Under the pieces are notes generated by a model, which worked only from the letters and a program-made list of their open reading frames with translations, searched no databases and had not been told where the DNA came from. From contig NZ_CP020538.1 in the NCBI RefSeq assembly GCF_002080435.1, forward strand, positions 2,723,501 through 2,787,500: DNA of 64,000 bases, written 5' to 3'. The number at the start of each line of letters is the position of its first letter. The first letter of the stretch is position 1. Made by a program: the position numbers and the translations under genes. This DNA is from Sphingobium herbicidovorans (GTDB lineage Bacteria > Pseudomonadota > Alphaproteobacteria > Sphingomonadales > Sphingomonadaceae). Of the stretch, positions 1 through 64,000 are shown piece by piece.

Positions 1-2670
1 GGGCCAAAGGGCGCATTCAGCCTGAGTGGGAGCGCGATGGCCAGGATGCGCCGGTTGGACAACAGCTTCCTGCAAGGGCTGGGCGGAGGGCTCCCGGTCC
101 TCAAAAGCGGTCTGTCGTTGGGGCCTGACGGTCAGCTGATGTTCACGGGGCTGCGCCTTGAAGCGCCGCTGCTCAGCGTCTCGGCAAATGGATATCGCCG
201 TCGCGACCGGACCTTCCATTTCGAAGGAAGTGGCACCCATAGCCGATACGGACCCCTACGGCTCACACTGGATGGCAGGATCGAGCGGCCGACCGTCGAT
301 CTGCTGCTGAACCGGCCACTGGATGCGCTGGGGGTCACCGACATGCGGGTACAGCTCGACCCCAATAGCGAAGGGTACAGCTTCACGGCGCAAGGGGGAT
401 CGACGCTGGGCGCCTTTACGGGGAATGGCGCCATACTGCTTCCCCCCGGGGGACAAGCCGTGGTGAGGGTTGCCCAACTTGCTGCGTCCGGGGTGACGGC
501 AAGCGGGGACTTGCGCCCGGTCACCGGTGGCCTTGACGGGCAACTGGCTGTGGCCGGCCCCGTGAAAGGCAGCATCGCCTTTACGCCGGTGAACGCGATG
601 CAGCAGCTGGTCCTCAAGCTGGACGCGGCCGACGCCAGCTTTGCGGGCCCAACCATTATCGCGGTGAGACGCGGGAAGCTGGACGCAACGGTTCTGCTCG
701 ATCCGGCAGGCACATCGATCAAAGCTACCGTGCAGGCGCGCGGCTTGCGCGTCGGCGGACTGCTGATTGGTCGCCTGGCTGCAAATGCCGATCTTGTGGG
801 CGGGCGGGGTTCGGTGAAAGCCAGCGCGTCGGGCCAGCGAGGGCGCCTGTTCGACCTGCAGGGGGATGCCGAGGTTGAACCGGATCGGATCCGGGTCGCA
901 GCGCGCGGCACGATCGACAAGCGCTCGATCCGCCTGACCCGCACGGCGGTCTTTACCCGCAGTGCTGATGGCTGGCGGTTGTCGCCCGCGACGATCAGCT
1001 ATGCGGGGGGATCGCTGCAAATCGGCGGAGAATTGAGCGGCATGACGACAAGCATCGAAGGACGCATGCAGAAGCTGCCTCTTTCGCTGCTGGATATTGC
1101 GTATGACAATCTGGGTCTGGGCGGCACGGCCACTGGCTCGCTCAGCTATGTTCACACGCGCGGCGCGATGCCTGTCGGAAAGGCGGAACTGCGAGTGCGG
1201 GGCCTATCCCGATCCGGATTGTCGCTCAGTTCCCGACCGGTCGATGCGGGGGTCAACGCAGTCCTGACACGTGATCGGCTGGCGGCGCGCTTGTTGTTCG
1301 CCGTCGGCGGGCAGACTATCGGCCGGGCCCAGATATTGCTGACGCCGCTTGGCGTGGAAGGCAGCCTTGTGGAGCGGTTGAACCGGGCGCCGCTATTTGG
1401 GCAACTGCGTTATAGAGGCACGGCAGACACGCTGTGGCGCCTCACCGGGGTTGAGATCATCGATATTTCCGGCCCGGTGAGCGCTTCTGCGGACGCGCGT
1501 GGGACGCTGGGCAACCCCGTGATTGCAGGTTCTCTCTCAACCGATGACGCCGCCATAAACAGTGCCGTCACCGGTATGCGGCTGCATAATGTGAAGGCGC
1601 GAGGCCAGTTTTCGGGCGCACAACTTGTCATGTCGAGCTTTTCCGCCAACGCCCAGAATGGCGGAACTGTCACGGGTGCGGGCAGCTTCACTTTTGCCGG
1701 GATTGCTGGTGTGGCGATGGAATTGCGGTTGCAGGCGGATAACGCCGCCCTACTGGAACGGGATGATATCGCTGCAACCGTGACCGGGCCAATCACGTTG
1801 CGATCGAATGGGGCCGATGGCACCATTGGCGGCGACCTGCTGCTCAACCGGAGCCGCTTCACCTTGGGCCGGGCCGCAGCCATAGCGCAAATTCCGGAGC
1901 TGCGCGTTACCGAAATCAACCGAAATGGTGAGGAAATTGAGCGCCCGCGCGCGAAGAGACCATGGGCGCTGGCGATCAAGACGCGTGCTCGCAATCGCCT
2001 GACCGTCACCGGGCTTGGGCTGGACAGCGAATGGCGCGCCGATCTGGATATTAGCGGCACCGTGACGAGTCCTGCCATCGCGGGCACGGCGCAGCTGGTT
2101 CGCGGCGAATATACCTTCGCTGGCCGCCGTTTCGACCTTCGCGAAGGCAAGATACAGTTTGACGGCCGTACTCCGGTGAACCCTGTGCTGGACATCGATG
2201 CGGAGGCCAACGTCAACGACCTTACGGCGGTGATTCATGTCGGCGGGACGGGTCTGAAACCTGTCATAAGCTTTACCAGCATACCCGCGCTGCCGCAGGA
2301 CGAACTGCTTTCACGGATACTGTTTGGAACGTCGATCACCAACCTGTCGGCACCCGAAGCCTTGCAACTCGCATCCGCTGTGGGATCATTGCAGGGTGGC
2401 GGCGGGCTTGATCCGATCAATGCCGTGCGCAAGGCGGCGGGACTCGACCGGTTGCGCATTATCGCAGCGGACCCGGCACAGGGGCAGGGCACGTCGCTGG
2501 CAGCTGGGAAATATCTTACGCGCAAGACCTATGTGGAACTCATCACTGACGGCCAGGGCTACTCGGCTACACACATAGAATATCAGGTCACGCGGTGGCT
2601 TTCTCTATTGGCTGCGATCTCGACGTTGGGTCGGGAGAGCGCGAACGTGCGTATATCCAAAGACTATTGA
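1..2670 (+). CDS. TamB-like translocation/assembly module protein, 5' end outside window
   Basis: The frame is open to the first base, so the gene starts upstream; about 889 C-terminal residues are visible. The body is a long run of beta-rich, Gly/Ala/Thr-rich repeats. The last 250 residues look like the TamB C-terminal domain (DUF490): a 'GTVTSPAIAGTAQLVRGEYTF' style stretch, then 'EGKIQFDG', 'PALPQDELLSRILFG' and 'DPINAVRKAAGLDRL'. In the family this is an inner-membrane-anchored, periplasm-spanning protein that works with TamA or BamA in outer-membrane protein insertion or lipid transport. The TamA partner, if adjacent, would be upstream and is not seen. The domain is fairly certain; the exact pathway is inferred. 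Confidence 0.85.
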   Translation, partial: GPKGAFSLSGSAMARMRRLDNSFLQGLGGGLPVLKSGLSLGPDGQLMFTGLRLEAPLLSVSANGYRRRDRTFHFEGSGTHSRYGPLRLTLDGRIERPTVDLLLNRPLDALGVTDMRVQLDPNSEGYSFTAQGGSTLGAFTGNGAILLPPGGQAVVRVAQLAASGVTASGDLRPVTGGLDGQLAVAGPVKGSIAFTPVNAMQQLVLKLDAADASFAGPTIIAVRRGKLDATVLLDPAGTSIKATVQARGLRVGGLLIGRLAANADLVGGRGSVKASASGQRGRLFDLQGDAEVEPDRIRVAARGTIDKRSIRLTRTAVFTRSADGWRLSPATISYAGGSLQIGGELSGMTTSIEGRMQKLPLSLLDIAYDNLGLGGTATGSLSYVHTRGAMPVGKAELRVRGLSRSGLSLSSRPVDAGVNAVLTRDRLAARLLFAVGGQTIGRAQILLTPLGVEGSLVERLNRAPLFGQLRYRGTADTLWRLTGVEIIDISGPVSASADARGTLGNPVIAGSLSTDDAAINSAVTGMRLHNVKARGQFSGAQLVMSSFSANAQNGGTVTGAGSFTFAGIAGVAMELRLQADNAALLERDDIAATVTGPITLRSNGADGTIGGDLLLNRSRFTLGRAAAIAQIPELRVTEINRNGEEIERPRAKRPWALAIKTRARNRLTVTGLGLDSEWRADLDISGTVTSPAIAGTAQLVRGEYTFAGRRFDLREGKIQFDGRTPVNPVLDIDAEANVNDLTAVIHVGGTGLKPVISFTSIPALPQDELLSRILFGTSITNLSAPEALQLASAVGSLQGGGGLDPINAVRKAAGLDRLRIIAADPAQGQGTSLAAGKYLTRKTYVELITDGQGYSATHIEYQVTRWLSLLAAISTLGRESANVRISKDY

Positions 2671-2745
2671 CGTTGCTTAAATGCCACATTTTCAACTGTT
2701 TATCTGAGGTTCATGCAACCATCGCAGACGCACGGGACTTTCTAC

Positions 2746-2768
2746 ACTTCCTCCTCAAGGAGGTAAGT
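2746..2768 (+). promoter_or_regulatory. Hairpin sequestering the Shine-Dalgarno site of the beta-barrel gene
   Basis: ACTTCCTCC (2746-2754), loop TCAA (2755-2758) and GGAGG-T-AAGT (2759-2768) form a stem of about nine base pairs with one bulged T. The whole GGAGG ribosome binding site of the gene starting at 2774 lies in the right arm. Such a fold would mask translation initiation, as in RNA thermometers or protein-repressed leaders. The pairing is seen directly; any regulatory role is inferred. Confidence 0.5.
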
Positions 2769-2773
2769 GATGG

Positions 2774-3439
2774 ATGGAGTACCCTATGCGAAAGATAATG
2801 GTCGCAACCCTGTTGGCCGGATCGGCCGTCGCCTCTCCCGCCCTGGCGCAAGACGCCGGCACGACCTTCACTGGTCCTCGGGTCGAAGCGATCCTGGGCT
2901 ATGATCATACCGGCGCAGGCAGCAGTGTAGATAATGACAATGGCAATGATGACCAGTCGATCGACGGCCTGCTCTATGGCGTCGGCGCGGGCTATGATTT
3001 CAATCTAGGCAGTGCTGTCGTTGGCATCGAAGGAGAGTTTACCGACTCGACAGCCAAAAGCAGCCGCAATCCCTTTACCGACCAGTTCGGTTTCGGACGT
3101 GTGAGCCAAGGCCGTGACCTGTATGTCGGCGCGCGCGCGGGCATACTCGCCAGCCCTAACACGCTCGTCTATGTGAAGGGTGGCTATACCAACACCAAGC
3201 TGAACGTTCTGGCGGGCGACACGGACGAAACCACCGATACGTCGTTCAAGCTCGATGGCTGGCGTGTTGGCGCCGGTGTAGAGCGCGCCTTTACCCCGAA
3301 CATGTTCGGCAAGGTGGAATATCGCTATTCAAAATATGACAGCGCGCAAATCGACTTCATGGATGGCGCGACGAGCAGCGAGTTCGACATCGACACCGAT
3401 CGCCATCAGGTCGTGGCCAGCGTAGGCTGGCGTTTCTGA
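2774..3439 (+). CDS. Outer-membrane beta-barrel (porin/opacity-like) protein
   Basis: This is a 221-residue precursor with a signal peptide (charged 'MRK', hydrophobic 'VATLLAGSAVASPA', cleavage after ALAQ at about residue 26). The rest alternates beta-strands such as 'LYGVGAGYDFNLG', 'RDLYVGARAGIL' and 'GKVEYRYSKY'. It ends 'VVASVGWRF', and the terminal Phe is the usual BAM recognition signal. Size and pattern fit the eight-stranded OmpA-like/opacity barrel family of small alphaproteobacterial outer-membrane proteins. The ATG at 2774 lies 10 nt after GGAGG; an ATG at 2786 gives a shorter signal peptide but is 22 nt away. An out-of-frame ATG at 2770 is closer to the SD. It is monocistronic, with its own terminator. 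Confidence 0.85.
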   Translation: MEYPMRKIMVATLLAGSAVASPALAQDAGTTFTGPRVEAILGYDHTGAGSSVDNDNGNDDQSIDGLLYGVGAGYDFNLGSAVVGIEGEFTDSTAKSSRNPFTDQFGFGRVSQGRDLYVGARAGILASPNTLVYVKGGYTNTKLNVLAGDTDETTDTSFKLDGWRVGAGVERAFTPNMFGKVEYRYSKYDSAQIDFMDGATSSEFDIDTDRHQVVASVGWRF

Positions 3440-3447
3440 TTTAACTC

Positions 3448-3482
3448 GGGGGGACTGGCAGAGCCTGTCCCCCTTACTTTCT
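3448..3482 (+). terminator. Intrinsic terminator of the beta-barrel gene
   Basis: GGGGGAC (3449-3455) pairs with GTCCCCC (3467-3473) across an 11-nt loop and is followed by the T-rich 'ttactttct'. It sits 10 bases after the stop codon and separates two convergent genes. Confidence 0.7.
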
Positions 3483-4155
3483 ACAAGGTCGCCTCAATTT
3501 CCCGCGCGGCCAGGTCGGGATCTTCGGCAAGGCTGATCGGACGCCCCACGACAAGAATGGATGCGCCTCTGTCGAGGGCTTCGCGCGGCGTTACCGCCCG
3601 CTTCTGGTCGCCCATCGTCCCGCCAGCAGGCCGGACGCCCGGCACCACGAAGAAGCCATCGGACCAGGCGCGTTTCGCCAGCGCGACTTCCTCTCCCGAA
3701 CATACGATGCCGTCCAGTCCCGCGTCCCGGACGAGATTGGCCAGGCGCGTCACCTGATCCTCCGCCTTGCCGCCCACGCCGATGTCGCTCAGGTCGCTGT
3801 TGTCCAGGCTGGTAAGGACGGTTACCGCTACAACTTTGGTATGGACGCCCGCAGCCGCTTTCGCGTCCTCCAGCATCGCTCGCCCGCCCGCTGCGTGGAC
3901 AGTCAGGATTGCGGGTTCCAGCCCATTGAGCGCCTGAACCGCTTTGGCGACGGTGTTGGGAATATCGTGGAGCTTGAGGTCCAGGAAAATAGGCAGATCG
4001 AACTTCATCATTTCGCGTACGCCATGATGACCGTTGGCGCAGAAGAATTCGAGTCCCAGCTTCAACCCTCCCACATGTCCGCGCACCCGCCGGGCCAAAT
4101 CCTGCGCTTTGGTGAGGTCGGGCGTGTCGATGGCGACGTATATCGGGCTGCTCAT
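3481..4155 (-). CDS. pyrF: Orotidine 5'-phosphate decarboxylase
   Basis: This 224-residue protein carries the class I OMP decarboxylase signature. The catalytic array 'FLDLKLHDIPNTV' gives D59, K61 and D64, with D10 ('VAIDTPD') and K32 ('LKLGLE') also in place. The C-terminal phosphate-binding region 'VPGVRPAGG...RAVTPREAL' and 'ILVVGRPI' is complete. It makes UMP from OMP, the last step of de novo pyrimidine synthesis, in the cytoplasm. The ATG overlaps the stop of the upstream LapA-domain gene by 4 bp (ATGA), so the two are translationally coupled. Length and motifs are normal for the family. Confidence 0.97.
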   Translation of the reverse strand: MSSPIYVAIDTPDLTKAQDLARRVRGHVGGLKLGLEFFCANGHHGVREMMKFDLPIFLDLKLHDIPNTVAKAVQALNGLEPAILTVHAAGGRAMLEDAKAAAGVHTKVVAVTVLTSLDNSDLSDIGVGGKAEDQVTRLANLVRDAGLDGIVCSGEEVALAKRAWSDGFFVVPGVRPAGGTMGDQKRAVTPREALDRGASILVVGRPISLAEDPDLAAREIEATL

Positions 4156-4487
4156 GTTGTTCCTGTTGCGGGGAGGGAGGAGGGAGGCGTCGAGATCTCT
4201 TCGGTGTTTGCAATGGGCAATGAAGCGGGCGCGGACGCGGCTGTCGCGGCGACGAGCGCACGCTCGGTGCTCTCCAGTTTCCGCTTCATACGCCAGCGTG
4301 TTGTGCGCGCCATGATCCAGAAGGGAACGGCGCCCGCCAGGAAAGCGATCACGATCGGAAACCAGATACGCGTGCCCCAGACGATGTCGCCCCAGATTTT
4401 AATTTCGGTAGGCCGGTTGTTCGCCTTGCAGAACAGGGCGATCGCGACGGCCAAGACAACCCAGAAGGCAGTCCGCAGGAATTGCAT
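4152..4487 (-). CDS. LapA-domain (DUF1049) inner-membrane protein
   Basis: This 111-residue protein has an N-terminal hydrophobic helix (residues 4-22) and a second one ('WFPIVIAFLAGAVPFWIMA', about 42-60). A basic stretch 'RTTRWRMKRKLESTERAL' and a low-complexity Ala/Pro/Thr tail follow. Two helices plus a cytoplasmic basic coiled coil match the LapA/DUF1049 family (lipopolysaccharide assembly protein A in E. coli). It is co-translated with pyrF, a pairing I recall as common in sphingomonads. The substrate is unknown, and an LPS role is inferred from the family only. Confidence 0.8.
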   Translation of the reverse strand: MQFLRTAFWVVLAVAIALFCKANNRPTEIKIWGDIVWGTRIWFPIVIAFLAGAVPFWIMARTTRWRMKRKLESTERALVAATAASAPASLPIANTEEISTPPSSLPATGTT

Positions 4488-4590
4488 TCGGCATGTCCTC
4501 TAGCTGCTGATTTCAGGCAGCTTAGGCCATTTCGACGCAGTTCGGAAGCGTCTCGTCGTGTTGAGCCGGTAGAGCTATTTCGGGGGACCG

Positions 4591-4626
4591 GCGCTCCTCC
4601 CGTCGGAACCCTATCGGGAGGAGCGC
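4591..4626. repeat. Perfect 12-bp inverted repeat upstream of ku
   Basis: GCGCTCCTCCCG (4591-4602) and CGGGAGGAGCGC (4615-4626) are exact reverse complements around a 12-nt loop. They lie 29 bp before the ku start codon and upstream of its AAGGAGGA ribosome binding site. No T-tract follows, so it is not a typical terminator; it could be an operator or an mRNA leader stem. Confidence 0.6.
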
Positions 4627-4655
4627 ATTTCTGATCTGCAAGGAGGATCCGAGAA

Positions 4656-5531
4656 ATGGCCGCGCGCGCATATTGGCAGGGGCAGATCAGGCTGGCGCTG
4701 GTGTCGATACCGGTCGAAATCTATGCCGCGACCAAGTCGGGCGCTCAGATCTCATTTCACCAAATTCACGAGCCGAGCGGCAAGCGCGTGCGGTATGAAA
4801 AAACTGTGCCGGGCCTTGGTCCTGTAAAGCCCGAGGATATCGTCAAAGGTTTTGAGGTGAGCAAGGGCGACTATGTTCTCCTCCAGCCTGAAGAGATCGA
4901 GGCGGTCAAGCTGGAGAGCAAAAAGACGCTTGAGCTGACGCAGTTCGTCGATGCCGACGAAATCGACGTCCTGTATTATGAGCGACCCTATTATGTCGTC
5001 CCCGCTGACGACCTGGCCGAAGAAGCATTTGTCGTTTTGCGGGAAGCTCTGCGCCGCGCGAAGAAGGTCGGGCTTGGTCAGCTTGCCATGCGCGGCCGCG
5101 AATATATCGTCTCGCTCAAGCCGTGCGGGCGCGGCATGGTGCTGGAAACGCTCCGCTACGCTGACGAGGTCAACCGGGCCCAATCCTACTTCCGCGAAAT
5201 TGAGGATGTTAAGCCGGACCCGGAGTTGCTGGACCTCGCCGAGGCGTTGATCGAGAAGAAGACCGCGCCGTTCAAGCCCGACAGTTTCCACGACCGATAT
5301 GTCGATGCGCTGGAAAGGCTGATCGAAAAGAAGAAGAAGGCGAAGGGCCGCCGGATCATCGAGGATGAGGGCGATGCGCCCGTCAAACGAAGCGGCAATG
5401 TCATCGACCTTATGGCCGCGCTCAAAAAGTCGGTCGATAGTGGTCAGAAAACGCCCGCCAGGAATGCTGCGAAAAAACCTGCGGCCCGGCGAGCGACCCC
5501 AAGCAAGGCTCCCGCGCGTAAGCGAGCCTGA
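4656..5531 (+). CDS. ku: Non-homologous end-joining protein Ku
   Basis: This 291-residue protein begins 'ARAYWQGQIRLALVSIPVEIY' and continues 'ISFHQIHEPSGKRVRYEKTVPG', the conserved bacterial Ku core. The DNA-encircling beta-barrel region spans about residues 10-250 ('YYERPYYVVPADDLAEEAFVVLREAL', 'GMVLETLRYADEV'). A Lys/Arg/Ala-rich tail ('KKPAARRATPSKAPARKRA', last 30 residues) is typical of Ku extensions that bind DNA or LigD. It binds double-strand break ends as a homodimer and recruits LigD. It sits 2 bp before ligD, with a strong AAGGAGGA site at 4640. Confidence 0.97.
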   Translation: MAARAYWQGQIRLALVSIPVEIYAATKSGAQISFHQIHEPSGKRVRYEKTVPGLGPVKPEDIVKGFEVSKGDYVLLQPEEIEAVKLESKKTLELTQFVDADEIDVLYYERPYYVVPADDLAEEAFVVLREALRRAKKVGLGQLAMRGREYIVSLKPCGRGMVLETLRYADEVNRAQSYFREIEDVKPDPELLDLAEALIEKKTAPFKPDSFHDRYVDALERLIEKKKKAKGRRIIEDEGDAPVKRSGNVIDLMAALKKSVDSGQKTPARNAAKKPAARRATPSKAPARKRA

Positions 5532-5533
5532 CC

Positions 5534-8026
5534 ATGGCCCAGGCCGATCTCCTGAAGGAATATAATCGCAAGCGGGATTTCGCCCGGACGAAAGAGCCGG
5601 CCGGCAAGCGGGGGCGCACTCGCGGCAACAGCTTTATTGTTCAGAAGCATGACGCCACGCGGCTGCATTATGATTTTCGCCTCGAACTTGATGGCGTGCT
5701 GAAAAGCTGGGCGGTGACGCGCGGGCCAAGCCTTGATCCTGCCGACAAGCGATTGGCGGTCCGCACAGAGGATCATCCCCTGTCCTACGCCAATTTCGAA
5801 GGGACGATCCCCAAAGGCGAATATGGCGGCGGCACGGTGATGCTGTGGGACGAGGGGAGGTGGGAGCCTGTGCCCGGCAAGAGCGCCGAGGACCTGGCCA
5901 AGGGGCATCTGCACTTCATTCTTCATGGCGAACGGATGAAGGGCGAATGGCTTCTCATCCGGCTGAAACCCCGCGCGGGTGAAGGTAAGCGGGAAAACTG
6001 GCTGCTTCGCAAGATCGACGACGCCTATGCCGGACCTGCCGAGGATCTGGTGGGGCGCGAACTGACGAGCATCAGGAGTGGCCGGACGATGAGCGAGATC
6101 GCCGCCAACGCCTCCGCCATTTCCCTCAAAGGCAAGCGAGGGAAAACGTTCGACGATGCCATGGCGAAGGCACAGAAGGCGACGCCCGCGCGTGCCCCGA
6201 TCAAAGGACGGAGCGGGAAGCCGCCGGCGTTTCAGTCCCCGCAACTGGCAACTTTGGTCGATGCTGTCCCGACAGGCAGCCATTGGTTGCACGAAATCAA
6301 ATATGACGGCTATCGCAGTCTGCTGAGCGTTGCGGGAAGTCGCGTAAAGGTTTTTACTCGCACCGGTCTCGACTGGACGGACCGCTTTGCATCGCTGGCC
6401 CAGGAGGTGGGGAGCCTGGGGCTGCCGTCTGCCCTGATCGACGGGGAGATCGTCGCCTTGGGAGCGGATGGAAATCCCGATTTTTCCACATTGCAGCAGG
6501 TCTTGAAGGGCGAAGGCAAGGGGGCGCTTCACCTGTTTGCTTTCGATCTTCTGTCGCTGGATGGAGAGGATCTGGCATGGCTTCCCAATATCGCTCGGAA
6601 GGAAAAGCTGGCTGCGCTGCTGGGGCAAGGTAGCGCCCACTTGCATTTTTCCGACCATATCGTCGGCGCCGGTGAAAAGCTGTTCCGCGCCATGTGCGAG
6701 GCAGGGCAGGAGGGGATAATCTCAAAGCGTGCCGATGCTCCCTATCGGGGCGCGCGGACCAGGAACTGGCTGAAAGTCAAATGCACAAGGCGGCAGGAAT
6801 TCGTCATTGTCGGGTGGACGCCAAGTTCCGCCAGTGGCCGCTCAATGCGCAATATCCTGCTCGCGCAGAATGGCGATGAGGGTCTTGTCTATGCGGGGAA
6901 AGTGGGAACCGGTTTTAACGCTCGAAACAGTGAGGCTTTGCTCCGGCAGTTGAAGGCGCTGAGCCGCAAGTCCGCGCCTCTAACGGTGCCGCGCACCGAA
7001 GGGCGAAATGTGCAGTGGGTGCGGCCCCGCCTGGTAGCGGAGATCGCCTTTGCCGAATTCACCGGCGAAAACGTCGTACGCCACGGCAGTTTCCTTGGCC
7101 TGCGCGAAGACAAGCAGGCGCGTGATGTCACGAGGGAGCGGGCCATGACCACACCTGAAATTGACAGCGATGTTCAGGTGTCTAGCCGAGACCGGCTGAT
7201 TTTTCCGGAAGCGAAGGTGACCAAAGGTCAGCTTGCCGACTATTATGAAGCGGTCGGCGCGATCATGCTGCCATGGGTTGCTCATAGACCGATAAGCCTT
7301 GTCCGCTGTCCCCAGGGCCGGGCAAAGAAATGCTTCTTCCAAAAGCATGACAGCGGCAGCTTTGGCGATCATGTGAAGCATGTCGCCATTCGTGAGAAGG
7401 ATGGCGGCGAACAGGACTATCTCTATGTCGATGATATCGACGGCCTGATCGCCTGCGTTCAGATGGGAACGATCGAATTCCATGGATGGGGATCGCGGGT
7501 GGATAATGTCGAGAAGCCGGACCGGCTTATCTTCGATCTTGACCCGGATGAAGGACTCGACTTCGAAGATGTGAAGAAGGCTGCCCGCGATATTCGTCAT
7601 ACATTGGAAGATATCGGCCTGGTCAGCTTTGCCATGCTATCGGGCGGAAAGGGCGTGCATGTTGTCGTCCCGCTGACCCCGGATGCGGAATGGCCGCAGG
7701 TAAAGGATTTCGCCGACCGGTTTTCGAGGGCGCTTGCTTCCACGGAGCCCGATCGCTTCACCGCCACGATGAGCAAGGCCAAGCGCAAGGGGCGCATTTT
7801 CATCGACTGGTTACGCAACCAGCGCGGGGCCACAGCCGTGCTGCCTTATGTCGTGCGCGCGCGTGAAAATGCCCCGGTTGCGGCACCCGTCAGTTGGGCC
7901 GAACTCAACGATGTCGATCGCGCTGCTGCCTTCACCATTGCGGATGTTGCACAACTGCTTGAACGAGCCGGGTCACTGGAGTTGCGGGGATGGGGCGAAG
8001 CGCGCCAAACGCTCCCGGACTTTTGA
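5534..8026 (+). CDS. ligD: ATP-dependent DNA ligase D (phosphoesterase-ligase-polymerase)
   Basis: This 830-residue multidomain enzyme has the order PE-LIG-POL, read from the sequence. The 3'-phosphoesterase (about residues 30-180) shows 'HDATRLHYDFRLELDGVLKSW' and 'YGGGTVMLWD'. The ligase domain (about 230-530) has the nucleotidyl-transfer lysine in 'EIKYDGYR' (about K256) and 'EGIISKRADAPY'. The primase-type polymerase (about 555-820) has 'LIFDLDPDEGLDF' and 'LSGGKGVHVVVPL'. It processes, fills and seals breaks held by Ku. All three activities look intact. This order is the Pseudomonas type and is reversed in mycobacteria. It forms a two-gene operon with ku. Confidence 0.97.
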   Translation: MAQADLLKEYNRKRDFARTKEPAGKRGRTRGNSFIVQKHDATRLHYDFRLELDGVLKSWAVTRGPSLDPADKRLAVRTEDHPLSYANFEGTIPKGEYGGGTVMLWDEGRWEPVPGKSAEDLAKGHLHFILHGERMKGEWLLIRLKPRAGEGKRENWLLRKIDDAYAGPAEDLVGRELTSIRSGRTMSEIAANASAISLKGKRGKTFDDAMAKAQKATPARAPIKGRSGKPPAFQSPQLATLVDAVPTGSHWLHEIKYDGYRSLLSVAGSRVKVFTRTGLDWTDRFASLAQEVGSLGLPSALIDGEIVALGADGNPDFSTLQQVLKGEGKGALHLFAFDLLSLDGEDLAWLPNIARKEKLAALLGQGSAHLHFSDHIVGAGEKLFRAMCEAGQEGIISKRADAPYRGARTRNWLKVKCTRRQEFVIVGWTPSSASGRSMRNILLAQNGDEGLVYAGKVGTGFNARNSEALLRQLKALSRKSAPLTVPRTEGRNVQWVRPRLVAEIAFAEFTGENVVRHGSFLGLREDKQARDVTRERAMTTPEIDSDVQVSSRDRLIFPEAKVTKGQLADYYEAVGAIMLPWVAHRPISLVRCPQGRAKKCFFQKHDSGSFGDHVKHVAIREKDGGEQDYLYVDDIDGLIACVQMGTIEFHGWGSRVDNVEKPDRLIFDLDPDEGLDFEDVKKAARDIRHTLEDIGLVSFAMLSGGKGVHVVVPLTPDAEWPQVKDFADRFSRALASTEPDRFTATMSKAKRKGRIFIDWLRNQRGATAVLPYVVRARENAPVAAPVSWAELNDVDRAAAFTIADVAQLLERAGSLELRGWGEARQTLPDF

Positions 8027-8087
8027 AGGGTAATAAGTTTATCCTTCTTTCCTCCCGCTTTGCCTTTGTGCATAAGTTCAAGTCACT

Positions 8088-8273
8088 ATGAGCAAACCCG
8101 ATAAAGATACCCCCGAGGCAGGAACTTCTGGCCCGGAAACCAATCCAAAGCCGGACCTGGCATCCGCAGCGCGCAAGACAGCTGGCCGAAGCGTGTGGAC
8201 GGGCGCAGCGGTCGGCATAGGATCTGCTGCAATCGTTGCCGCGCTGTTATACGCTAACAAGAAGCGCGGCTGA
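8088..8273 (+). CDS. Small single-helix membrane protein of unknown function
   Basis: This 61-residue protein has a charged, disordered N-terminal half rich in Lys, Pro, Glu and Asp. One transmembrane helix (about residues 38-56, 'WTGAAVGIGSAAIVAALLY') and a basic end 'ANKKRG' follow, suggesting an N-in or tail-anchored orientation. It starts 61 bp after ligD on the same strand with no obvious terminator between, so it may be co-transcribed. I do not recognise a named family. Small proteins of this shape are common near DNA-repair and stress genes in sphingomonads; that association is weak. Confidence 0.6.
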   Translation: MSKPDKDTPEAGTSGPETNPKPDLASAARKTAGRSVWTGAAVGIGSAAIVAALLYANKKRG

Positions 8274-8276
8274 TCC

Positions 8277-8313
8277 AAAAAAAGAGGCGGCATGGCCTTC
8301 GCTCCACGCCGCC
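8277..8313 (-). terminator. Intrinsic terminator of the EF-hand gene (leftward)
   Basis: On the minus strand GGCGGC...GCCGCC (8308-8313 with 8286-8291, extended by CCA/TGG inside) is followed by a run of seven T (complement of 8277-8283). It lies about 50 bases beyond the EF-hand stop codon and is correctly oriented for it. Confidence 0.7.
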
Positions 8314-8359
8314 CCATGTTGCGACCATCAGGCCCGCCTGATGGCTGACACTTATTGCA

Positions 8360-8746
8360 TCACGCCTCGCCGCCACTGAGATAGCTGATAAGCTCCGCTT
8401 TGCTTATCGCCATGCTCTTGTCCTTGTCTGCCGTAGCGAAAGCGCCATCGGCCCAGGCCGTGATTTCTGGAGGAGCCAATTTCTGGCCACTGCTCTTCAT
8501 TTCCTGATCCTTGAGCGCCACCATCCAGCGCGAAAATTCGGCCTTGTCGAGTTCGCCATCGCTGTTCGCATCATAGGCCGGAAATTCAGCATCCACGATC
8601 GAAGCAACGGAATCGGCGGGGGCGGGTGTCGGGATGGCCGATCCCGCTTGAGGATTGCCGGAGGGCGAGCTGGATGCTTCCTGTGCGATCGCTGGCAACG
8701 CGCTCGCCAGCGCCGCCGATATTAACAAGCCACGAAGCATCAACAT
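8360..8746 (-). CDS. Secreted/periplasmic EF-hand calcium-binding protein
   Basis: This 128-residue precursor has a signal peptide ('LMLRGLLISAALASALPAIAQ', cleaved at about residue 22) and a Pro/Ser/Ala linker. Two EF-hand loops follow. The first, 'DANSDGELDKAE', has canonical D-x-N-x-D-G-x-L-x-x-x-E ligands. The second, 'DKDKSMAISKAE', lacks the central Gly but keeps the D, D, S and E positions. Such small paired EF-hand proteins are common in sphingomonad periplasm, and their role (Ca2+ buffering or sensing) is not established. It is monocistronic, with its own terminator. The family call is solid; the function is open. Confidence 0.85.
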   Translation of the reverse strand: MLMLRGLLISAALASALPAIAQEASSSPSGNPQAGSAIPTPAPADSVASIVDAEFPAYDANSDGELDKAEFSRWMVALKDQEMKSSGQKLAPPEITAWADGAFATADKDKSMAISKAELISYLSGGEA

Positions 8747-9008
8747 CTCCCTAAATCACCTTCGGACAGGGCGACGAACCCTGATCGATTCGAACAATAC
8801 ATAAGTCGCAAGAGCGTTTCCTGAACGGTCGTTCATCCCCCTCTATTCATCTTCGCAAGCGCCTCATCTCGTCCGCAGATGATGCGGGATTTGGGGTGAA
8901 AAGCGTTGCGATGGACGGCTCGCGGCTCTTCCGGTCGCTCAATTTGCCCTTCATTGGCTGGCCTGCTAGGCGGCGCGCGACCCTTCATCAGCAATCAGGA
9001 TTCGCCCG

Positions 9009-10325
9009 ATGGTGCCCCGTTACGCCCGCCCGCAAATGACCGCCCTCTGGGAACCCGAAGCGCGTTTTCGCATCTGGTTCGAGATAGAGGCGCATGCGAC
9101 CGAGGTCTTGGGCGATCTGGGCGTGGTGCCCAAATCGGCTGCCAAGGCGCTGTGGGATTGGTGGGCGACCAACCCCGTGATCGACGTGGCCGCCATCGAC
9201 GCGATCGAAGCCGTGACGAAGCATGACGTCATCGCTTTCCTGACCTGGGTAGCCGAGCAGGTTGGCGACGAAGCGCGTTTCATGCATCAGGGGATGACGT
9301 CTTCCGACGTGCTCGACACCTGCTTTGCTGTTCAGCTCTCTCGTGCCGCCGACATTCTGATCGATGATCTCGACAAGCTGCTCGACGTCATCAAGCGGCG
9401 CGCGTTCGAACATAAGCTGACGCCTACGATTGGCCGCAGCCACGGCATTCATGCAGAGCCGGTCACCTTCGGCCTCAAGATGGCAGAAGCCTATGCCGAG
9501 TTCAGCCGCTGCCGCGCCCGCCTTGTCGCAGCGCGTGAGGAAGTGGCAACCTGCGCCATTTCGGGCGCTGTCGGCACGTTCGCCAACATCGACCCGCGTG
9601 TGGAAGAACATGTCGCGGCCAAGCTGGGCCTGGCGATCGAGCCGGTATCGACCCAGGTCATTCCGCGCGATCGTCACGCCATGTTCTTTGCGACGCTGGG
9701 CGTTATCGCAAGTTCGATCGAGCGGCTCGCCGTCGAGGTGCGCCACCTGCAACGGACCGAAGTGCTGGAAGCCGAGGAATATTTCTCTCCGGGCCAGAAG
9801 GGCAGTTCGGCGATGCCCCATAAGCGCAACCCGGTGCTGACCGAGAACCTGACCGGCCTGGCCCGTATGGTGCGCAGCTACGCGCTGCCGGCCATGGAGA
9901 ATGTGGCTCTATGGCATGAGCGGGACATCAGCCATTCGTCGGTGGAACGCTATATCGGCCCGGATGCGACCATTACGCTGGACTTCGCGTTGGCCCGCCT
10001 GACCGGCGTGATCGACAAGCTGCTTATCTATCCCGAGCGGATGATGAAGAATCTCGATAAGATGGGCGGCCTGGTTCATTCGCAGCGGGTTCTGCTGGCG
10101 CTTACTCAAGCAGGCGTGTCGCGTGAGGACAGCTATCGCTATGTCCAGCGCAATGCGATGAAGGTGTGGGAATCCGATGGCCAGCTATCACTGCTGGAAC
10201 TTCTGAAGGCTGACCCGGATGTTGCCGCCGCCCTTCCGGCCGAGCAGATCGAGGAAAAGTTCGATCTGGGCTATCACTTCCGCCAGGTCGATACGATTTT
10301 CCGCCGCGTCTTTGGGGAAGCGTGA
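9009..10325 (+). CDS. purB: Adenylosuccinate lyase
   Basis: This 438-residue member of the fumarase/aspartase superfamily has the signature loop 'GSSAMPHKRNPVLTENL' (about residues 263-279) carrying the catalytic Ser. 'GRSHGIHAEPVTFG' (general acid/base His) and 'MTSSDVLDTC' supply the other active-site regions. It begins 'VPRYARPQMTALW', the usual start of the bacterial short PurB form. It cleaves SAICAR and adenylosuccinate in purine synthesis. The ATG at 9009 opens straight into the conserved N-terminus. The 262-bp gap upstream holds no convincing gene. A strong terminator follows, so it is probably monocistronic. Confidence 0.97.
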   Translation: MVPRYARPQMTALWEPEARFRIWFEIEAHATEVLGDLGVVPKSAAKALWDWWATNPVIDVAAIDAIEAVTKHDVIAFLTWVAEQVGDEARFMHQGMTSSDVLDTCFAVQLSRAADILIDDLDKLLDVIKRRAFEHKLTPTIGRSHGIHAEPVTFGLKMAEAYAEFSRCRARLVAAREEVATCAISGAVGTFANIDPRVEEHVAAKLGLAIEPVSTQVIPRDRHAMFFATLGVIASSIERLAVEVRHLQRTEVLEAEEYFSPGQKGSSAMPHKRNPVLTENLTGLARMVRSYALPAMENVALWHERDISHSSVERYIGPDATITLDFALARLTGVIDKLLIYPERMMKNLDKMGGLVHSQRVLLALTQAGVSREDSYRYVQRNAMKVWESDGQLSLLELLKADPDVAAALPAEQIEEKFDLGYHFRQVDTIFRRVFGEA

Positions 10326-10356
10326 CGCCGGTTCCGTCGCACCAGGGATCAAAGGA

Positions 10357-10380
10357 GGGCGCGGAGACGCGCCCTTTTTT
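10357..10380 (+). terminator. Intrinsic terminator of purB
   Basis: GGGCGCG (10357-10363), tetraloop GAGA, CGCGCCC (10368-10374) and six T. It lies 31 bases after the purB stop. Confidence 0.9.
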
Positions 10381-10505
10381 GTGCCTGGGCGACGGCTGCA
10401 TTGACCATGTCATGAAGGTGATGCGCGTTGGCCTGGACGCGCCGGGCGTTGCAAGCCGCGCAGCGCCTACCGAGCCGCTTTACAGCTATGACAGAATAGG
10501 TGAAT

Positions 10506-10582
10506 TGGTCGGGGAGAGAGGATTCGAACCTCCGGCCCCTGCCTCCCGAAGACAGTGCTCTACCAGGCTGAGCTACTCCCCG
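10506..10582 (-). tRNA. tRNA-Pro (anticodon CGG)
   Basis: The minus strand gives a 77-nt cloverleaf with CCA encoded (10508-10506). The acceptor stem CGGGGAG/CTCCCCG is perfectly paired with discriminator A. The anticodon stem CTGTC/GGCAG encloses loop TTCGGGA, giving anticodon CGG for CCG codons. 'GGTTCGAATCC' is the T arm. The promoter on its 5' side is a good sigma-70 match. Confidence 0.95.
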
Positions 10583-10625
10583 ACCGATAGCGGCATTGCT
10601 CTGCAACGCCGCTGGGCAGGCGGGG

Positions 10626-10654
10626 TCTATAGAGGGGGCTTTTCGGGCTGGCAA
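10626..10654 (-). promoter_or_regulatory. Sigma-70-type promoter for tRNA-Pro
   Basis: The minus strand reads TTGCCA (complement of 10649-10654), 17 bp, TATAGA (complement of 10626-10631), about 44 bp before the mature tRNA 5' end. It could also start just after the JAB-like gene's stop, which lies upstream on the same strand. Confidence 0.6.
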
Positions 10655-10682
10655 GCGGCTGGAGGCGCTTTTTTTGTCATGA

Positions 10683-10982
10683 TCAAAGCAGGCCCGCCGC
10701 ACGGAAGCTGAACTGGTCGCCGCTGCCCCGGATCACATGATCGGCCAGCTTCACATCCATCGGACGAAGGCGGCGGGAAATGGTGCGGGACAGTCGTATG
10801 TCATCCCAGCGGGGGACGGGAGCCTGATCGTCGAAGCGCCGCTGTTCGATGACGAGCCATTGGCTGTCTAACTCCAACAGTTCACGCACGACGCGGCGCC
10901 AGCCGTCATCGGCGGCGACACGGCGGAGGGGACGCCCATCATTGTCGAGGAGGAGGAATTGCGTGCTTTCTGTCGGACTCAT
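10683..10982 (-). CDS. RadC/JAB-domain-like protein with degenerate metal site
   Basis: This is a 99-residue protein. Its C-terminal part 'RRLRPMDVKLADHVIRGSGDQFSFRAAGLL' has the shape of the RadC (MPN/JAB) domain end, where 'LGI..HDHLIVG' and 'S.R..GL' are conserved. Opening strands 'FLLLDNDGRPL' fit the same fold. At the site where RadC proteins carry HxHPSGD, this sequence reads 'RRFDDQAPVPRWDDI', so by eye alignment both His and the Asp ligand are lost. If this alignment is right the protein cannot be a JAMM metalloprotease. The ATG at 10982 has no strong SD. Real RadC proteins are longer (about 220 residues). Function unknown. Confidence 0.65.
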   Translation of the reverse strand: MSPTESTQFLLLDNDGRPLRRVAADDGWRRVVRELLELDSQWLVIEQRRFDDQAPVPRWDDIRLSRTISRRLRPMDVKLADHVIRGSGDQFSFRAAGLL

Positions 10983-11152
10983 GCAACCAACATGGTGTTA
11001 CGGTAGAGCGGGGCCACCTCGAACCGCATCCACTATGGATATGACGGCCATCAAATTGATCCGAAGCGAAAGCAGGATTTGGCTTGAGGTCGCTCGCTCG
11101 GCTAGATGCGGCATGGAAACATGCGGAATCGCCGCAACAGGGAAGAACCTCT

Positions 11153-12100
11153 TTGACCAGCATCATCACCCCCGGCGAAGCGCATTATGAGCAGCAATAT
11201 CTGGACCTGATGCGCCGGGTCTGGACGCAGGGGGATGAGCGGGTCGATCGCACGGGCGTGGGGACACGTTCCCTGTTGGGCGCGAGCATGCGCTTTTCGC
11301 TGCGGGACGAGGCGGTGCCGTTGCTGACGACAAAGCGGGTTTATTGGAAAGTGGCGGCGCGGGAGATGCTTTGGTTCCTGTCCGGCGACACCAGCATCCG
11401 CGAACTGGTGCGGCAAGGGGTCCACATCTGGACCGACTGGCCTCTGGATGCATATCGTAAGGCGACGGGGGAAGAGATAAGCCGCGACGATTTCGAGGCG
11501 CGGATAATTGCAGATGCAGGCTTTGCCGAGCGCTGGGGCGACCTGGGGCCGGTTTATGGCGCGCAATGGGTGAACTGGCCCCGCTATGAGCCGGTGGGGG
11601 ATGGCCTCTACCGGCGGGCGGAAAGGGGGCATAACCAGATTGCGGAGCTGGTCGACGGGATCAGGAATAATCCGGGGTCGCGGCGCTTGCTGTTTACCGG
11701 CTGGAATGTCGCGGAGGTGGCGCGGATGGCGTTGCCGCCCTGTCATATGACCTATCAGTTCCAGGTGGCGAACGGGCGGCTGAACGGATTGCTGTTTCAG
11801 CGCAGTTGTGACCTGGGGCTGGGATTTGCCTTTAACATTTTTGGCCTGTCGATGATCACCCGGATGCTGGCGCAGCAGTGCGATCTGGAACCGGGGGAAA
11901 TCGTCTGGCAGGGCGGTGACGTTCACCTGTATCTGAACCATGCCGAACTGGTTGAGGAGCAGATCAGCAGGACGCCGGGCGGGGCGCCGAAATTGAAGAT
12001 CAACCGGCGGCCGGAGAGCATTTTCGACTATAAGATCGAAGATTTCGAGGTGGTCGATTATACGCCGCAGAAGCATATTTCGGCGCCGGTGGCGGTTTGA
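11153..12100 (+). CDS. thyA: Thymidylate synthase
   Basis: The call gives 315 residues from a TTG at 11153, seven bases after GGAAG; an in-frame ATG at 11084 would add 23 unconserved residues. Conserved blocks are 'EQQYLDLMRRVWTQG', 'RTGVGTRSLLGASMRFSL', 'LWFLSGDT', 'WGDLGPVYGAQW', the catalytic Cys in 'ALPPCHMTYQFQV', 'QRSCDLGLGFAFN' and 'GDVHLYLNH'. It methylates dUMP to dTMP using methylene-THF. It is some 50 residues longer than E. coli ThyA, with the extra sequence around residues 85-130 between the 'HIWTDWPLDAY' and 'FAERWGDLGP' blocks. It is transcribed alone. Confidence 0.96.
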   Translation: MTSIITPGEAHYEQQYLDLMRRVWTQGDERVDRTGVGTRSLLGASMRFSLRDEAVPLLTTKRVYWKVAAREMLWFLSGDTSIRELVRQGVHIWTDWPLDAYRKATGEEISRDDFEARIIADAGFAERWGDLGPVYGAQWVNWPRYEPVGDGLYRRAERGHNQIAELVDGIRNNPGSRRLLFTGWNVAEVARMALPPCHMTYQFQVANGRLNGLLFQRSCDLGLGFAFNIFGLSMITRMLAQQCDLEPGEIVWQGGDVHLYLNHAELVEEQISRTPGGAPKLKINRRPESIFDYKIEDFEVVDYTPQKHISAPVAV

Positions 12101-12134
12101 AATCGAGAATGAAATAGCGAGAAAAACGGAACTC

Positions 12135-12162
12135 TTGCCTTTTGAAGGCGTTGTAATATAAT
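12135..12162 (+). promoter_or_regulatory. Predicted sigma-70 promoter of the BCKDH genes
   Basis: TTGCCT (12135-12140), a 16-bp spacer and a perfect TATAAT (12157-12162) lie 43 bp before the E1alpha start codon in a locally AT-rich gap. AGGAGG (12195-12200) is the ribosome binding site. Confidence 0.65.
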
Positions 12163-12204
12163 AATTGCGATAAGCAATAATGTTGCAAGCGCGTAGGAGG
12201 CGGG

Positions 12205-13512
12205 ATGGGCGACCGGGGCAATTCGGGCGCTGGGATGGCCGGAAATGAGCAGGAGCAGCGGCGCAACCTGCCGCCGCTCCGCTTGCATGTGCCCGAGCCG
12301 CGCTTCCGCCCCGGCGATGTCGCCGATTTCAGCGATCTGGAGATTCCGGCGGCCGGGATGATGCCGCGCCCGGATGAGGGCGGGGACCCGGCGAATATGC
12401 ATGACCTGGCCTATGGGCTGGTCCGCGTGCTGGACGCGGAAGGAAAGGCGGTAGGCGCGTGGGACCCGAAGCTGCCGCCCGAAACGCTGATCCGCATGTT
12501 ACGCGCGATGGCGCTGACGCGGGCGTTCGACCAGCGGATGTTCAGGGCGCAGCGGCAGGGCAAGACCAGTTTCTACATGAAATCGACCGGCGAGGAGGCG
12601 GTGTCCATCGGCGCGGCAGCGGCGCTGGCGAGCGATGACATGTGCTTTCCCAGCTATCGCCAGCAAGGCGTGCTGATCGCGCGCGGCTGGCCGATCATCG
12701 ACATGATGAACCAGATTTATTCCAACAAGGGCGACCGGCTGAAAGGCCGCCAGCTGCCGATCATGTATTCGGCGCGAGAGGCCAGTTTCTTTTCGATCTC
12801 CGGCAATCTGGCCACCCAATATCCGCAGGCGGTCGGCTGGGCGATGGCGAGCGCGGCGCGCGGCGACACGCGGATCGCGGCGACATGGTGCGGGGAGGGA
12901 TCGACAGCCGAAGGCGATTTTCATTCCGCCTGCATCTTTGCCAGCGTCTATCGTGCGCCGGTGATATTGAATGTTGTTAATAATCAATGGGCTATAAGCA
13001 GTTTTTCAGGATTTGCCGGAGCGGAGGCGACGACCTTTGCCGCGCGGGCCATCGGCTATGGGATCGCGGGGCTGCGCATCGACGGCAATGACGCGCTGGC
13101 GGTCTATGCGGCGACGCGCTGGGCGGCGGACCGGGCGCGGGCCAATCATGGGCCGACGCTGATCGAACATTTCACCTATCGGGCCGAGGGTCACAGCACT
13201 TCGGATGATCCGGGCGCTTACCGGTCGGCAGACGAGGGAAGCCAATGGCCGCTCGGCGATCCCATCGCGCGGTTGAAGCAGCATTGCATTGCGCTGGGCA
13301 TCTGGGACGAGGATCGCCACGCGGCGATGGACAAGGAACTGGCCGAGCAGGTGCGCGACGCCGCGCGGGAGGCGGAGAAGAACGGGATACTCGGGCACGG
13401 GCTGCATCATCCGATGGAGACGATGTTCGAGGATGTGTTCGAGCAGATGCCCTGGCACCTGAAGGAACAGCAACAAGCTATGCTGGACGAGTGGAAGGCG
13501 GCGGGGCTGTGA
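12205..13512 (+). CDS. bkdA1: Branched-chain 2-oxoacid dehydrogenase E1 component, alpha subunit
   Basis: This 435-residue protein has an N-terminal extension ('PPLRLHVPEPRFRPGDVADF') typical of bacterial 3-methyl-2-oxobutanoate dehydrogenase alpha chains. The E1alpha core shows 'MFRAQRQGKTSFYMKSTGEEA', 'FPSYRQQGVLIARGW' and the thiamine-diphosphate/Mg motif 'GEGSTAEGDFH...NVVNNQWAIS'. The GEG in place of GDG is usual in this family. 'TYRAEGHSTSDDP' is the regulatory loop that is phosphorylated in eukaryotes. It decarboxylates the 2-oxoacids of Val, Leu and Ile. It heads the E1alpha-E1beta-E2 set but is separated from E1beta by a 394-bp repeat-filled gap. Confidence 0.95.
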   Translation: MGDRGNSGAGMAGNEQEQRRNLPPLRLHVPEPRFRPGDVADFSDLEIPAAGMMPRPDEGGDPANMHDLAYGLVRVLDAEGKAVGAWDPKLPPETLIRMLRAMALTRAFDQRMFRAQRQGKTSFYMKSTGEEAVSIGAAAALASDDMCFPSYRQQGVLIARGWPIIDMMNQIYSNKGDRLKGRQLPIMYSAREASFFSISGNLATQYPQAVGWAMASAARGDTRIAATWCGEGSTAEGDFHSACIFASVYRAPVILNVVNNQWAISSFSGFAGAEATTFAARAIGYGIAGLRIDGNDALAVYAATRWAADRARANHGPTLIEHFTYRAEGHSTSDDPGAYRSADEGSQWPLGDPIARLKQHCIALGIWDEDRHAAMDKELAEQVRDAAREAEKNGILGHGLHHPMETMFEDVFEQMPWHLKEQQQAMLDEWKAAGL

Positions 13513-13525
13513 GGGTTTTTCGTGT

Positions 13526-13863
13526 CCGTCATTCCAGCGGAAGCTGGGATCTGTCTGCCTTGTGCCGACCTGTGGATTGGGGGGACGGGATTCGAGCTTC
13601 CGCTGGCATGACGGGTTGGTGGGGGTGGGGGCCTTCGTCTTCGTTCGGGGCGAGCGGCGGGAATTTTTCTGGTCGCGCGGAGGCGCAGAGTTCGCAGAGG
13701 GTTTTGCGGGGCGACGGCAGTCTTTCGAGACTTGGGGCCGTTGTGTGGTCAGGATTTTCATTGGCTACGGCGAGCCCCGTCCGCGCTCTCTGCGCCTCTG
13801 CGCGACATAAGCAGATGTGGTCGTCGGGAAGGAGGGAGATCCCAGCTTTCGCTGGGATGACGG
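13526..13863. repeat. Composite of nested inverted repeats between E1alpha and E1beta
   Basis: This fills the 394-bp gap at 13513-13906, which holds no gene. The outer pair is a sphingomonad-type palindrome: 'ccgtcattccagcggaagct' onward at 13526-13551 and 'gatcccagctttcgctggga' onward at 13838-13863, with a degenerate third copy at 13587-13614. Inside is a second pair: 'tcgcgcggaggcgcagag' (13673-13690) and 'ctctctgcgcctctgcgcg' (13786-13804). The first family recurs near 16.3, 18.3 and 23.3 kb, and the second near 49.8 kb. It looks like a REP/MITE-type nested insertion. Confidence 0.75.
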
Positions 13864-13906
13864 TTTTTGCCGGGGCGAGGGCGAGAATAAACTCAGGTGC
13901 GCGGGC

Positions 13907-14941
13907 ATGACTGAGGCGGCCACCGAATCCCGCCAGATGAGCATGATCCAGGCGATCAACAGCGCGCTGGACGTGATGATGGAGCGTGACCCCGATGTCG
14001 TCGTGATGGGGGAGGATGTCGGCTATTTCGGCGGCGTCTTTCGGGCGACGGCTGGGTTGCAGGCGAAATATGGCAAGAACCGGGTGTTCGACACGCCGAT
14101 CACCGAAATCGGGATCATTGGCGTCGCGATTGGCATGGGCGCCTATGGGCTGCGGCCTGTGCCTGAAATCCAGTTTGCTGACTATATCTACCCGGCGCTC
14201 GACCAGTTGGTCAGCGAGGCGGCGCGGCTGCGTTACCGGTCGGCGGGCGAGTTCATCGCGCCGATGACGGTGCGGTCGCCCTTTGGCGGCGGGATTTTCG
14301 GGGGGCAGACGCACAGTCAGTCGCCCGAGGGCATTTTTACCCATGTGTCGGGCATCAAGACGGTGATCCCATCGACGCCCTACGACGCCAAGGGGCTGTT
14401 GATCGCGGCGATCGAGGATAATGACCCCGTCATCTTCTTCGAACCCAAGCGCATCTATAATGGGCCGTTCGACGGTCAATATGATCGCCCTGCAAAAAGC
14501 TGGGCCGGGCATCCGGGCGCGATGGTGCCGGAGGGCTATTACCGCGTGCCGCTGGGGCAGGCGCGGACTGTGCGGGAAGGCGAGGCGCTGACCATATTAT
14601 GCTATGGCACGATGGAGCATGTCGTTGAAAGCACCGTCAGGGAAATGGGCGTAGATGCGGAAATCATCGACCTGCGGACGTTGGTGCCGCTGGATATCGA
14701 GGCGATAGAGGGTTCGGTGAAGAAGACTGGCCGATGCCTGATTGTGCATGAGGCGACGCGCACGAGCGGTTTCGGCGCGGAACTATCGGCGCTGGTGCAG
14801 GAGCGGTGCTTTTATCATCTTGAAGCGCCGGTGGAGCGGGTCACGGGGTTCGACACGCCCTATCCGCACAGCCTGGAATGGGCCTATTTCCCCGGCCCGG
14901 TGCGGATCCGGGAAGCCATCAACAAGATCATGAGGGATTGA
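13907..14941 (+). CDS. bkdA2: Branched-chain 2-oxoacid dehydrogenase E1 component, beta subunit
   Basis: This 344-residue protein starts at the ATG at 13907; the open frame extends further upstream but only through repeat DNA. Conserved blocks are 'MSMIQAINSALDVMMERDPDVVVMGEDVGYFGGVFRAT', 'FDTPITEIGIIGVAIGMGAYG', 'AEIQFADYIYPALDQL'-type sequence and 'LIVHEATRTSGFGAEL'. These are all standard for the transketolase-like beta chain, which contributes to the TPP pocket and the E2 interface. It pairs with the alpha subunit just upstream as an alpha2beta2 tetramer. It ends 5 bp before the E2 start. Confidence 0.95.
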   Translation: MTEAATESRQMSMIQAINSALDVMMERDPDVVVMGEDVGYFGGVFRATAGLQAKYGKNRVFDTPITEIGIIGVAIGMGAYGLRPVPEIQFADYIYPALDQLVSEAARLRYRSAGEFIAPMTVRSPFGGGIFGGQTHSQSPEGIFTHVSGIKTVIPSTPYDAKGLLIAAIEDNDPVIFFEPKRIYNGPFDGQYDRPAKSWAGHPGAMVPEGYYRVPLGQARTVREGEALTILCYGTMEHVVESTVREMGVDAEIIDLRTLVPLDIEAIEGSVKKTGRCLIVHEATRTSGFGAELSALVQERCFYHLEAPVERVTGFDTPYPHSLEWAYFPGPVRIREAINKIMRD

Positions 14942-14946
14942 GGGCC

Positions 14947-16236
14947 ATGGCGCTGTTCACGTTCAGGCTGCCCGATATTGGCGAAGGCATTTCCGAGGCG
15001 GAGATTGTCGGTTGGCATGTGAAGGTCGGCGACCGGGTCGAGGAAGACCAGCCTATCGCCGACATGATGACCGACAAGGCGACGGTAGAGATGGAAAGCC
15101 CGGTGGCAGGCGTGGTGACGCGGTTGGCGGGGGAAGTGGGGGATCAGATCGCCATCGGGGCGATGCTGGTGGAGATTGAGGTTGAGGGAGAGGCGGAGGC
15201 TGCTGGCGGTGAGCGGCCTTCTGAAGAGGAGATTGCGGCGGAGACGCCGGGAGCGGGAGAAATTGAACCTCACCCGCTGAACGAGATAATGACATCCTCC
15301 GTTCGCCCTGAGCCTGTCGAAGGGCAAGACGGGGGCTTCGACAAGCTCAGCCCGAACGGGGGTGGTCCTGCAGGAGAACGGGTGCTTGCCTCCCCCGCCG
15401 TCAGAGCGCGGGCGAAGGACTTGGGGATCGACCTGGCCCAGGTGAAAGCCAGCGGGGACCATATCCGACATTCGGACCTGGATGCATTCCTGCTTTATCG
15501 CGCCGGGCAGGGCTATCGGCCCGCCGGACAGCGCATGAAGCGCGCGGACGAGGTGATAAAGGTGATCGGGCTGCGTCGCCGGATCGCGGAGAATATGGCG
15601 GCGTCGAAGCGGCATATTCCGCATTTCTCCTATGTGGAGGAGATCGACGTCACCGAACTGGAGCGGATGCGGGCGCAGTTGAACGGTGAGCGGGGCGATA
15701 GGCCGAAGCTGACGATGCTGCCGCTGCTGATCGCCGCGCTGTGCCGGGCATTGCCGGATTTTCCGATGCTGAATGCGCGCTATGATGGTGAGGCGGGCGT
15801 GGTGACACGTTTTGGCGCGGTGCATCTGGGGATCGCGACGCAGACCGATGCGGGCTTGATGGCGCCAGTGATCCGGGACGCGCAGGACATGAATATCTGG
15901 CAGCTGGCGAGCGAGATCAGGCGGCTGGCCGATGCTGCACGGTCTGGCAAGGCGAAGGCGGAGGAACTGTCGGGATCGACGCTGACGCTGACGTCGCTGG
16001 GCGCGCTGGGCGGGGTGGCGACGACGCCGGTGATCAATCGGCCGGAAGTGGCGATCATCGGACCCAATCGCGTGATCGAGCGGCCAGTGTTCCGGGGGCG
16101 GGAGGTCGTGCCCGCCAAGCTGATGAACCTGTCGATCAGTTGCGACCATCGGGTCGTGGACGGGTGGGACGCGGCGAACTTCGTGCAGGCGGTCAAGCGG
16201 TTGCTGGAGATGCCGGTGCTGTTGTTCGCGGATTAG
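14947..16236 (+). CDS. bkdB: Branched-chain 2-oxoacid dehydrogenase E2 (dihydrolipoyl acyltransferase)
   Basis: This 429-residue protein has one N-terminal lipoyl domain (residues 1-80) with lipoyl-lysine K44 in 'MTDKATVEM'. A linker follows, then a peripheral subunit-binding domain ('LASPAVRARAKDLGIDL', about 147-183). The C-terminal catalytic domain ends 'SISCDHRVVDGWDAANF' with the active-site HxxxDG. It transfers acyl groups from E1 to CoA in the BCKDH core. The linker (about residues 118-138) is encoded by a pair of REP palindromes in frame. The ATG at 14947 follows E1beta by 5 bp. No E3 (lpd) gene follows, so E3 must be supplied from elsewhere. Confidence 0.95.
   Translation: MALFTFRLPDIGEGISEAEIVGWHVKVGDRVEEDQPIADMMTDKATVEMESPVAGVVTRLAGEVGDQIAIGAMLVEIEVEGEAEAAGGERPSEEEIAAETPGAGEIEPHPLNEIMTSSVRPEPVEGQDGGFDKLSPNGGGPAGERVLASPAVRARAKDLGIDLAQVKASGDHIRHSDLDAFLLYRAGQGYRPAGQRMKRADEVIKVIGLRRRIAENMAASKRHIPHFSYVEEIDVTELERMRAQLNGERGDRPKLTMLPLLIAALCRALPDFPMLNARYDGEAGVVTRFGAVHLGIATQTDAGLMAPVIRDAQDMNIWQLASEIRRLADAARSGKAKAEELSGSTLTLTSLGALGGVATTPVINRPEVAIIGPNRVIERPVFRGREVVPAKLMNLSISCDHRVVDGWDAANFVQAVKRLLEMPVLLFAD
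15299..15359. repeat. Inverted pair of REP-type palindromes inside the E2 linker
   Basis: The first copy (15299-15325) reads ccgttcgccctgagcctgtc onward; the second (15333-15359) reads gggcttcgacaagctcagcc onward, in inverted orientation. Another copy of the family lies at 19308-19334. Both copies are translated in frame as 'SVRPEPVEG' and 'GFDKLSPNG'. Confidence 0.85.
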
Positions 16237-16250
16237 TGGAGGAGCAGTAT

Positions 16251-16332
16251 ACCGTCATGCCGGTGAAAGCTGGCGTCTCCCCATGAGGCGCGCCTTCTGG
16301 ACTGGGATCCCAGCTTTCGCTGGGATGACGGT
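16251..16332. repeat. Paired intergenic palindromic repeat
   Basis: 'accgtcatgccggtgaaagc' onward at 16251 and 'gatcccagctttcgctggga' ending in tgacgg at 16332 are inverted copies of the same family as the outer pair at 13.5 kb. They occupy the gap between convergent E2 and the DUF11-like gene. Confidence 0.75.
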
Positions 16333-16344
16333 GCGATAATGTGC

Positions 16345-16830
16345 TCACCGCATCATGGCGCGGTAGCTGAGGCGCGCGGTTTCTCCGGGCGACAGGCGGC
16401 TGGGCATGGACCAGCGGAGATGCGTAATATCGGCGGGCACGGCGCGGCGCGTGCCACCCAGCGGGGTGGGCAGCCAGAGATCCTCAAGACGGCCCCAGCG
16501 TGTGCCGCCGTCCACCGACACCTGCATCGAGGGATCGGCTTCGGTCAGGAGCGCGCCGCGTGGGACGGGATTGGTGAGCGCGACGCCTTGCACCGGTTCG
16601 CTGCCTTCGTTGCGCCAGTGGACGACGAATATAAGCTGGTCGCCCGGCGCGGCATGGCTGGCGCTGGCCAGGATGCGGCGGGGGCGGCCGTTGATATCGG
16701 TGTGGACACGTTCGACGAACATCTGTCTTTCCACCCGCAGGTCCGGCTTTGCCATCGCCGCCGACGCCGTCATCCCCCATGCCGCCATGCCCGCCAGCGC
16801 CATTTTCCGCATCATTCCAGTCAGTCCCAC
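16345..16830 (-). CDS. Exported DUF11-like repeat-domain protein
   Basis: This is a 161-residue precursor. A signal peptide ('MRKMALAGMAAWGMTASAAMA') is followed by about 130 residues with 'APGDQLIFVVHWRNEGSEPVQGVALTNPVPRG'. That resembles the DUF11/TIGR01451 domain (conserved repeat of surface proteins, with 'Y.....N.G...a..v.v.D.lP.g') in a single copy. The start may be GTG at 16830 or ATG at 16815; the latter gives a more usual signal peptide. Its product is probably periplasmic or cell surface. It is convergent with the BCKDH genes and divergent from the PerM-type gene. No enzymatic motif is visible. Confidence 0.75.
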   Translation of the reverse strand: MGLTGMMRKMALAGMAAWGMTASAAMAKPDLRVERQMFVERVHTDINGRPRRILASASHAAPGDQLIFVVHWRNEGSEPVQGVALTNPVPRGALLTEADPSMQVSVDGGTRWGRLEDLWLPTPLGGTRRAVPADITHLRWSMPSRLSPGETARLSYRAMMR

Positions 16831-16969
16831 CCTGTTTGCCGATGGTGTAGCGCCAGAGCGACGAAGAATTGGTTAATCGCTCCTTTGCCATGATGCGGGC
16901 ATGGAATGAAATTGACGCGCCGCAGCAGGCCGGTACACAACAGCATCAGGCGGCAGGATCGAACATTCA

Positions 16970-18124
16970 GTGACACCCCATGACCAGCGGGAAATCAATC
17001 GGCGGCGCGACCGCCTGCTGGCGTCGATTGCGCTGACGACCGGCATCGGGCTGGTCCTGGCCCTGCCATTCGCATTGCGTGAGGGGGCGGAGTTTTTCCT
17101 GCCGCTGACCGCCGCATTGGTGATCGCGATCGCGCTGGTGCCGTTTTTGGAATGGATGGAGCGGCGGCGGGTGCCTTCGGCGATGGCGGCGCTGGTCGCG
17201 GTGATCGCTTTCCTGCTGGCGGCCAACATGGCGCTGGTGCTGATCGTGGTTCCGGCCGCCGACTGGTTTCGGCTGCTGCCGCAGCGGTTGCCCAAGATAC
17301 AGGACAACCTCGCGCCGCTGATCAACTTTTATTCGCAGCTTCAGCGGTTCGTCGATGAAACGGTGCAGATGCTGGCGACGGGGCCGGTGGCGGCGGCGCA
17401 GACGGCGGCGGTTGATGCGCCGCGTTCGCTGCTGCAATTCGCGGCGACATCCGCGCCATCGGCGATCATCCAGATGGTGTTCGCGCTGCTCATCATCTAT
17501 TTTTTCCTGGCGAGCTGGACGGGGCTGCGGCGGCGGACGATCAACAGCCGGGGCAGTTTCGACGGGGCGATGGCGATCGCGCGGGTGATCCAGAATGTCG
17601 TCGATGCGACATCGGCCTATGTCCTGACCATCGCGACGATCAACCTGTGCCTGGGGCTGGCGGTGGCGCTGGCGCTGTGGCTGATCGGCATGCCGTCGCC
17701 GCTGATGTGGGGCGGGATCGTCGCGCTGCTGAACTTCGTGCCCTATTTCGGGCCGATGCTGGCGGCGGCGCTGCTGGCGCTTGGCGGGTTGATGGTGTTC
17801 GACGATGTATGGAGGGCGCTGCTGCCAGCGGCGACGCAGGTCGGCTTTCACCTGGTCGAGGCCAATGTCATCACGCCGACCGTGCTGGGGCGGCGGCTGA
17901 CCATGAATCCGTTGCTGATTCTGGTGTCGCTGACATTTTGGGGATGGGTGTGGGGGACGCCGGGCGCGCTGCTGGGCGTGCCGTTGCTGATCATCATCCA
18001 GACCGTCGTGGCGGCTGCGGGGACGCCGGATATTGCGGGCTTCCTGTTCGAGCGGGGAACGCTGACGGTGGCTCCACGCGAAGAAAATGACGAGAAAGAA
18101 GAAAGTGGTGAAAGAGCCGGTTGA
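16970..18124 (+). CDS. AI-2E/PerM family membrane transporter
   Basis: This 384-residue multispanning protein starts at GTG 16970. Helices lie near residues 20-45, 60-90 and 150-180, with a cluster from 205 to 340. 'ALLNFVPYFGPMLAAALLAL' is the hallmark of the AI-2E (UPF0118/PerM/YhhT) family, followed by 'NVITPTVLGRRLTMNPLLILVSLTFWGWVWG'. Family members export autoinducer-2 or act as ion or small-molecule permeases, and the substrate cannot be read from sequence. The Glu/Lys-rich tail 'APREENDEKEESGERAG' is cytoplasmic. The last codons overlap the TTGACA of the tRNA-Asp promoter. Confidence 0.88.
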   Translation: MTPHDQREINRRRDRLLASIALTTGIGLVLALPFALREGAEFFLPLTAALVIAIALVPFLEWMERRRVPSAMAALVAVIAFLLAANMALVLIVVPAADWFRLLPQRLPKIQDNLAPLINFYSQLQRFVDETVQMLATGPVAAAQTAAVDAPRSLLQFAATSAPSAIIQMVFALLIIYFFLASWTGLRRRTINSRGSFDGAMAIARVIQNVVDATSAYVLTIATINLCLGLAVALALWLIGMPSPLMWGGIVALLNFVPYFGPMLAAALLALGGLMVFDDVWRALLPAATQVGFHLVEANVITPTVLGRRLTMNPLLILVSLTFWGWVWGTPGALLGVPLLIIIQTVVAAAGTPDIAGFLFERGTLTVAPREENDEKEESGERAG

Positions 18125-18149
18125 CAGGTCCGGCGCACCCGCATAGATG
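18121..18149 (+). promoter_or_regulatory. Sigma-70-type promoter of tRNA-Asp
   Basis: A perfect TTGACA (18121-18126) overlaps the stop codon of the upstream gene. After 17 bp comes TAGATG (18144-18149), 16 bp before the mature tRNA. The -10 is weak. Confidence 0.5.
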
Positions 18150-18165
18150 CCCGCCCACACCGAAC

Positions 18166-18242
<77 letters not shown>

Positions 18243-18299
18243 CTCTCCTTGAAGAGTGGATGGTCCCAAGAGGCCGAAATTATCCCGAAATTTGATAAT

Positions 18300-18381
18300 C
18301 GTCATGCCAGCGGAAGCGGGCATCTCGTGGGCCAGGTTGTGCCCTTATGGCCTGAGATCCCAGTTTGCGCCGGGATGACGG
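18300..18381. repeat. Paired intergenic palindromic repeat
   Basis: 'cgtcatgccagcggaagcgg' onward and 'gagatcccagtttgcgccgg' with gatgacgg at 18381 form an inverted pair of the 13.5-kb family, with some divergence. They fill the space between tRNA-Asp and the DUF2842 gene. Confidence 0.7.
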
Positions 18382-18391
18382 AGAGAGCCGA

Positions 18392-18631
18392 TCAGTCCCG
18401 CCGCCAGCGGCCTGTTTCCATCCAGGCGAGCAGGCGCTTCAAGGGCAGAATCCAGATCCAGATGAGGCCCAGGAACACATAGACCGGCACCTGCGCGATC
18501 ATGGGCAGGCGGCCGATGAAGCCCGACAGGCTGCCGATCAGGATGGCCCACAGCGTGATGAGTCCCAGGATGATGAACATGCCCACGGGCTTGCGCCAGC
18601 TAGGCTGATAGGGGGCGGGCTGGCGGTTCAC
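18392..18631 (-). CDS. DUF2842 family membrane protein
   Basis: This 79-residue protein uses a GTG at 18631, overlapping the fau stop by 4 bp (GTGA). A longer frame to 18691 exists but lies inside fau. The sequence 'PSWRKPVGMFIILGLITLWAILIGSL' (helix 1), 'QVPVYVFLGLIWIWILPLKRLLAWMETGRW' (helix 2) matches the short two-helix DUF2842 family of alphaproteobacteria, whose function is unknown. It is translationally coupled to fau, the only hint of its context. The 'WMETGRW' ending is well conserved in the family as I recall it. Confidence 0.85.
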   Translation of the reverse strand: MNRQPAPYQPSWRKPVGMFIILGLITLWAILIGSLSGFIGRLPMIAQVPVYVFLGLIWIWILPLKRLLAWMETGRWRRD

Positions 18632-19206
18632 GCGTCTGGTCCTTCGATCAGTTCGATTTCGGTGAGGATGATGTCGAGCGGCAGATCCCACGGGTCGGCA
18701 GGCAGGGCGTCCTGTTCCTGCACCGACCAGGCAAGGCCGATCCGCAGCGCGTCGGGAAAGCGGGCGAAGGCGCGGTCATAATAGCCGCCGCCCTGCCCCA
18801 GCCGGTTCATCGTGCGGTCAAAGCCCAGCAGCGGCGCGATGATGGCGTCCGGCGCTACCGCTGGCCCGCTGGGTTCGGGATGATGGGTGCCGTAGAGGCC
18901 GGGGTGAAGCTGGTCCTCGGGCGTCCAGGCGAGGAAATCCATGCTGCCCAGCCGGTCGATGACGCGGGGCAGGGCAAGCGTCTTGCCCATGGCGGTAAGC
19001 TGTGGCGCCAGGCGCTGGGCCGGAGCTTCGTCGTCCAGGCCCATATAGAGCGCCACGGTCTGCATATCGGCCAAGCGCCGGGCTAGGGGGGAGGGAACCG
19101 CCTTGAACGCCAGCCGGTGCGCGAGCGGGTCCAGCGACGTCAGGAACGCGCGGCGGCGTGTCCGGGCGAGGGTGCGCAGGGCGGTCTTGTCGGTGTCGTC
19201 GCTCAT
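18628..19206 (-). CDS. fau: 5-formyltetrahydrofolate cyclo-ligase
   Basis: This 192-residue protein shows the family's ATP/phosphate-binding block 'PLLGFDRTMNRLGQGGGYYDR' (about residues 126-146), preceded by 'AVAPDAIIAPLL' and followed by 'IGLAWSVQEQDALPADPWDLPLD'. It converts 5-formyl-THF to 5,10-methenyl-THF in the cytoplasm. Its location downstream of 6S RNA and zapA is the conserved proteobacterial order (ygfA in E. coli), and in E. coli the two are co-transcribed. Length is normal. Confidence 0.93.
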   Translation of the reverse strand: MSDDTDKTALRTLARTRRRAFLTSLDPLAHRLAFKAVPSPLARRLADMQTVALYMGLDDEAPAQRLAPQLTAMGKTLALPRVIDRLGSMDFLAWTPEDQLHPGLYGTHHPEPSGPAVAPDAIIAPLLGFDRTMNRLGQGGGYYDRAFARFPDALRIGLAWSVQEQDALPADPWDLPLDIILTEIELIEGPDA

Positions 19207-19307
19207 GGGCTCGCGTTTAAAGCAGCGCGCTGCAAATTGATATTATTTATGAGTTTACGCCCTAGCGCCGATGCGACCTGGGCCCCCTCTCTCATTCAAA
19301 AAAGAAA

Positions 19308-19334
19308 GGGCTTCGACAGGCTCAGCCCGAACGG
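19308..19334. repeat. Single REP-type palindrome
   Basis: 'gggcttcgacaggctcagcc' onward to cgaacgg is the same family as the two copies translated within E2 at 15.3 kb. It lies just downstream of the 6S RNA 3' end. Confidence 0.75.
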
Positions 19335-19357
19335 TGTTTGGGGGTGGCCAGGAAGGG

Positions 19358-19522
19358 TGACGGGACCGCCTTGGCCGTTTGCTGGAATATCCTCTGACGC
19401 CTCAACGTCAGGTGGGGACCATGTAGATCGGGCCTGGACCCGCCCAGGGACAGCCCCCTTGGATGTGATTATCGCCTCAGGGATGTTCGCTAAAGCTCGT
19501 ACCAGGCAGTGCCCGTCCCGAT
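19358..19522 (-). ncRNA. ssrS: 6S RNA
   Basis: This is the 320-bp gap between zapA and fau. On the minus strand, CGGGAC (complement of 19515-19520) pairs with GTCCCG (complement of 19361-19366), and GCCTGG pairs with CCAAGGC inside. GAACATCC pairs with GGATATTC after one mismatch. The central single-stranded region 'CCTGAGGCGATAATCACATC' and the 'GGGGGCTGTCCCTGG' hairpin side resemble alphaproteobacterial 6S RNAs as I recall them. A closed rod of about 165 nt in the conserved zapA-ssrS-fau order supports the call. 6S RNA binds housekeeping RNA polymerase in stationary phase. Ends are approximate. Confidence 0.75.
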
Positions 19523-19526
19523 CAAT

Positions 19527-19865
19527 CTAGGCGTCGGCGCCCGGCTCCACAAGCCTGTCCCGCAGCTTTTCTATGCGCGCGGCAAGCGCCTCGATCGCGA
19601 TGGCGGCGGATTCGTCCTCCTCTTCGCCAAGGGCGAGGCTCTGTTGGCGGCCGACGACTTCGCGTTTCAGGTCGTTGAGTTCGTCAGCCAGGAACAGCGC
19701 GGCGAACAGCAGCGTGCGCACTTCGGTAAGGCCCGGCGTGTTTTGCTGCGCGAGGCGCGCCTTGCGTTCGATAAGGCTGGCGAGATGGGCAAGATGCGCT
19801 TCCTCGCCATCGCGGCAGCGGATGGCGTAGTGACGCCCGGCAATCTGAAGGCTGGTTTCAGCCAT
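19527..19865 (-). CDS. zapA: Cell division protein ZapA
   Basis: This 112-residue protein has an N-terminal globular part 'LQIAGRHYAIRCRDGEEAHLAHLASLIERK' typical of ZapA. A long C-terminal coiled coil runs from about residue 55 to 110 ('LFLADELNDLKREVVGRQQS' and on). ZapA crosslinks FtsZ filaments at the Z ring. It is followed by 6S RNA and fau, the usual neighbourhood, and overlaps by 8 bp with the small upstream gene, so they are co-translated. The long minus-strand frame at 19667-20131 is a shadow. Confidence 0.92.
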   Translation of the reverse strand: MAETSLQIAGRHYAIRCRDGEEAHLAHLASLIERKARLAQQNTPGLTEVRTLLFAALFLADELNDLKREVVGRQQSLALGEEEDESAAIAIEALAARIEKLRDRLVEPGADA

Positions 19866-20055
19866 GCGCGCTTCCTTTGATATCGGCGATCAGTTCGTCG
19901 AGCGAGCGGAGCGCGGCGCGGGCGGCGGCTGGGTCTATGCCGGGGGAGGAGGGCGAAGAGGCGCTCGCCGAGACGAGGCCGTCCACATCCTGTTCGAGCC
20001 GGCCGACCGCGCGTTCCAGTGCGCCGATCGCCTGCATCATGCGATTGCTTGCCAT
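19858..20055 (-). CDS. Small predicted coiled-coil protein upstream of zapA
   Basis: This 65-residue protein has heptad-like 'IGALERAVGRLEQDVDGL', a short Ser/Pro-rich hinge, and a second helix 'AAARAALRSLDELIADIKG'. It overlaps the zapA start by 8 bp and is read in the same operon. A small coiled-coil protein in this position is common in alphaproteobacteria, but I do not know a named family. A role with ZapA in the divisome is an inference from position and helix type only. Confidence 0.7.
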   Translation of the reverse strand: MASNRMMQAIGALERAVGRLEQDVDGLVSASASSPSSPGIDPAAARAALRSLDELIADIKGSAHG

Positions 20056-20088
20056 GACCTACGCATAAACAAAGTTTTCGCCTTGCAA

Positions 20089-20108
20089 AAGCCGTCATTG
20101 GACGGCTT
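20089..20108. repeat. 8-bp inverted repeat between the zapA and tkt units
   Basis: AAGCCGTC, loop ATTG, GACGGCTT. On the minus strand it is followed by TTTTGC, like a terminator, but no leftward gene precedes it. It lies between divergent units and could be an operator of tkt. Confidence 0.45.
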
Positions 20109-20229
20109 GGCGCTCTCCAGGGTCCTGCCACGGTTGACGCTTTGGGTGCAACGCGACAAAGGGGACGCGATTTCGATTCGCCGGCTCAGCAGGGGGCCGC
20201 TCAGCCAAGCAGGAAAGACGCCAGCCCAG

Positions 20230-22197
20230 ATGACCGTTTCCGAAAAGTCGCTCGCCAGCGCCATCAGGGCGCTTTCCATGGACGCAGTGCAGGCGGCGAA
20301 CAGCGGCCATCCGGGCATGCCGATGGGCATGGCGGACGTCGCGACGGTATTGTTCAAGGATTATATCAAGTTCGATCCGACCCAGCCGAAATGGGCCGAC
20401 CGCGACCGTTTCGTGCTGTCGGCGGGCCATGGGTCGATGCTGATCTACTCGCTGCTCCACCTCACTGGCTATGCGCGCCCGACGATCGAAGACATCGCCA
20501 ATTTCCGCCAGTTGCACAGCCCCTGCGCCGGGCATCCTGAGAATTTCGAGCTGGCGGGCGTGGAAGCCACGACCGGTCCGCTGGGTTCCGGCCTTGCCAC
20601 AGCGGTCGGCATGGCGATTGCCGAGCGGCACCTCAATGCGCAGTTCGGTGACGATCTGGTCGATCACCGCACCTGGGTAATTGCGGGCGACGGATGCCTG
20701 ATGGAAGGCATCAACCATGAGGCCATCGGCCTGGCCGGCCACCTGAACCTTGGCCGCCTGATCGTGCTGTGGGACGATAACAAGATCACCATCGACGGCG
20801 CGGTCGACCTGTCGAGCAGCGAAGACGTCCGTGCGCGCTATGCCGCGACCGGCTGGCATGTCGTGTCGTGCGATGGCCATGACGTCGCCGACGTGCGCCG
20901 CGCCATTGACGAGGCGCTGGCCGATCCGCGCCCGTCGCTGGTCGCCTGCGCCACCAAGATCGGCTATGGCGCGCCCAACAAGGCGGGAACGTCGGGCGTG
21001 CATGGTTCGGCGCTCGGTGAAGCGGAAGTCGCGGCTGCGCGCGAGTTTCTGGGCTGGACCGCTGAACCCTTCGTCATCCCCGAAGATGTGGCCGCCGAAT
21101 GGCGCCGGATCGGATCGCGTGGCGGCGAAGTGCGTGCGGCATGGGAAGGCCGTCTGGCTGGCAACGGCCAGAAGGCGGAGTTCGAGCGGCGGATGGCAGG
21201 CGACCTGCCCGCCGATTTCTCGCTCGACGCCTATATCGACACGCTGATCGCCAATCCGCAGAAGGTCGCGACCCGCAAGGCGAGCGAGCTGGCGCTGGGT
21301 GCGATCAATGACCTGCTGCCCGAAACGCTGGGCGGTTCCGCGGATCTCACCGGCTCCAACAACACCAAGACCAAGAGCACCGGGCCGCTGACCCGCGACG
21401 ATTATTCCGGCCGCTATGTCTATTATGGCATTCGCGAGTTCGGCATGGCCTGCGCGATGAACGGCATGGCGCTGCACGGCGGCGTCATCCCCTATGGCGG
21501 CACGTTCCTGGTCTTTTCCGACTATATGCGCGGCGGCATCCGCCTGGCCGCGCTTCAGCAGCAGCGCGTCATCCATGTGCTGACGCATGACTCCATCGGC
21601 CTGGGTGAGGACGGTCCGACCCACCAGCCGATCGAGCATGTGATGTCGCTGCGCATGATTCCGAACCTGGACGTTTATCGTCCGGCGGATATCGTCGAGA
21701 CGGCCGAATGCTGGGAACTGGCGCTGAAGGACGCGACCGGCCCGTCGGTGTTGGCGCTGACCCGGCAGAATTTGCCGCAGCTGCGCACGGAAAAGACCGA
21801 GAATCTTTCAGCCAAGGGCGCCTATCGCCTGCGCGCCGCCAAGGCGGATCGCAAGGTCGTGCTGATCGCTACCGGTTCGGAAGTCGAAATCGCGGTCGCG
21901 ACCGCCGACCTGCTGGAAGGGCAGGGCATTGGCGCGGACGTCGTGTCGATGCCGAGCTGGGCGCATTTCGATGCTCAGCCGCAGGCGTATAAGGATGATC
22001 TCCTTCCGCACCATGTGCTGCGCTGCTCGATTGAGGCAGGCACGACATTCGGCTGGGATCGCTATGTCGGCATTGCGGGCTTGCGTTTCGGCATCGACAC
22101 GTTCGGCGCTTCGGCTCCGGCGGAAGTGCTGTACGAGCATTTCGGCCTGACCGCAGCGAAGATCGCGCCGCAGGTTGCGGCCGCTCTCGATCATTAA
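20230..22197 (+). CDS. tkt: Transketolase
   Basis: This 655-residue protein starts at the ATG at 20230 ('[33 protein letters not shown]'); the frame is open upstream for 366 bases but without family sequence. The TPP-binding motif '[20 protein letters not shown]...DDNKITIDG', the catalytic His region '[19 protein letters not shown]' and '[19 protein letters not shown]' are complete. It transfers two-carbon units in the pentose phosphate pathway (and Calvin cycle where present). It heads the same-strand tkt-gap-pgk-fba cluster. Confidence 0.97.
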
Positions 22198-22226
22198 GAA
22201 CATCTACCAATCAGGAGGCTAGTGCA

Positions 22227-23237
22227 GTGGCAACGAAGGTAGCAATTAACGGTTTCGGACGCATCGGCTGCCTGGTGGCGCGCGCAATCCTGTCGCGCAC
22301 CGACCATGACCTGGAACTGGTCAGCATCAACGATCTGGGCGACGCCAAGGCGAACGCCCTGCTGTTCAAGCGGGACAGCGTCCATGGCAACTGGGCCGGC
22401 GACGTCAGCGTCGATGGTGACGCGCTGATCATCAACGGTAAGCGCATCGCCGTCACCGCCGAGCGTGACCCCGCCAAGCTGCCCCACGCCGCGCAGGGCG
22501 TCGAAATCGCTCTCGAATGCACCGGCATCTTCGCCGACAAGGCGAAGGCGAGCGCGCATCTGACCGCTGGGGCGAAGCGCGTCGTCATTTCCGCGCCTGC
22601 GACCGGCGTGGACAAGACGGTGGTGTTCGGCGTCAATCATGACACGCTGACCGCCGACGATGTCGTCATTTCCAACGCGAGCTGCACGACCAACTGCCTC
22701 GCCCCGCTCGCCAAGGTGCTGCACGATGCCGTCGGCATCGAAAGCGGTTTCATGACGACGATCCACAGCTACACCAACGACCAGAACACGCTGGACCAGA
22801 TCCACAAGGACATGCGTCGCGCCCGCGCCGCCGCCCTGTCGATGATCCCGACCACCACCGGCGCCGCCCGCGCCGTCGGCGAAGTGCTGCCCGAACTGAA
22901 GGGCAAGCTGGACGGTTCGTCGGTGCGCGTGCCGACGCCGAACGTGTCGGTCGTTGACCTGAAGTTCATCGCCAAGCGCGACACCACGGTCGAGGAAGTC
23001 AACACGCTGCTGAAGGCTGCTTCGGAAGCCGGTCCGCTCAAGGGCATATTGGGCTATTCGGACGAGCCGCTGGTTTCGATCGACTATAATGGCGATCCGC
23101 GCAGCTCGACCGTGGACAGCCTGGAAACCGCGGTCATCGACGGCAAGCTGGTGCGCGTGCTGAGCTGGTACGACAATGAATGGGGCTTTTCCAACCGCAT
23201 GATCGACACGACCGGCGTGGTTGCGGGCCTGCTGTAA
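22227..23237 (+). CDS. gap: Glyceraldehyde-3-phosphate dehydrogenase
   Basis: This 336-residue protein starts at GTG 22227, eight bases after AGGAGG (22213-22218). '[16 protein letters not shown]' is the NAD-binding Rossmann start. The catalytic Cys is in '[17 protein letters not shown]', and '[13 protein letters not shown]' closes the domain. It oxidises glyceraldehyde 3-phosphate in glycolysis and gluconeogenesis. It lies 29 bp after tkt with no visible terminator, so they are probably one transcript. An intrinsic terminator follows gap, before pgk. NAD versus NADP preference cannot be told here. Confidence 0.97.
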
Positions 23238-23246
23238 GCGAATAGG

Positions 23247-23274
23247 GGGCGGGCCTTGAAAACCCGCCCTTTTG
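23247..23274 (+). terminator. Intrinsic terminator between gap and pgk
   Basis: GGGCGGG (23247-23253), a nine-base loop, CCCGCCC (23263-23269) and TTTT. It begins 9 bases after the gap stop codon and would lower or stop read-through into pgk. Confidence 0.8.
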
Positions 23275-23350
23275 TCATCCCGGCATAGGCTGGGATCCGA
23301 TTTTACGTCCTGCCCACGGGATGAGATCCCAGCTTTCGCTGGGATAACGG
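23274..23350. repeat. Paired intergenic palindromic repeat upstream of pgk
   Basis: 'gtcatcccggcataggctgg' onward and 'gagatcccagctttcgctgg' ending gataacgg form an inverted pair of the 13.5-kb family. They fill the gap from the gap terminator to within 20 bp of pgk. Confidence 0.75.
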
Positions 23351-23369
23351 CGGGCGCTAGGAGATAGCT

Positions 23370-24572
23370 GTGGCCAAGCCCTTCAAGACGCTGGACGATA
23401 TGGGCGACATCAGCGGCAAGTGCGTGCTGGTGCGTGAAGATTTGAACGTGCCGATGCAGGACGGATCGGTGAGCGACGACACCCGGCTGCGTGCGGCGAT
23501 GCCGACGATCCTGGAACTGGCGGATCGCGGCGCGAAGGTGCTGATCCTTGCCCATTTCGGCCGTCCCAAGGGGCAGAAGAACCCGGAATATTCGCTGTCG
23601 AAGATCACGCGGCCGCTGACCGCCGTGCTGGGGCGCGACGTGCAGTTCATTCCCGATTGCTGCGGGCAGGCGGCGGTGGACGGCATCGCGGTGATGCGTC
23701 CGGGCGACATTTCGATCCTGGAAAATACCCGTTTCCACGCTGGCGAGGAAAAGAATGACCCGGCGCTGGTCGAGGCGATGGCGGCGATCGGCGATTATTA
23801 TGTGAACGACGCCTTTTCCGCCGCGCACCGCGCCCACGCATCGACCGAGGGGCTGGCGCACAAGCTGCCCGCCTTTGCTGGCCGGTCGATGGAGAAGGAA
23901 CTGGACGCGCTGCAGGCGGCGCTGGGCGAGCCGGTGAAGCCGGTCGCGGCGGTTGTCGGCGGGGCGAAGGTTTCGACCAAGCTGGATGTGCTGAACAACC
24001 TTGTGGCCAAGGTCGATCATCTTATCATCGGCGGGGGCATGGCGAACACCTTCCTGCACGCGCGCGGCGTCGATGTCGGCAAGTCGCTGTGCGAGAAGGA
24101 TCTGGCGGATACAGCCGAGGCGATCTTCGACAAGGCTGAGGCTGCCGGTTGCACGATCCACCTGCCCTATGATGTGGTGGTGGCGAAGGAATTTGCTGCG
24201 AACCCGCCGTCGGTGCGGACGTGCAACGTGCATGAGGTCGCTGCCGACGAGATGATCCTGGACGTTGGGCCTGCCGCTGTCGAGGCGCTGGGCGATGCGA
24301 TCAAGAACTGTCGGACGCTGGTGTGGAACGGGCCGCTGGGCGCGTTCGAGATCGCGCCGTTCGACAAGGCGACGGTGGCGCTGGCCAAGACGGCGGCGGC
24401 GCTGACGAAGGAAGGGCAGCTGACGTCCGTGGCGGGCGGTGGCGACACGGTGGCCGCGCTCAACCATGCGGGCGTGGCGGCGGACTTCACCTTCGTTTCG
24501 ACGGCGGGCGGCGCTTTCCTGGAATGGATGGAAGGCAAGGAACTGCCGGGCGTCAAGGCGCTGATGGCCTGA
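23370..24572 (+). CDS. pgk: Phosphoglycerate kinase
   Basis: This 400-residue protein starts at GTG 23370 (weak 'aggag' upstream). It has the N-terminal 3PG-binding motif '[17 protein letters not shown]' with '[16 protein letters not shown]', the hinge and kinase regions '[13 protein letters not shown]' and 'GGGMANTFL', and the nucleotide site '[10 protein letters not shown]...[13 protein letters not shown]'. It makes ATP from 1,3-bisphosphoglycerate. Position between gap and fba is a common glycolytic order. The gap-pgk terminator and repeat pair suggest it has some independent expression. Confidence 0.97.
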
Positions 24573-24666
24573 ACATAATGGGGTCGCCGTCGACAAGATG
24601 GCGGCCTCTTTCATTTAACGACGCCGCCGATGGGGCGGTGCAACCCAACAGAGAAGGTATGTGCAG

Positions 24667-25563
24667 ATGCTGGATCAGGACATGAAGAACAAGATTGCGG
24701 CCGGGAACGGCTTTATCGCCGCGCTGGACCAGAGCGGCGGTTCGACGCCCAAGGCGCTGAAGGGCTATGGCATCGAAGAGGGTGCATGGTCGAACGACGA
24801 GGAAATGTTCGGCCTGATCCACGACATGCGCAGCCGCATCATCACCTCGCCCGCTTTCAGCGGCGAGAAGGTGATCGGCGCGATCCTGTTCGAACGGACG
24901 ATGGACGGCCAGGCGGGCGGCAAGTCCGTGCCTCAGGCGCTGATCGAGCGGGGCGTCGTGCCCTTCATCAAGATCGACAAGGGTCTGGAGGATGAAGCGA
25001 ACGGCGTGCAGATGATGAAGCCGATGCCGGAACTGGATGCGTTGCTCAAGCGCGCCAGGTCGCTGGGCGTGTTCGGGACCAAGGAGCGTTCGGTTATCAA
25101 TCTCGCCAACCGCGAGGGCATCGCCGCCATCGTCAAGCAGCAGTTCGAGGTAGGGCAGCAGGTTCTGGCCGCCGGGCTGATGCCGATGCTGGAGCCGGAA
25201 ATCAACATCAAGAGCCCCGAGCGCGCCGACGCCGACCAGATCCTGCTGGAGGAACTGACGAAGGCGCTCGACGCGCTGCCAGCCGACCAGCAGGTCATGT
25301 TGAAGCTGTCGCTGCCCGCCAAGGCCGGTCTGTTCGACGCGCTGGTCGATCATCCGCGCGTGCTGCGTGTGGTGGCGCTGTCCGGCGGCTTCTCACGCGC
25401 CGAGGCTTGCGTGGAGCTGGCCAAGAACCGGGGGATCATCGCCAGCTTCAGCCGCGCGCTGCTGAACGACCTGCGTCACCAGATGAGCGATGACGAGTTC
25501 AACGCATCGCTGGGCCAGGCGATCGACGAAATCTACACGGCGTCGACCAAGAAGGCGGCGTGA
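24667..25563 (+). CDS. fba: Class I fructose-bisphosphate aldolase
   Basis: This 298-residue protein starts at the ATG at 24667, nine bases after AAGG; a GTG at 24661 is too close to the SD. '[23 protein letters not shown]' and '[16 protein letters not shown]'-like blocks match the Schiff-base class I aldolases of the bacterial (Staphylococcus-like) type rather than class II metal enzymes. '[19 protein letters not shown]' is near the catalytic Lys. It interconverts fructose 1,6-bisphosphate and triose phosphates. It completes the tkt-gap-pgk-fba cluster. No C-terminal extension. Confidence 0.92.
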
Positions 25564-25570
25564 CCGGGCG

Positions 25571-26047
25571 ATGACGGCGGCAGCAAGCAGTTCCCGCGCC
25601 GCCGTCATCCGCCTCTTACGGGGCGACATCGAGACGATGCGCGCTGTCAATGCGCTGTTCGCCGATGTTTTCGATGACGCGGGATCCTATGCCGCGCTGC
25701 CGCCGTCCGGCGCCTATCTGGCCGAACTGCTCGATGACCCGCATTTCATCGCGCTCGCCGCGCTGGACGGTGAGCGGGTGGTGGGCGCACTGGCCGCTTA
25801 TGTGTTGCGGAAGTTCGAGCAGCAGCGCAGCGAAATCTATATCTACGATCTGGCCGTGGCCGCAGACCGGCGGCGACAGGGCATTGCCACCGCGCTGATC
25901 GATGCGCTTTCTCCCATCGCGGCTGTTGTCGGAGCATGGGTGATCTATGTCCAGGCAGACATGGAAGATGAGCCTGCGGTCGCGCTTTATACGAAGCTGG
26001 GCGTGCGGGAGGATGTGCTGCATTTCGACATCGCGCCCCGCGCTTAG
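25571..26047 (+). CDS. GNAT acetyltransferase, AAC(3)-I (aminoglycoside 3-N-acetyltransferase) family
   Basis: This 158-residue GNAT protein starts at ATG 25571, 7 bp after fba. From residue 58 it reads '[20 protein letters not shown]', '[20 protein letters not shown]', '[12 protein letters not shown]', '[20 protein letters not shown]' and '[13 protein letters not shown]'. From memory this is nearly the integron-borne AAC(3)-I sequence, block for block. The acetyl-CoA motif A 'RRRQGIA' is at 100-106. The family acetylates gentamicin-type aminoglycosides at the 3-amino group. No integron, attC or transposase is visible around it, and base composition matches the neighbours, so it looks native. 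Its activity here is not proved. Confidence 0.85.
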
Positions 26048-26760
26048 CTTGTCATGGTTTTGAGCGCGCGGGCGTCGGCAATGGCGTGCGCTTCGGTGTC
26101 GTTGTTGAAATAGGCCCAGACGGTAAAGCCTTCCTGCGCCTGATCGGACATCCAGGCGGCCCAGTCGAGCAGCTGCTTTTCGGGGTAGCGGCCCCGATAT
26201 TTACCCTTGGCGCCGTGGAAGCGGACATAGACGTCGCGGCCGGTGGCGAGGCGCGGACTGGCGGAGCCGGGCATGTCATGGACACAAAAGCTAGCGCCGT
26301 GGCGATCGAGCAATCGATAGACGCTGTCCACATACCAGCTGGGATGACGAAATTCGAATACCGGAACGATGCCGCGTGGCTGGAGGGCAAGGAAGCTGGC
26401 CAGACGGTCGAGATTGAGCGTCAGGTTCGGCGGCAACTGGTAGAGGATGGGACCGAGCGCCGGGCCGAAATGGCGGAATGACGCCATCATCCGCTCCATC
26501 GGTTCTTCGCCATTTTTGAGCTTGAGCGCCTGGGTAAGATAGCGGTTGGCCTTTGCCGCGTAGCAGAAGCCGGGCGGCGCCTGATCGCGCCAGGCATCGA
26601 CCGTTTCCGGCCTTGGCAGGCGGTAAAAGCTGTTGTTGATCTCCACCGTGTCGAAATGATCGGCGTAGAAGGCGAACCAGTGTTTCTGCGCCAGTTTTTC
26701 GGGATAGAAAGGCCCGCGCCAATGGCGGTAATTCCATCCTGAACAGCCGATCCTGATCAT
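26044..26760 (-). CDS. DUF72 domain protein (YecE-like)
   Basis: This 238-residue protein starts at the ATG at 26760, which opens straight into '[20 protein letters not shown]', the DUF72 hallmark. Family blocks continue with '[42 protein letters not shown]', '[16 protein letters not shown]' and 'FEFRHPSW'. It has a TIM-barrel-like fold; the biochemical role is unknown. It is convergent with the AAC(3)-I-like gene, overlapping its 3' end by 4 bp, and divergent from thiE. The longer frame to 26838 reaches into thiE's start and is unlikely. Confidence 0.85.
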
Positions 26761-26836
26761 GGCCCGTGAACGCGTGGGGGTCGGGATCGGGTTCCATCCT
26801 TTTCCTTCGGACTGGAAACGCGCTAAAGGGCAGCGC

Positions 26837-27529
26837 ATGACCGACTTTACCGACGAAGAACTGGCGCTCGACCCCCATTTTGCCGACCAGTTTGAAAAGG
26901 GCTTTCGCCCGGCGTGCCAGCTTTACCTGATCTCTCCGCCGTCCATCGGCGACGACTTCGCCGACCGGCTGGCGCAGGCCTTTGATGGCGGGCAGGTGGC
27001 GGCGTTCCAGTTGCGGTTGAAGGGCGTGGATGAGGACACCATCGCGCGCCTTGCCAAACCGTTGCAGACACTGTGCGCGCAGCGGGAAGTGGCGTTCATT
27101 ATCAATGACAGCGTGGCGCTCGCCCAGCGGCTGGGGGCTGATGGCGTGCATCTGGGTCAGGGGGATGGCGACGCGCGGGAGGCGCGGAAGATACTGGGGC
27201 CAAAGGTGCAGATCGGCGTCACTTGCCACGACAGCCGCCATCTGGCGATGGAAGCCGGGGAGGCGGGGGCGGACTATGTCGCTTTCGGCGCCTTCTATCC
27301 GACGACGACCAAGGAAGTGCTGCATCGGGCCGAGCCGTCGATCCTTGGCTGGTGGACGACGCTGTTCGAGCTGCCCTGCGTCGCCATTGGCGGGATCACG
27401 GCGGCCAATGCCGCTCCGCTGGTCGCGGCGGGCGCGGATTTTCTGGCGGTGAGCAGTGCGGTGTGGGCGCATCCGGACGGGCCGGAAGCGGGCGTGCGGG
27501 CATTTGCGAAGGTGCTGGGGACGGGCTGA
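26837..27529 (+). CDS. thiE: Thiamine-phosphate synthase
   Basis: This 230-residue protein starts at the ATG at 26837. It is a TIM barrel with 'CQLYLISPPSIGD', 'AAFQLRLKGVDEDTIARLAKPL', 'VAFIINDSVALAQRLGADGVHLGQGD', 'IGVTCHDSRHLAMEAGEAGADYVAFGAFYPTTTKE' and 'PCVAIGGITAANAAPLVAAGADFLAVSSAVW'. These are the HMP-PP-, Mg- and phosphate-binding blocks of ThiE. It couples HMP-PP and thiazole phosphate. No TPP riboswitch fits in the 76-bp gap to the divergent DUF72 gene, so it may be constitutive. No other thi gene is adjacent. Confidence 0.94.
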   Translation: MTDFTDEELALDPHFADQFEKGFRPACQLYLISPPSIGDDFADRLAQAFDGGQVAAFQLRLKGVDEDTIARLAKPLQTLCAQREVAFIINDSVALAQRLGADGVHLGQGDGDAREARKILGPKVQIGVTCHDSRHLAMEAGEAGADYVAFGAFYPTTTKEVLHRAEPSILGWWTTLFELPCVAIGGITAANAAPLVAAGADFLAVSSAVWAHPDGPEAGVRAFAKVLGTG

Positions 27530-27626
27530 ACCCCCTTTTCCCGCCGTTCCCGAAACGAATGCAGTGGGTCAGGCAGCTTTCACAGACTTGGCGCGTTTTC
27601 TCCCTCACAATCGGGAGAGTATCGCC

Positions 27627-28724
27627 TTGAAAACCCATCTGTTGATCCTCACGCTGCTCTGCACGGCGTGCAATGTCGTCGTGACCGACGCCAACGAAAG
27701 CGGGACCGCGCCATCGGGCCAGAAGGCCGAAGGAGCGCAGGACACGGCAGCCAGGACGGCTGGCGATCCCTATGCCTTTACGATTGTGCCTGAACCTGCC
27801 GGATCGCAACCGCCGCAAAATGCGATCCTGCAGGCGCAGGTGGCGCTCGACCGGGCGGGATTTTCGCCGGGCGTGCTGGATGGGAAGGAGGGCATGTCCT
27901 TCACTGCGGCGTTGACTGGCTTTCAGCAGGCGAAGGGATTGCCGGAGACGGGGAAATTTGACGAGGCGACGGCCAAGGCGCTGCTGGGCGACCGTCCGCC
28001 GCCCGCGACATGGCTGGTGACGATACCCGAAGATTTCGCGCGCGGACCATATTCCACCATCCCCAAGGATTATGGCGAGCAGGCGAAGCTGCCCATGCTG
28101 GGCTATCGCAACCTGATCGAAAAACTGGCCGAGCGGTTTCATACCAAGCCTGAGGTGCTGGTGGCGCTGAATTCGCCGGATACGAAGCTGGGGGCAGGGG
28201 CGACGGTGCGGGTGCCAGCGGTAGGGAACCAGCCGGTCGCCACTATCGAGGGCGACGAGCGCGGGTGGGGCAGCACGCTCGCCAGCTTGGCCGTGGCGAA
28301 GGACCAGCCGCAGGCCGACCATATCGTCGTGGACAAATCCGACGGAGTGCTGCGGGTGTTTGACGCGCAGAATGCGCTGATCGCGCAATTCCCCGCGACC
28401 ATGGGATCGGAGCATGATCCCTTGCCCATCGGCACATGGGAGATCAAGGGGGTCAGCCGCAATCCGGATTTCCATTATAATCCCGACCTGTTCTGGGATG
28501 CCGATGCGAACGATGAGAAGGCGGTGTTGAAGCCCGGACCCAATGGCCCCGTGGGTGTCGTATGGATCGACCTCTCGAAGCCGCATTACGGGATACATGG
28601 CACGCCCGAACCGCAGACGATCGGGCGCACGGAAAGCCATGGCTGCATCCGCCTGACCAACTGGGATGCGGCGCGGCTGGCGCAGATGGTGAAGAGCGGG
28701 GTCAAGGCGGTATTCCAGGCATGA
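27627..28724 (+). CDS. Peptidoglycan-binding L,D-transpeptidase, possible lipoprotein
   Basis: The call gives 365 residues from TTG 27627 (GGGAGAG about eight bases upstream); the frame is open upstream but without a signal sequence. 'MKTHLLILTLLCTAC' is a short signal with a candidate lipidated Cys15, although the -3 residue is Cys, not Leu. A PG_binding_1 domain lies at about 65-122 ('VALDRAGFSPGVLDGKEG...FQQAKGLP'), with a possible LysM-like or linker stretch at 140-220. A YkuD catalytic domain from 225 ends in 'SHGCIRLTNWDAARL' (H338, C340). It crosslinks peptidoglycan or anchors envelope proteins. It is likely co-transcribed with the M23 gene. Confidence 0.9.
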   Translation: MKTHLLILTLLCTACNVVVTDANESGTAPSGQKAEGAQDTAARTAGDPYAFTIVPEPAGSQPPQNAILQAQVALDRAGFSPGVLDGKEGMSFTAALTGFQQAKGLPETGKFDEATAKALLGDRPPPATWLVTIPEDFARGPYSTIPKDYGEQAKLPMLGYRNLIEKLAERFHTKPEVLVALNSPDTKLGAGATVRVPAVGNQPVATIEGDERGWGSTLASLAVAKDQPQADHIVVDKSDGVLRVFDAQNALIAQFPATMGSEHDPLPIGTWEIKGVSRNPDFHYNPDLFWDADANDEKAVLKPGPNGPVGVVWIDLSKPHYGIHGTPEPQTIGRTESHGCIRLTNWDAARLAQMVKSGVKAVFQA

Positions 28725-28737
28725 GCAGGCCGGGTGC

Positions 28738-29322
28738 ATGAGGCGGCCCGGCAGGCGGGGGTGGGCAGGCATTGCGCTCGCCGTCCTGCTGCTGGTCCTG
28801 TTCCTGAGGATGTGCGTGCGGATCGTGCCTGCGGATAGGGCGGGGGGAAACGATGCTGCGCGGCAGAAAAGGGTCGGGGAAGAGGCGGGCGCGCTTTTGA
28901 TCCCGGTCGAAGGCATGCCGCCCGGCGCGCTGGTCGATACTTTCACGCAGTCGCGGGCGGATGGGGCGCGGGCGCATGATGCCATCGACATCATGGCGGC
29001 GCGGGGCAGCGCCGTGCTGGCGGTGGCCGATGGGCGGATCGAGCGGCTGTTTTCGAGCGTCGAGGGCGGGCTGACCATATATCAGCGGTCCACCGACGGG
29101 CGGCGCATCTATTATTATGCGCATCTGGACGCCTATGCGCCCGGACTGGCGGAAGGGCAGGCGGTGAGGCGTGGACAGAGGATCGCAACGGTTGGAAACA
29201 GCGGCAACGCCGATCCGGCAGCGCCGCATCTGCACTTTGCCGTGCATGACATGGCGCGCGGCGAAAAATGGCATGGGGGGCGACCGGTCAATCCCTATCC
29301 GCTGCTGGTGCGGCCGCGCTGA
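28738..29322 (+). CDS. M23 family metallopeptidase (membrane-anchored)
   Basis: This 194-residue protein has an N-terminal transmembrane anchor (residues 9-27). A LytM domain carries the zinc ligands H80 and D84 ('AHDAIDI'), H129 and the 'HLHFAV' pair (H164/H166). It cleaves peptide crosslinks of peptidoglycan in the periplasm, or acts as an amidase activator if catalytically poor; here the ligand set is complete. It starts 13 bp after the L,D-transpeptidase gene, so the two form a cell-wall remodelling pair. A second in-frame start is not needed. Confidence 0.9.
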   Translation: MRRPGRRGWAGIALAVLLLVLFLRMCVRIVPADRAGGNDAARQKRVGEEAGALLIPVEGMPPGALVDTFTQSRADGARAHDAIDIMAARGSAVLAVADGRIERLFSSVEGGLTIYQRSTDGRRIYYYAHLDAYAPGLAEGQAVRRGQRIATVGNSGNADPAAPHLHFAVHDMARGEKWHGGRPVNPYPLLVRPR

Positions 29323-29418
29323 CCCCACTTGCCCTGAAAGGCGGCACGATGTACAGGCGCCACCAGCCTTAAAGAGGCCGGCTCTTTTCACCTTCAGACA
29401 TATAGGCAGGCTCTTCCC

Positions 29419-29982
29419 ATGAAGATCAGCGGCGTCGAGATTCGTCCCGGCAACAACATCGAATATGACGGAAGCCTGTGGCGCGCCGTCAAGATCCAGC
29501 ACACCCAGCCCGGCAAGGGCGGCGCCTATATGCAGGTCGAGCTGAAAAACCTGATCGACGGGCGCAAGAACAACGTCCGTTTCCGGTCGGCCGAAACCGT
29601 CGAGCGCATTCGTCTCGACACCAAGGATTTCCAGTATCTGTATTCGGAGGGCGACATGCTCGTCTTCATGGACACGGAGACCTATGAGCAGATCAACCTG
29701 CCGCAGGACCTGGTGGGTGAAGCGTCGGCATTCCTGCAGGACGGCATGATGGTCATGCTGGAAATGTATGAAGAGCGCCCGATCTCCGTGCAGTTGCCTG
29801 AAACGGTCGAGGCGACCGTGGTCGAGGCGGACGCCGTGGTGAAGGGGCAGACCGCGTCGGCCAGCTACAAGCCCGCGATCCTCGACAATGGCGTGCGCGT
29901 CATGGTGCCGCCGCATATCGTCACCGGCACGCGCATCATCGTCGATGTGTATGAGCGGGAATATGTGAAGCGGGCGGATTGA
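29419..29982 (+). CDS. efp: Elongation factor P
   Basis: This 187-residue protein has the normal length. Domain I carries the tip loop '[17 protein letters not shown]', with Lys33 at the position that is post-translationally modified in many bacteria. Domains II and III follow, with '[62 protein letters not shown]'-type sequence complete. It relieves ribosome stalling at polyproline motifs. No modification gene (epmA, earP) is in the window. An intergenic repeat pair separates it from the next gene. Confidence 0.96.
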
Positions 29983-29995
29983 TCCGCCTTTAACA

Positions 29996-30130
29996 AGCCC
30001 TTCCCTTTCAAGGGAGGGGGAGAGGCGGGTTAGCGAGCGTCAGTGAGCGTCCGGACTTGCCTCAGGTTGCACGCGATTGCTGCGCAGTCGCACCCACCCC
30101 CAAACCCTCCTGTCAAAGGGAGGGGGGAGT
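29996..30130. repeat. Intergenic repeat with inverted G/A-rich ends upstream of suhB
   Basis: 'cccttccctttcaagggagg' (from 29999) and 'ccctcctgtcaaagggaggg' (to about 30127) bracket about 95 bases that hold no gene. Elements of this kind, with 'cccctcccttgcaaggga' ends, occur in many sphingomonad intergenic gaps; the family assignment is from memory. Confidence 0.5.
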
Positions 30131-30137
30131 TTTTGTC

Positions 30138-30950
<813 letters not shown>

Positions 30951-31076
30951 AGGCGCAATTGTCGCTTTGTTCAAAATGCGGGTTACTTGCGAGTCATTCT
31001 CACGCCAGCGGGCCTTGCTTCGCATATGCAGCGGGCCTAAAGCGCGCCCATATTCATTTTCGCCCAGGGGATTCCG

Positions 31077-31451
31077 TTGGTCGATCTAGCCCAATATCTG
31101 CCGATCCTGATTTTCCTTGGGATCGCCTTGCTGCTGTCCAGCGCGTTCGTGTTCCTGCCGATGCTGGTCGGCCGCCTGACCGGCGTGCATAAGCCCGATC
31201 CGGCAAAGCTGTCGGAATATGAGTGCGGCTTTCCCGCGTTCGAAGAGCCGCGCAGCCAGTTCGACGTGCGCTTCTACCTCGTCGCGATCCTGTTCATCAT
31301 CTTCGACCTGGAAGCGGCGTTCCTCTTTCCCTGGGCGGTCAGCCTTGACCAGATTGGCTGGGCCGGCTGGGCGACGATGATGATCTTCATAGCGGAGCTG
31401 GTGCTTGGCCTCGTCTATGCGTGGAAGAAGGGAGCCCTCGATTGGGAGTAG
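31077..31451 (+). CDS. nuoA: NADH-quinone oxidoreductase subunit A
   Basis: This 124-residue protein starts at TTG 31077, six bases after AGGGG. Three transmembrane helices and the conserved '[43 protein letters not shown]' identify NuoA of complex I (membrane arm, near the quinone channel). It is the first gene of the nuo operon. The 126-bp gap upstream presumably holds the operon promoter, but no convincing hexamer pair was found. It overlaps nuoB by 10 bp. Confidence 0.95.
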
Positions 31452-31996
31452 AACTTGACCGTCCCATCCCCGGCACCTTGCCGCCGGTGGGAACGCAGCC
31501 CGACCAGGATTTCTTCAACGCGCTGAACAGCGAAGTCAGTGACAAGGGATTCCTGGTCACATCGACGGAGGATCTGTTCACCTGGGCCCGGACCGGTTCC
31601 TTGTGGTGGATGACCTTCGGCCTCGCCTGCTGCGCGGTGGAGATGATCCATGTGAACATGCCGCGTTATGACATGGAGCGTTTCGGCGCCGCCCCGCGCG
31701 CGTCCCCGCGCCAGTCGGACGTGATGATCGTCGCTGGCACCCTGTGCAACAAGATGGCTCCCGCGTTGCGCAAGGTTTACGATCAGATGTCGGAACCGAA
31801 ATATGTCATTTCCATGGGGTCCTGCGCCAATGGCGGCGGCTATTATCATTACAGCTATTCTGTAGTGCGTGGCTGCGACCGGATCGTGCCGGTGGACATC
31901 TATGTGCCGGGCTGCCCGCCCACTGCCGAAGCGCTGCTCTATGGCGTGATGCAGTTGCAGCGGAAGATCCGCCGGATCGGGACGATTGAGCGCTGA
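31442..31996 (+). CDS. nuoB: NADH-quinone oxidoreductase subunit B
   Basis: This is a 184-residue call from TTG 31442 (GGGAG seven bases upstream); GTG 31421 would give 191. Ligands for cluster N2 are visible: tandem Cys in '[12 protein letters not shown]', Cys in '[15 protein letters not shown]' and Cys in '[15 protein letters not shown]'. N2 is the last Fe-S cluster before quinone. Coupled to nuoA by overlap and to nuoC, which starts 2 bp after its stop. Confidence 0.95.
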
Positions 31997-31997
31997 T

Positions 31998-32780
31998 ATG
32001 GGTCATTCTGCACCGAAGATCGTGAACCCCGCAGGGGTTGCGGACGAAATCGCTGGCCTGCTGGGCTCTCTGCTGGTCGAGGCTGTCGATCATGCCGAAG
32101 AACTGAGCTTCACCGTTCAGCGCGAGCGTCTGGTCGAGGCGTTGGAAGTGCTGCGCGATCGTGCACAGTATCAGCAGCTGATGGAGATTGCCGGGGTCGA
32201 CTACCCCGATCGTCCCGAGCGGTTCGAGGTTTGCTATCACCTGCTCAGCGTGACGCGGAACCATCGTATCCGCGTCAAGGTGTCGACCGACGAGGACATG
32301 CCCGTACCCAGCGTGACGCAGCTTTGGCCGGTCGCCGGCTGGCTGGAGCGCGAGGTGTTCGACATGTATGGCGTCATCTTTGACGGCAATGGCGACCTGC
32401 GCCGCATCCTGACCGACTATGGTTTCAAGGGACATCCGCAGCGCAAGGACTTCCCGCTGACCGGCTATGTCGAGCTGCGATATTCCGAAGAGGACAAGCG
32501 CGTCGTCTATGAGCCGGTTCGCCTGGCGCAGGATTTCCGCAGCTTCGATTTCATGAGCCCGTGGGAAGGCGCGCAATATGTGCTGCCGGGCGATGAGAAG
32601 GCGCCGCAGGCGCCCGGCGCGCCGTCGCCTGTCGCCGCGCCTCCGCCGCCGCCCAACGCGCCAGCGCCCAAGGGCGAGCCGAAGGCGGACACGCCCAAGA
32701 CGACCGAAAAGCCCGGCGTCAGCGGCGCGGGCGAGCCGACCGACAGCGAGGCAAACAAAAAGTCCGAGGACAAGGCCTGA
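31998..32780 (+). CDS. nuoC: NADH-quinone oxidoreductase subunit C with long disordered tail
   Basis: This 260-residue protein starts at the ATG at 31998. The conserved core (about 1-200) has '[49 protein letters not shown]'-type sequence and the family motif 'ERE(V)[37 protein letters not shown]'. From about residue 201 a 60-residue tail of Pro, Ala, Lys, Glu and Asp has no counterpart in typical NuoC, which ends near 200. NuoC sits in the peripheral arm with NuoD. Stop and nuoD start overlap by one base. Confidence 0.94.
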
Positions 32781-34015
32781 TGTCCGACTATCTGGAAAAG
32801 CTGGATCATGTGACCGACGCGTCGGACCCGACGCTGGGCGACACCGAGATCCAGAATTACACGATCAACTTCGGCCCGCAGCATCCGGCGGCGCACGGCG
32901 TGCTGCGGCTGGTCATGGAGCTGGAAGGCGAGATCGTCGAACGGTGCGACCCGCATGTCGGCCTGCTCCATCGCGGCACTGAAAAGCTGATCGAGTACAA
33001 GACCTATTTGCAGGCGCTGCCCTATTTCGACCGGCTGGATTATTGCTCGCCGCTCGCCATGGAGCATAGCTATGTGCTGGCGATCGAGAAGCTGCTGAAC
33101 CTGGAAGTGCCGCTGCGCGCGCAATATCTGCGCGTGTTCTTCGCGGAACTGACCCGCATCTGCAACCACATGCTGAACCTGGGTTCGCATGTCATGGACG
33201 TCGGCGCGATGACGCCGAACCTGTGGCTGTTCGAAATTCGCGAGGATTGCCTCAACTTCTTTGAACGGGCTTCGGGCGCGCGCATGCATTCGGCCTATTT
33301 CCGGCCGGGCGGCGTGCATCAGGATGTGCCGCTCAAGCTGCTGACCGACATTGCCGACTGGCTCGACACCCGCCTGCCGCGCCTGTTCGAGGACGCGATC
33401 AGCCTGGTTGCGGACAATCGCATCTTCAAGCAGCGCAATGTCGATATCGCGGTCGTTTCCAAGGAAGACGCGCTGAAATGGGGCTTTTCCGGCCCGATGA
33501 TCCGCGGGTCGGGCATCGCCTGGGATCTGCGCAAGAGCCAGCCCTATGACGTTTACGACCGTATGGAGTTCGACGTTCCGGTCGGCACCAACTATGACTG
33601 CTATGACCGGTTCATGGTGCGCGTCGAGGAAGTCCGCCAGTCCGCACGGATCATGAAGCAGTGCTTGCAGGAAATGTCGGAAGGGCCGATCGCCAGCTTC
33701 GACCGCAAGGTTTCGCCGCCCAAGCGCGGGGAAATGAAGCGGTCGATGGAAGCGTTGATCCACCATTTCAAGCTCTACACCGAAGGCTTCCACGTCCCCG
33801 CTGGCGAAGTCTATGTGGCGACCGAAAGCCCCAAGGGCGAGTTCGGCGTCTATCTGGTCGCGGACGGCAGCAACAAACCCTATCGCTGCAAGATCCGCCC
33901 GACCGCCTTCAGCCACCTGCAGGCGATGGACTTCATGATGAAGGGCCACATGCTGGCCGATACCACCGCTGTCCTGGGCGCCATGGACATCGTGTTTGGA
34001 GAATGTGACCGCTAA
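32780..34015 (+). CDS. nuoD: NADH-quinone oxidoreductase subunit D
   Basis: This 411-residue protein of the 49-kDa subunit family shows '[22 protein letters not shown]', '[30 protein letters not shown]' and '[29 protein letters not shown]' (quinone-binding chamber). A closing '[12 protein letters not shown]' is the family terminus. It derives from NiFe hydrogenase large subunit and forms the quinone site with NuoB. Separate from nuoC, unlike the fused E. coli nuoCD. One-base overlaps on both sides show tight coupling. Confidence 0.96.
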
Positions 34016-34695
34016 TGGCTGACGCAGTTCATATCCCGGACGAGGCCGAGACCCGCGCGCGCTGGGGCAATTTTGCCTGGACGGCGGAGAATGCCGAACA
34101 GGCGAAGAAGGTCATCGCCCGCTATCCCGCCGGTCGCCAGCAGTCGGCGGTGATGCCGCTGCTCGATCTCGCCCAGCGTCAGGTGGGAGCCGAAACGCAG
34201 ACCAATGGCTGGCTGCCCGTGCCGGTGATGGAATATATCGCCGACCAGCTCGAAATGCCATACATGCGGGTTTACGAGGTCGCGACCTTCTATACCATGT
34301 ACAACCTCGCGCCGGTCGGCCGCTACCATGTGCAGGTTTGCGGCACGACGCCCTGCATGCTGCGCGGTTCGGACGATGTCTTTTCGGCGTGCAAGAACAA
34401 GGGTCTGGTGAAGGGCGGCACGACGCCGGATGGCCTGTTCACGCTGACCGAAGTCGAGTGCCTGGGTGCGTGCGCGAATGCGCCGATGGTCCAGATCAAC
34501 GACGATAATTATGAAGACCTGACCTATGACAGCATGAGCGCGATCCTCGACGATCTCGCCGCTGGCAAGCAGCCCAAGATCGGGCCGCAGATCGAGCGTC
34601 AGACGAGCTGCCCGGAGGGTGGCCCGACCACGCTGACGGAAATGGTTTCCGAGAATCATGACTATAGGGGCCAATGGAAAGAGGGAGCGCGGTAA
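34015..34695 (+). CDS. nuoE: NADH-quinone oxidoreductase subunit E
   Basis: This 226-residue protein (24-kDa family) has the four Cys of the N1a [2Fe-2S] cluster in '[10 protein letters not shown]' and '[17 protein letters not shown]'. The N-terminal helical bundle ('[22 protein letters not shown]', '[22 protein letters not shown]') matches. It joins NuoF in the NADH dehydrogenase module. The last 50 residues ('[19 protein letters not shown]' and on) are a less conserved tail. Stop overlaps the nuoF ATG. Confidence 0.95.
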
Positions 34696-36011
34696 TGAGC
34701 GACGTCATCGCGCCGCTGGCCGACAAGGACCGCATCTTCACCAACGTCTATGGCTTCCAGGATTGGGGCATCGACGCGGCGATGAAGCGCGGCGACTGGG
34801 ACAATACCAAGGCGCTGCTGGAGATCGGCCAAGACGAAATCATCGAGCGGATCAAGGCTTCGGGCCTGCGCGGCCGTGGCGGCGCTGGCTTCCCGACCGG
34901 CATGAAGTGGAGCTTCATGCCCAAGGAAAGCAAGGACGGCCGTCCGAGATTCCTGGTCATCAACGCCGACGAATCCGAGCCGGGTTCGTGCAAGGACCGC
35001 GAGATCATCCGCCACGATCCGCACAAGCTGATCGAGGGTGCGCTGGTTGCGGGCTTCGCGATGCGGGCGCGCGCGGCGTACATCTATATTCGCGGCGAGT
35101 TCATCTATGAGGCGAAGGTGCTCTTCGCCGCCGTGGAGCAGGCCTATGAAAAGGGCTTCCTGGGCAAGAATGCCTGCGGTTCGGGCTATGATTTCGATGT
35201 GTTCGTCCATCGCGGTGCGGGCGCTTATATTTGCGGCGAGGAAACCGCGCAGATCGAAAGCCTGGAGGGCAAGAAGGGCCAGCCGCGCCTGAAGCCGCCT
35301 TTCCCGGCAGGCGCGGGTCTTTATGGCTGCCCGACCACGGTCAACAATGTGGAATCGATCGCGGTTTCGCCGACGATCCTGCGGCGTGGGTCCGAATGGT
35401 TCTCCAGCTTCGGGCGGGAGAATAACAAGGGCACCAAGCTGTTCCAGATCAGCGGCCATGTGAACAAGCCCTGCGTCGTCGAGGAATCGATGGGCATCAG
35501 CTTCAAGGAGCTGATCGACCGGCATTGCGGCGGCATTCGCGGCGGCTGGGACAATCTGCTCGCGGTGATCCCCGGCGGGTCGTCGGTGCCGCTGGTTCCT
35601 GCGGCGCAGATCATGGACGCGCCGATGGACTTTGATGGCCTCAAGGCGCTGGGGTCCGGCCTTGGCACCGCGGCCGTCATCGTTATGGACAAATCCACCG
35701 ACATCGTCCGCGCGATCAGCCGTCTTTCCTACTTCTACAAGCATGAGAGCTGCGGCCAGTGCACGCCTTGCCGTGAAGGCACCGGCTGGATGTGGCGGGT
35801 GATGGAACGGCTGCGCTCTGGTGAGGCGGACATCGGCGAGATCGACATGCTGCATCAGGTGACAAAGCAGGTCGAAGGCCACACCATCTGCGCGCTCGGC
35901 GACGCGGCGGCCTGGCCGATCCAGGGCCTGATCCGGCATTTCCGGCCCGAGATCGAGCGGCGGATCAACGAGAATAAGGGTGGCGCCCCCGTCATGGAGG
36001 CAGCGGAGTGA
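34695..36011 (+). CDS. nuoF: NADH-quinone oxidoreductase subunit F
   Basis: This 438-residue protein starts at the ATG at 34695. '[20 protein letters not shown]' is the NADH-binding Gly-rich loop, '[15 protein letters not shown]' binds FMN, and '[19 protein letters not shown]' with a later Cys in '[13 protein letters not shown]' ligates cluster N3. It accepts hydride from NADH. Length is normal. Its stop TGA overlaps a GTG that starts the inserted gene at 36008, rather than nuoG as expected. Confidence 0.96.
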
Positions 36012-36750
36012 GGCCAGCGATCGTCGTCTTGTGGTGCCTGGTTGCGTTGGTGATTTTCCCGCCAGTTCAAGCGCGGGCGCACGATTCGGCTGATGAGGTT
36101 ACAAAATTGAGTTCCGAAGCGGCGATGGTCGCAGCTTGGGAGTTTGCCCGCTGTTCAGTTAAACGCAGCCGGGACGACGTGCGTACTATAATTGATCCCA
36201 AATTCGGTACGACAGTTTGGAGCGAACAAGACGAACAGATACGCTTGAAGCGGATGTGGAAACTGGCGGGTAAAAATGCTAGCTGCATGCGGCCGGGTGA
36301 CTCGCTGAAGGCTCCTCCCAGGTTATTTTTTGATATGCTGGGGGGGCGATGTTTCTGGACAAGCATCGGGACAGTGGCCTGCCCGATTATTCTAACATTC
36401 CGCCTCTGTTTTCAACAGACTCAGTGAAAGAAGCTAAGGTCGGACGGCAACGGATTGGCATCGCGCTCCGTCTTTTTGCGGAGTGCGTATTTCGGCTGAA
36501 CCCCGGAGGCGTTAGAGCGCTCCTACAGTCCCGTCCTTTTTCGAAAGGTGAAGGCAACAGCCTAAGTGAGCTCCAGCCCGCTATGGGAACTTGTGTCCCC
36601 GCCGAAGAGGGTGCGCAGTTGAAGCTGTCAAAAATTACGCTTCGCCAGTATTTGTCGATGGCAGCTTATCTTGTTGATGAAGCTTACGATTTGTCAAAGC
36701 AGAATAAAACTTCAGAAATGACACGGGAACAAGGGCGTCTTTATGCCTAA
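36008..36750 (+). pseudogene. Inserted secreted-protein gene between nuoF and nuoG, broken by an apparent frameshift
   Basis: The first frame (GTG 36008 to 36427) begins with a signal peptide ('[24 protein letters not shown]'). The second (36334 to 36750, +1 shift) continues to overlap nuoG. Joining at the G7 tract (36340-36346), with one G added or two removed, restores a protein of about 247 residues. The two halves then repeat one another: 'FARCSVKRSRDDVRTII' with 'FAECVFRLNPGGVRALL', and the rejoined 'RLFFDMLGGAMFLDK' with 'TLRQYLSMAAYLVDE'. Each half carries two Cys. Its composition is AT-richer than nuoF or nuoG. It is coupled to both by overlap (4 bp, 8 bp). No known function. Confidence 0.75.
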
Positions 36751-38749
36751 AGTCAAAGTAGACGGCGTAGAACTGGAAGTCCCGGCGGGCGCGACGGTTC
36801 TGCAGGCTTGCGAGATGGCGGGGAAGGAAATTCCGCGCTTCTGCTATCATGAGCGGCTGAGCATCGCGGGCAATTGCCGTATGTGCCTGGTCGAGGTGAA
36901 GCCTGGACCGCCTAAGCCGCAGGCGAGCTGCGCGCTGCCGGCTGCCGAAAATCAGGAAATCTTCACGCAGACCGAAATGGTGAAGAAGGCGCGCGAAGGG
37001 GTGATGGAGTTCCTGCTCATCAACCACCCGCTCGACTGCCCGATCTGCGACCAGGGCGGCGAATGCGATTTGCAGGACCAGTCGGTCGCCTACGGCAAGG
37101 GTTCGAGCCGCTTTGACGAGAATAAGCGCGCCGTCACCGAGAAATATATGGGTCCGATCGTCAAGACGGTCATGACCCGCTGCATCCAGTGCACCCGCTG
37201 CGTACGCTTTGCCGAGGAAGTCGCGGGCGTGCCGGAAATCGGCGCCATCTATCGCGGCGAAGATATGCAGATCACCACCTATCTCGAACATGCCGCGAAG
37301 AGCGAGCTGTCGGGCAATGTGGTTGACCTGTGCCCGGTGGGCGCACTGACGTCCAAGCCCTATGCGTTTGAAGCGCGTCCGTGGGAGTTGCGCAAGACTC
37401 CGGCGATCGACGTTATGGACGCGGTGGGCACCAATATTCGGCTCGACAGCCGGGGCCGTCAGGTGCTGCGCGCGGTGCCGCGCATCAACGACGATGTGAA
37501 TGAAGAGTGGGCGAGCGACAAGACCCGGCACAATGTCGATGGTCTGGTGCGCAAGCGGCTCGACAAGCCCTATGTCCGCAAGGATGGCAAGCTGGTCCCC
37601 GCGACATGGAACGAGGCTTTCGCAGCCATCGCGGCGGTAAAGCATGGCGGATCGGTCGCGGCGCTGGCTGGCGACCTGCTTGACTGCGAAACCATGTTCG
37701 CCGGCAAGGCGCTGGTCGAAAAGCTGGGCGGCACGATGCTGGAAGGGCGTCAGACCGGCCTGGCCTATGATGTGTCGAGCCTGTCGGCGGTGAATTTCAA
37801 CACGACGCTGAATGGCATTGAGACGGCGGACGCGATCGTGCTGGTCGGCACCAACCTGCGCTGGGAAGCGCCGCTGGTGAACACCCGTATCCGCAAGGCG
37901 ATCAAGAAGGGCGCGAAGGTTTTCGCCATCGGGCCGCAGGTTGACCTGACTTACAAGGTGGAGTGGCTGGGCAATGATGCCTCGCTGCTGGCGAAGCTGC
38001 CGCAAGCGGTGGTCGATGCGTTCGGCAAGGCTGCTCGCCCGGCGATGATCGTCGGTGGCGGCGTGCTGGCGAAGGACGGCGCACACGGCGACACGCTGGC
38101 GCTGGTCGAGACGCTGGGCCTCGTGAAAGAGGGCTGGAACGGCTATAACGTCCTGCACTTCGCGGCGGCGCGCATGGGCGGGCTGATGTTGGGTTATGCG
38201 ATGCAGGGCGGGATCAAGGCGGTGGCGGCGGCCAGCCCCAAGCTGCTCTTTTCGCTGGGCGCGGACGAGGTCGATTATGCGGCGTTCGACGACAGCTTCA
38301 AGGTCTATATCGGCCATCATGGCGACAAGGGCGCGCATGCGGCGGACGTGATCCTGCCGGGTGCAAGCTATGCCGAGAAGGCGGGCACCTATGTCAATCT
38401 GGAAGGCCGGGTGCAGCGGGGCGAAAAGGCCGTGTTCGCGCCCGGCGACGCGCGGGAGGACTGGTCCATCCTGCGCGCTTTGTCGGAAGTGATGGGCGCA
38501 ACCCTGCCGTTCGACAGCTTCGAGGCGCTTCGGGCCGAGATGGCGAAGGCGGTTCCGGCGCTGGGCGTCGAGGGGCTGGCCGATTATGGCTGGTCGATCC
38601 CCAAGCTGCCGACCGGCGCGAGCGGCGAATTGGGTTCGCCGATCAAGGATTTTTACCTTACCAACGCAATCTGCCGCGCCAGCCCGACGATGCAGCAATG
38701 CTCGGCTGAACTGATCCATGGCGTGACCTTCGCGGAGGCCGCAGAGTGA
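36743..38749 (+). CDS. nuoG: NADH-quinone oxidoreductase subunit G
   Basis: This 668-residue protein is of the short alphaproteobacterial type. An N-terminal ferredoxin domain has '[19 protein letters not shown]' and a Cys in '[14 protein letters not shown]' (N1b). '[15 protein letters not shown]' and '[10 protein letters not shown]...[20 protein letters not shown]' carry the [4Fe-4S] clusters N4 and N5. The rest is a molybdopterin-oxidoreductase-like domain with no cofactor. Start ATG 36743 lies inside the inserted gene's last codons. Stop overlaps nuoH. Confidence 0.95.
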
Positions 38750-39795
38750 CCGCTTTCTTCCAAAATCTTGGCATGCCATTCAATGGCGCCTGGCTGCTTT
38801 CGACGATCATCGGCATATTGGTGATCGCCTTGCCGCTAATGCTGGCGGTGGCGATGATCATCTATGCCGACCGCAAGATCTGGGCGGCGATGGCGCTGCG
38901 GCGGGGACCGAACGTCGTTGGTCCCTTCGGCCTGCTCCAGTCCTTCGCGGACGGGTTGAAGGTTTTCCTGCAGGAAACCATCATCCCCTCGGCGGCGAAC
39001 AAGGCGCTGTTCATCATCGCGCCGATCATCACCTTCACCGTGGCGCTGCTGGCGTGGGCGGTGGTGCCGTTTGACGTGGGCGTTGTGCTGGCGGACATCA
39101 ATGTCGGCCTGCTATACATTCTCGCCATTTCGTCGCTCGGCGTTTACGGCATCGTGCTGGCCGGTTGGGCGTCAAATTCCAAATATCCTTTCTACTCGGC
39201 GATCCGTGCGTCGGCGCAGATGATTTCCTATGAAGTCTCCATCGGCTTCATCCTGATCTGCGTCGTGCTGTGGGCGGGCAGCTTCAACCTGACCACGATC
39301 GTGGAAAGCCAGAAGGGCTATTATGGCTTTCTGAACGGCCACGGCTTCAACCCGCTGCTCTTCCCGATGGCGATCATGTTCCTTATATCGGCCATGGCGG
39401 AAACCGCGCGCGCGCCGTTCGACCTGACCGAAGCGGAAAGCGAGCTGGTCGCGGGATACCAGACCGAATATTCGTCCATGTCGTTCGCGCTCTATTGGCT
39501 CGGCGAATATGCCAACGTCATCCTGATGTGCGCGCTGAACGCGATCCTGTTCTGGGGCGGATACCTGCCGCCGTTCGATTGGGCGCCGCTCTATTATGTG
39601 CCGGGCATCCTCTGGCTATTCGCCAAGATCCTGTTCTTCTTCTTCGTCTTCTCCTGGGTGAAGGCGACGGTGCCTCGTTACCGCTACGACCAGCTGATGC
39701 GGCTGGGCTGGAAGATATTCCTGCCGACCTCGCTCTTCTTCGTCTTCCTGGTTTCGGGCTTCCTCATGCTGACGCGCTATGGAGGCGCACAATGA
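38746..39795 (+). CDS. nuoH: NADH-quinone oxidoreductase subunit H
   Basis: This 349-residue protein has eight predicted helices and starts at GTG 38746 overlapping the nuoG stop. '[26 protein letters not shown]', '[19 protein letters not shown]', '[25 protein letters not shown]' and '[17 protein letters not shown]' are the conserved loops that line the quinone channel and link to the proton path. It belongs to the membrane arm. Ends in ATGA overlap with nuoI. Confidence 0.96.
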
Positions 39796-40277
39796 GCCTC
39801 GGCTATTACGTCAAAAGCTTCACGCTCTGGGAGTTTGTGAAGGCGCACTGGCTGACCTTGAAGTATTTCTTCAAGCCCAAGGCGACGATCAACTACCCCT
39901 ATGAGAAGAACCCGATTTCGCCGCGGTTCCGGGGGGAGCATGCGCTGCGCCGCTATCCCAATGGCGAAGAGCGGTGCATCGCGTGCAAGCTGTGCGAGGC
40001 GATCTGCCCGGCGCAGGCGATCACGATCGAGGCGCAGCCGCGCGAGGACGGCAGCCGCCGCACGACGCGCTACGACATCGATATGACCAAATGCATCTAT
40101 TGCGGTTTCTGCCAGGAAGCCTGTCCGGTGGACGCGGTCGTGGAAGGGCCGAACTTCGAGTTTGCGACCGAAACCCGTGAGGAGCTGATCTACGACAAGG
40201 CCAAGCTCCTAGAAAATGGTGACAAGTGGGAGCGCGCGATCGCCGCGAACCTTGCCGCCGATGCACCCTATCGCTAA
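39792..40277 (+). CDS. nuoI: NADH-quinone oxidoreductase subunit I
   Basis: This 161-residue protein starts at the ATG at 39792. Two [4Fe-4S] ferredoxin motifs, '[16 protein letters not shown]' (CxxCxxCxxxCP) and '[16 protein letters not shown]', hold N6a and N6b, which pass electrons to N2. The N-terminal '[41 protein letters not shown]' is standard. Coupled to nuoH (ATGA), and followed by a 29-bp gap before nuoJ. Confidence 0.97.
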
Positions 40278-40306
40278 GCCGCGCGCGTCAAAGGGAATAT
40301 GAACCT

Positions 40307-40918
40307 GTGATTCACGTCCTCGCCTTTTACCTGTTCGCCATTCTGGTGGTGAGCAGCGGCGCGCTCACCATATTGTCGCGCAACCCGGTCCATTCGGTGC
40401 TGTGGCTGATCATGGCGTTCTTCAACGCCGCGGGCCTGATGGTGCTGCTGGGCGCGGAGTTCATCGCGATGCTGCTCATCATCGTCTATGTCGGGGCGGT
40501 CGCGGTGCTGTTCCTGTTCGTCGTCATGATGCTGGACATCGACTTTGCCGAGCTGCGCGCGGGTTTTGTCGATTATCTGCCGTTCGGCGCGCTGATCGCG
40601 CTTGTGCTGCTGGCCGAGATCGTGCTGGGCATCGGCATCTGGAGCGCAGGACCGGTCGAACTGGCGCAGCGAGCCGCGCCGATGAACCCGGACCTGTCGA
40701 ACATTCAGGCGATCGGGGGCCTGCTATATACCCGGTACATCTTCCTGTTCGAAGCGGCGGGCATCATTCTGCTGGTCGCGATGATCGGCGCCATCGTGTT
40801 GACGCATCGAGCGCGGGGCGGTGTGCGCCGCCAGAATGTCGCGAAGCAGAACCGCCGCCGTCCGCAGGATGCGATCCGCAACGTCAATCAGCCCGTGGGG
40901 CAGGGGGTGGAGCTGTGA
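40307..40918 (+). CDS. nuoJ: NADH-quinone oxidoreductase subunit J
   Basis: This 203-residue membrane protein starts at GTG 40307. Five helices, with '[53 protein letters not shown]' as the conserved core including the pi-bulge helix, match NuoJ. A basic tail '[25 protein letters not shown]' is normal for alphaproteobacteria. Forms the E-channel region with NuoH, A and K. Its stop overlaps the nuoK GTG. Confidence 0.95.
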
Positions 40919-41220
40919 TCGGCCTTCAGCATTATCTGGTGGTCAGTGCGATCCTGTTCGTGATGGGCGTGCTGGGCATCTTCATCAACCGCAAGAATGT
41001 CATCATCATCCTGATGGCGATCGAACTGATCCTGCTCAGCGTGAACATCAACCTGGTCGCGTTCAGCGCGTTTCTGGGCGATCTGGTCGGCCAGGTATTC
41101 TCAATGTTCGTGCTGACCGTCGCGGCGGGTGAGGCGGCCATCGGGCTTGCCATCCTCGTCATCTATTTCCGTGGTCGCGGCACTATCGCCGTCGACGATG
41201 TCAACCGGATGAAGGGCTGA
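40915..41220 (+). CDS. nuoK: NADH-quinone oxidoreductase subunit K
   Basis: This 101-residue protein has three helices and starts at GTG 40915. Conserved '[51 protein letters not shown]' includes the membrane Glu of helix 2 (in 'AIELI') needed for proton transfer, and '[22 protein letters not shown]' the second conserved Glu. Normal length. Eight bp separate it from nuoL. Confidence 0.97.
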
Positions 41221-41227
41221 GCCTGAC

Positions 41228-43351
41228 ATGATCCAGCTTATCGTCCTTCTTCCGCTCATCGCGGCTGTCATCGCCGGCCTTGGCAACAAGGCGCTGGGCA
41301 GGCTGCCCGCGAAGATCATCACCACAGGCGCGCTGTTCGTCAGCTGCGCGTTGAGCTGGCCGATCTTCATCAGTTTCCTGACCGGCGAGGCGCAAGCCTA
41401 TGTCGCGCCGGCCTTCACCTGGATCCAGTCGGGCAGCTTTGACGCCCAATGGGCGCTGCGCGTGGATGCCATGACGGCGGTCATGCTGGTCGTCATCACC
41501 AGCGTGTCGAGCCTCGTCCACCTCTATAGCTGGGGCTATATGGAGGAGGACCCGGATCAGCCGCGCTTCTTCGCCTATCTCTCGCTCTTCACCTTTGCGA
41601 TGCTGATGCTGGTCACGGCGAACAATCTGTTGCAGATGTTCTTCGGCTGGGAAGGCGTCGGCCTGGCATCCTACCTGCTGATCGGTTTCTGGTTCCGCAA
41701 GCCAAGCGCCAACGCCGCCGCGATCAAGGCGTTCGTGGTCAACCGCGTCGGCGACCTTGGTTTCATGCTGGGTATTTTCGGCACCTATCTGGTGTTCGAC
41801 ACCATATCGATCCCCGAAATCCTGGCCGCAGCGCCATCGATGGCGGGTTCGACGATCGGATTCCTGGGCTATCGCCTGGACACGATGACCGTGCTGTGCC
41901 TGCTGCTGTTCATCGGCGCGATGGGCAAGTCGGCGCAGCTCGGCCTGCACACCTGGCTGCCGGACGCGATGGAGGGCCCGACCCCGGTGTCGGCGCTGAT
42001 TCACGCTGCGACCATGGTGACGGCGGGCGTGTTCATGGTGTGCCGCCTGTCGCCGATGTTCGAAACATCGCCGACCGCTCTGGGCGTCGTGACGTTCATC
42101 GGCGCGGCGACCTGCCTGTTCGCGGCTACGGTCGGCACGGTGCAGAACGACATCAAGCGCGTCATCGCCTATTCGACCTGTTCGCAGCTGGGTTACATGT
42201 TCTTCGCGGCGGGTGTCGGCGCCTATGGCGCGGCGATGTTCCACCTGTTCACGCACGCTTTCTTCAAGGCGCTGTTGTTCCTGGGCGCAGGATCGGTGAT
42301 CCACGCGATGCACCATGAGCAGGACATGCGTTATTATGGCGGCTTGAGGAAGGAGATCCCGATCACCTTCTGGACGATGACGCTGGGTACGCTGGCCATC
42401 ACCGGCGTCGGCCTGCCGCTCGTCGGCGTCGGCTTTGCAGGCTTCTATTCGAAGGACGGCATCCTTGAGGCTGCCTATGCTTCTGGTGGCGCGGGCTTGG
42501 GTGCGTTTCTCGTCGGCGTGTTCGCGGCGCTGCTGACCAGCTTCTACAGCTGGCGGCTGGTATTCCTGACCTTCTTCGGCAAGCCGCGCTGGGCGGCTTC
42601 GGAGCATATCCAGCACGCGATCCACGGTCATCATGAATCGCCCGATGAAGAGACGACGCATGATGATCACGCGACCCATGGTCATGGGTCAGAGCATGCC
42701 AACGCCCCGGCGCAGGAGAATGCTGGCCATGACCCCCATGGCCATGAAGCCGATGCGCATGCGCTGCATGCGCTGCATGGCGGCACGGGCGGCTATCATC
42801 CCCATGAAAGTCCGTGGGTCATGCTGATACCGCTGGTGGTATTGAGCCTGGGCGCGGTGTTTGCGGGCTTCGTGTTCCACGACCAGTTCATTGGTTCCGA
42901 GGGCGGCGTTGAGTTCTGGAAGGGCGCGCTGTCGTTCGACAGCCATCTGATGCACGCCGCGCATGAAGTGCCGACCTGGGTTAAGTTCGCGCCGTTCACG
43001 GTGATGCTGACCGGCCTAGTCATTGCCTGGCTCAGCTATATCAAGAACACCGACTGGCCGCGGCGCTTCGTGGCCGAGTTCGGTGTGCTGTACCAGTTCC
43101 TGCTCAACAAATGGTATTTCGACGAGCTTTACCACTTCCTGTTCGTCAAGCCTGCCTTCGCCATCGGCCGCTTCTTCTGGAAGTTCGGTGACGTCGGTTT
43201 CATCGACCGCTTCGGGCCGAACGGCCTCGCCGCGCTGGTCGTGCAGGGCAACAAAGTCACCCGTCGGCTTCAGTCCGGCTACCTCTACACATACGCGCTG
43301 GTGATGCTGATCGGCCTCGCCGCGGCAGCAACCTGGGCGATGACACGATAA
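41228..43351 (+). CDS. nuoL: NADH-quinone oxidoreductase subunit L with His-rich loop
   Basis: This 707-residue antiporter-like subunit is the longest of the operon. The proton-channel motifs '[20 protein letters not shown]', '[30 protein letters not shown]' and '[18 protein letters not shown]' are intact, and the C-terminal region carries the long lateral helix. Between about residues 459 and 530 there is a histidine- and acid-rich insertion (more than 20 His in 70 residues) that looks like a metal-binding loop. It ends one base into nuoM's start. Confidence 0.96.
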
Positions 43352-44922
43352 TGGACGGCTTCCCCATCCTTTCCCTGATGATGGCAGTGCCGATGGCGGG
43401 GGCCATCGCCTGTCTCTATGCAGGTGCGAACCAGGCGCGCTGGATTGCGTTGCTGGCGACGCTGGTCGACCTGGCGCTCGGCGTCCTGCTGTGGGCGAAT
43501 TTCGATCAGGCGGATACGGCCGCGCAGTGGCAGTTCCAGGAATATGCGCCGATCTTCGGCCGTTTCGCCTGGGCGCTGGGCATCGACGGCATCGCGCTCG
43601 TCCTGATCATGCTGACCGTGTTCCTGATGCCGATCTGCATCGGGGCCAGCTGGCAGTCGATCGAGAAGCGGGTGGGCGAATATATGGCCGCCTTCCTGTT
43701 CATGGAGGTGCTGATGATCGGCGTCTTCACGGCGCAGGATCTCTACCTCTTCTACGTGATGTTCGAAGCCGGGTTGATTCCGATGTACCTGATCATCGGC
43801 ATCTGGGGCGGGGCTGACCGCATCTACGCGTCCTACAAATTCTTCCTCTACACGTTGCTCGGATCCGTGCTGATGCTGATCGCGATGATGTGGATGGTGC
43901 ATGAAGCAGGCACCACCGACATCCCGACGCTGATGGCGTATAATTTCGATCCGTATGTGCAGACATGGCTGTTCCTCGCCTTCTTCGCGAGCTTTGCGGT
44001 CAAGATGCCGATGTGGCCGGTGCACACCTGGCTTCCCGACGCGCACGTTCAGGCGCCGACGGCGGGTTCGGTGATCCTGGCGGGCGTGCTGCTGAAGATG
44101 GGTGGCTACGGTTTCATCCGCTTCTCGCTGCCGATGTTCCCGGAAGCCTCCGCCGAACTGGCATGGCTGGTATGGGGGCTGTCGATGGTGGCGGTGGTGT
44201 ATACCAGCCTCGTCGCGCTGGTGCAGACCGACATGAAGAAGCTGATCGCCTATTCATCGGTCGCGCACATGGCGATCGTCACGGTCGGCCTGTTCGCGTT
44301 CAACCAGGCGGGCATCGAAGGCGCGATGATGGTGATGCTGGGCCACGGCCTGGTGTCGGGCGCGCTGTTCCTGTGCGTGGGGGTGATCTACGACCGTCTG
44401 CATACGCGTGAGATTGCGCGCTATGGCGGGCTGTCGATCAACATGCCGAAATATGCGGTGTTGTTCCTGTTGTTCACCATGGCGTCAGTCGGATTGCCGG
44501 GGACGAGCAACTTTGTCGGCGAATTTCTGGCGCTGATGGGCATTTATCAGGCGTCGAGCTGGGTGGCGCTGGTTTGCACCACGGGCATCATCCTGGGTGC
44601 GGCCTACATGCTCTATCTCTATCGCCGCATCTGCTATGGCGAACAGAAGAATGCCGATGCGGCGGCGATGCCGGACCTGTCGATGCGGGAAATGTGGTTG
44701 CTGGCGCCGATCGCCGCCGCCGTGCTGTGGATGGGCATCTATCCTGAAAGCTTCCTGGCGCCGATGCGGTCCGACATCCGCGCGCTGGAAGCCCGCCTCG
44801 CTGCTGCTGCTCCGATTGGGGATTCGAAGATCAAGATGGGGCCAGCCATTCCGGCAGGGGCGGCCCATCATGAAGAAGCTGCGCCAATGACCCATGAAAC
44901 AGCGTCGGGGGAGGCGCACTGA
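43351..44922 (+). CDS. nuoM: NADH-quinone oxidoreductase subunit M
   Basis: This 523-residue antiporter-like subunit has '[24 protein letters not shown]' with the key Glu, '[43 protein letters not shown]' and '[20 protein letters not shown]'. The core is normal, with a 35-residue Ala/His/Glu-rich C-terminal tail ('[18 protein letters not shown]'). It pumps protons in the membrane arm. Overlaps nuoN by one base. Confidence 0.96.
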
Positions 44923-46358
44923 TGATTGATTCCGCTTCCCTTCTGGCGGTTTTGCCGGAACTGATCCTGACCGCTGGCGGCCTGACGCTGCTGATGGTCG
45001 CGGCCTTTGGCGGTGATGGCACGGCCCGCGTCGTAAACTGGCTGTCGGTGCTGACGCTGGTGGTTGCCGCTCTAGTGCTGCCGACGTCGATGGCGCATGG
45101 TCCGCTGGCCTTTGACGGCCTGGTCCGTGCGGATGCCTTTTCGGTGTTCGCCAAGGTGCTGATTTACGCGGCTGCGGCTGCGGCCATCCTGCTCGCTCCG
45201 CGCTATTTCCTCGTTTCTGGCCCGCGTCGTCCTGAATATCCGGTGCTGATCCTGTTCAGCAGCGTCGGCATGGGCATGATGGTGTCGGCGGGCGACCTGC
45301 TGACGCTGTATGTCGGGCTGGAGATGCAGAGCCTTGCCGCCTATGTGCTGGCGAGCTTCATGCAGCAGGACGAGCGGTCGTCCGAGGCCGGCCTTAAATA
45401 TTTCGTGCTTGGATCGCTGGCGAGCGGCATCCTGCTTTATGGCACGACGCTGCTTTACGGCTTCACCGGCACCACCGGTTTCGACGGCATTGCTGTCGCG
45501 TTGGGTGATGGGGTCGGCAAGGGCGAGCTGTTCGGGCTGGTGTTCCTGCTGGCGGGTCTGGCGTTCAAGATGAGCGCTGTGCCGTTCCACATGTGGACGC
45601 CCGATGTTTATGAAGGCGCACCGACCCCGGTCACCGCATTCTTCGGCAGCGCGCCCAAGGTGGCGGCGATGGCGCTAACGGTCCGCGTCGCGATTGAGGC
45701 GCTGGGTCCGGCGGGGCTTGATTGGCAGCAGATCGTGATCTTTGTCGCGCTCGCTTCGATCATCTTCGGCGCGGTGGCGGCGATCGGCCAGACCAATATC
45801 AAGCGCCTGATGGCCTATTCATCGATCAACAATGTCGGCTTTGCGCTGATCGGCCTTGCCGCCGCGACCCCGGCCGGTGTCGCGGCGACGATGAGCTATA
45901 TGGCGATCTATGTCGTCATGACCATCGGCGCTTTCGCTTGCATCCTGCAAATGCGCGACGCGGAAGGGCGTCCGGTCGAGACCATCGCCAGCCTGGCGGG
46001 CCTGTCCCAGTCGCGCAAGGGGCTGGCGGCGGCGCTGGCGATCTTCATGTTCTCCATGGCGGGCATCCCGCCGCTGTTCGGTTTCTGGGCGAAGTTCCTG
46101 GTGTTCGATGCGGCGGTTGCAGCCGGGCTGACGGCGCTGGCGGCGTTCGGCATCGCGGCTTCGGTGATCGGGGCATATTATTATCTGAAGATCATCAAGA
46201 CGATGTATTTCGACGAGCCGGCAGCCGCCTATGAAGCGCGCGGCGGGGCGGTCGAGAATGTCATCCTGACCGCCTGTGCGGTGGTGATCGTCGTCGGTTA
46301 TCTGCTGAACCCCGTGCTCGACCAGGCGAGCGCGGCGGCTGCGGCGTCGTTATTCTGA
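44922..46358 (+). CDS. nuoN: NADH-quinone oxidoreductase subunit N
   Basis: This 478-residue antiporter-like subunit ends the complex I genes. Signature blocks are 'YVGLEMQSLAAYVLASF', 'SEAGLKYFVLGSLASGILLYG', 'VPFHMWTPDVYEGAPTPVTAFFGSAPKVAAM' and 'NIKRLMAYSSINNVGFALIGLA'. Length is normal. The nuo set is therefore complete (A-N, with separate C and D). Its stop codon overlaps the apparent CTG start of birA. Confidence 0.97.
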   Translation: MIDSASLLAVLPELILTAGGLTLLMVAAFGGDGTARVVNWLSVLTLVVAALVLPTSMAHGPLAFDGLVRADAFSVFAKVLIYAAAAAAILLAPRYFLVSGPRRPEYPVLILFSSVGMGMMVSAGDLLTLYVGLEMQSLAAYVLASFMQQDERSSEAGLKYFVLGSLASGILLYGTTLLYGFTGTTGFDGIAVALGDGVGKGELFGLVFLLAGLAFKMSAVPFHMWTPDVYEGAPTPVTAFFGSAPKVAAMALTVRVAIEALGPAGLDWQQIVIFVALASIIFGAVAAIGQTNIKRLMAYSSINNVGFALIGLAAATPAGVAATMSYMAIYVVMTIGAFACILQMRDAEGRPVETIASLAGLSQSRKGLAAALAIFMFSMAGIPPLFGFWAKFLVFDAAVAAGLTALAAFGIAASVIGAYYYLKIIKTMYFDEPAAAYEARGGAVENVILTACAVVIVVGYLLNPVLDQASAAAAASLF

Positions 46359-47062
46359 CCGACATCCGTTTCGTAGCGGAGACCGGCTCCACCAACGCCG
46401 ACATGCTGGCGTCGGCGGAGCAGGGTGGGGCGGAAGGCGCCTGGCTGCGGGCCGGACGCCAGACCGGAGGCCGGGGCCGCATGGGCCGCGCCTGGGAAAG
46501 CCCGGAGGGCAATCTTTACTGTTCAACGCTGGTGCGGTTGCGACCGGACGATCCGCCGCCGCATCTGTTGGCGCTGGTCGCCGCCAATGCGGTGCATGCG
46601 CTCGTCGCGCCGTTGTGCGCTGGGCAGGCGCAGATCAAATGGCCCAATGACGTGCTGGTCGATGGCGCGAAGATCGCCGGGATATTGCTTGAGCGGGCGG
46701 GCGACGCCGTTGTCGTGGGCGTCGGCGTCAATGTCACGGGCCATCCGACGGGGCTCGACCGGCCGGTGACGAGTTTGGCCGCGCAGGGCGCGGGGGATGC
46801 CGAAGCAGGCATTCTGGTTCAGCGACTGGCGGAATTGTTCGGACATTGGCTGTCGGTCTGGCGCGCGCAGGGGCTGGATCCGGTGCGGACCCACTGGCTG
46901 CTCAATGCGCACCCGAAAGGCGCGGCCATGCGTGTCATTCAGCCCGATGGCGAGGTGGTGGAAGGGGCGTTCGACACGCTGGACCAGCAAGGGATGCTGA
47001 TCCTGCGCTTGGCGAATGGCGACGCCCGTGCCATTCATGCGGGCGATACCCTTCTCATCTGA
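46355..47062 (+). CDS. birA: Biotin-[acetyl-CoA-carboxylase] ligase
   Basis: The call gives 235 residues from a CTG at 46355 that overlaps the nuoN TGA. The substrate motif 'ETGSTNADM' begins at residue 9, upstream of every ATG (first ATG at 46403), and no GTG or TTG occurs in frame from 46262 on, so a CTG (or ATT at 46352) start is the simplest reading. '[19 protein letters not shown]', '[19 protein letters not shown]' and '[10 protein letters not shown]' are the biotin/ATP-binding blocks. There is no N-terminal DNA-binding domain, so it is a monofunctional ligase. It attaches biotin to AccB. It follows nuoN with no gap and precedes coaX. Confidence 0.9.
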
Positions 47063-47079
47063 CAACCGGGGGACCGGCC

Positions 47080-47859
47080 ATGCTTCTCGCGATCGACGCG
47101 GGCAATACCAATGTGGTTTTCGCGCTGCTGGACGGACGGGACATCCGCGCGCGCTGGCGGATCGCGACCGACCCACGGCGCACCGCCGACGAATATGCCG
47201 TGTGGCTCAATCAGCTTTTGATGCTGGAGGGCTACAGCATTGCGGATGTGGACGCGGTGATCGTCGCGACGGTGGTGCCGCGCGCGCTGCACAATCTGCA
47301 GGTGCTGGCCGAGAAATATTTCAAGACGCCCGCGCTGGTCGCGGGGCAGGCCCCGGTTGAATGGGGCATCGAACTGGATGTGGCGGAGCCGGCTTCGGTC
47401 GGCGCTGACCGGGTTGTCAACGTGATCGCCGCGCACCATCTGTATGAAGGCGACCTGATCGTCATCGATTTCGGGACCGCGACCACTTTCGACGTTGTCG
47501 ATTATCATGGCACGTACAAGGGCGGCATCATTGCTCCGGGCATCAATCTGTCGCTGGACGCCCTTGTGTCGGCGGCGGCCAAGCTGCCCAAGATCGCCAT
47601 CGCGCCGCCAGAGAACCGATCGGTTATCGGTCGTAACACGGAAGCGCAGATGCATATCGGCGTGTTCTGGGGCTATGTCGCGATGATGGAAGGGCTGGTC
47701 GCCCGGATACGCGCGGAGATCGGCCGACCGGCAAAAGTAATTTCGACAGGCGGGCTCGCCGTCCTGTTTGATGAGAATAGCGACATATTCGATGCGATCG
47801 CACCTGACCTGACCATTCTGGGTCTGGCGCTGTTGCACGAGAGGAGTTTGAATAACTAA
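47080..47859 (+). CDS. coaX: Type III pantothenate kinase
   Basis: This 259-residue protein of the ASKHA fold starts at the ATG at 47080, which opens on '[19 protein letters not shown]' (ATP loop). '[34 protein letters not shown]' and '[23 protein letters not shown]' complete the pantothenate site. It phosphorylates pantothenate in CoA synthesis and is insensitive to CoA feedback in this class. The birA-coaX-rnj order is common in alphaproteobacteria; it shares the transcript with birA and rnj. A longer open frame from 46846 is a shadow. Confidence 0.96.
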
Positions 47860-49496
47860 TGACACCCGGAAATGAGCTGCTCTTCCTGGCCCTTGGCGGG
47901 TCGGGCGAGATTGGCATGAACGTAAATCTCTATGGCTGCCAGGGTAAGTGGGTGATGGTCGATTTGGGCCTAACCTTTGCCGATCCGGCCTATCCCGGTG
48001 TCGAGCTGATATTGCCGGACCTGTCCTTTATCGAGGAGCGGCGCGAGGATTTGCTCGGCATCGTGCTGACGCATGGGCATGAGGATCATATCGGGGCGAT
48101 CCCCTATCTGGCCGCCGATCTGGGCGTGCCGCTTTATGCCACGCCCTTCACCGCGGGGCTGATCCGGCTGAAGCTGGAGGAAGAGGGGCTGAGCCGCGAG
48201 GTCAAGCTGCACGTGATCGAGAATGAGGGCAGCTTTGCGCTGGGTCCGTTCGGTTTCCGCTATGTACCGCTGGCCCATTCGATCCCCGAGGGCAACGCGG
48301 TGCTGATCGATACGCCCCATGGCCGCATTTTTCATACCGGCGATTGGAAGCTGGATGAAAAGCCGCTGCTGGGCCAACCATCGACGCCCGCTGAATTGAC
48401 GGCGATCGGTGACGAGGGCGTGCTGGCGCTGGTGTGCGACAGCACCAACGTCTTCAACGCAGAGGCAAGCGGGTCGGAAGGCGATGTACGCGAAGGGTTG
48501 ATGGAGACGATCACCGGCGCCAAGGGCCGAGTGCTCGTCACGACCTTTGCGTCCAACGCCGCGCGATTGCAGACACTGGGCGAGGTGGCGAATGCGGTCG
48601 GGCGCAAGTTGTGCGTGGCTGGACGGTCGCTGGACCGGATCATTTCGACTGCCAAGGCGGCGGGCTATCTGAAGGACTTTCCGCCGACGGTGGATTGGGA
48701 CGATGCAATGGCTTTGCCGCGCAACGAGGTGATGATCATTGCCACGGGCGGGCAGGGCGAAGCGCGCGCGGCATTGTCGCGGATCGCGTTCGAAAGCCAT
48801 CCGATCAAGCTGGACACGGGCGATCTGGTGGTCTTTTCGTCCAAGCAGATACCGGGCAATGAGATCGCGATCGGCCGCATACAGAATGCACTGGCGACCA
48901 AAGGGGTGCTGATGGTCACCGACCGCCAAGCGGCAGTGCATGTGTCGGGTCACCCTGGGCGACCCGAACTGGAGGCGATGTACCGTTGGGTACGGCCGCA
49001 GATCCTGTTGCCGGTACATGGCGAGCGTCGGCACATGGCTGAACAGGCGCGGCTGGGGCTGACGAGCGGGGTGCCGCAGGCGGTGGTGCAGTCCAATGGC
49101 GACCTGCTGCGGCTGGCGCCGAACGGCCCGGAGATCATCGGCAAGGAAGGGACCGGGCGACTGGTGCTGGACGGCGACGTCATCCTGCCCGCTGACGGAT
49201 CGACCATGAACGAGCGGCGCAAGATCGCGCTGCACGGGCAGATCAGCGTGGCTGTCGCGCTGGATCGCAAGGGCAAGCTGATCGGCGAGCCGACTTTGCG
49301 GACGCAGGGCGTGCCGGTCGAGGAGGACAAGGCCGCTTTCCTGGCGGAAGCGGCTGACGAAGCAGCGCAGGTGGTGCCCAAGGGGTCGCAGGACGAAGAA
49401 GCGCTGCGCGAGCGGGTGCGGCTTGCCGTGCGGCGGACGGCGACCCGCTGGACGGGCAAGAAGCCGGTTGTGGACGTCCTGCTCGTTCGCGCCTAA
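47859..49496 (+). CDS. rnj: Ribonuclease J
   Basis: This 545-residue metallo-beta-lactamase/beta-CASP ribonuclease shows 'LALGGSGEIGMNVNLYG', the zinc motif 'LTHGHEDHIGAIPYL', 'PLAHSIPEGNAVLIDTPHGRIFHTGDWKLDEKP' and 'VSGHPGRPELEAMYRWVRPQILLPVHGERRH'. The beta-CASP and C-terminal domains are complete. It is a 5'-3' exonuclease and endonuclease in rRNA maturation and mRNA decay. It shares a start/stop overlap with coaX (taATG). Confidence 0.95.
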   Translation: MTPGNELLFLALGGSGEIGMNVNLYGCQGKWVMVDLGLTFADPAYPGVELILPDLSFIEERREDLLGIVLTHGHEDHIGAIPYLAADLGVPLYATPFTAGLIRLKLEEEGLSREVKLHVIENEGSFALGPFGFRYVPLAHSIPEGNAVLIDTPHGRIFHTGDWKLDEKPLLGQPSTPAELTAIGDEGVLALVCDSTNVFNAEASGSEGDVREGLMETITGAKGRVLVTTFASNAARLQTLGEVANAVGRKLCVAGRSLDRIISTAKAAGYLKDFPPTVDWDDAMALPRNEVMIIATGGQGEARAALSRIAFESHPIKLDTGDLVVFSSKQIPGNEIAIGRIQNALATKGVLMVTDRQAAVHVSGHPGRPELEAMYRWVRPQILLPVHGERRHMAEQARLGLTSGVPQAVVQSNGDLLRLAPNGPEIIGKEGTGRLVLDGDVILPADGSTMNERRKIALHGQISVAVALDRKGKLIGEPTLRTQGVPVEEDKAAFLAEAADEAAQVVPKGSQDEEALRERVRLAVRRTATRWTGKKPVVDVLLVRA

Positions 49497-49507
49497 GGCA
49501 ACCGGCC

Positions 49508-49768
49508 ATGAACCTGTATGCGATCCTCGCCATTTATTTTCTGTTCTGGGTGATCAGCGCGTTCATCGTCATGCCCTTTGGCATCCGCACGCCCGATGAA
49601 ACGGGCGAGGTGATGGTGAAGGGGCAGGCGGACAGTGCGCCCAGCAACTTTCGCCCAGGGGTGGTGGCGGTTCGCGCCACGATCCTGTCGGCTGTGCTGT
49701 TCGGCCTATATTATGCCAATTATGTCGAGGGTTGGGTGACGCTGGAACGGTTTACGCGTCCTTCCTGA
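49508..49768 (+). CDS. DUF1467 family membrane protein
   Basis: This 86-residue protein has two helices (about 4-23 and 56-75). 'FWVISAFIVMPFGIRTPDETGEVMVKGQADSAPSNFRPG' matches DUF1467, a small alphaproteobacterial membrane family of unknown function. It is 11 bp after rnj, the usual position of DUF1467 in sphingomonads, so probably the last gene of the transcript. No function can be assigned. Confidence 0.88.
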   Translation: MNLYAILAIYFLFWVISAFIVMPFGIRTPDETGEVMVKGQADSAPSNFRPGVVAVRATILSAVLFGLYYANYVEGWVTLERFTRPS

Positions 49769-49769
49769 T

Positions 49770-49798
49770 TCACGCGGAGGCGTGGAGACGCGGGCGGA
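49770..49798. repeat. Solo copy of the 'gcggaggcg' intergenic repeat
   Basis: 'tcacgcggaggcgtggagac' onward matches the inner arm of the 13.7-kb composite element ('gcgcggaggcgcagag'). It lies in the 100-bp gap between convergent DUF1467 and the response-regulator gene, which otherwise holds no gene. Confidence 0.5.
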
Positions 49799-49868
49799 GC
49801 CGTTCAGCGGCCCCGGTTTCCGCAATCTCCCGCCTATGCGCAGAAACCAGTTTCCCGGAATTTACGCC

Positions 49869-50525
49869 CTAGTGCATCCCTACCGCAGGGACATCATTGT
49901 CGATGGACAGCATCATGATGATGAGTTCCGAACGCGACTTGATGCCCAGCTTCTGGAAGATGCTGTGCAGGTGGACCTTCACTGTGCCTTCGGTCAGGCC
50001 ACAGCGCCCGGCGATTTCACGGTTGCGCAGGCCCGCGCGGATGAGGCCGGCAATCTCCATTTCCCGATCGGTGAGGGTGGACAGGGCGTTGCTGTCGTTC
50101 GCCGGAGCAGAGATGCTGTGAACCAGCGCCTGTTCCATGACAAAGGGCGCAATGCTCTTGTTCCCGCTCAACACCTGACCGATGCAGGTCAGCAGTTCGT
50201 TGGGGTCGCTATCCTTCAGCACGACGCCATCGACGCCCAGCTTGATGGCTTCCAGCGTTTGATCGGGGCGGATGTGGACGGTCATGAAGATGACCGGCAC
50301 CGTGCTGCCGCTGCTGCGGATGGCGGAGAGGATGGCAAGGCCGCCGCCGTCCTTCATGCTGACGTCAAGGATCAGCAGGTCGGGCTGCTCGGCCTGAAGG
50401 CGGGAAATGGCTTCCTCCACCGATCGCGCGCAGAAGACGACGTCATGGCCATGGGAACTGAGAAATTGCACCATGCCATCAAGGAAGATGGGGTGGTCGT
50501 CGACTATGGCTATCTGGGCCGTCAT
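49869..50525 (-). CDS. NarL/LuxR-type response regulator
   Basis: This 218-residue protein has a receiver domain (residues 4-120) with acidic pocket D9/D10, phospho-acceptor D54 ('LLILDVSMKDGG'), T82 and K104. A LuxR HTH follows ('LTDREMEIAGLIRAGLRNREIAGRCGLTEGTVKVHLHSIFQKLGIKSRSEL', about 148-200). Its ATG overlaps the histidine-kinase stop by 4 bp, so it is coupled to the kinase. The regulated genes are unknown. The target is perhaps nearby, but none is indicated by the sequence. Confidence 0.95.
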   Translation of the reverse strand: MTAQIAIVDDHPIFLDGMVQFLSSHGHDVVFCARSVEEAISRLQAEQPDLLILDVSMKDGGGLAILSAIRSSGSTVPVIFMTVHIRPDQTLEAIKLGVDGVVLKDSDPNELLTCIGQVLSGNKSIAPFVMEQALVHSISAPANDSNALSTLTDREMEIAGLIRAGLRNREIAGRCGLTEGTVKVHLHSIFQKLGIKSRSELIIMMLSIDNDVPAVGMH

Positions 50526-52231
50526 ATTGGTGACCTCGGTAAGGATGAAGGCAATCTAATGGAAATTAATGAATTCATGCTTAAGTTGTGGAAATAGGCG
50601 GTGCCGCCGATCTTGCCCAAGCGTTTCATGATGGACTGCGACTGGAGTTCGAAGTCGCCGGTGTAATTTTCCCGTTCGACTGGCTGCGCGCCCGGATTGT
50701 CCTTGAGCGCGATCAATATCTCGTCATCGGCCTGGGCCAGCGAGACGGTGATATGCTGGGCGGCGGCATGCTTGACCGCGTTGGCGGCGGCTTCCCGGAT
50801 CAGGAATTCCACTTCGGTCGCGGTTTCGGGCAGCACGGTCATCGGATGGTCTGTAGGGTTCAGCCTGCATTCGATGCCCCATTGCAGGGCGATGAAGCGG
50901 CAGCAGCGCTCAATCTCGCGGTTTAGCTCCACATTACCGGTAGCGCCTTCGGTCGTGCTGAGCAGGCGGCGCAGATGCGCCTGTTCGGCGGTGACGAGTT
51001 CCTCCATGGCGCGCAGTTCGGCGAGCTGGTTCGGGGCGTCGATCGCGGTGAGGCCATGGATCGCGGTGACGAGCCTGACGCGGAGCGCGGCCAGCGTCTG
51101 GAGGACGCTGTCGTGCAGGTCGCGGCTGAGCGCGAGGCGGGCTTCGGCAAAGGTGCGTTCACGCCAGGCGAGAAAGAAGAAGTGGCGTTCGAGGAACAGT
51201 TCCAGCCCTTCCTGAATGCGCTGGGCGCGCAGCAAGGCGGCGGGCGACCAGCCGTGCCTCGCGCCGACGAACAGGCGGCCGCGCAGTTCGCCGGTCTGGA
51301 CATGGAAGCTGACGCCCTGGCCGGGACCAAGGATATCGAGCACCGCTTCGGTCAGCTGCTCCGCCTTTTCATTACGCAATATGCCCAAGCGGCTGCGCAG
51401 CAGGATGCGGCTGGACTGGCCGGAATAGAGGAAGGGCGCCTCGCGCGGGGTAACGGCGAGCAGGCATTCGTTTTGACGCTGGGGCAGATTCAGGGCGCGG
51501 ACCCCTTCCGCATCGATGATGTCGCAATGGACCGGGCCATCGTCCATCTGCCACATGAAGGCGCAATAGCGCGCCGCCATCAGTTCCGAAATCTGTTCGA
51601 TGACGAAGCGGGGAAGCGATTTCTGAAATGAAAGGCCCACGGCCTGCAATCGTTCAGACCAGCTTATAAGCCGCTTTTCGAGGATCGAGAGGCTGAGCAT
51701 CGCCGCCGCTATGGTGCAGCCGATGAGGACGGTAAGCCCATCGATCGCCCGGTCCACTTCCGCCACATGGCGGGTGGATGCCCAGGATTCATAATAGCCC
51801 CGCGCCAGGAAGGCGAGGACAAGGCACAGCGCCAGAACGATGATGGACCCCCGGCCGAACCGGTCCGACGCCGACCATGCGACGAAGAAAAGGCAGGCGA
51901 GCGCCGCAATCTGTAGCGGTTCGCACAGGGCGATCACCGTCAGGAAGATGATGACGTCCACGAACAGCGAGATCGGGCGCAGCGCGAGCGCCAGTGGCGG
52001 CGTCAGCATATGCTGGCCGATGCTGGCCAGCGTCCAGAGCCATATGCCCGTCTGTAGCAGCAAGGTGGTTCGAGCAAAGTCGGGTTCGTTGCTGAACATC
52101 GCGGAGACCTGCCAGGTGGCAGCCACGGCAAAGGCGACGCGGGATATGGCAAAACCCAGCGTCGGCGAACGACCCAACCAGAGCACCAGGCAATCCATCG
52201 CGGTCGATGGCGCCTTGGGCATGTTCAACAT
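50522..52231 (-). CDS. Membrane histidine kinase with divergent ATP-binding region
   Basis: The call gives 569 residues from the ATG at 52231, behind GGGGGA; GTG 52255 gives 577. About six transmembrane helices fill residues 22-182, with no periplasmic domain of note. A GAF-like region (about 195-340) follows. HisKA_3-type dimerisation has the phospho-acceptor H373 in 'LSRDLHDSVLQTLAALRVRL'. An ATPase end follows, with an N-box 'REAAANAVKHA'. The G1 box reads 'DNPGAQP' where family members have DNGxG, and the lid is short. It is probably active but divergent. It pairs with the downstream response regulator. Confidence 0.88.
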   Translation of the reverse strand: MLNMPKAPSTAMDCLVLWLGRSPTLGFAISRVAFAVAATWQVSAMFSNEPDFARTTLLLQTGIWLWTLASIGQHMLTPPLALALRPISLFVDVIIFLTVIALCEPLQIAALACLFFVAWSASDRFGRGSIIVLALCLVLAFLARGYYESWASTRHVAEVDRAIDGLTVLIGCTIAAAMLSLSILEKRLISWSERLQAVGLSFQKSLPRFVIEQISELMAARYCAFMWQMDDGPVHCDIIDAEGVRALNLPQRQNECLLAVTPREAPFLYSGQSSRILLRSRLGILRNEKAEQLTEAVLDILGPGQGVSFHVQTGELRGRLFVGARHGWSPAALLRAQRIQEGLELFLERHFFFLAWRERTFAEARLALSRDLHDSVLQTLAALRVRLVTAIHGLTAIDAPNQLAELRAMEELVTAEQAHLRRLLSTTEGATGNVELNREIERCCRFIALQWGIECRLNPTDHPMTVLPETATEVEFLIREAAANAVKHAAAQHITVSLAQADDEILIALKDNPGAQPVERENYTGDFELQSQSIMKRLGKIGGTAYFHNLSMNSLISIRLPSSLPRSPI

Positions 52232-52363
52232 AGTGGCATGTCCCCCGACTCCCACGCGAATACCTGACCACAGTCAGGCAACCGACACAACTTATATCAA
52301 TTGGAATATGAAGATGTGCTTGCGGCCATGGCGCGGCGGGCGCGTCATGGCTAAAGACGCGCT

Positions 52364-53098
52364 ATGGCGGCGCTGATCACTCCGGCCCTTGTTTGCGGGG
52401 TACGTTCCCATGGGGAGCATGGCGCGATCGCGCGACTGTTGACGCCGGACCATGGCTTGCTGGCCGGTTATGTGCGTGGCGGTCGATCGCGGGCGTTGCG
52501 CCCGGTGCTGCTGCCGGGAAACAGCGTCAAAGCCGAGTTCAGGGCGCGCACCGAAGAGCAGCTAGCCAGCCTGACGGTGGAGCTGGAGCATAGCCGTGCG
52601 CCGCTTTTGTCGGAGCCGTTGCCTGCTGCGGCGATCGACTGGGTCTGCGCGCTGACGGCGGCGGCGTTGCCGGAGGGGACGCCCTATCCCGCGCTTTATC
52701 AGGCGCTGGACGGTGTGCTGGGGGCGGTCGATGCGGCGCCGGCGGCGCGGGGGTGGGCGGTGGCGCTGGTGCGTTATGAACTGCTGCTGCTGGCCGAGCT
52801 TGGCTTTGGCCTGGACCTTGGCCGTTGCGCGGCGACGGGAGGCGCGCAGGATCTGGTCTATGTCAGCCCTCGAAGCGCCGCGGCGGTGAGCCGGGACGCG
52901 GCCGTTGGTTATGAAAGCCGCCTGCTCCCGCTGCCGCCGTTTCTGCTGGAGGGCGGGGCTGCGGAATGGGACGCGATATTGGACGGGCTGCGGCTGACCG
53001 GCTTTTTTCTGGAGCGGTCCGTGCTGACCGAGTGGAAGGCCGATGTGCTCGCCGCGCGGGATAGGCTGGTCGATCGTTTGAAAAGAGCGGTTGCGTGA
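52364..53098 (+). CDS. recO: DNA repair protein RecO
   Basis: This 244-residue protein has the N-terminal OB fold '[71 protein letters not shown]' and an all-alpha C-terminal domain ('[20 protein letters not shown]'). Only one Cys ('GRCAATGG') remains where some families have a zinc finger. It promotes RecA loading on gaps with RecR. Divergent from the two-component genes and upstream of leuB. The start follows the 'ATG GCG GCG CTG ATC' open region. Confidence 0.9.
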
Positions 53099-53148
53099 GG
53101 GGCGGCGGCTTCATAAGGGGCGGCCATCAGTTCTAAGGAGTTGCCGCC

Positions 53149-54195
53149 ATGTTGATCGCCCTTTTTCCCGGAGATGGTATCGGTCCCGAGATCATCGCGC
53201 AGGCGCGGCGCGTGCTTGATGCGCTGGCGATCGACGGCCTGACCTATGAGGAAGGGCTGGTCGGCGGCGCGGCCTACAAGGCGGTGGGCCACCCTCTGCC
53301 GCCCGAGACGCTGGAACTGGCGAAGCGCGCCGACGCGATCCTGTTCGGCGCGGTGGGCGATCCCGATTGCGACTCGCTGGAGCGGCACCTTCGGCCGGAG
53401 CAGGCGATCCTGGGCCTTCGCAAGGCGCTGGGCCTGTTTTCCAACCTGCGTCCGGCGAAGGTTTTCCCGGAACTGGCCGATGCGTCGGCGCTGAAGAAGG
53501 AGGTGGCGAGCGCCATTGACCTGCTGATCGTGCGCGAGACCAATGGCGACGTCTATTTCGGCGAAAAGGGCATGCGCAAGACCGCCGAGGGCCTGCGCGA
53601 AGGCTATGACATCATGTCCTACAATGAAGAGCAGGTGCGCAAGATCGCGCATCAGGGGTTCCAGGCGGCGCGGGCGCGTCGCGGCAAGCTGTGTTCGGTG
53701 GACAAGGCCAATGTGCTGGAGACGAGCCAGCTGTGGCGCGATGTGATGATTGAGGTGTCGGCGGAGTATCCCGATGTGGCCCTGTCCCACATGTATGTCG
53801 ATAACGCGGCGATGCAGCTGGTGCGCAATCCCGGTCAGTTCGATGTCATCGTCACCGGCAACATGTTCGGCGACATCCTGTCCGATCAGGCAAGCATGTG
53901 CGTAGGCTCCATCGGCATGCTGGCTTCGGCGACGCTGAATGACAGCAATCAGGGCCTGTATGAGCCGATCCACGGTTCCGCGCCCGACATTGCCGGGCAG
54001 GGCAAGGCCAATCCGCTGGCAACGGTTCTGTCCGCGGCGATGATGCTGCGTTACTCCCTCAATATGCCGGAACAGGCCGACCGGATCGAAGCCGCCGTCG
54101 CGAAGGCTTTGGCCAATGGCGCGCGCAGCCCTGACCTGGGCGGCGGGATGACCACCGTGGAAATGGGCGACGCGGTGCTGGCGGCGCTGAATTAA
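53149..54195 (+). CDS. leuB: 3-isopropylmalate dehydrogenase
   Basis: This 348-residue protein starts at the ATG at 53149, eight bases after TAAGGAG. '[23 protein letters not shown]' is the NAD loop region, and '[18 protein letters not shown]' and '[45 protein letters not shown]' are the substrate and Mg sites. '[32 protein letters not shown]' closes the active site. It catalyses the third step of leucine synthesis. No leuA, leuC or leuD is in the window. Confidence 0.96.
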
Positions 54196-54205
54196 GGAAC
54201 AGGCG

Positions 54206-55414
54206 ATGAAGCGCAGGAGCGGGCAGGACCCGGAAATCACCAAGAACTGGCGTCCGGCGACATTGGCTGTGCGCGGCGGCAGCGCGCGCAGTGAGTGGGG
54301 CGAGACATCCGAAGCGCTGTTCCTGACCAGCGGCTACAGTTATGACCGGGCGGAAGACGCGGCGATGCGCTTTGCTGGCGAACAGCAGGGCATGACCTAC
54401 AGCCGCTTGCAGAACCCGACCGTCGAGATGCTGGAAAAGCGCATCGCGCTGCTGGAAGGCGCGGAAGCATGCCGCGCGACGGCGACGGGCATGGCGGCGA
54501 TGACGGCGGCGCTGCTGTGCCAGTTGTCGGCGGGCGACCATGTGGTGGCGGGCAAGGCGCTGTTTGGTTCCTGCCGCTGGCTGACCGACACGCTGCTGCC
54601 CAAATTCGGCATCGAGACGACGACCGTCGACGCGACCGACAATGCCGCGTGGGAAGCGGCGGTGCGGCCCAACACCAAGGTCTTCTTTTTCGAGACGCCA
54701 GCCAATCCGACGATGGATGTCGTCGATGTGGCGGCCGTTTGCGGCATCGCCAAGAAGCATGGCGTCATCAGCGTCGTCGACAACGCCTTCGCCACGCCTG
54801 CGCTTCAGCGGCCGATGGAATTCGGCGCGGATGTTGTGGCCTATAGCGCGACCAAGATGATGGACGGGCAGGGCCGCGTATTGGCTGGCGCGATCTGCGG
54901 CACGGAAGATTTCATCATCAACACGCTGCTGCCTTTCCACCGCAACACCGGGCCGACGCTCAGCGCGTTCAACGCCTGGGTGGTGCTGAAAGGGCTGGAG
55001 ACGCTGGACCTGCGCATCCGCCGCCAGAGCGAGAATGCGATGAAGGTCGCGAAATTCCTGGAAGGGCGGGTGGAGAAGGTTCTTTATCCCGGCCTTGAAA
55101 GCCATCCGCAGCATGCGCTGGCAATGACGCAGATGGCCATGGCCGGGCCCATATTCTCGCTCTATGTCGGTGGCGGCCGCAAGGAAGCGCATGGCCTGCT
55201 GAACGGGCTGGAGCTGGTCGATATCAGCAACAATATCGGCGACAGCCGGTCGCTGATGACGCATCCGGCATCGACCACCCATTATGGCATGGCGGAAGAA
55301 GCGCGGCTGGAAGTCGGCATTACCGAGGATATGTTGCGCCTGAATGTCGGCCTGGAAGACCCGGACGATGTGATCGAGGATCTTGATCGCGCGCTCAAGT
55401 CGATAGGCCGTTGA
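54206..55414 (+). CDS. metZ: O-succinylhomoserine sulfhydrylase (MetZ type)
   Basis: This 402-residue protein of the cystathionine gamma-synthase PLP family has the Schiff-base Lys in 'VVAYSATKMMDGQGRVLAGAI'. 'FLTSGYSYDRAEDAAMRFAGEQQGMTYSRLQNPTVEMLE' and 'ATATGMAAMTAALLCQLSAGDHVVAGKALFGSC' fit MetZ, with the Tyr/Arg pair in place. It makes homocysteine from O-succinylhomoserine and sulfide. It starts 10 bp after leuB, too close for a SAM riboswitch. The distinction from cystathionine gamma-synthase is by sequence feel. Confidence 0.9.
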   Translation: MKRRSGQDPEITKNWRPATLAVRGGSARSEWGETSEALFLTSGYSYDRAEDAAMRFAGEQQGMTYSRLQNPTVEMLEKRIALLEGAEACRATATGMAAMTAALLCQLSAGDHVVAGKALFGSCRWLTDTLLPKFGIETTTVDATDNAAWEAAVRPNTKVFFFETPANPTMDVVDVAAVCGIAKKHGVISVVDNAFATPALQRPMEFGADVVAYSATKMMDGQGRVLAGAICGTEDFIINTLLPFHRNTGPTLSAFNAWVVLKGLETLDLRIRRQSENAMKVAKFLEGRVEKVLYPGLESHPQHALAMTQMAMAGPIFSLYVGGGRKEAHGLLNGLELVDISNNIGDSRSLMTHPASTTHYGMAEEARLEVGITEDMLRLNVGLEDPDDVIEDLDRALKSIGR

Positions 55415-55447
55415 CGGGGACGGGGTGAAAGGCGCATTTCTCCAATC

Positions 55448-55846
55448 GTGAACGCGCTTTTCCCCTTCCACGCGACCACGCGCGATATCAACGTGCATGT
55501 GGCCGTCACCTTCCTGCCGGAACAGTCTGAACCCGATCGGGGACGCTGGTTCTGGGCCTATCATATTCGCATCGAAAATGTGGGCGACCAGCCGGTGCAG
55601 TTGCTGACCCGTCACTGGGTCATCACCGATGGGCGGGGAACGCAGCATCGCGTTGACGGCGACGGCGTGGTCGGAGAGCAACCTGTGGTGCAGCCCGGTA
55701 AAAGCTATGACTATGTGTCGGGTTGTCCGCTCAATACGCCCACGGGATCGATGCGCGGCCATTATCACATGATCGGCGCCAGCGGGGAGACGTTCGACAT
55801 CGCCATTCCCCATTTTGCGCTCATAGCCCCGGCGATTGCCGAATGA
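55448..55846 (+). CDS. apaG: ApaG family protein
   Basis: This 132-residue protein starts at GTG 55448 (GGTG upstream). It has the fibronectin-III-like ApaG pattern: 'INVHVAVTFLPEQSEPDRGRWFWAYHIRIENVGDQPVQLLTRHWVITDGRG', 'QPVVQPGKSYDYVSGCPLNTPTGSMRGHYHM'. ApaG is associated with Co2+/Mg2+ effects and ApaH in enterics, with unclear biochemistry. It is 33 bp after metZ, and its stop overlaps the LysR gene (ATGA). Confidence 0.93.
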   Translation: MNALFPFHATTRDINVHVAVTFLPEQSEPDRGRWFWAYHIRIENVGDQPVQLLTRHWVITDGRGTQHRVDGDGVVGEQPVVQPGKSYDYVSGCPLNTPTGSMRGHYHMIGASGETFDIAIPHFALIAPAIAE

Positions 55847-56634
55847 AGCGTACGCATTTGCCGTTGAATGGCCTGCGCGTGCTGGATGCGGCGGCGCGGC
55901 ACCTGTCCTTCACAAGGGCTGCGGACGAACTGGCGGTGACGCCTGCCGCTGTCGGTCAGCAAATCCGGGCGCTGGAGGACCTGCTGGGCGTCGTCCTGTT
56001 CCGTCGCACGCCTAAGGGGCTGGAACTGACGCCGGAGACCGAGGCGGGTCTGGAGGCGCTGCGTGCCGGCTTTCTGGAGTTCGAGGAAGCCGTGCGGGCG
56101 ATGCAGGCGGGACAATCGAGTTTGTCACTGACGATCGCGGCTCCTCGCGACATCACCGCAAAATGGCTGCAGCCGCGCCTCGCCAGCTATGCGGAGAACC
56201 AGACCGATCTCAAATTCGCCCTCGTGGCGGCGGATGATGCGCTTGATTTTACCGAAGCCAATCTGGACCTGGCGTTGCGGCTGGCCGAAGGGCCGGGCGA
56301 GCATGAGGGCGTCAAGGTCGGCGATGGCAGTTTCGTGACCGTGGAGGCAGCGCAGGGCGGCCCTGAACACCGTATCGACTGGCCCGGCTGTCCGGCTGGC
56401 AGCGAGCCATCGACGATTCGCGTGGCGGATGCGGGCCTTGCCATCGAAGCGGCGGTCAATGGTTTCGGGCGGGCCACGGTGCCGCTGCTGCTGGCGCAAG
56501 CCGACATCGATGCGGGCCGCGTGCGGTGCGTTGGAGAGGTGGCGCCGACGCCGTTCGCTTACTGGCTGATCGCGCCCCTGCCCCAGTGGCGGCAGAAAAA
56601 GGTCAAGTCGCTGATCGAGGCGCTGACGTCCTGA
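55843..56634 (+). CDS. LysR family transcriptional regulator (GcvA-like)
   Basis: This 263-residue protein starts at the ATG at 55843. Its N-terminal winged HTH ('LPLNGLRVLDAAARHLSFTRAADELAVTPAAVGQQIRALEDLLGVVLFRR', residues 7-57) is followed by a LysR effector domain ('LTIAAPRDITAKWLQPRLASY') of reduced size. Most family members have 290-310 residues. GcvA-type regulators share the 'LP..LRAF..AARH.SFT.AA..L..T..AVS.QI' start. Coupled to apaG. It may regulate adjacent genes; no operator was found. Confidence 0.9.
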   Translation: MKRTHLPLNGLRVLDAAARHLSFTRAADELAVTPAAVGQQIRALEDLLGVVLFRRTPKGLELTPETEAGLEALRAGFLEFEEAVRAMQAGQSSLSLTIAAPRDITAKWLQPRLASYAENQTDLKFALVAADDALDFTEANLDLALRLAEGPGEHEGVKVGDGSFVTVEAAQGGPEHRIDWPGCPAGSEPSTIRVADAGLAIEAAVNGFGRATVPLLLAQADIDAGRVRCVGEVAPTPFAYWLIAPLPQWRQKKVKSLIEALTS

Positions 56635-56694
56635 TTTTCGGGCGGTGGGGCTCTCGTCGCGCGCCTTGCTGATGCGGGCATGAGGGGGAGGGGT

Positions 56695-57258
56695 ATGATG
56701 GCCTTTCGCGCTTGGCGCAGACGCTGCCTTGCCGTTGGTCTGCTGGCATGGATGACGCCGCCGCTTTGGGGGCAGGCGCCCTATGTCGCCGGTGTCACGG
56801 AGGCGCGGGAGAAGGAATGGCGCGGTCTCGTCGCCCTGGCGCAATCGGCTTATGCGCAAGGGTATGGTGCGGACGCGGTCGAGCATGCCCGGAAGGCGCT
56901 GACGATAGCCGACGAACTATTTGGCCCCGATGATCCACGCGCGCTGATTTCGGCCAATGACTTGGCGCTGATAGTGGAGCGCGGGGGGCAGTACCGCGAG
57001 GCGGAGCAGTTGTTGCGGCGGGTTTTCGACAGCTATCGACAGACCAGGGGCGAGGATGATCCGGCTTGCCAGATGGCGCTAGAGAATCTCGTCGATTTCT
57101 ATCTGGCGCGCAAACGGCCCGATGCGGCGAGGCCGCTGGCGAAATATGCGCTGGAGACGTTTCGCCGTACAACCGGATCGGCCAGCGAACGCAGCAGGCG
57201 AATGGCGGGAATATTGGCGCAAATACCGGATGTTAGTGCTGATATGGCAGCCGATTGA
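56695..57258 (+). CDS. Secreted TPR-repeat protein
   Basis: The call gives 187 residues from ATG 56695, behind AGGGGGAGGGG; an upstream ATG at 56680 adds five residues. A signal-like N-terminus ('AWRRRCLAVGLLAWMTPPLWG') is followed by two or three TPR-like pairs ('LVALAQSAYAQGYGADAVEHARKALTIADELFGPDDP', 'ALIVERGGQYREAEQLLRRVFDSYRQTRGEDDP', 'LARKRPDAARPLAKYALE'). These mediate protein contacts. It is exported or membrane anchored. No partner is evident. Confidence 0.75.
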   Translation: MMAFRAWRRRCLAVGLLAWMTPPLWGQAPYVAGVTEAREKEWRGLVALAQSAYAQGYGADAVEHARKALTIADELFGPDDPRALISANDLALIVERGGQYREAEQLLRRVFDSYRQTRGEDDPACQMALENLVDFYLARKRPDAARPLAKYALETFRRTTGSASERSRRMAGILAQIPDVSADMAAD

Positions 57259-57460
57259 TCGGCTTTCCGGCGTGCTGTGTATAGCAGAAGTAATAGTTCT
57301 TTGGGTGAATTGCCAAGGGGTTCGTGGCTGCTATCCAAAGCCCATCCATCGGACGGGGCGTTTGATTTTCCCATAGGTTTCACCAGTGCGCGCATTGGTG
57401 TGAATTGGGGGGGATTGACCACAGCGCCGGAAAAGAAATCCTATGGGTCGCAAAAAAATG

Positions 57461-57499
57461 AGCGGGTGATCGGCCTGATGGCTGGTCGCCCGCTTTTTT
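57461..57499 (+). terminator. Intrinsic terminator-like hairpin downstream of the TPR gene
   Basis: AGCGGGTGAT (57461-57470) pairs with GTCGCCCGCT (57485-57494, two G-T pairs) and a T-tract runs on from 57494. It lies 200 bp after the TPR gene's stop. It may end that gene's transcript or a small RNA in the gap, which otherwise shows no gene. Confidence 0.6.
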
Positions 57500-57599
57500 C
57501 TTCGCAGGCCCAGATGTGGGTCGGATTTTCAAGACAGCACGTGCCCGTGGCGCGGTGACCGGACTTTTGCTCTGCTCCGAGTCGCGTCCCCGATCCTTT

Positions 57600-57983
57600 C
57601 AGGCGTTAACCTTGATCAAGTCGAGGCTATAGCGCCTAAGATATAGTGTAAAAAAATAAGCTATATCCAAGGTAATAAACCATCAGTTATTTTTAAGCCG
57701 TTAGAATATTAAAATGGTTAACAAAAGTGGAAATCAAGTGACTCCCGTAACCTCTACCTAATATGATGTTTCATCGGGTCAGAAATAAAAGACAAAAGGG
57801 TTAATCCGGGGCGGCAAAGGACTGGGAAGTTCTGCCGACGGGAGTTTGCAGACAAGGGGCAATAGCTGATCCGCTAATGCCGTATGTCGAGGAAGAGCCG
57901 TTTCGGACGCATGACAGCGTTCGGGAAGCGGTATTCTGCGCGCTTCTTCGGTCCGTCCCCATGATGCAGGTTGGGATGGAAAG
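57600..57983 (+). promoter_or_regulatory. AT-rich leader/control region of the giant adhesin gene
   Basis: The 725-bp stretch from 57259 to 57983 has no supported gene. From 57600 it turns AT-rich, unlike anything else in the window. It holds TTAACC (57606-57611), the palindrome CTTGATCAAG (57611-57620), the inverted pair GATATAG/CTATATC (57640-57646, 57661-57667), TTAA-N5-TTAAC (57709-57722) and a hairpin CGGCA/TGCCG (57812-57837). These are candidate regulator sites or mRNA leader structures. No promoter hexamers were assigned. Confidence 0.5.
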
Positions 57984-60900
57984 ATGGATTTCGAGCGCGA
58001 ATGGAATGTCGATGCCGCCGCTGACCGTCAGCAGGCGCCGGAGCCGGAGCTTGCTGCACTCGCCGCGCGGGTGAAGGGCGATCCCATTCAGCCAGGTTCG
58101 ATGCGCACGGTAACGCCGGGCGCCGATGGCGTCGTTGTGCTGCCTGCCGGAACCGACATCAACCAGATCGAAGTGGACGGCCGCAACCTGGTCGTGACGC
58201 TGCCGGACGGCACGCAGATGGTGATCCTGGACGGCGCGGTGGTCGTGCCCCGGATTGTCGTCGGGGACGTCGAGATCCCGTCCGTCAACCTTGCCGCACT
58301 GCTGATCGGTGAAGAGCCGCAGCCCGCTGCTGGCCCCGCGCGCAGTTCAGGCGGCAATTTCCTGGCCGCCGATGGAAAGTTGGGCGATCCCTATGCTCTG
58401 GGCGATCTGCTGCCGCCCACCGAATTGTCGTTCACCCAGCCCGAAGAGCAAGAGATATTGCCGTTCGCGCCGACCCAGGATGACGAGCCTGAGGTGCAGA
58501 TCGTCACGCCCGACCAGCCGGCTGGCGCGACCAGCGCGACGGCGGTCGTGAGCGAGGCCGGGCTGCCCGCGCGGGGTGAAGAACCCGCCGGTTCGGCAGC
58601 CGCTGGCGACAGCGAACGCACCACCGGCGCCATCGTCTTTTCGGCCAATGACGGGCCGTCCGTCGTCGCCATCGGCGGGGTGGCCGTGACGGCTGTTGGT
58701 CAGACCTTCACGACGCCGCTGGGCGTCCTTACCATCACATCCATCGAGGCTGGCTCTATCGGCTACAGCTACACGCTGAGCGACAATGTCGTGGGCGCGC
58801 CGCCGGCCGAAGTTTTTACCGTGACCGTGACTGATGCGGACGGCGACCAAGCGACGGCGACGCTGACCATCTCCATCACCGATGACGGTCCGAACGCCAT
58901 CGATGATGTGGACAGCGTGACCGAGGATGGCCCGCTGGTCGCTGATGGCAATGTGCTGACCGGGGTGGGGGGCAGCGACGTCAACGGCACAGACGGCGTC
59001 GCGGACGTTCAGGGAGCGGACGGCATAGCCAGCGTCACGACCGGCACTTTCGAAGGGACTTACGGCACGCTGATCCTGTCCGCAGGCGGCGGCTACCGCT
59101 ATGAACTGGCGAACGGCAATTCGGCTGTCCAGTTCCTGACGCCGGGCCAGACGCTGACCGACAGCTTCAGCTACACGATCACCGATGCCGATGGCAGCAC
59201 GTCTTCCGCAACGCTGACGATCACGATCAATGGCGCGGATGACGGCGTCACGATCACCGGCCTGACCGATGGGCCGGGGGCCAACGGCGCGGAGCTGGTG
59301 GTCCTTGAAAACGACCTGGCCGATGGCAGCTCGCCCGATGCTCCTGCGCTGACCCAGGGCGGATCGTTCAGCGTCAGCGGACCCGATGGCCTGACCAGCG
59401 TGACCGTTGGCGGCGTGACGGTGCTGGCCAACGGCGCCTTTGTCGCGGGGCAGGTGGTGACGACGCCGCTTGGCACGTTGACCATCACGGGCTTCACCGC
59501 GACCAGCGAGCAGGGCGGTGTGCCCACGGCGGGCAGCTTTACCTACAGCTTCGTGCTGACCGACAATAGCCTGAACCATGGCGCAGCGGGCGCGGACAAT
59601 CTGTTCGAGAGCTTTGCCGTAGTGGCGACCGACCGGAACGGATCAACGGCGGCGGGCGCGATCGATGTTCAGATCGTCGATGACCTGCCCACGGCGCGGG
59701 GCGATGTAGATGGGGTGGCGGCAGGCACCTATGGCCCTGAAAGGGGCAATGTCATCAGCGGCGCGGGCACGGTGTCCGGCGCGGCGGGGGCGGACACGCG
59801 CGGCGCGGATGGCGCGGCCGTGGCTGGCGTCTCGGCTGGAGCGGGCGGGGCGGCGCTGGTCAATGCCGAGACTGTGGGACAGGTCATTCAGGGCGCTTAT
59901 GGCAAGCTGACGCTGAATGGCGACGGCAGCTACAGCTATGTCCGCGACGCGGGCACGCCGGGGGGCGTTAGCGACAGCTTCACCTATACGCTGCGCGACG
60001 GCGACGGCGACCTGAGCACCGCGACGCTGCGCATCGACATCGCCAACAGCGAAGTGATGATCATTTCGGTCCCCCGTATCGGTGAGGGCACGGTGGTCGA
60101 TGAGGCTGGGCTGGATGCAGGCGTGGGACCTGCGCCGGGATCGAACGCCGGGGCGGATGTCGAAACGACGTCGGGCGTCATCACCTATAGTGCGCCTGAC
60201 GGGCCTTCGACCGTTACGATCAACGACATTCCGGTGACCGGGGCCGGGCAGCGGATCGAGACGGACAAGGGCTATCTGGAGATCATCTCCATCAGCGAAG
60301 GCCGGATCGAATATAGCTATACGCTGACCGGTAATACCGACAATAGCGGCGACGAGCCGGTCACCGACAGTTTCGAGGTGACGGTGACGGACGTCGATGG
60401 CGACCGCGCCACCGATACGCTGGTCATCACCATCCTGGACGACCATCCGACCGCTGTGGCGGACGTCGATTTCGTCAAGGAGGATGGGCCGCTGGTCGCC
60501 GACGGCAATGTGCTGACGGGAACGGGCGGGAACGACGCGAATGGCACTGACGGCATGGCGGACATTCAGGGCGCCGATGGCGCGAGCGTCACAGCCATTT
60601 CCTTCGGCGGCGTCGCGGGCGTGGTCGGCCAGGAGATCAAGGGCGCCTATGGCACGCTGCTGATCCAGGATGACGGCCGCTATGTCTATACGCTCGACAA
60701 CGGCAATGGCGTCGTACAGGGCCTCGATTCCACCGAGACGCTGACCGAGATCTTCACATACGTCATCACTGATGGCGACAATGACAGCGCGCAGGCGTCG
60801 CTGACCATCACGATCGAGGGCAGCGATGATGGGGTGACCATCAACGGCCTGAGTGGTCAGGGTGCGGAACTGATCGTCCGGGAAGATGATCTGCTCGACG

Positions 60901-63900
60901 GCAGCTCCCCCGATACAGGCGAGCTGACGCAGGCGAACAGCTTCACGCTGACCGCGCCCGACGGGGTTGCGACCATCACGGTCGGCGGCCAGACGATCTT
61001 CGCCAATGGATCTTTTGTGTCGGGCGTCGTCATCTCCAATGCCTATGGCACGCTGACCATCGACAGTTTCACGCCCACGCTGGGCGCCGATGGCGATGTG
61101 ATCGGCGGCACAGTCAATTACAGCTTTGTCCTGAATGACAACACGCTGCTGCACACAGGGGCGGATGGGGCGAGCCTGGCGAACAGCTTCCCGGTGGAAG
61201 TGATCGACAGCGACGGGTCGAAGGCCAACGCCAGCCTGGACGTCGCCGTGCTGGATGACGCGCCGCAAGCGCGCGACGATGCTGCGACCCAGCCGGCCGA
61301 AGAAGCCGCGATGCTGATCAACGTCATCACGGGCGAAGGAACGACGACGGGCGCAGCGGGCGCGGACACGCTTGGCGCGGACGGCGTCAATCTGGCGGTA
61401 GGCGGGCAGCTGGTCCTGACGAGCGGCCCCGCCCAGGGCACAGCCGTTTATCAGGGCAATGGCGTGTTCCTCTACACGCCCTCAGCCGGAGCGACGGGCG
61501 AGGACCAGTTCACATACACGATCACCGATGGCGACGGCGACAGTTCCACCGCGACCGTAACCATAGTGCTGGCGGGGGATTCCACGCCGGTCGTGCTGGT
61601 CAGTGACCTGACAGTGTCGGAAGCGGGGCTACCAAACGGAACGCAGGCCGCAGGCAATAGCGAGACCGCCAGCGGCGAGATGACGATCACGACCGGGGGC
61701 GACACGCTGGCCAAGGTCGAGGTTCAGGGAAGCAGCGGCTGGGTTGATGTGACCGGCGCGACGGTGGGATCGCCGGTGGTGGTTCAGGGCGCGGCAGGCA
61801 CCCTGACGGTGACGTCGGACGGTCTTGGCAAGTATAGCTACAGCTATACGCTGACCGCGAACAACCCGACGCATCCCGACAACAACCCTTCGGACGGAGA
61901 CGGCATCAGCGGCGCGGCCGACACATTGCCGGGCGACAGCTTTGCCGTCCGCGTGACGGACAGCGATGGAGATGTGTCGCCGTCCGCCAGCATTGATGTG
62001 ACGGTGCAGGATGACGCGCCGGTCGCGGCGGTCGATGGTGACACCAGCGTGGTCGAAGGCGCGACGGCGAGCGGCACCTGGTCTCAGACCATCGGTGCGG
62101 ATCAGCCGGGGGCTACGACCGTCGTTCTGGTGGGCGCGAACAGCTATGCGATCGGTGCGCCGATCGACACGGGTCTGGGCACGCTGACGGTCAACGTCAA
62201 CGGCACCTGGAGCTTCGTTTCCAACAATAATCTCAACAATGCGCTGAACCCATCGCTGAGCTTCACCGTCAAGGTGACGGACGCTGATAATGATGTGGCG
62301 CAGGATACGCAGACCATCTCCATCACCGACGGCGCGGGGCCGAGCGCAGGCGCTCCCTTGAGCCTGCAGATGGATGATCAGAATCTGGCCGATGGCCGGA
62401 CGCCGGGCGCGGATGATTTCGCTTTGGGCAAGATCAGCTTCACCGCCGGATCGGACGCGCTGGGCTTTGCCTTTGCGTCGAGCGTGGCGACCTTGGGCGG
62501 CGGGCTGACCTGGAACCGGGTGTCCGATACGCTGATCGAGGGCTGGGACGGGCCTGTGGGCACCGGCGCCAAGATCGTCGCGCTGACGCTGACGGCTTCG
62601 CCGTTGGCCGCAGGGCAGACGGGCAATGTGACGGTCACCGCGACGCTGCTGAACAATTATGACAGCCATCCGACCTTCACCGCCGACGATGTGGCGGCGC
62701 TGGGGACCATCGCGGTCGTCGCCTCGGATCAGGATGGGGACAGCGTGTCGGTGGCGGTGACGCTGTCGGTGTCGGACGACATTCCCTCGCTGAGCGTCGA
62801 TGGCCAGACGAGCGTCGTTGAAGGCGCGACGGCGAGCGGCACCTGGTCTCAGACCATCGGTGCGGATCAGCCGGGGGCTACGACCGTCGTTCTGATGGGC
62901 GCGAACAGCTATGCGATCGGTGCGCCGATCGACACGGGTCTGGGCACGCTGACGGTCAACGTCAACGGCACCTGGAGCTTCGTTTCCAACAATAATCTCA
63001 ACAATGCGCTGAACCCATCGCTGAGCTTCACCGTCAAGGTGACGGACGCTGATAATGATGTGGCGCAGGATACGCAGACCATCTCCATCACCGACGGCGC
63101 GGGGCCGAGCGCAGGCGCTCCCTTGAGCCTGCAGATGGATGATCAGAATCTGGCCGATGGCCGGACGCCGGGCGCGGATGATTTCGCTTTGGGCAAGATC
63201 AGCTTCACCGCCGGATCGGACGCGCTGGGCTTTGCCTTTGCGTCGAGCGTGGCGACCTTGGGCGGCGGGCTGACCTGGAACCGGGTGTCCGATACGCTGA
63301 TCGAGGGCTGGGACGGGCCTGTGGGCACCGGCGCCAAGATCGTCGCGCTGACGCTGACGGCTTCGCCGTTGGCCGCAGGGCAGACGGGCAATGTGACGGT
63401 CACCGCGACGCTGCTGAACAATTATGACAGCCATCCGACCTTCACCGCCGACGATGTGGCGGCGCTGGGGACCATCGCGGTCGTCGCCTCGGATCAGGAT
63501 GGGGACAGCGTGTCGGTGGCGGTGACGCTGTCGGTGTCGGACGACATTCCCTCGCTGAGCGTCGATGGCCAGACGAGCGTCGTTGAAGGCGCGACGGCGA
63601 GCGGCACCTGGTCTCAGACCATCGGTGCGGATCAGCCGGGGGCTACGACCGTCGTTCTGATGGGCGCGAACAGCTATGCGATCGGTGCGCCGATCGACAC
63701 GGGTCTGGGCACGCTGACGGTCAACGTCAACGGCACCTGGAGCTTCGTTTCCAACAATAATCTCAACAATGCGCTGAACCCATCGCTGAGCTTCACCGTC
63801 AAGGTGACGGACGCCGACAATGACGTTGCGCAGGACACGCAGACCATCTCCATCACGGATGGGGCAGGGCCGACCGCGACGAAGAATGCAGCGGTCACGG

Positions 63901-64000
63901 TCGATGAAGAAGCGCTGAGCACGGCGAATGCGCTGGGCACGAACCCCACTTCGACAGCTGAGGCGGGCAGCGACACCGTCAGCTTCCTGGCGGGATCGGA
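57984..64000 (+). CDS. Giant BapA/RTX-type repeat adhesin, 3' end outside window
   Basis: From ATG 57984 (GGGA seven bases upstream) the frame is open to the last base: over 2,000 residues. The N-terminus has no Sec signal; about residues 45-110 ('VDGRNLVVTLPDGTQMVILD', 'IVVGDVEIPSVNLAALLIGE') resemble the BapA prefix, ending with PAAG at 114-117. From about 190, repeated beta-sandwich units of T1SS-143, VCBS and Ig-like type follow, each closing with 'TDxDGDxxxATLTITIxDDxP'. The last three units (from about residue 1357) have a period of 255 residues. Such proteins are type I-secreted surface adhesins for biofilm. The secretion genes are not in the window. Confidence 0.92.
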   Translation, partial: MDFEREWNVDAAADRQQAPEPELAALAARVKGDPIQPGSMRTVTPGADGVVVLPAGTDINQIEVDGRNLVVTLPDGTQMVILDGAVVVPRIVVGDVEIPSVNLAALLIGEEPQPAAGPARSSGGNFLAADGKLGDPYALGDLLPPTELSFTQPEEQEILPFAPTQDDEPEVQIVTPDQPAGATSATAVVSEAGLPARGEEPAGSAAAGDSERTTGAIVFSANDGPSVVAIGGVAVTAVGQTFTTPLGVLTITSIEAGSIGYSYTLSDNVVGAPPAEVFTVTVTDADGDQATATLTISITDDGPNAIDDVDSVTEDGPLVADGNVLTGVGGSDVNGTDGVADVQGADGIASVTTGTFEGTYGTLILSAGGGYRYELANGNSAVQFLTPGQTLTDSFSYTITDADGSTSSATLTITINGADDGVTITGLTDGPGANGAELVVLENDLADGSSPDAPALTQGGSFSVSGPDGLTSVTVGGVTVLANGAFVAGQVVTTPLGTLTITGFTATSEQGGVPTAGSFTYSFVLTDNSLNHGAAGADNLFESFAVVATDRNGSTAAGAIDVQIVDDLPTARGDVDGVAAGTYGPERGNVISGAGTVSGAAGADTRGADGAAVAGVSAGAGGAALVNAETVGQVIQGAYGKLTLNGDGSYSYVRDAGTPGGVSDSFTYTLRDGDGDLSTATLRIDIANSEVMIISVPRIGEGTVVDEAGLDAGVGPAPGSNAGADVETTSGVITYSAPDGPSTVTINDIPVTGAGQRIETDKGYLEIISISEGRIEYSYTLTGNTDNSGDEPVTDSFEVTVTDVDGDRATDTLVITILDDHPTAVADVDFVKEDGPLVADGNVLTGTGGNDANGTDGMADIQGADGASVTAISFGGVAGVVGQEIKGAYGTLLIQDDGRYVYTLDNGNGVVQGLDSTETLTEIFTYVITDGDNDSAQASLTITIEGSDDGVTINGLSGQGAELIVREDDLLDGSSPDTGELTQANSFTLTAPDGVATITVGGQTIFANGSFVSGVVISNAYGTLTIDSFTPTLGADGDVIGGTVNYSFVLNDNTLLHTGADGASLANSFPVEVIDSDGSKANASLDVAVLDDAPQARDDAATQPAEEAAMLINVITGEGTTTGAAGADTLGADGVNLAVGGQLVLTSGPAQGTAVYQGNGVFLYTPSAGATGEDQFTYTITDGDGDSSTATVTIVLAGDSTPVVLVSDLTVSEAGLPNGTQAAGNSETASGEMTITTGGDTLAKVEVQGSSGWVDVTGATVGSPVVVQGAAGTLTVTSDGLGKYSYSYTLTANNPTHPDNNPSDGDGISGAADTLPGDSFAVRVTDSDGDVSPSASIDVTVQDDAPVAAVDGDTSVVEGATASGTWSQTIGADQPGATTVVLVGANSYAIGAPIDTGLGTLTVNVNGTWSFVSNNNLNNALNPSLSFTVKVTDADNDVAQDTQTISITDGAGPSAGAPLSLQMDDQNLADGRTPGADDFALGKISFTAGSDALGFAFASSVATLGGGLTWNRVSDTLIEGWDGPVGTGAKIVALTLTASPLAAGQTGNVTVTATLLNNYDSHPTFTADDVAALGTIAVVASDQDGDSVSVAVTLSVSDDIPSLSVDGQTSVVEGATASGTWSQTIGADQPGATTVVLMGANSYAIGAPIDTGLGTLTVNVNGTWSFVSNNNLNNALNPSLSFTVKVTDADNDVAQDTQTISITDGAGPSAGAPLSLQMDDQNLADGRTPGADDFALGKISFTAGSDALGFAFASSVATLGGGLTWNRVSDTLIEGWDGPVGTGAKIVALTLTASPLAAGQTGNVTVTATLLNNYDSHPTFTADDVAALGTIAVVASDQDGDSVSVAVTLSVSDDIPSLSVDGQTSVVEGATASGTWSQTIGADQPGATTVVLMGANSYAIGAPIDTGLGTLTVNVNGTWSFVSNNNLNNALNPSLSFTVKVTDADNDVAQDTQTISITDGAGPTATKNAAVTVDEEALSTANALGTNPTSTAEAGSDTVSFLAGS
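62052..63812 (+). repeat. 765-bp near-identical tandem repeat inside the adhesin gene
   Basis: Copy 1 is 62052-62816 and copy 2 is 62817-63581; copy 3 starts at 63582 and matches for about 230 bases before diverging near 63813. Copies 1 and 2 differ, by eye, at only one internal base (62130 G, 62895 A; Val to Met) apart from the copy 1/copy 2 boundary. The period is exactly 255 codons, so the frame is kept. Confidence 0.9.

Follow-up and report, generated by a model that had tools for sequence, protein, structure and literature searches.

The junction between nuoF and nuoG in Sphingobium herbicidovorans raises the question of why a respiratory operon should carry an additional reading frame at this position, and why that frame should be broken. 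The window, a stretch of 64,000 nucleotides containing this part of the nuo operon, was analyzed together with the corresponding junctions of related genomes. The relevant features are as follows:

34674 to 36011, plus strand: nuoF, whose stop codon TGA (36009-36011) shares bases with the GTG at which the next gene starts (GTGA)
36008 to 36427, plus strand: cassette gene, first frame, 139 aa, with a hydrophobic N-terminus and most of repeat 1
36008 to 36079, plus strand: signal-peptide-like start, with an AxA-type site after a hydrophobic stretch, assigned by a simple hydrophobicity rule
36340 to 36346, plus strand: G7 tract, site of the frame change, where relatives have a Gly-Ala motif (LGGAVF in P0009)
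36334 to 36750, plus strand: cassette gene, second frame, with the end of repeat 1, a linker, repeat 2 (about 36445-36702) and the C-terminus
36743 to 38749, plus strand: nuoG, with its ATG at 36743

Between the two overlapping frames, the reading shifts by one base at the seven G residues, and the stop codon of the second frame lies 8 bp inside nuoG. An ATG-started open reading frame of 133 aa (36349-36750) is contained within the second frame. The last 27 or so codons of the first frame lie 3' of the G tract and have no match in relatives; apart from the break at the tract, no lesion is visible in either frame. The GC content of the insert is 52.8%, compared with 63.4% for nuoF and 63.7% for nuoG; of 633 stretches of equal size in the window, 4 were as low. 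No second copy was found in the same genome when the second frame was searched against it at E < 0.5. The preliminary description of this DNA had reported two frames meeting at G7 between nuoF and nuoG, coupled in sequence to both neighbors (GTGA on the nuoF side and the 8-bp overlap on the nuoG side), with an exported-looking start and a higher AT content than the flanking genes; each of these features is present, the start being recognized by the simple rule given above.

The search for an intact version, suggested at the same time, was successful. P0004 (231 aa) was found with the second frame as a query and showed 56% identity over 136 positions, covering the whole piece; the first frame showed 40% identity to P0004 over 107 positions, the last dozen or so of which lie past the break. 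A profile search added P0008 and P0009, with 244 aa each. All three proteins (231-244 aa), of which P0004 and P0008 come from ENA and P0009 from 'lgn', on contigs of at most 4.8 kb, are whole, cross the break point in one frame and align with both pieces. At the break point, P0009 reads VLGGAVFVDKY. The pairing of the two frames is therefore not due to chance. Furthermore, the window frames matched the profile of the junction proteins separately, with E-values of 3.6e-8 for the first and 4.4e-20 for the second. Judging from these alignments, the two window frames are one gene.

The second frame was used to search 61 genomes, and six other Sphingobium genomes had matches lying exactly between nuoF and nuoG, of which two were weak (E 0.05 and 0.06); the Sphingobium genomes named are S. 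fontiphilum, S. amiense, S. cyanobacteriorum HBC34, Sphingobium sp. 66-54, S. abikonense NBRC 16140 and Sphingobium sp. SYK-6. The C-terminus of NuoF was matched in 93 of 94 Sphingobium genomes, and 95 junction loci were read in the 94 genomes. The plain nuoF-nuoG junction that had been sought in relatives was common: 58 loci were plain, 35 contained an insert, and 2 were not scorable (L125, at a contig end, and L126, which has no nuoG). The inserts were sorted by eye and by shared cysteines into 21 that encode the two-repeat protein (20 clear and one, L080, doubtful) and 14 others. The start codon is a GTG or ATG that overlaps the nuoF stop in 18 of the 21, follows it immediately in one and lies further on in two, and in most Sphingobium members the gene ends at or near the nuoG start codon. 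The GC content of the insert was below that of its own nuoG in all 21 cases, with a mean difference of 7.3 points. Copies of the family were also observed away from nuo in five Sphingobium genomes (L134, L135, L136, L138 and L140), four of which have a plain junction.

Beyond the genus, we sampled 149 Sphingomonadaceae genomes from 96 genera, 140 of which had both anchors on one contig; in G222 and G137, nuoF and nuoG lie on different contigs. The gaps between nuoF and nuoG, which were derived from the coordinates of the matches and still contain a few residues from the NuoF tail, were at most 60 bp in 49 genomes, 61-150 bp in 7, 151-450 bp in 21, 451-1000 bp in 40 and more than 1000 bp in 23, with a maximum of 3.9 kb; thus, 84 of the 140 exceeded 150 bp. 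Eighty of these 84 gaps were read in this set, and G000, G028 and G072 (analyzed separately) and G139 fall outside it. The family profile was built from the Sphingobium proteins and P0004, and the 80 gaps are therefore independent of it. An open reading frame matching the profile (E < 1e-3, calculated for the small set of gap reading frames) was present in 52 of the 80 gaps and absent from 28. These 69 family members had a median length of 237 aa, and 68 of them contained at least four cysteines. A single copy was found in 39 genomes, two copies in 10, three in 2 and four in 1. The preliminary description had spoken of a gene wedged into the operon, and the occupation of the same junction in 52 of the 80 gaps read is at odds with a one-off insertion.

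When the profile was searched anywhere in the genome, matches were obtained in 162 of 397 Sphingomonadaceae genomes, representing 59 of 96 genera. Among 28 newly fetched best-match loci (L143-L170), an end of nuoF or nuoG lay within the locus in 25. As a control, 72 genomes were compared at two junctions of the operon, and a gap of more than 150 bp was present between nuoG and nuoH in 11 of 72, in contrast to 45 of 72 between nuoF and nuoG. One family member was located between the end of nuoG and the start of nuoH (G185:C1:2062789-2063376). Of 24 genomes belonging to seven other families of the order, 3 had more than 150 bp between nuoF and nuoG, and the profile had no match at E 1e-4. The small reading frames in the nuoF-nuoG gap of one locus from another family of the order (L300) resemble a DUF4160/DUF2442 pair.

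The proteins at this junction form an undescribed family of exported-looking, helical proteins with two repeats of about 100 residues, each carrying two cysteines. The four cysteines were invariant in all 19 aligned members and may form disulfides. A signal-peptide-like N-terminus was recognized by the simple rule in 77 of 88 members. Comparison of repeat 1 with repeat 2, profile against profile and with the row L080 dropped beforehand, gave a probability of 98.7 and an E-value of 1.6e-16, while the probability was at most 0.8 in all 20 column-shuffled controls; the internal duplication that had been proposed for the window protein was thus borne out on its relatives. L080 and, in the family set, G224 had no BLAST neighbor among 90 members. 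AlphaFold2 models of the SYK-6 protein (pLDDT 81.5) and P0009 (pLDDT 80.9), made from 12 sequences, are all-helical and contain two repeats with the same helix order; confidence is low for the first 30-odd residues. By alignment to these modeled relatives, the window protein is predicted to have two helical repeats with two cysteines each. The window gene shares the position between nuoF and nuoG, the matches of both halves to intact members and the signal-like N-terminus with the rest of the family. Pfam, NCBIfam, PHROGs and the PDB contained no convincing match covering the family, and fold searches revealed nothing convincing. No immunity family was present among the Pfam and NCBIfam matches of 19 members at E-values up to 0.1, and PADLOC returned one weak match to AbiEi (E 0.0097) in one of the 19.

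Pairs of closely related loci revealed how the cassettes relate to their flanks. In L119 (G073) and L120 (G072, SYK-6), nuoG is 97.9% identical over 1500 bp (dS 0.08), the NuoG proteins are 99.2% identical, and the flanks share 98.7% identity over 300 bp on each side; the cassettes show 41.8% protein identity with saturated dS. The opposite pattern, a cassette less diverged than its flanks, was found in two pairs. In L042/L044, 21 of 696 positions differed in the cassette and 53 of 703 in nuoG (Fisher p 1.8e-4; for the comparison with nuoF, 3.3e-3), and in L038/L050, 30 of 729 differed in the cassette and 58 of 770 in nuoG (p 5.8e-3 against nuoG and 9.7e-4 against nuoF). For L044/L056 and L042/L056, the comparison with nuoG was not significant (p 0.44 and 0.34), and only that with nuoF was. 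The dN/dS of the four close cassette pairs ranged from 0.015 to 0.23, which indicates that the proteins are maintained. On a genus tree built from the NuoF and NuoG ends, which is short and weakly supported, the presence of the family changed 17 times, with strong branches forcing 3 of these changes, and family presence was not clustered on this tree beyond shuffles (114 of 500 as low). The pairwise comparisons indicate that cassettes are swapped within Sphingobium, including outright replacement as read from the L119/L120 alignment. The earlier suggestion of an acquired gene thus stands insofar as the cassette is mobile, with alleles exchanged between species (L119/L120, L042/L044 and L038/L050); the part that failed is the one-off insertion.

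Other genes were also observed in the gaps and, named by the look of their sequences, include aspartyl proteases, coiled coils of 76 aa and small membrane proteins, the first two of which recur in more than one genus. An aspartyl-protease-like reading frame of 126-136 aa lies at the junction in L088, L190 (G174), L192 (G157) and L230 (G144), from several genera. The 76-aa coiled-coil-like frame occurs in L054, L102, L180 (G207) and L214 (G210), again from several genera, and in L214 it is the end of a longer open frame. A membrane-protein-like frame of 122 aa was found in four Sphingobium genomes (L113, L115, L116 and L117), together with a family member in L113. The 3.9-kb gap of L250 (G164) contains a family member together with longer reading frames resembling a polysaccharide pyruvyl transferase and a nitroreductase.

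In the explanation that we favor, the nuoF-nuoG junction of Sphingomonadaceae would be an exchange site for accessory cassettes, with the two-repeat family as its commonest resident. The cassette would be made together with complex I, since in most Sphingobium members the gene begins within the nuoF stop and extends to the nuoG start or close to it, and its protein would then be exported. Replacement would probably rely on homologous recombination within nuoF and nuoG, the well-conserved flanks; one allele can give way to a very different allele, an unrelated gene or nothing. As the start overlaps the nuoF stop, the cassette could be exchanged with little change to either neighbor.

With regard to role, we tentatively suggest an envelope protein whose variety is favored, similar to immunity or phage-related proteins, for which the nuo operon would provide steady expression; this is one possibility among several, and the likeness is drawn because of the very different alleles, the tandem copies and the export. 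For periplasmic immunity proteins of the Rap1a/Tai-like type, a candidate class for the junction family, no match to a known immunity profile was found in Pfam or NCBIfam among the 19 members at E-values up to 0.1. A more specific version is rather more doubtful: a diversified, exported immunity- or defense-like repertoire housed in the complex I operon throughout a bacterial family, with nuoF and nuoG serving as recombination arms, the operon ensuring steady coupled expression and alleles being replaced in single events.

Alternatively, the family could serve complex I on the periplasmic side, as an accessory subunit or an assembly factor specific to the lineage. Its position within the nuo operon in 52 of the 80 gaps read across the bacterial family, its coupling in sequence at both ends and the conserved cysteines of an exported-looking protein would all fit such a role. 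However, the gene is not consistently retained with complex I among close relatives: 58 of the 95 Sphingobium junctions are plain, including those of tree neighbors of the window's genome, and some of these genomes have copies elsewhere. Unrelated genes occupy the same place, some family copies are located away from it, and a cassette partner of 42% identity lies beside NuoG of 99.2% identity. A structural role in complex I is disfavored, because many junctions lack the gene and its sequence does not follow that of NuoG, and we consider it unlikely.

The frame break in the window was evaluated against the remainder of the same assembly. We scanned 464 kb, consisting of 20 stretches of 20 kb and the window, with a rough measure of the coding frame. 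These sequences contained nine G7, six C7 and one C8 runs; of the 16 G or C runs of at least seven that were scored, the frame switches on one strand in 8 and does not switch in 5, and the strand changes in 3. The window gene accounts for one of the eight switches, separate evidence exists for four others, and the remaining three (L255:1018, L265:5620 and window:57407) were called from the rough frame score. The separate evidence includes three conserved genes that are each split at a G7/C7 tract: prephenate dehydrogenase TyrA (L267:11540-11546; pieces matching NF005694 at 4-153 and 151-304), undecaprenyl-diphosphatase UppP (L268:4341-4347; NF001393 at 1-140 and 136-264) and an RND permease (L260:417-423; NF033617 at 247-975 and 973-1007). 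In addition, L269 contains a duplicated gene (tracts at 5477 and 8617) whose copies differ only in the length of the C tract over the 201 bases compared, with eight C giving an open frame and seven C a broken one. Three of the 15 scored G7/C7 runs (L256, L270 and L271) lie in long open frames with the same phase on both sides; therefore, not every tract is affected. The one C8 run in the 464 kb was also counted among the unbroken tracts. As a control for the frame score, which is rough, 400 kb of SYK-6 was scored in the same way; 2 of its 12 runs switched frame, compared with 6 of 14 in the 400 kb of the window's own assembly (G000). This assembly seems to carry homopolymer-length errors, and a tract-length error is most likely the cause of the frame break in the window; it fits best because split tyrA and uppP genes are unlikely in a living strain.

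A genuine, recent pseudogene, in which the tract truly has seven G in the strain and the exported protein is lost, would be in keeping with the two frames being free of other visible lesions, as expected of a recent break, and with the frequency of junctions lacking the gene in the genus (58 of 95). Nevertheless, TyrA, UppP and the RND permease show the same kind of split at G7/C7 tracts of this assembly, and the twin gene of L269 varies in C-tract length, which makes this reading improbable. The preliminary description had suggested that the exported protein may be phase-variable through its G tract, whose slippage would act as the switch, and a homopolymer located exactly at the frame change in an exported-looking, variable protein is what such a switch would look like. 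We found no support for this idea and regard it as very improbable: G7 and C7 runs are not rare in this assembly, the tract falls in a motif kept by relatives, intact relatives exist, and a technical cause is documented by the split conserved genes and the C8/C7 twins of L269. A one-off recent acquisition peculiar to this strain and devoid of wider meaning, to which we give hardly any credence, would agree with the sources of the three closest relatives found (ENA for P0004 and P0008 and 'lgn' for P0009) and with tree neighbors that carry a plain junction or a different cassette, but it is refuted as a full account by the family's place at the junction in 52 of the 80 gaps.

Taken together, the explanation that we regard as probable is that the junction is an exchange site with an undescribed exported-looking family and that the window holds one of its cassettes, the break in which is probably an assembly error. 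In many Sphingomonadaceae, a core respiratory operon that is usually taken as fixed contains a variable slot, occupied for the most part by a single undescribed protein family, and the junction offers a naturally occurring setting in which the expression and exchange of accessory genes within core operons can be tested. Frame breaks at G or C tracts in this assembly should not be taken as biology without reads.

Hotspots of accessory genes between conserved core genes, with exchange of alleles, are a known phenomenon. The nuoF-nuoG junction resembles them in having very different contents between near-identical flanks and content transferred apart from those flanks. It differs in that the slot lies inside a core operon, is often exact to the overlapping start and stop codons and has one dominant, undescribed family. 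The nqo and nuo operons of Paracoccus and Rhodobacter contain unidentified reading frames (URFs), which are likewise extra genes between complex I genes in Alphaproteobacteria; in contrast to these URFs, the junction content described here varies between close relatives.

In type VI secretion system (T6SS) clusters, arrays of immunity genes are displaced by recombination (PMC5361080). The junction is similar in presenting tandem, divergent genes at a fixed place, but it is dissimilar in that no immunity family was found among the sequence matches and no convincing match among the folds. The supernumerary subunits PdNUMM, PdNUYM and PdN7BM of Paracoccus complex I were detected in the purified enzyme (PMC8115037). 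They are comparable as extra proteins linked to complex I in Alphaproteobacteria, whereas the junction family is linked to the complex by operon position only and many genomes lack it. As far as our search of the literature and databases goes, a slot within a coupled core operon that has its own dominant family is new.
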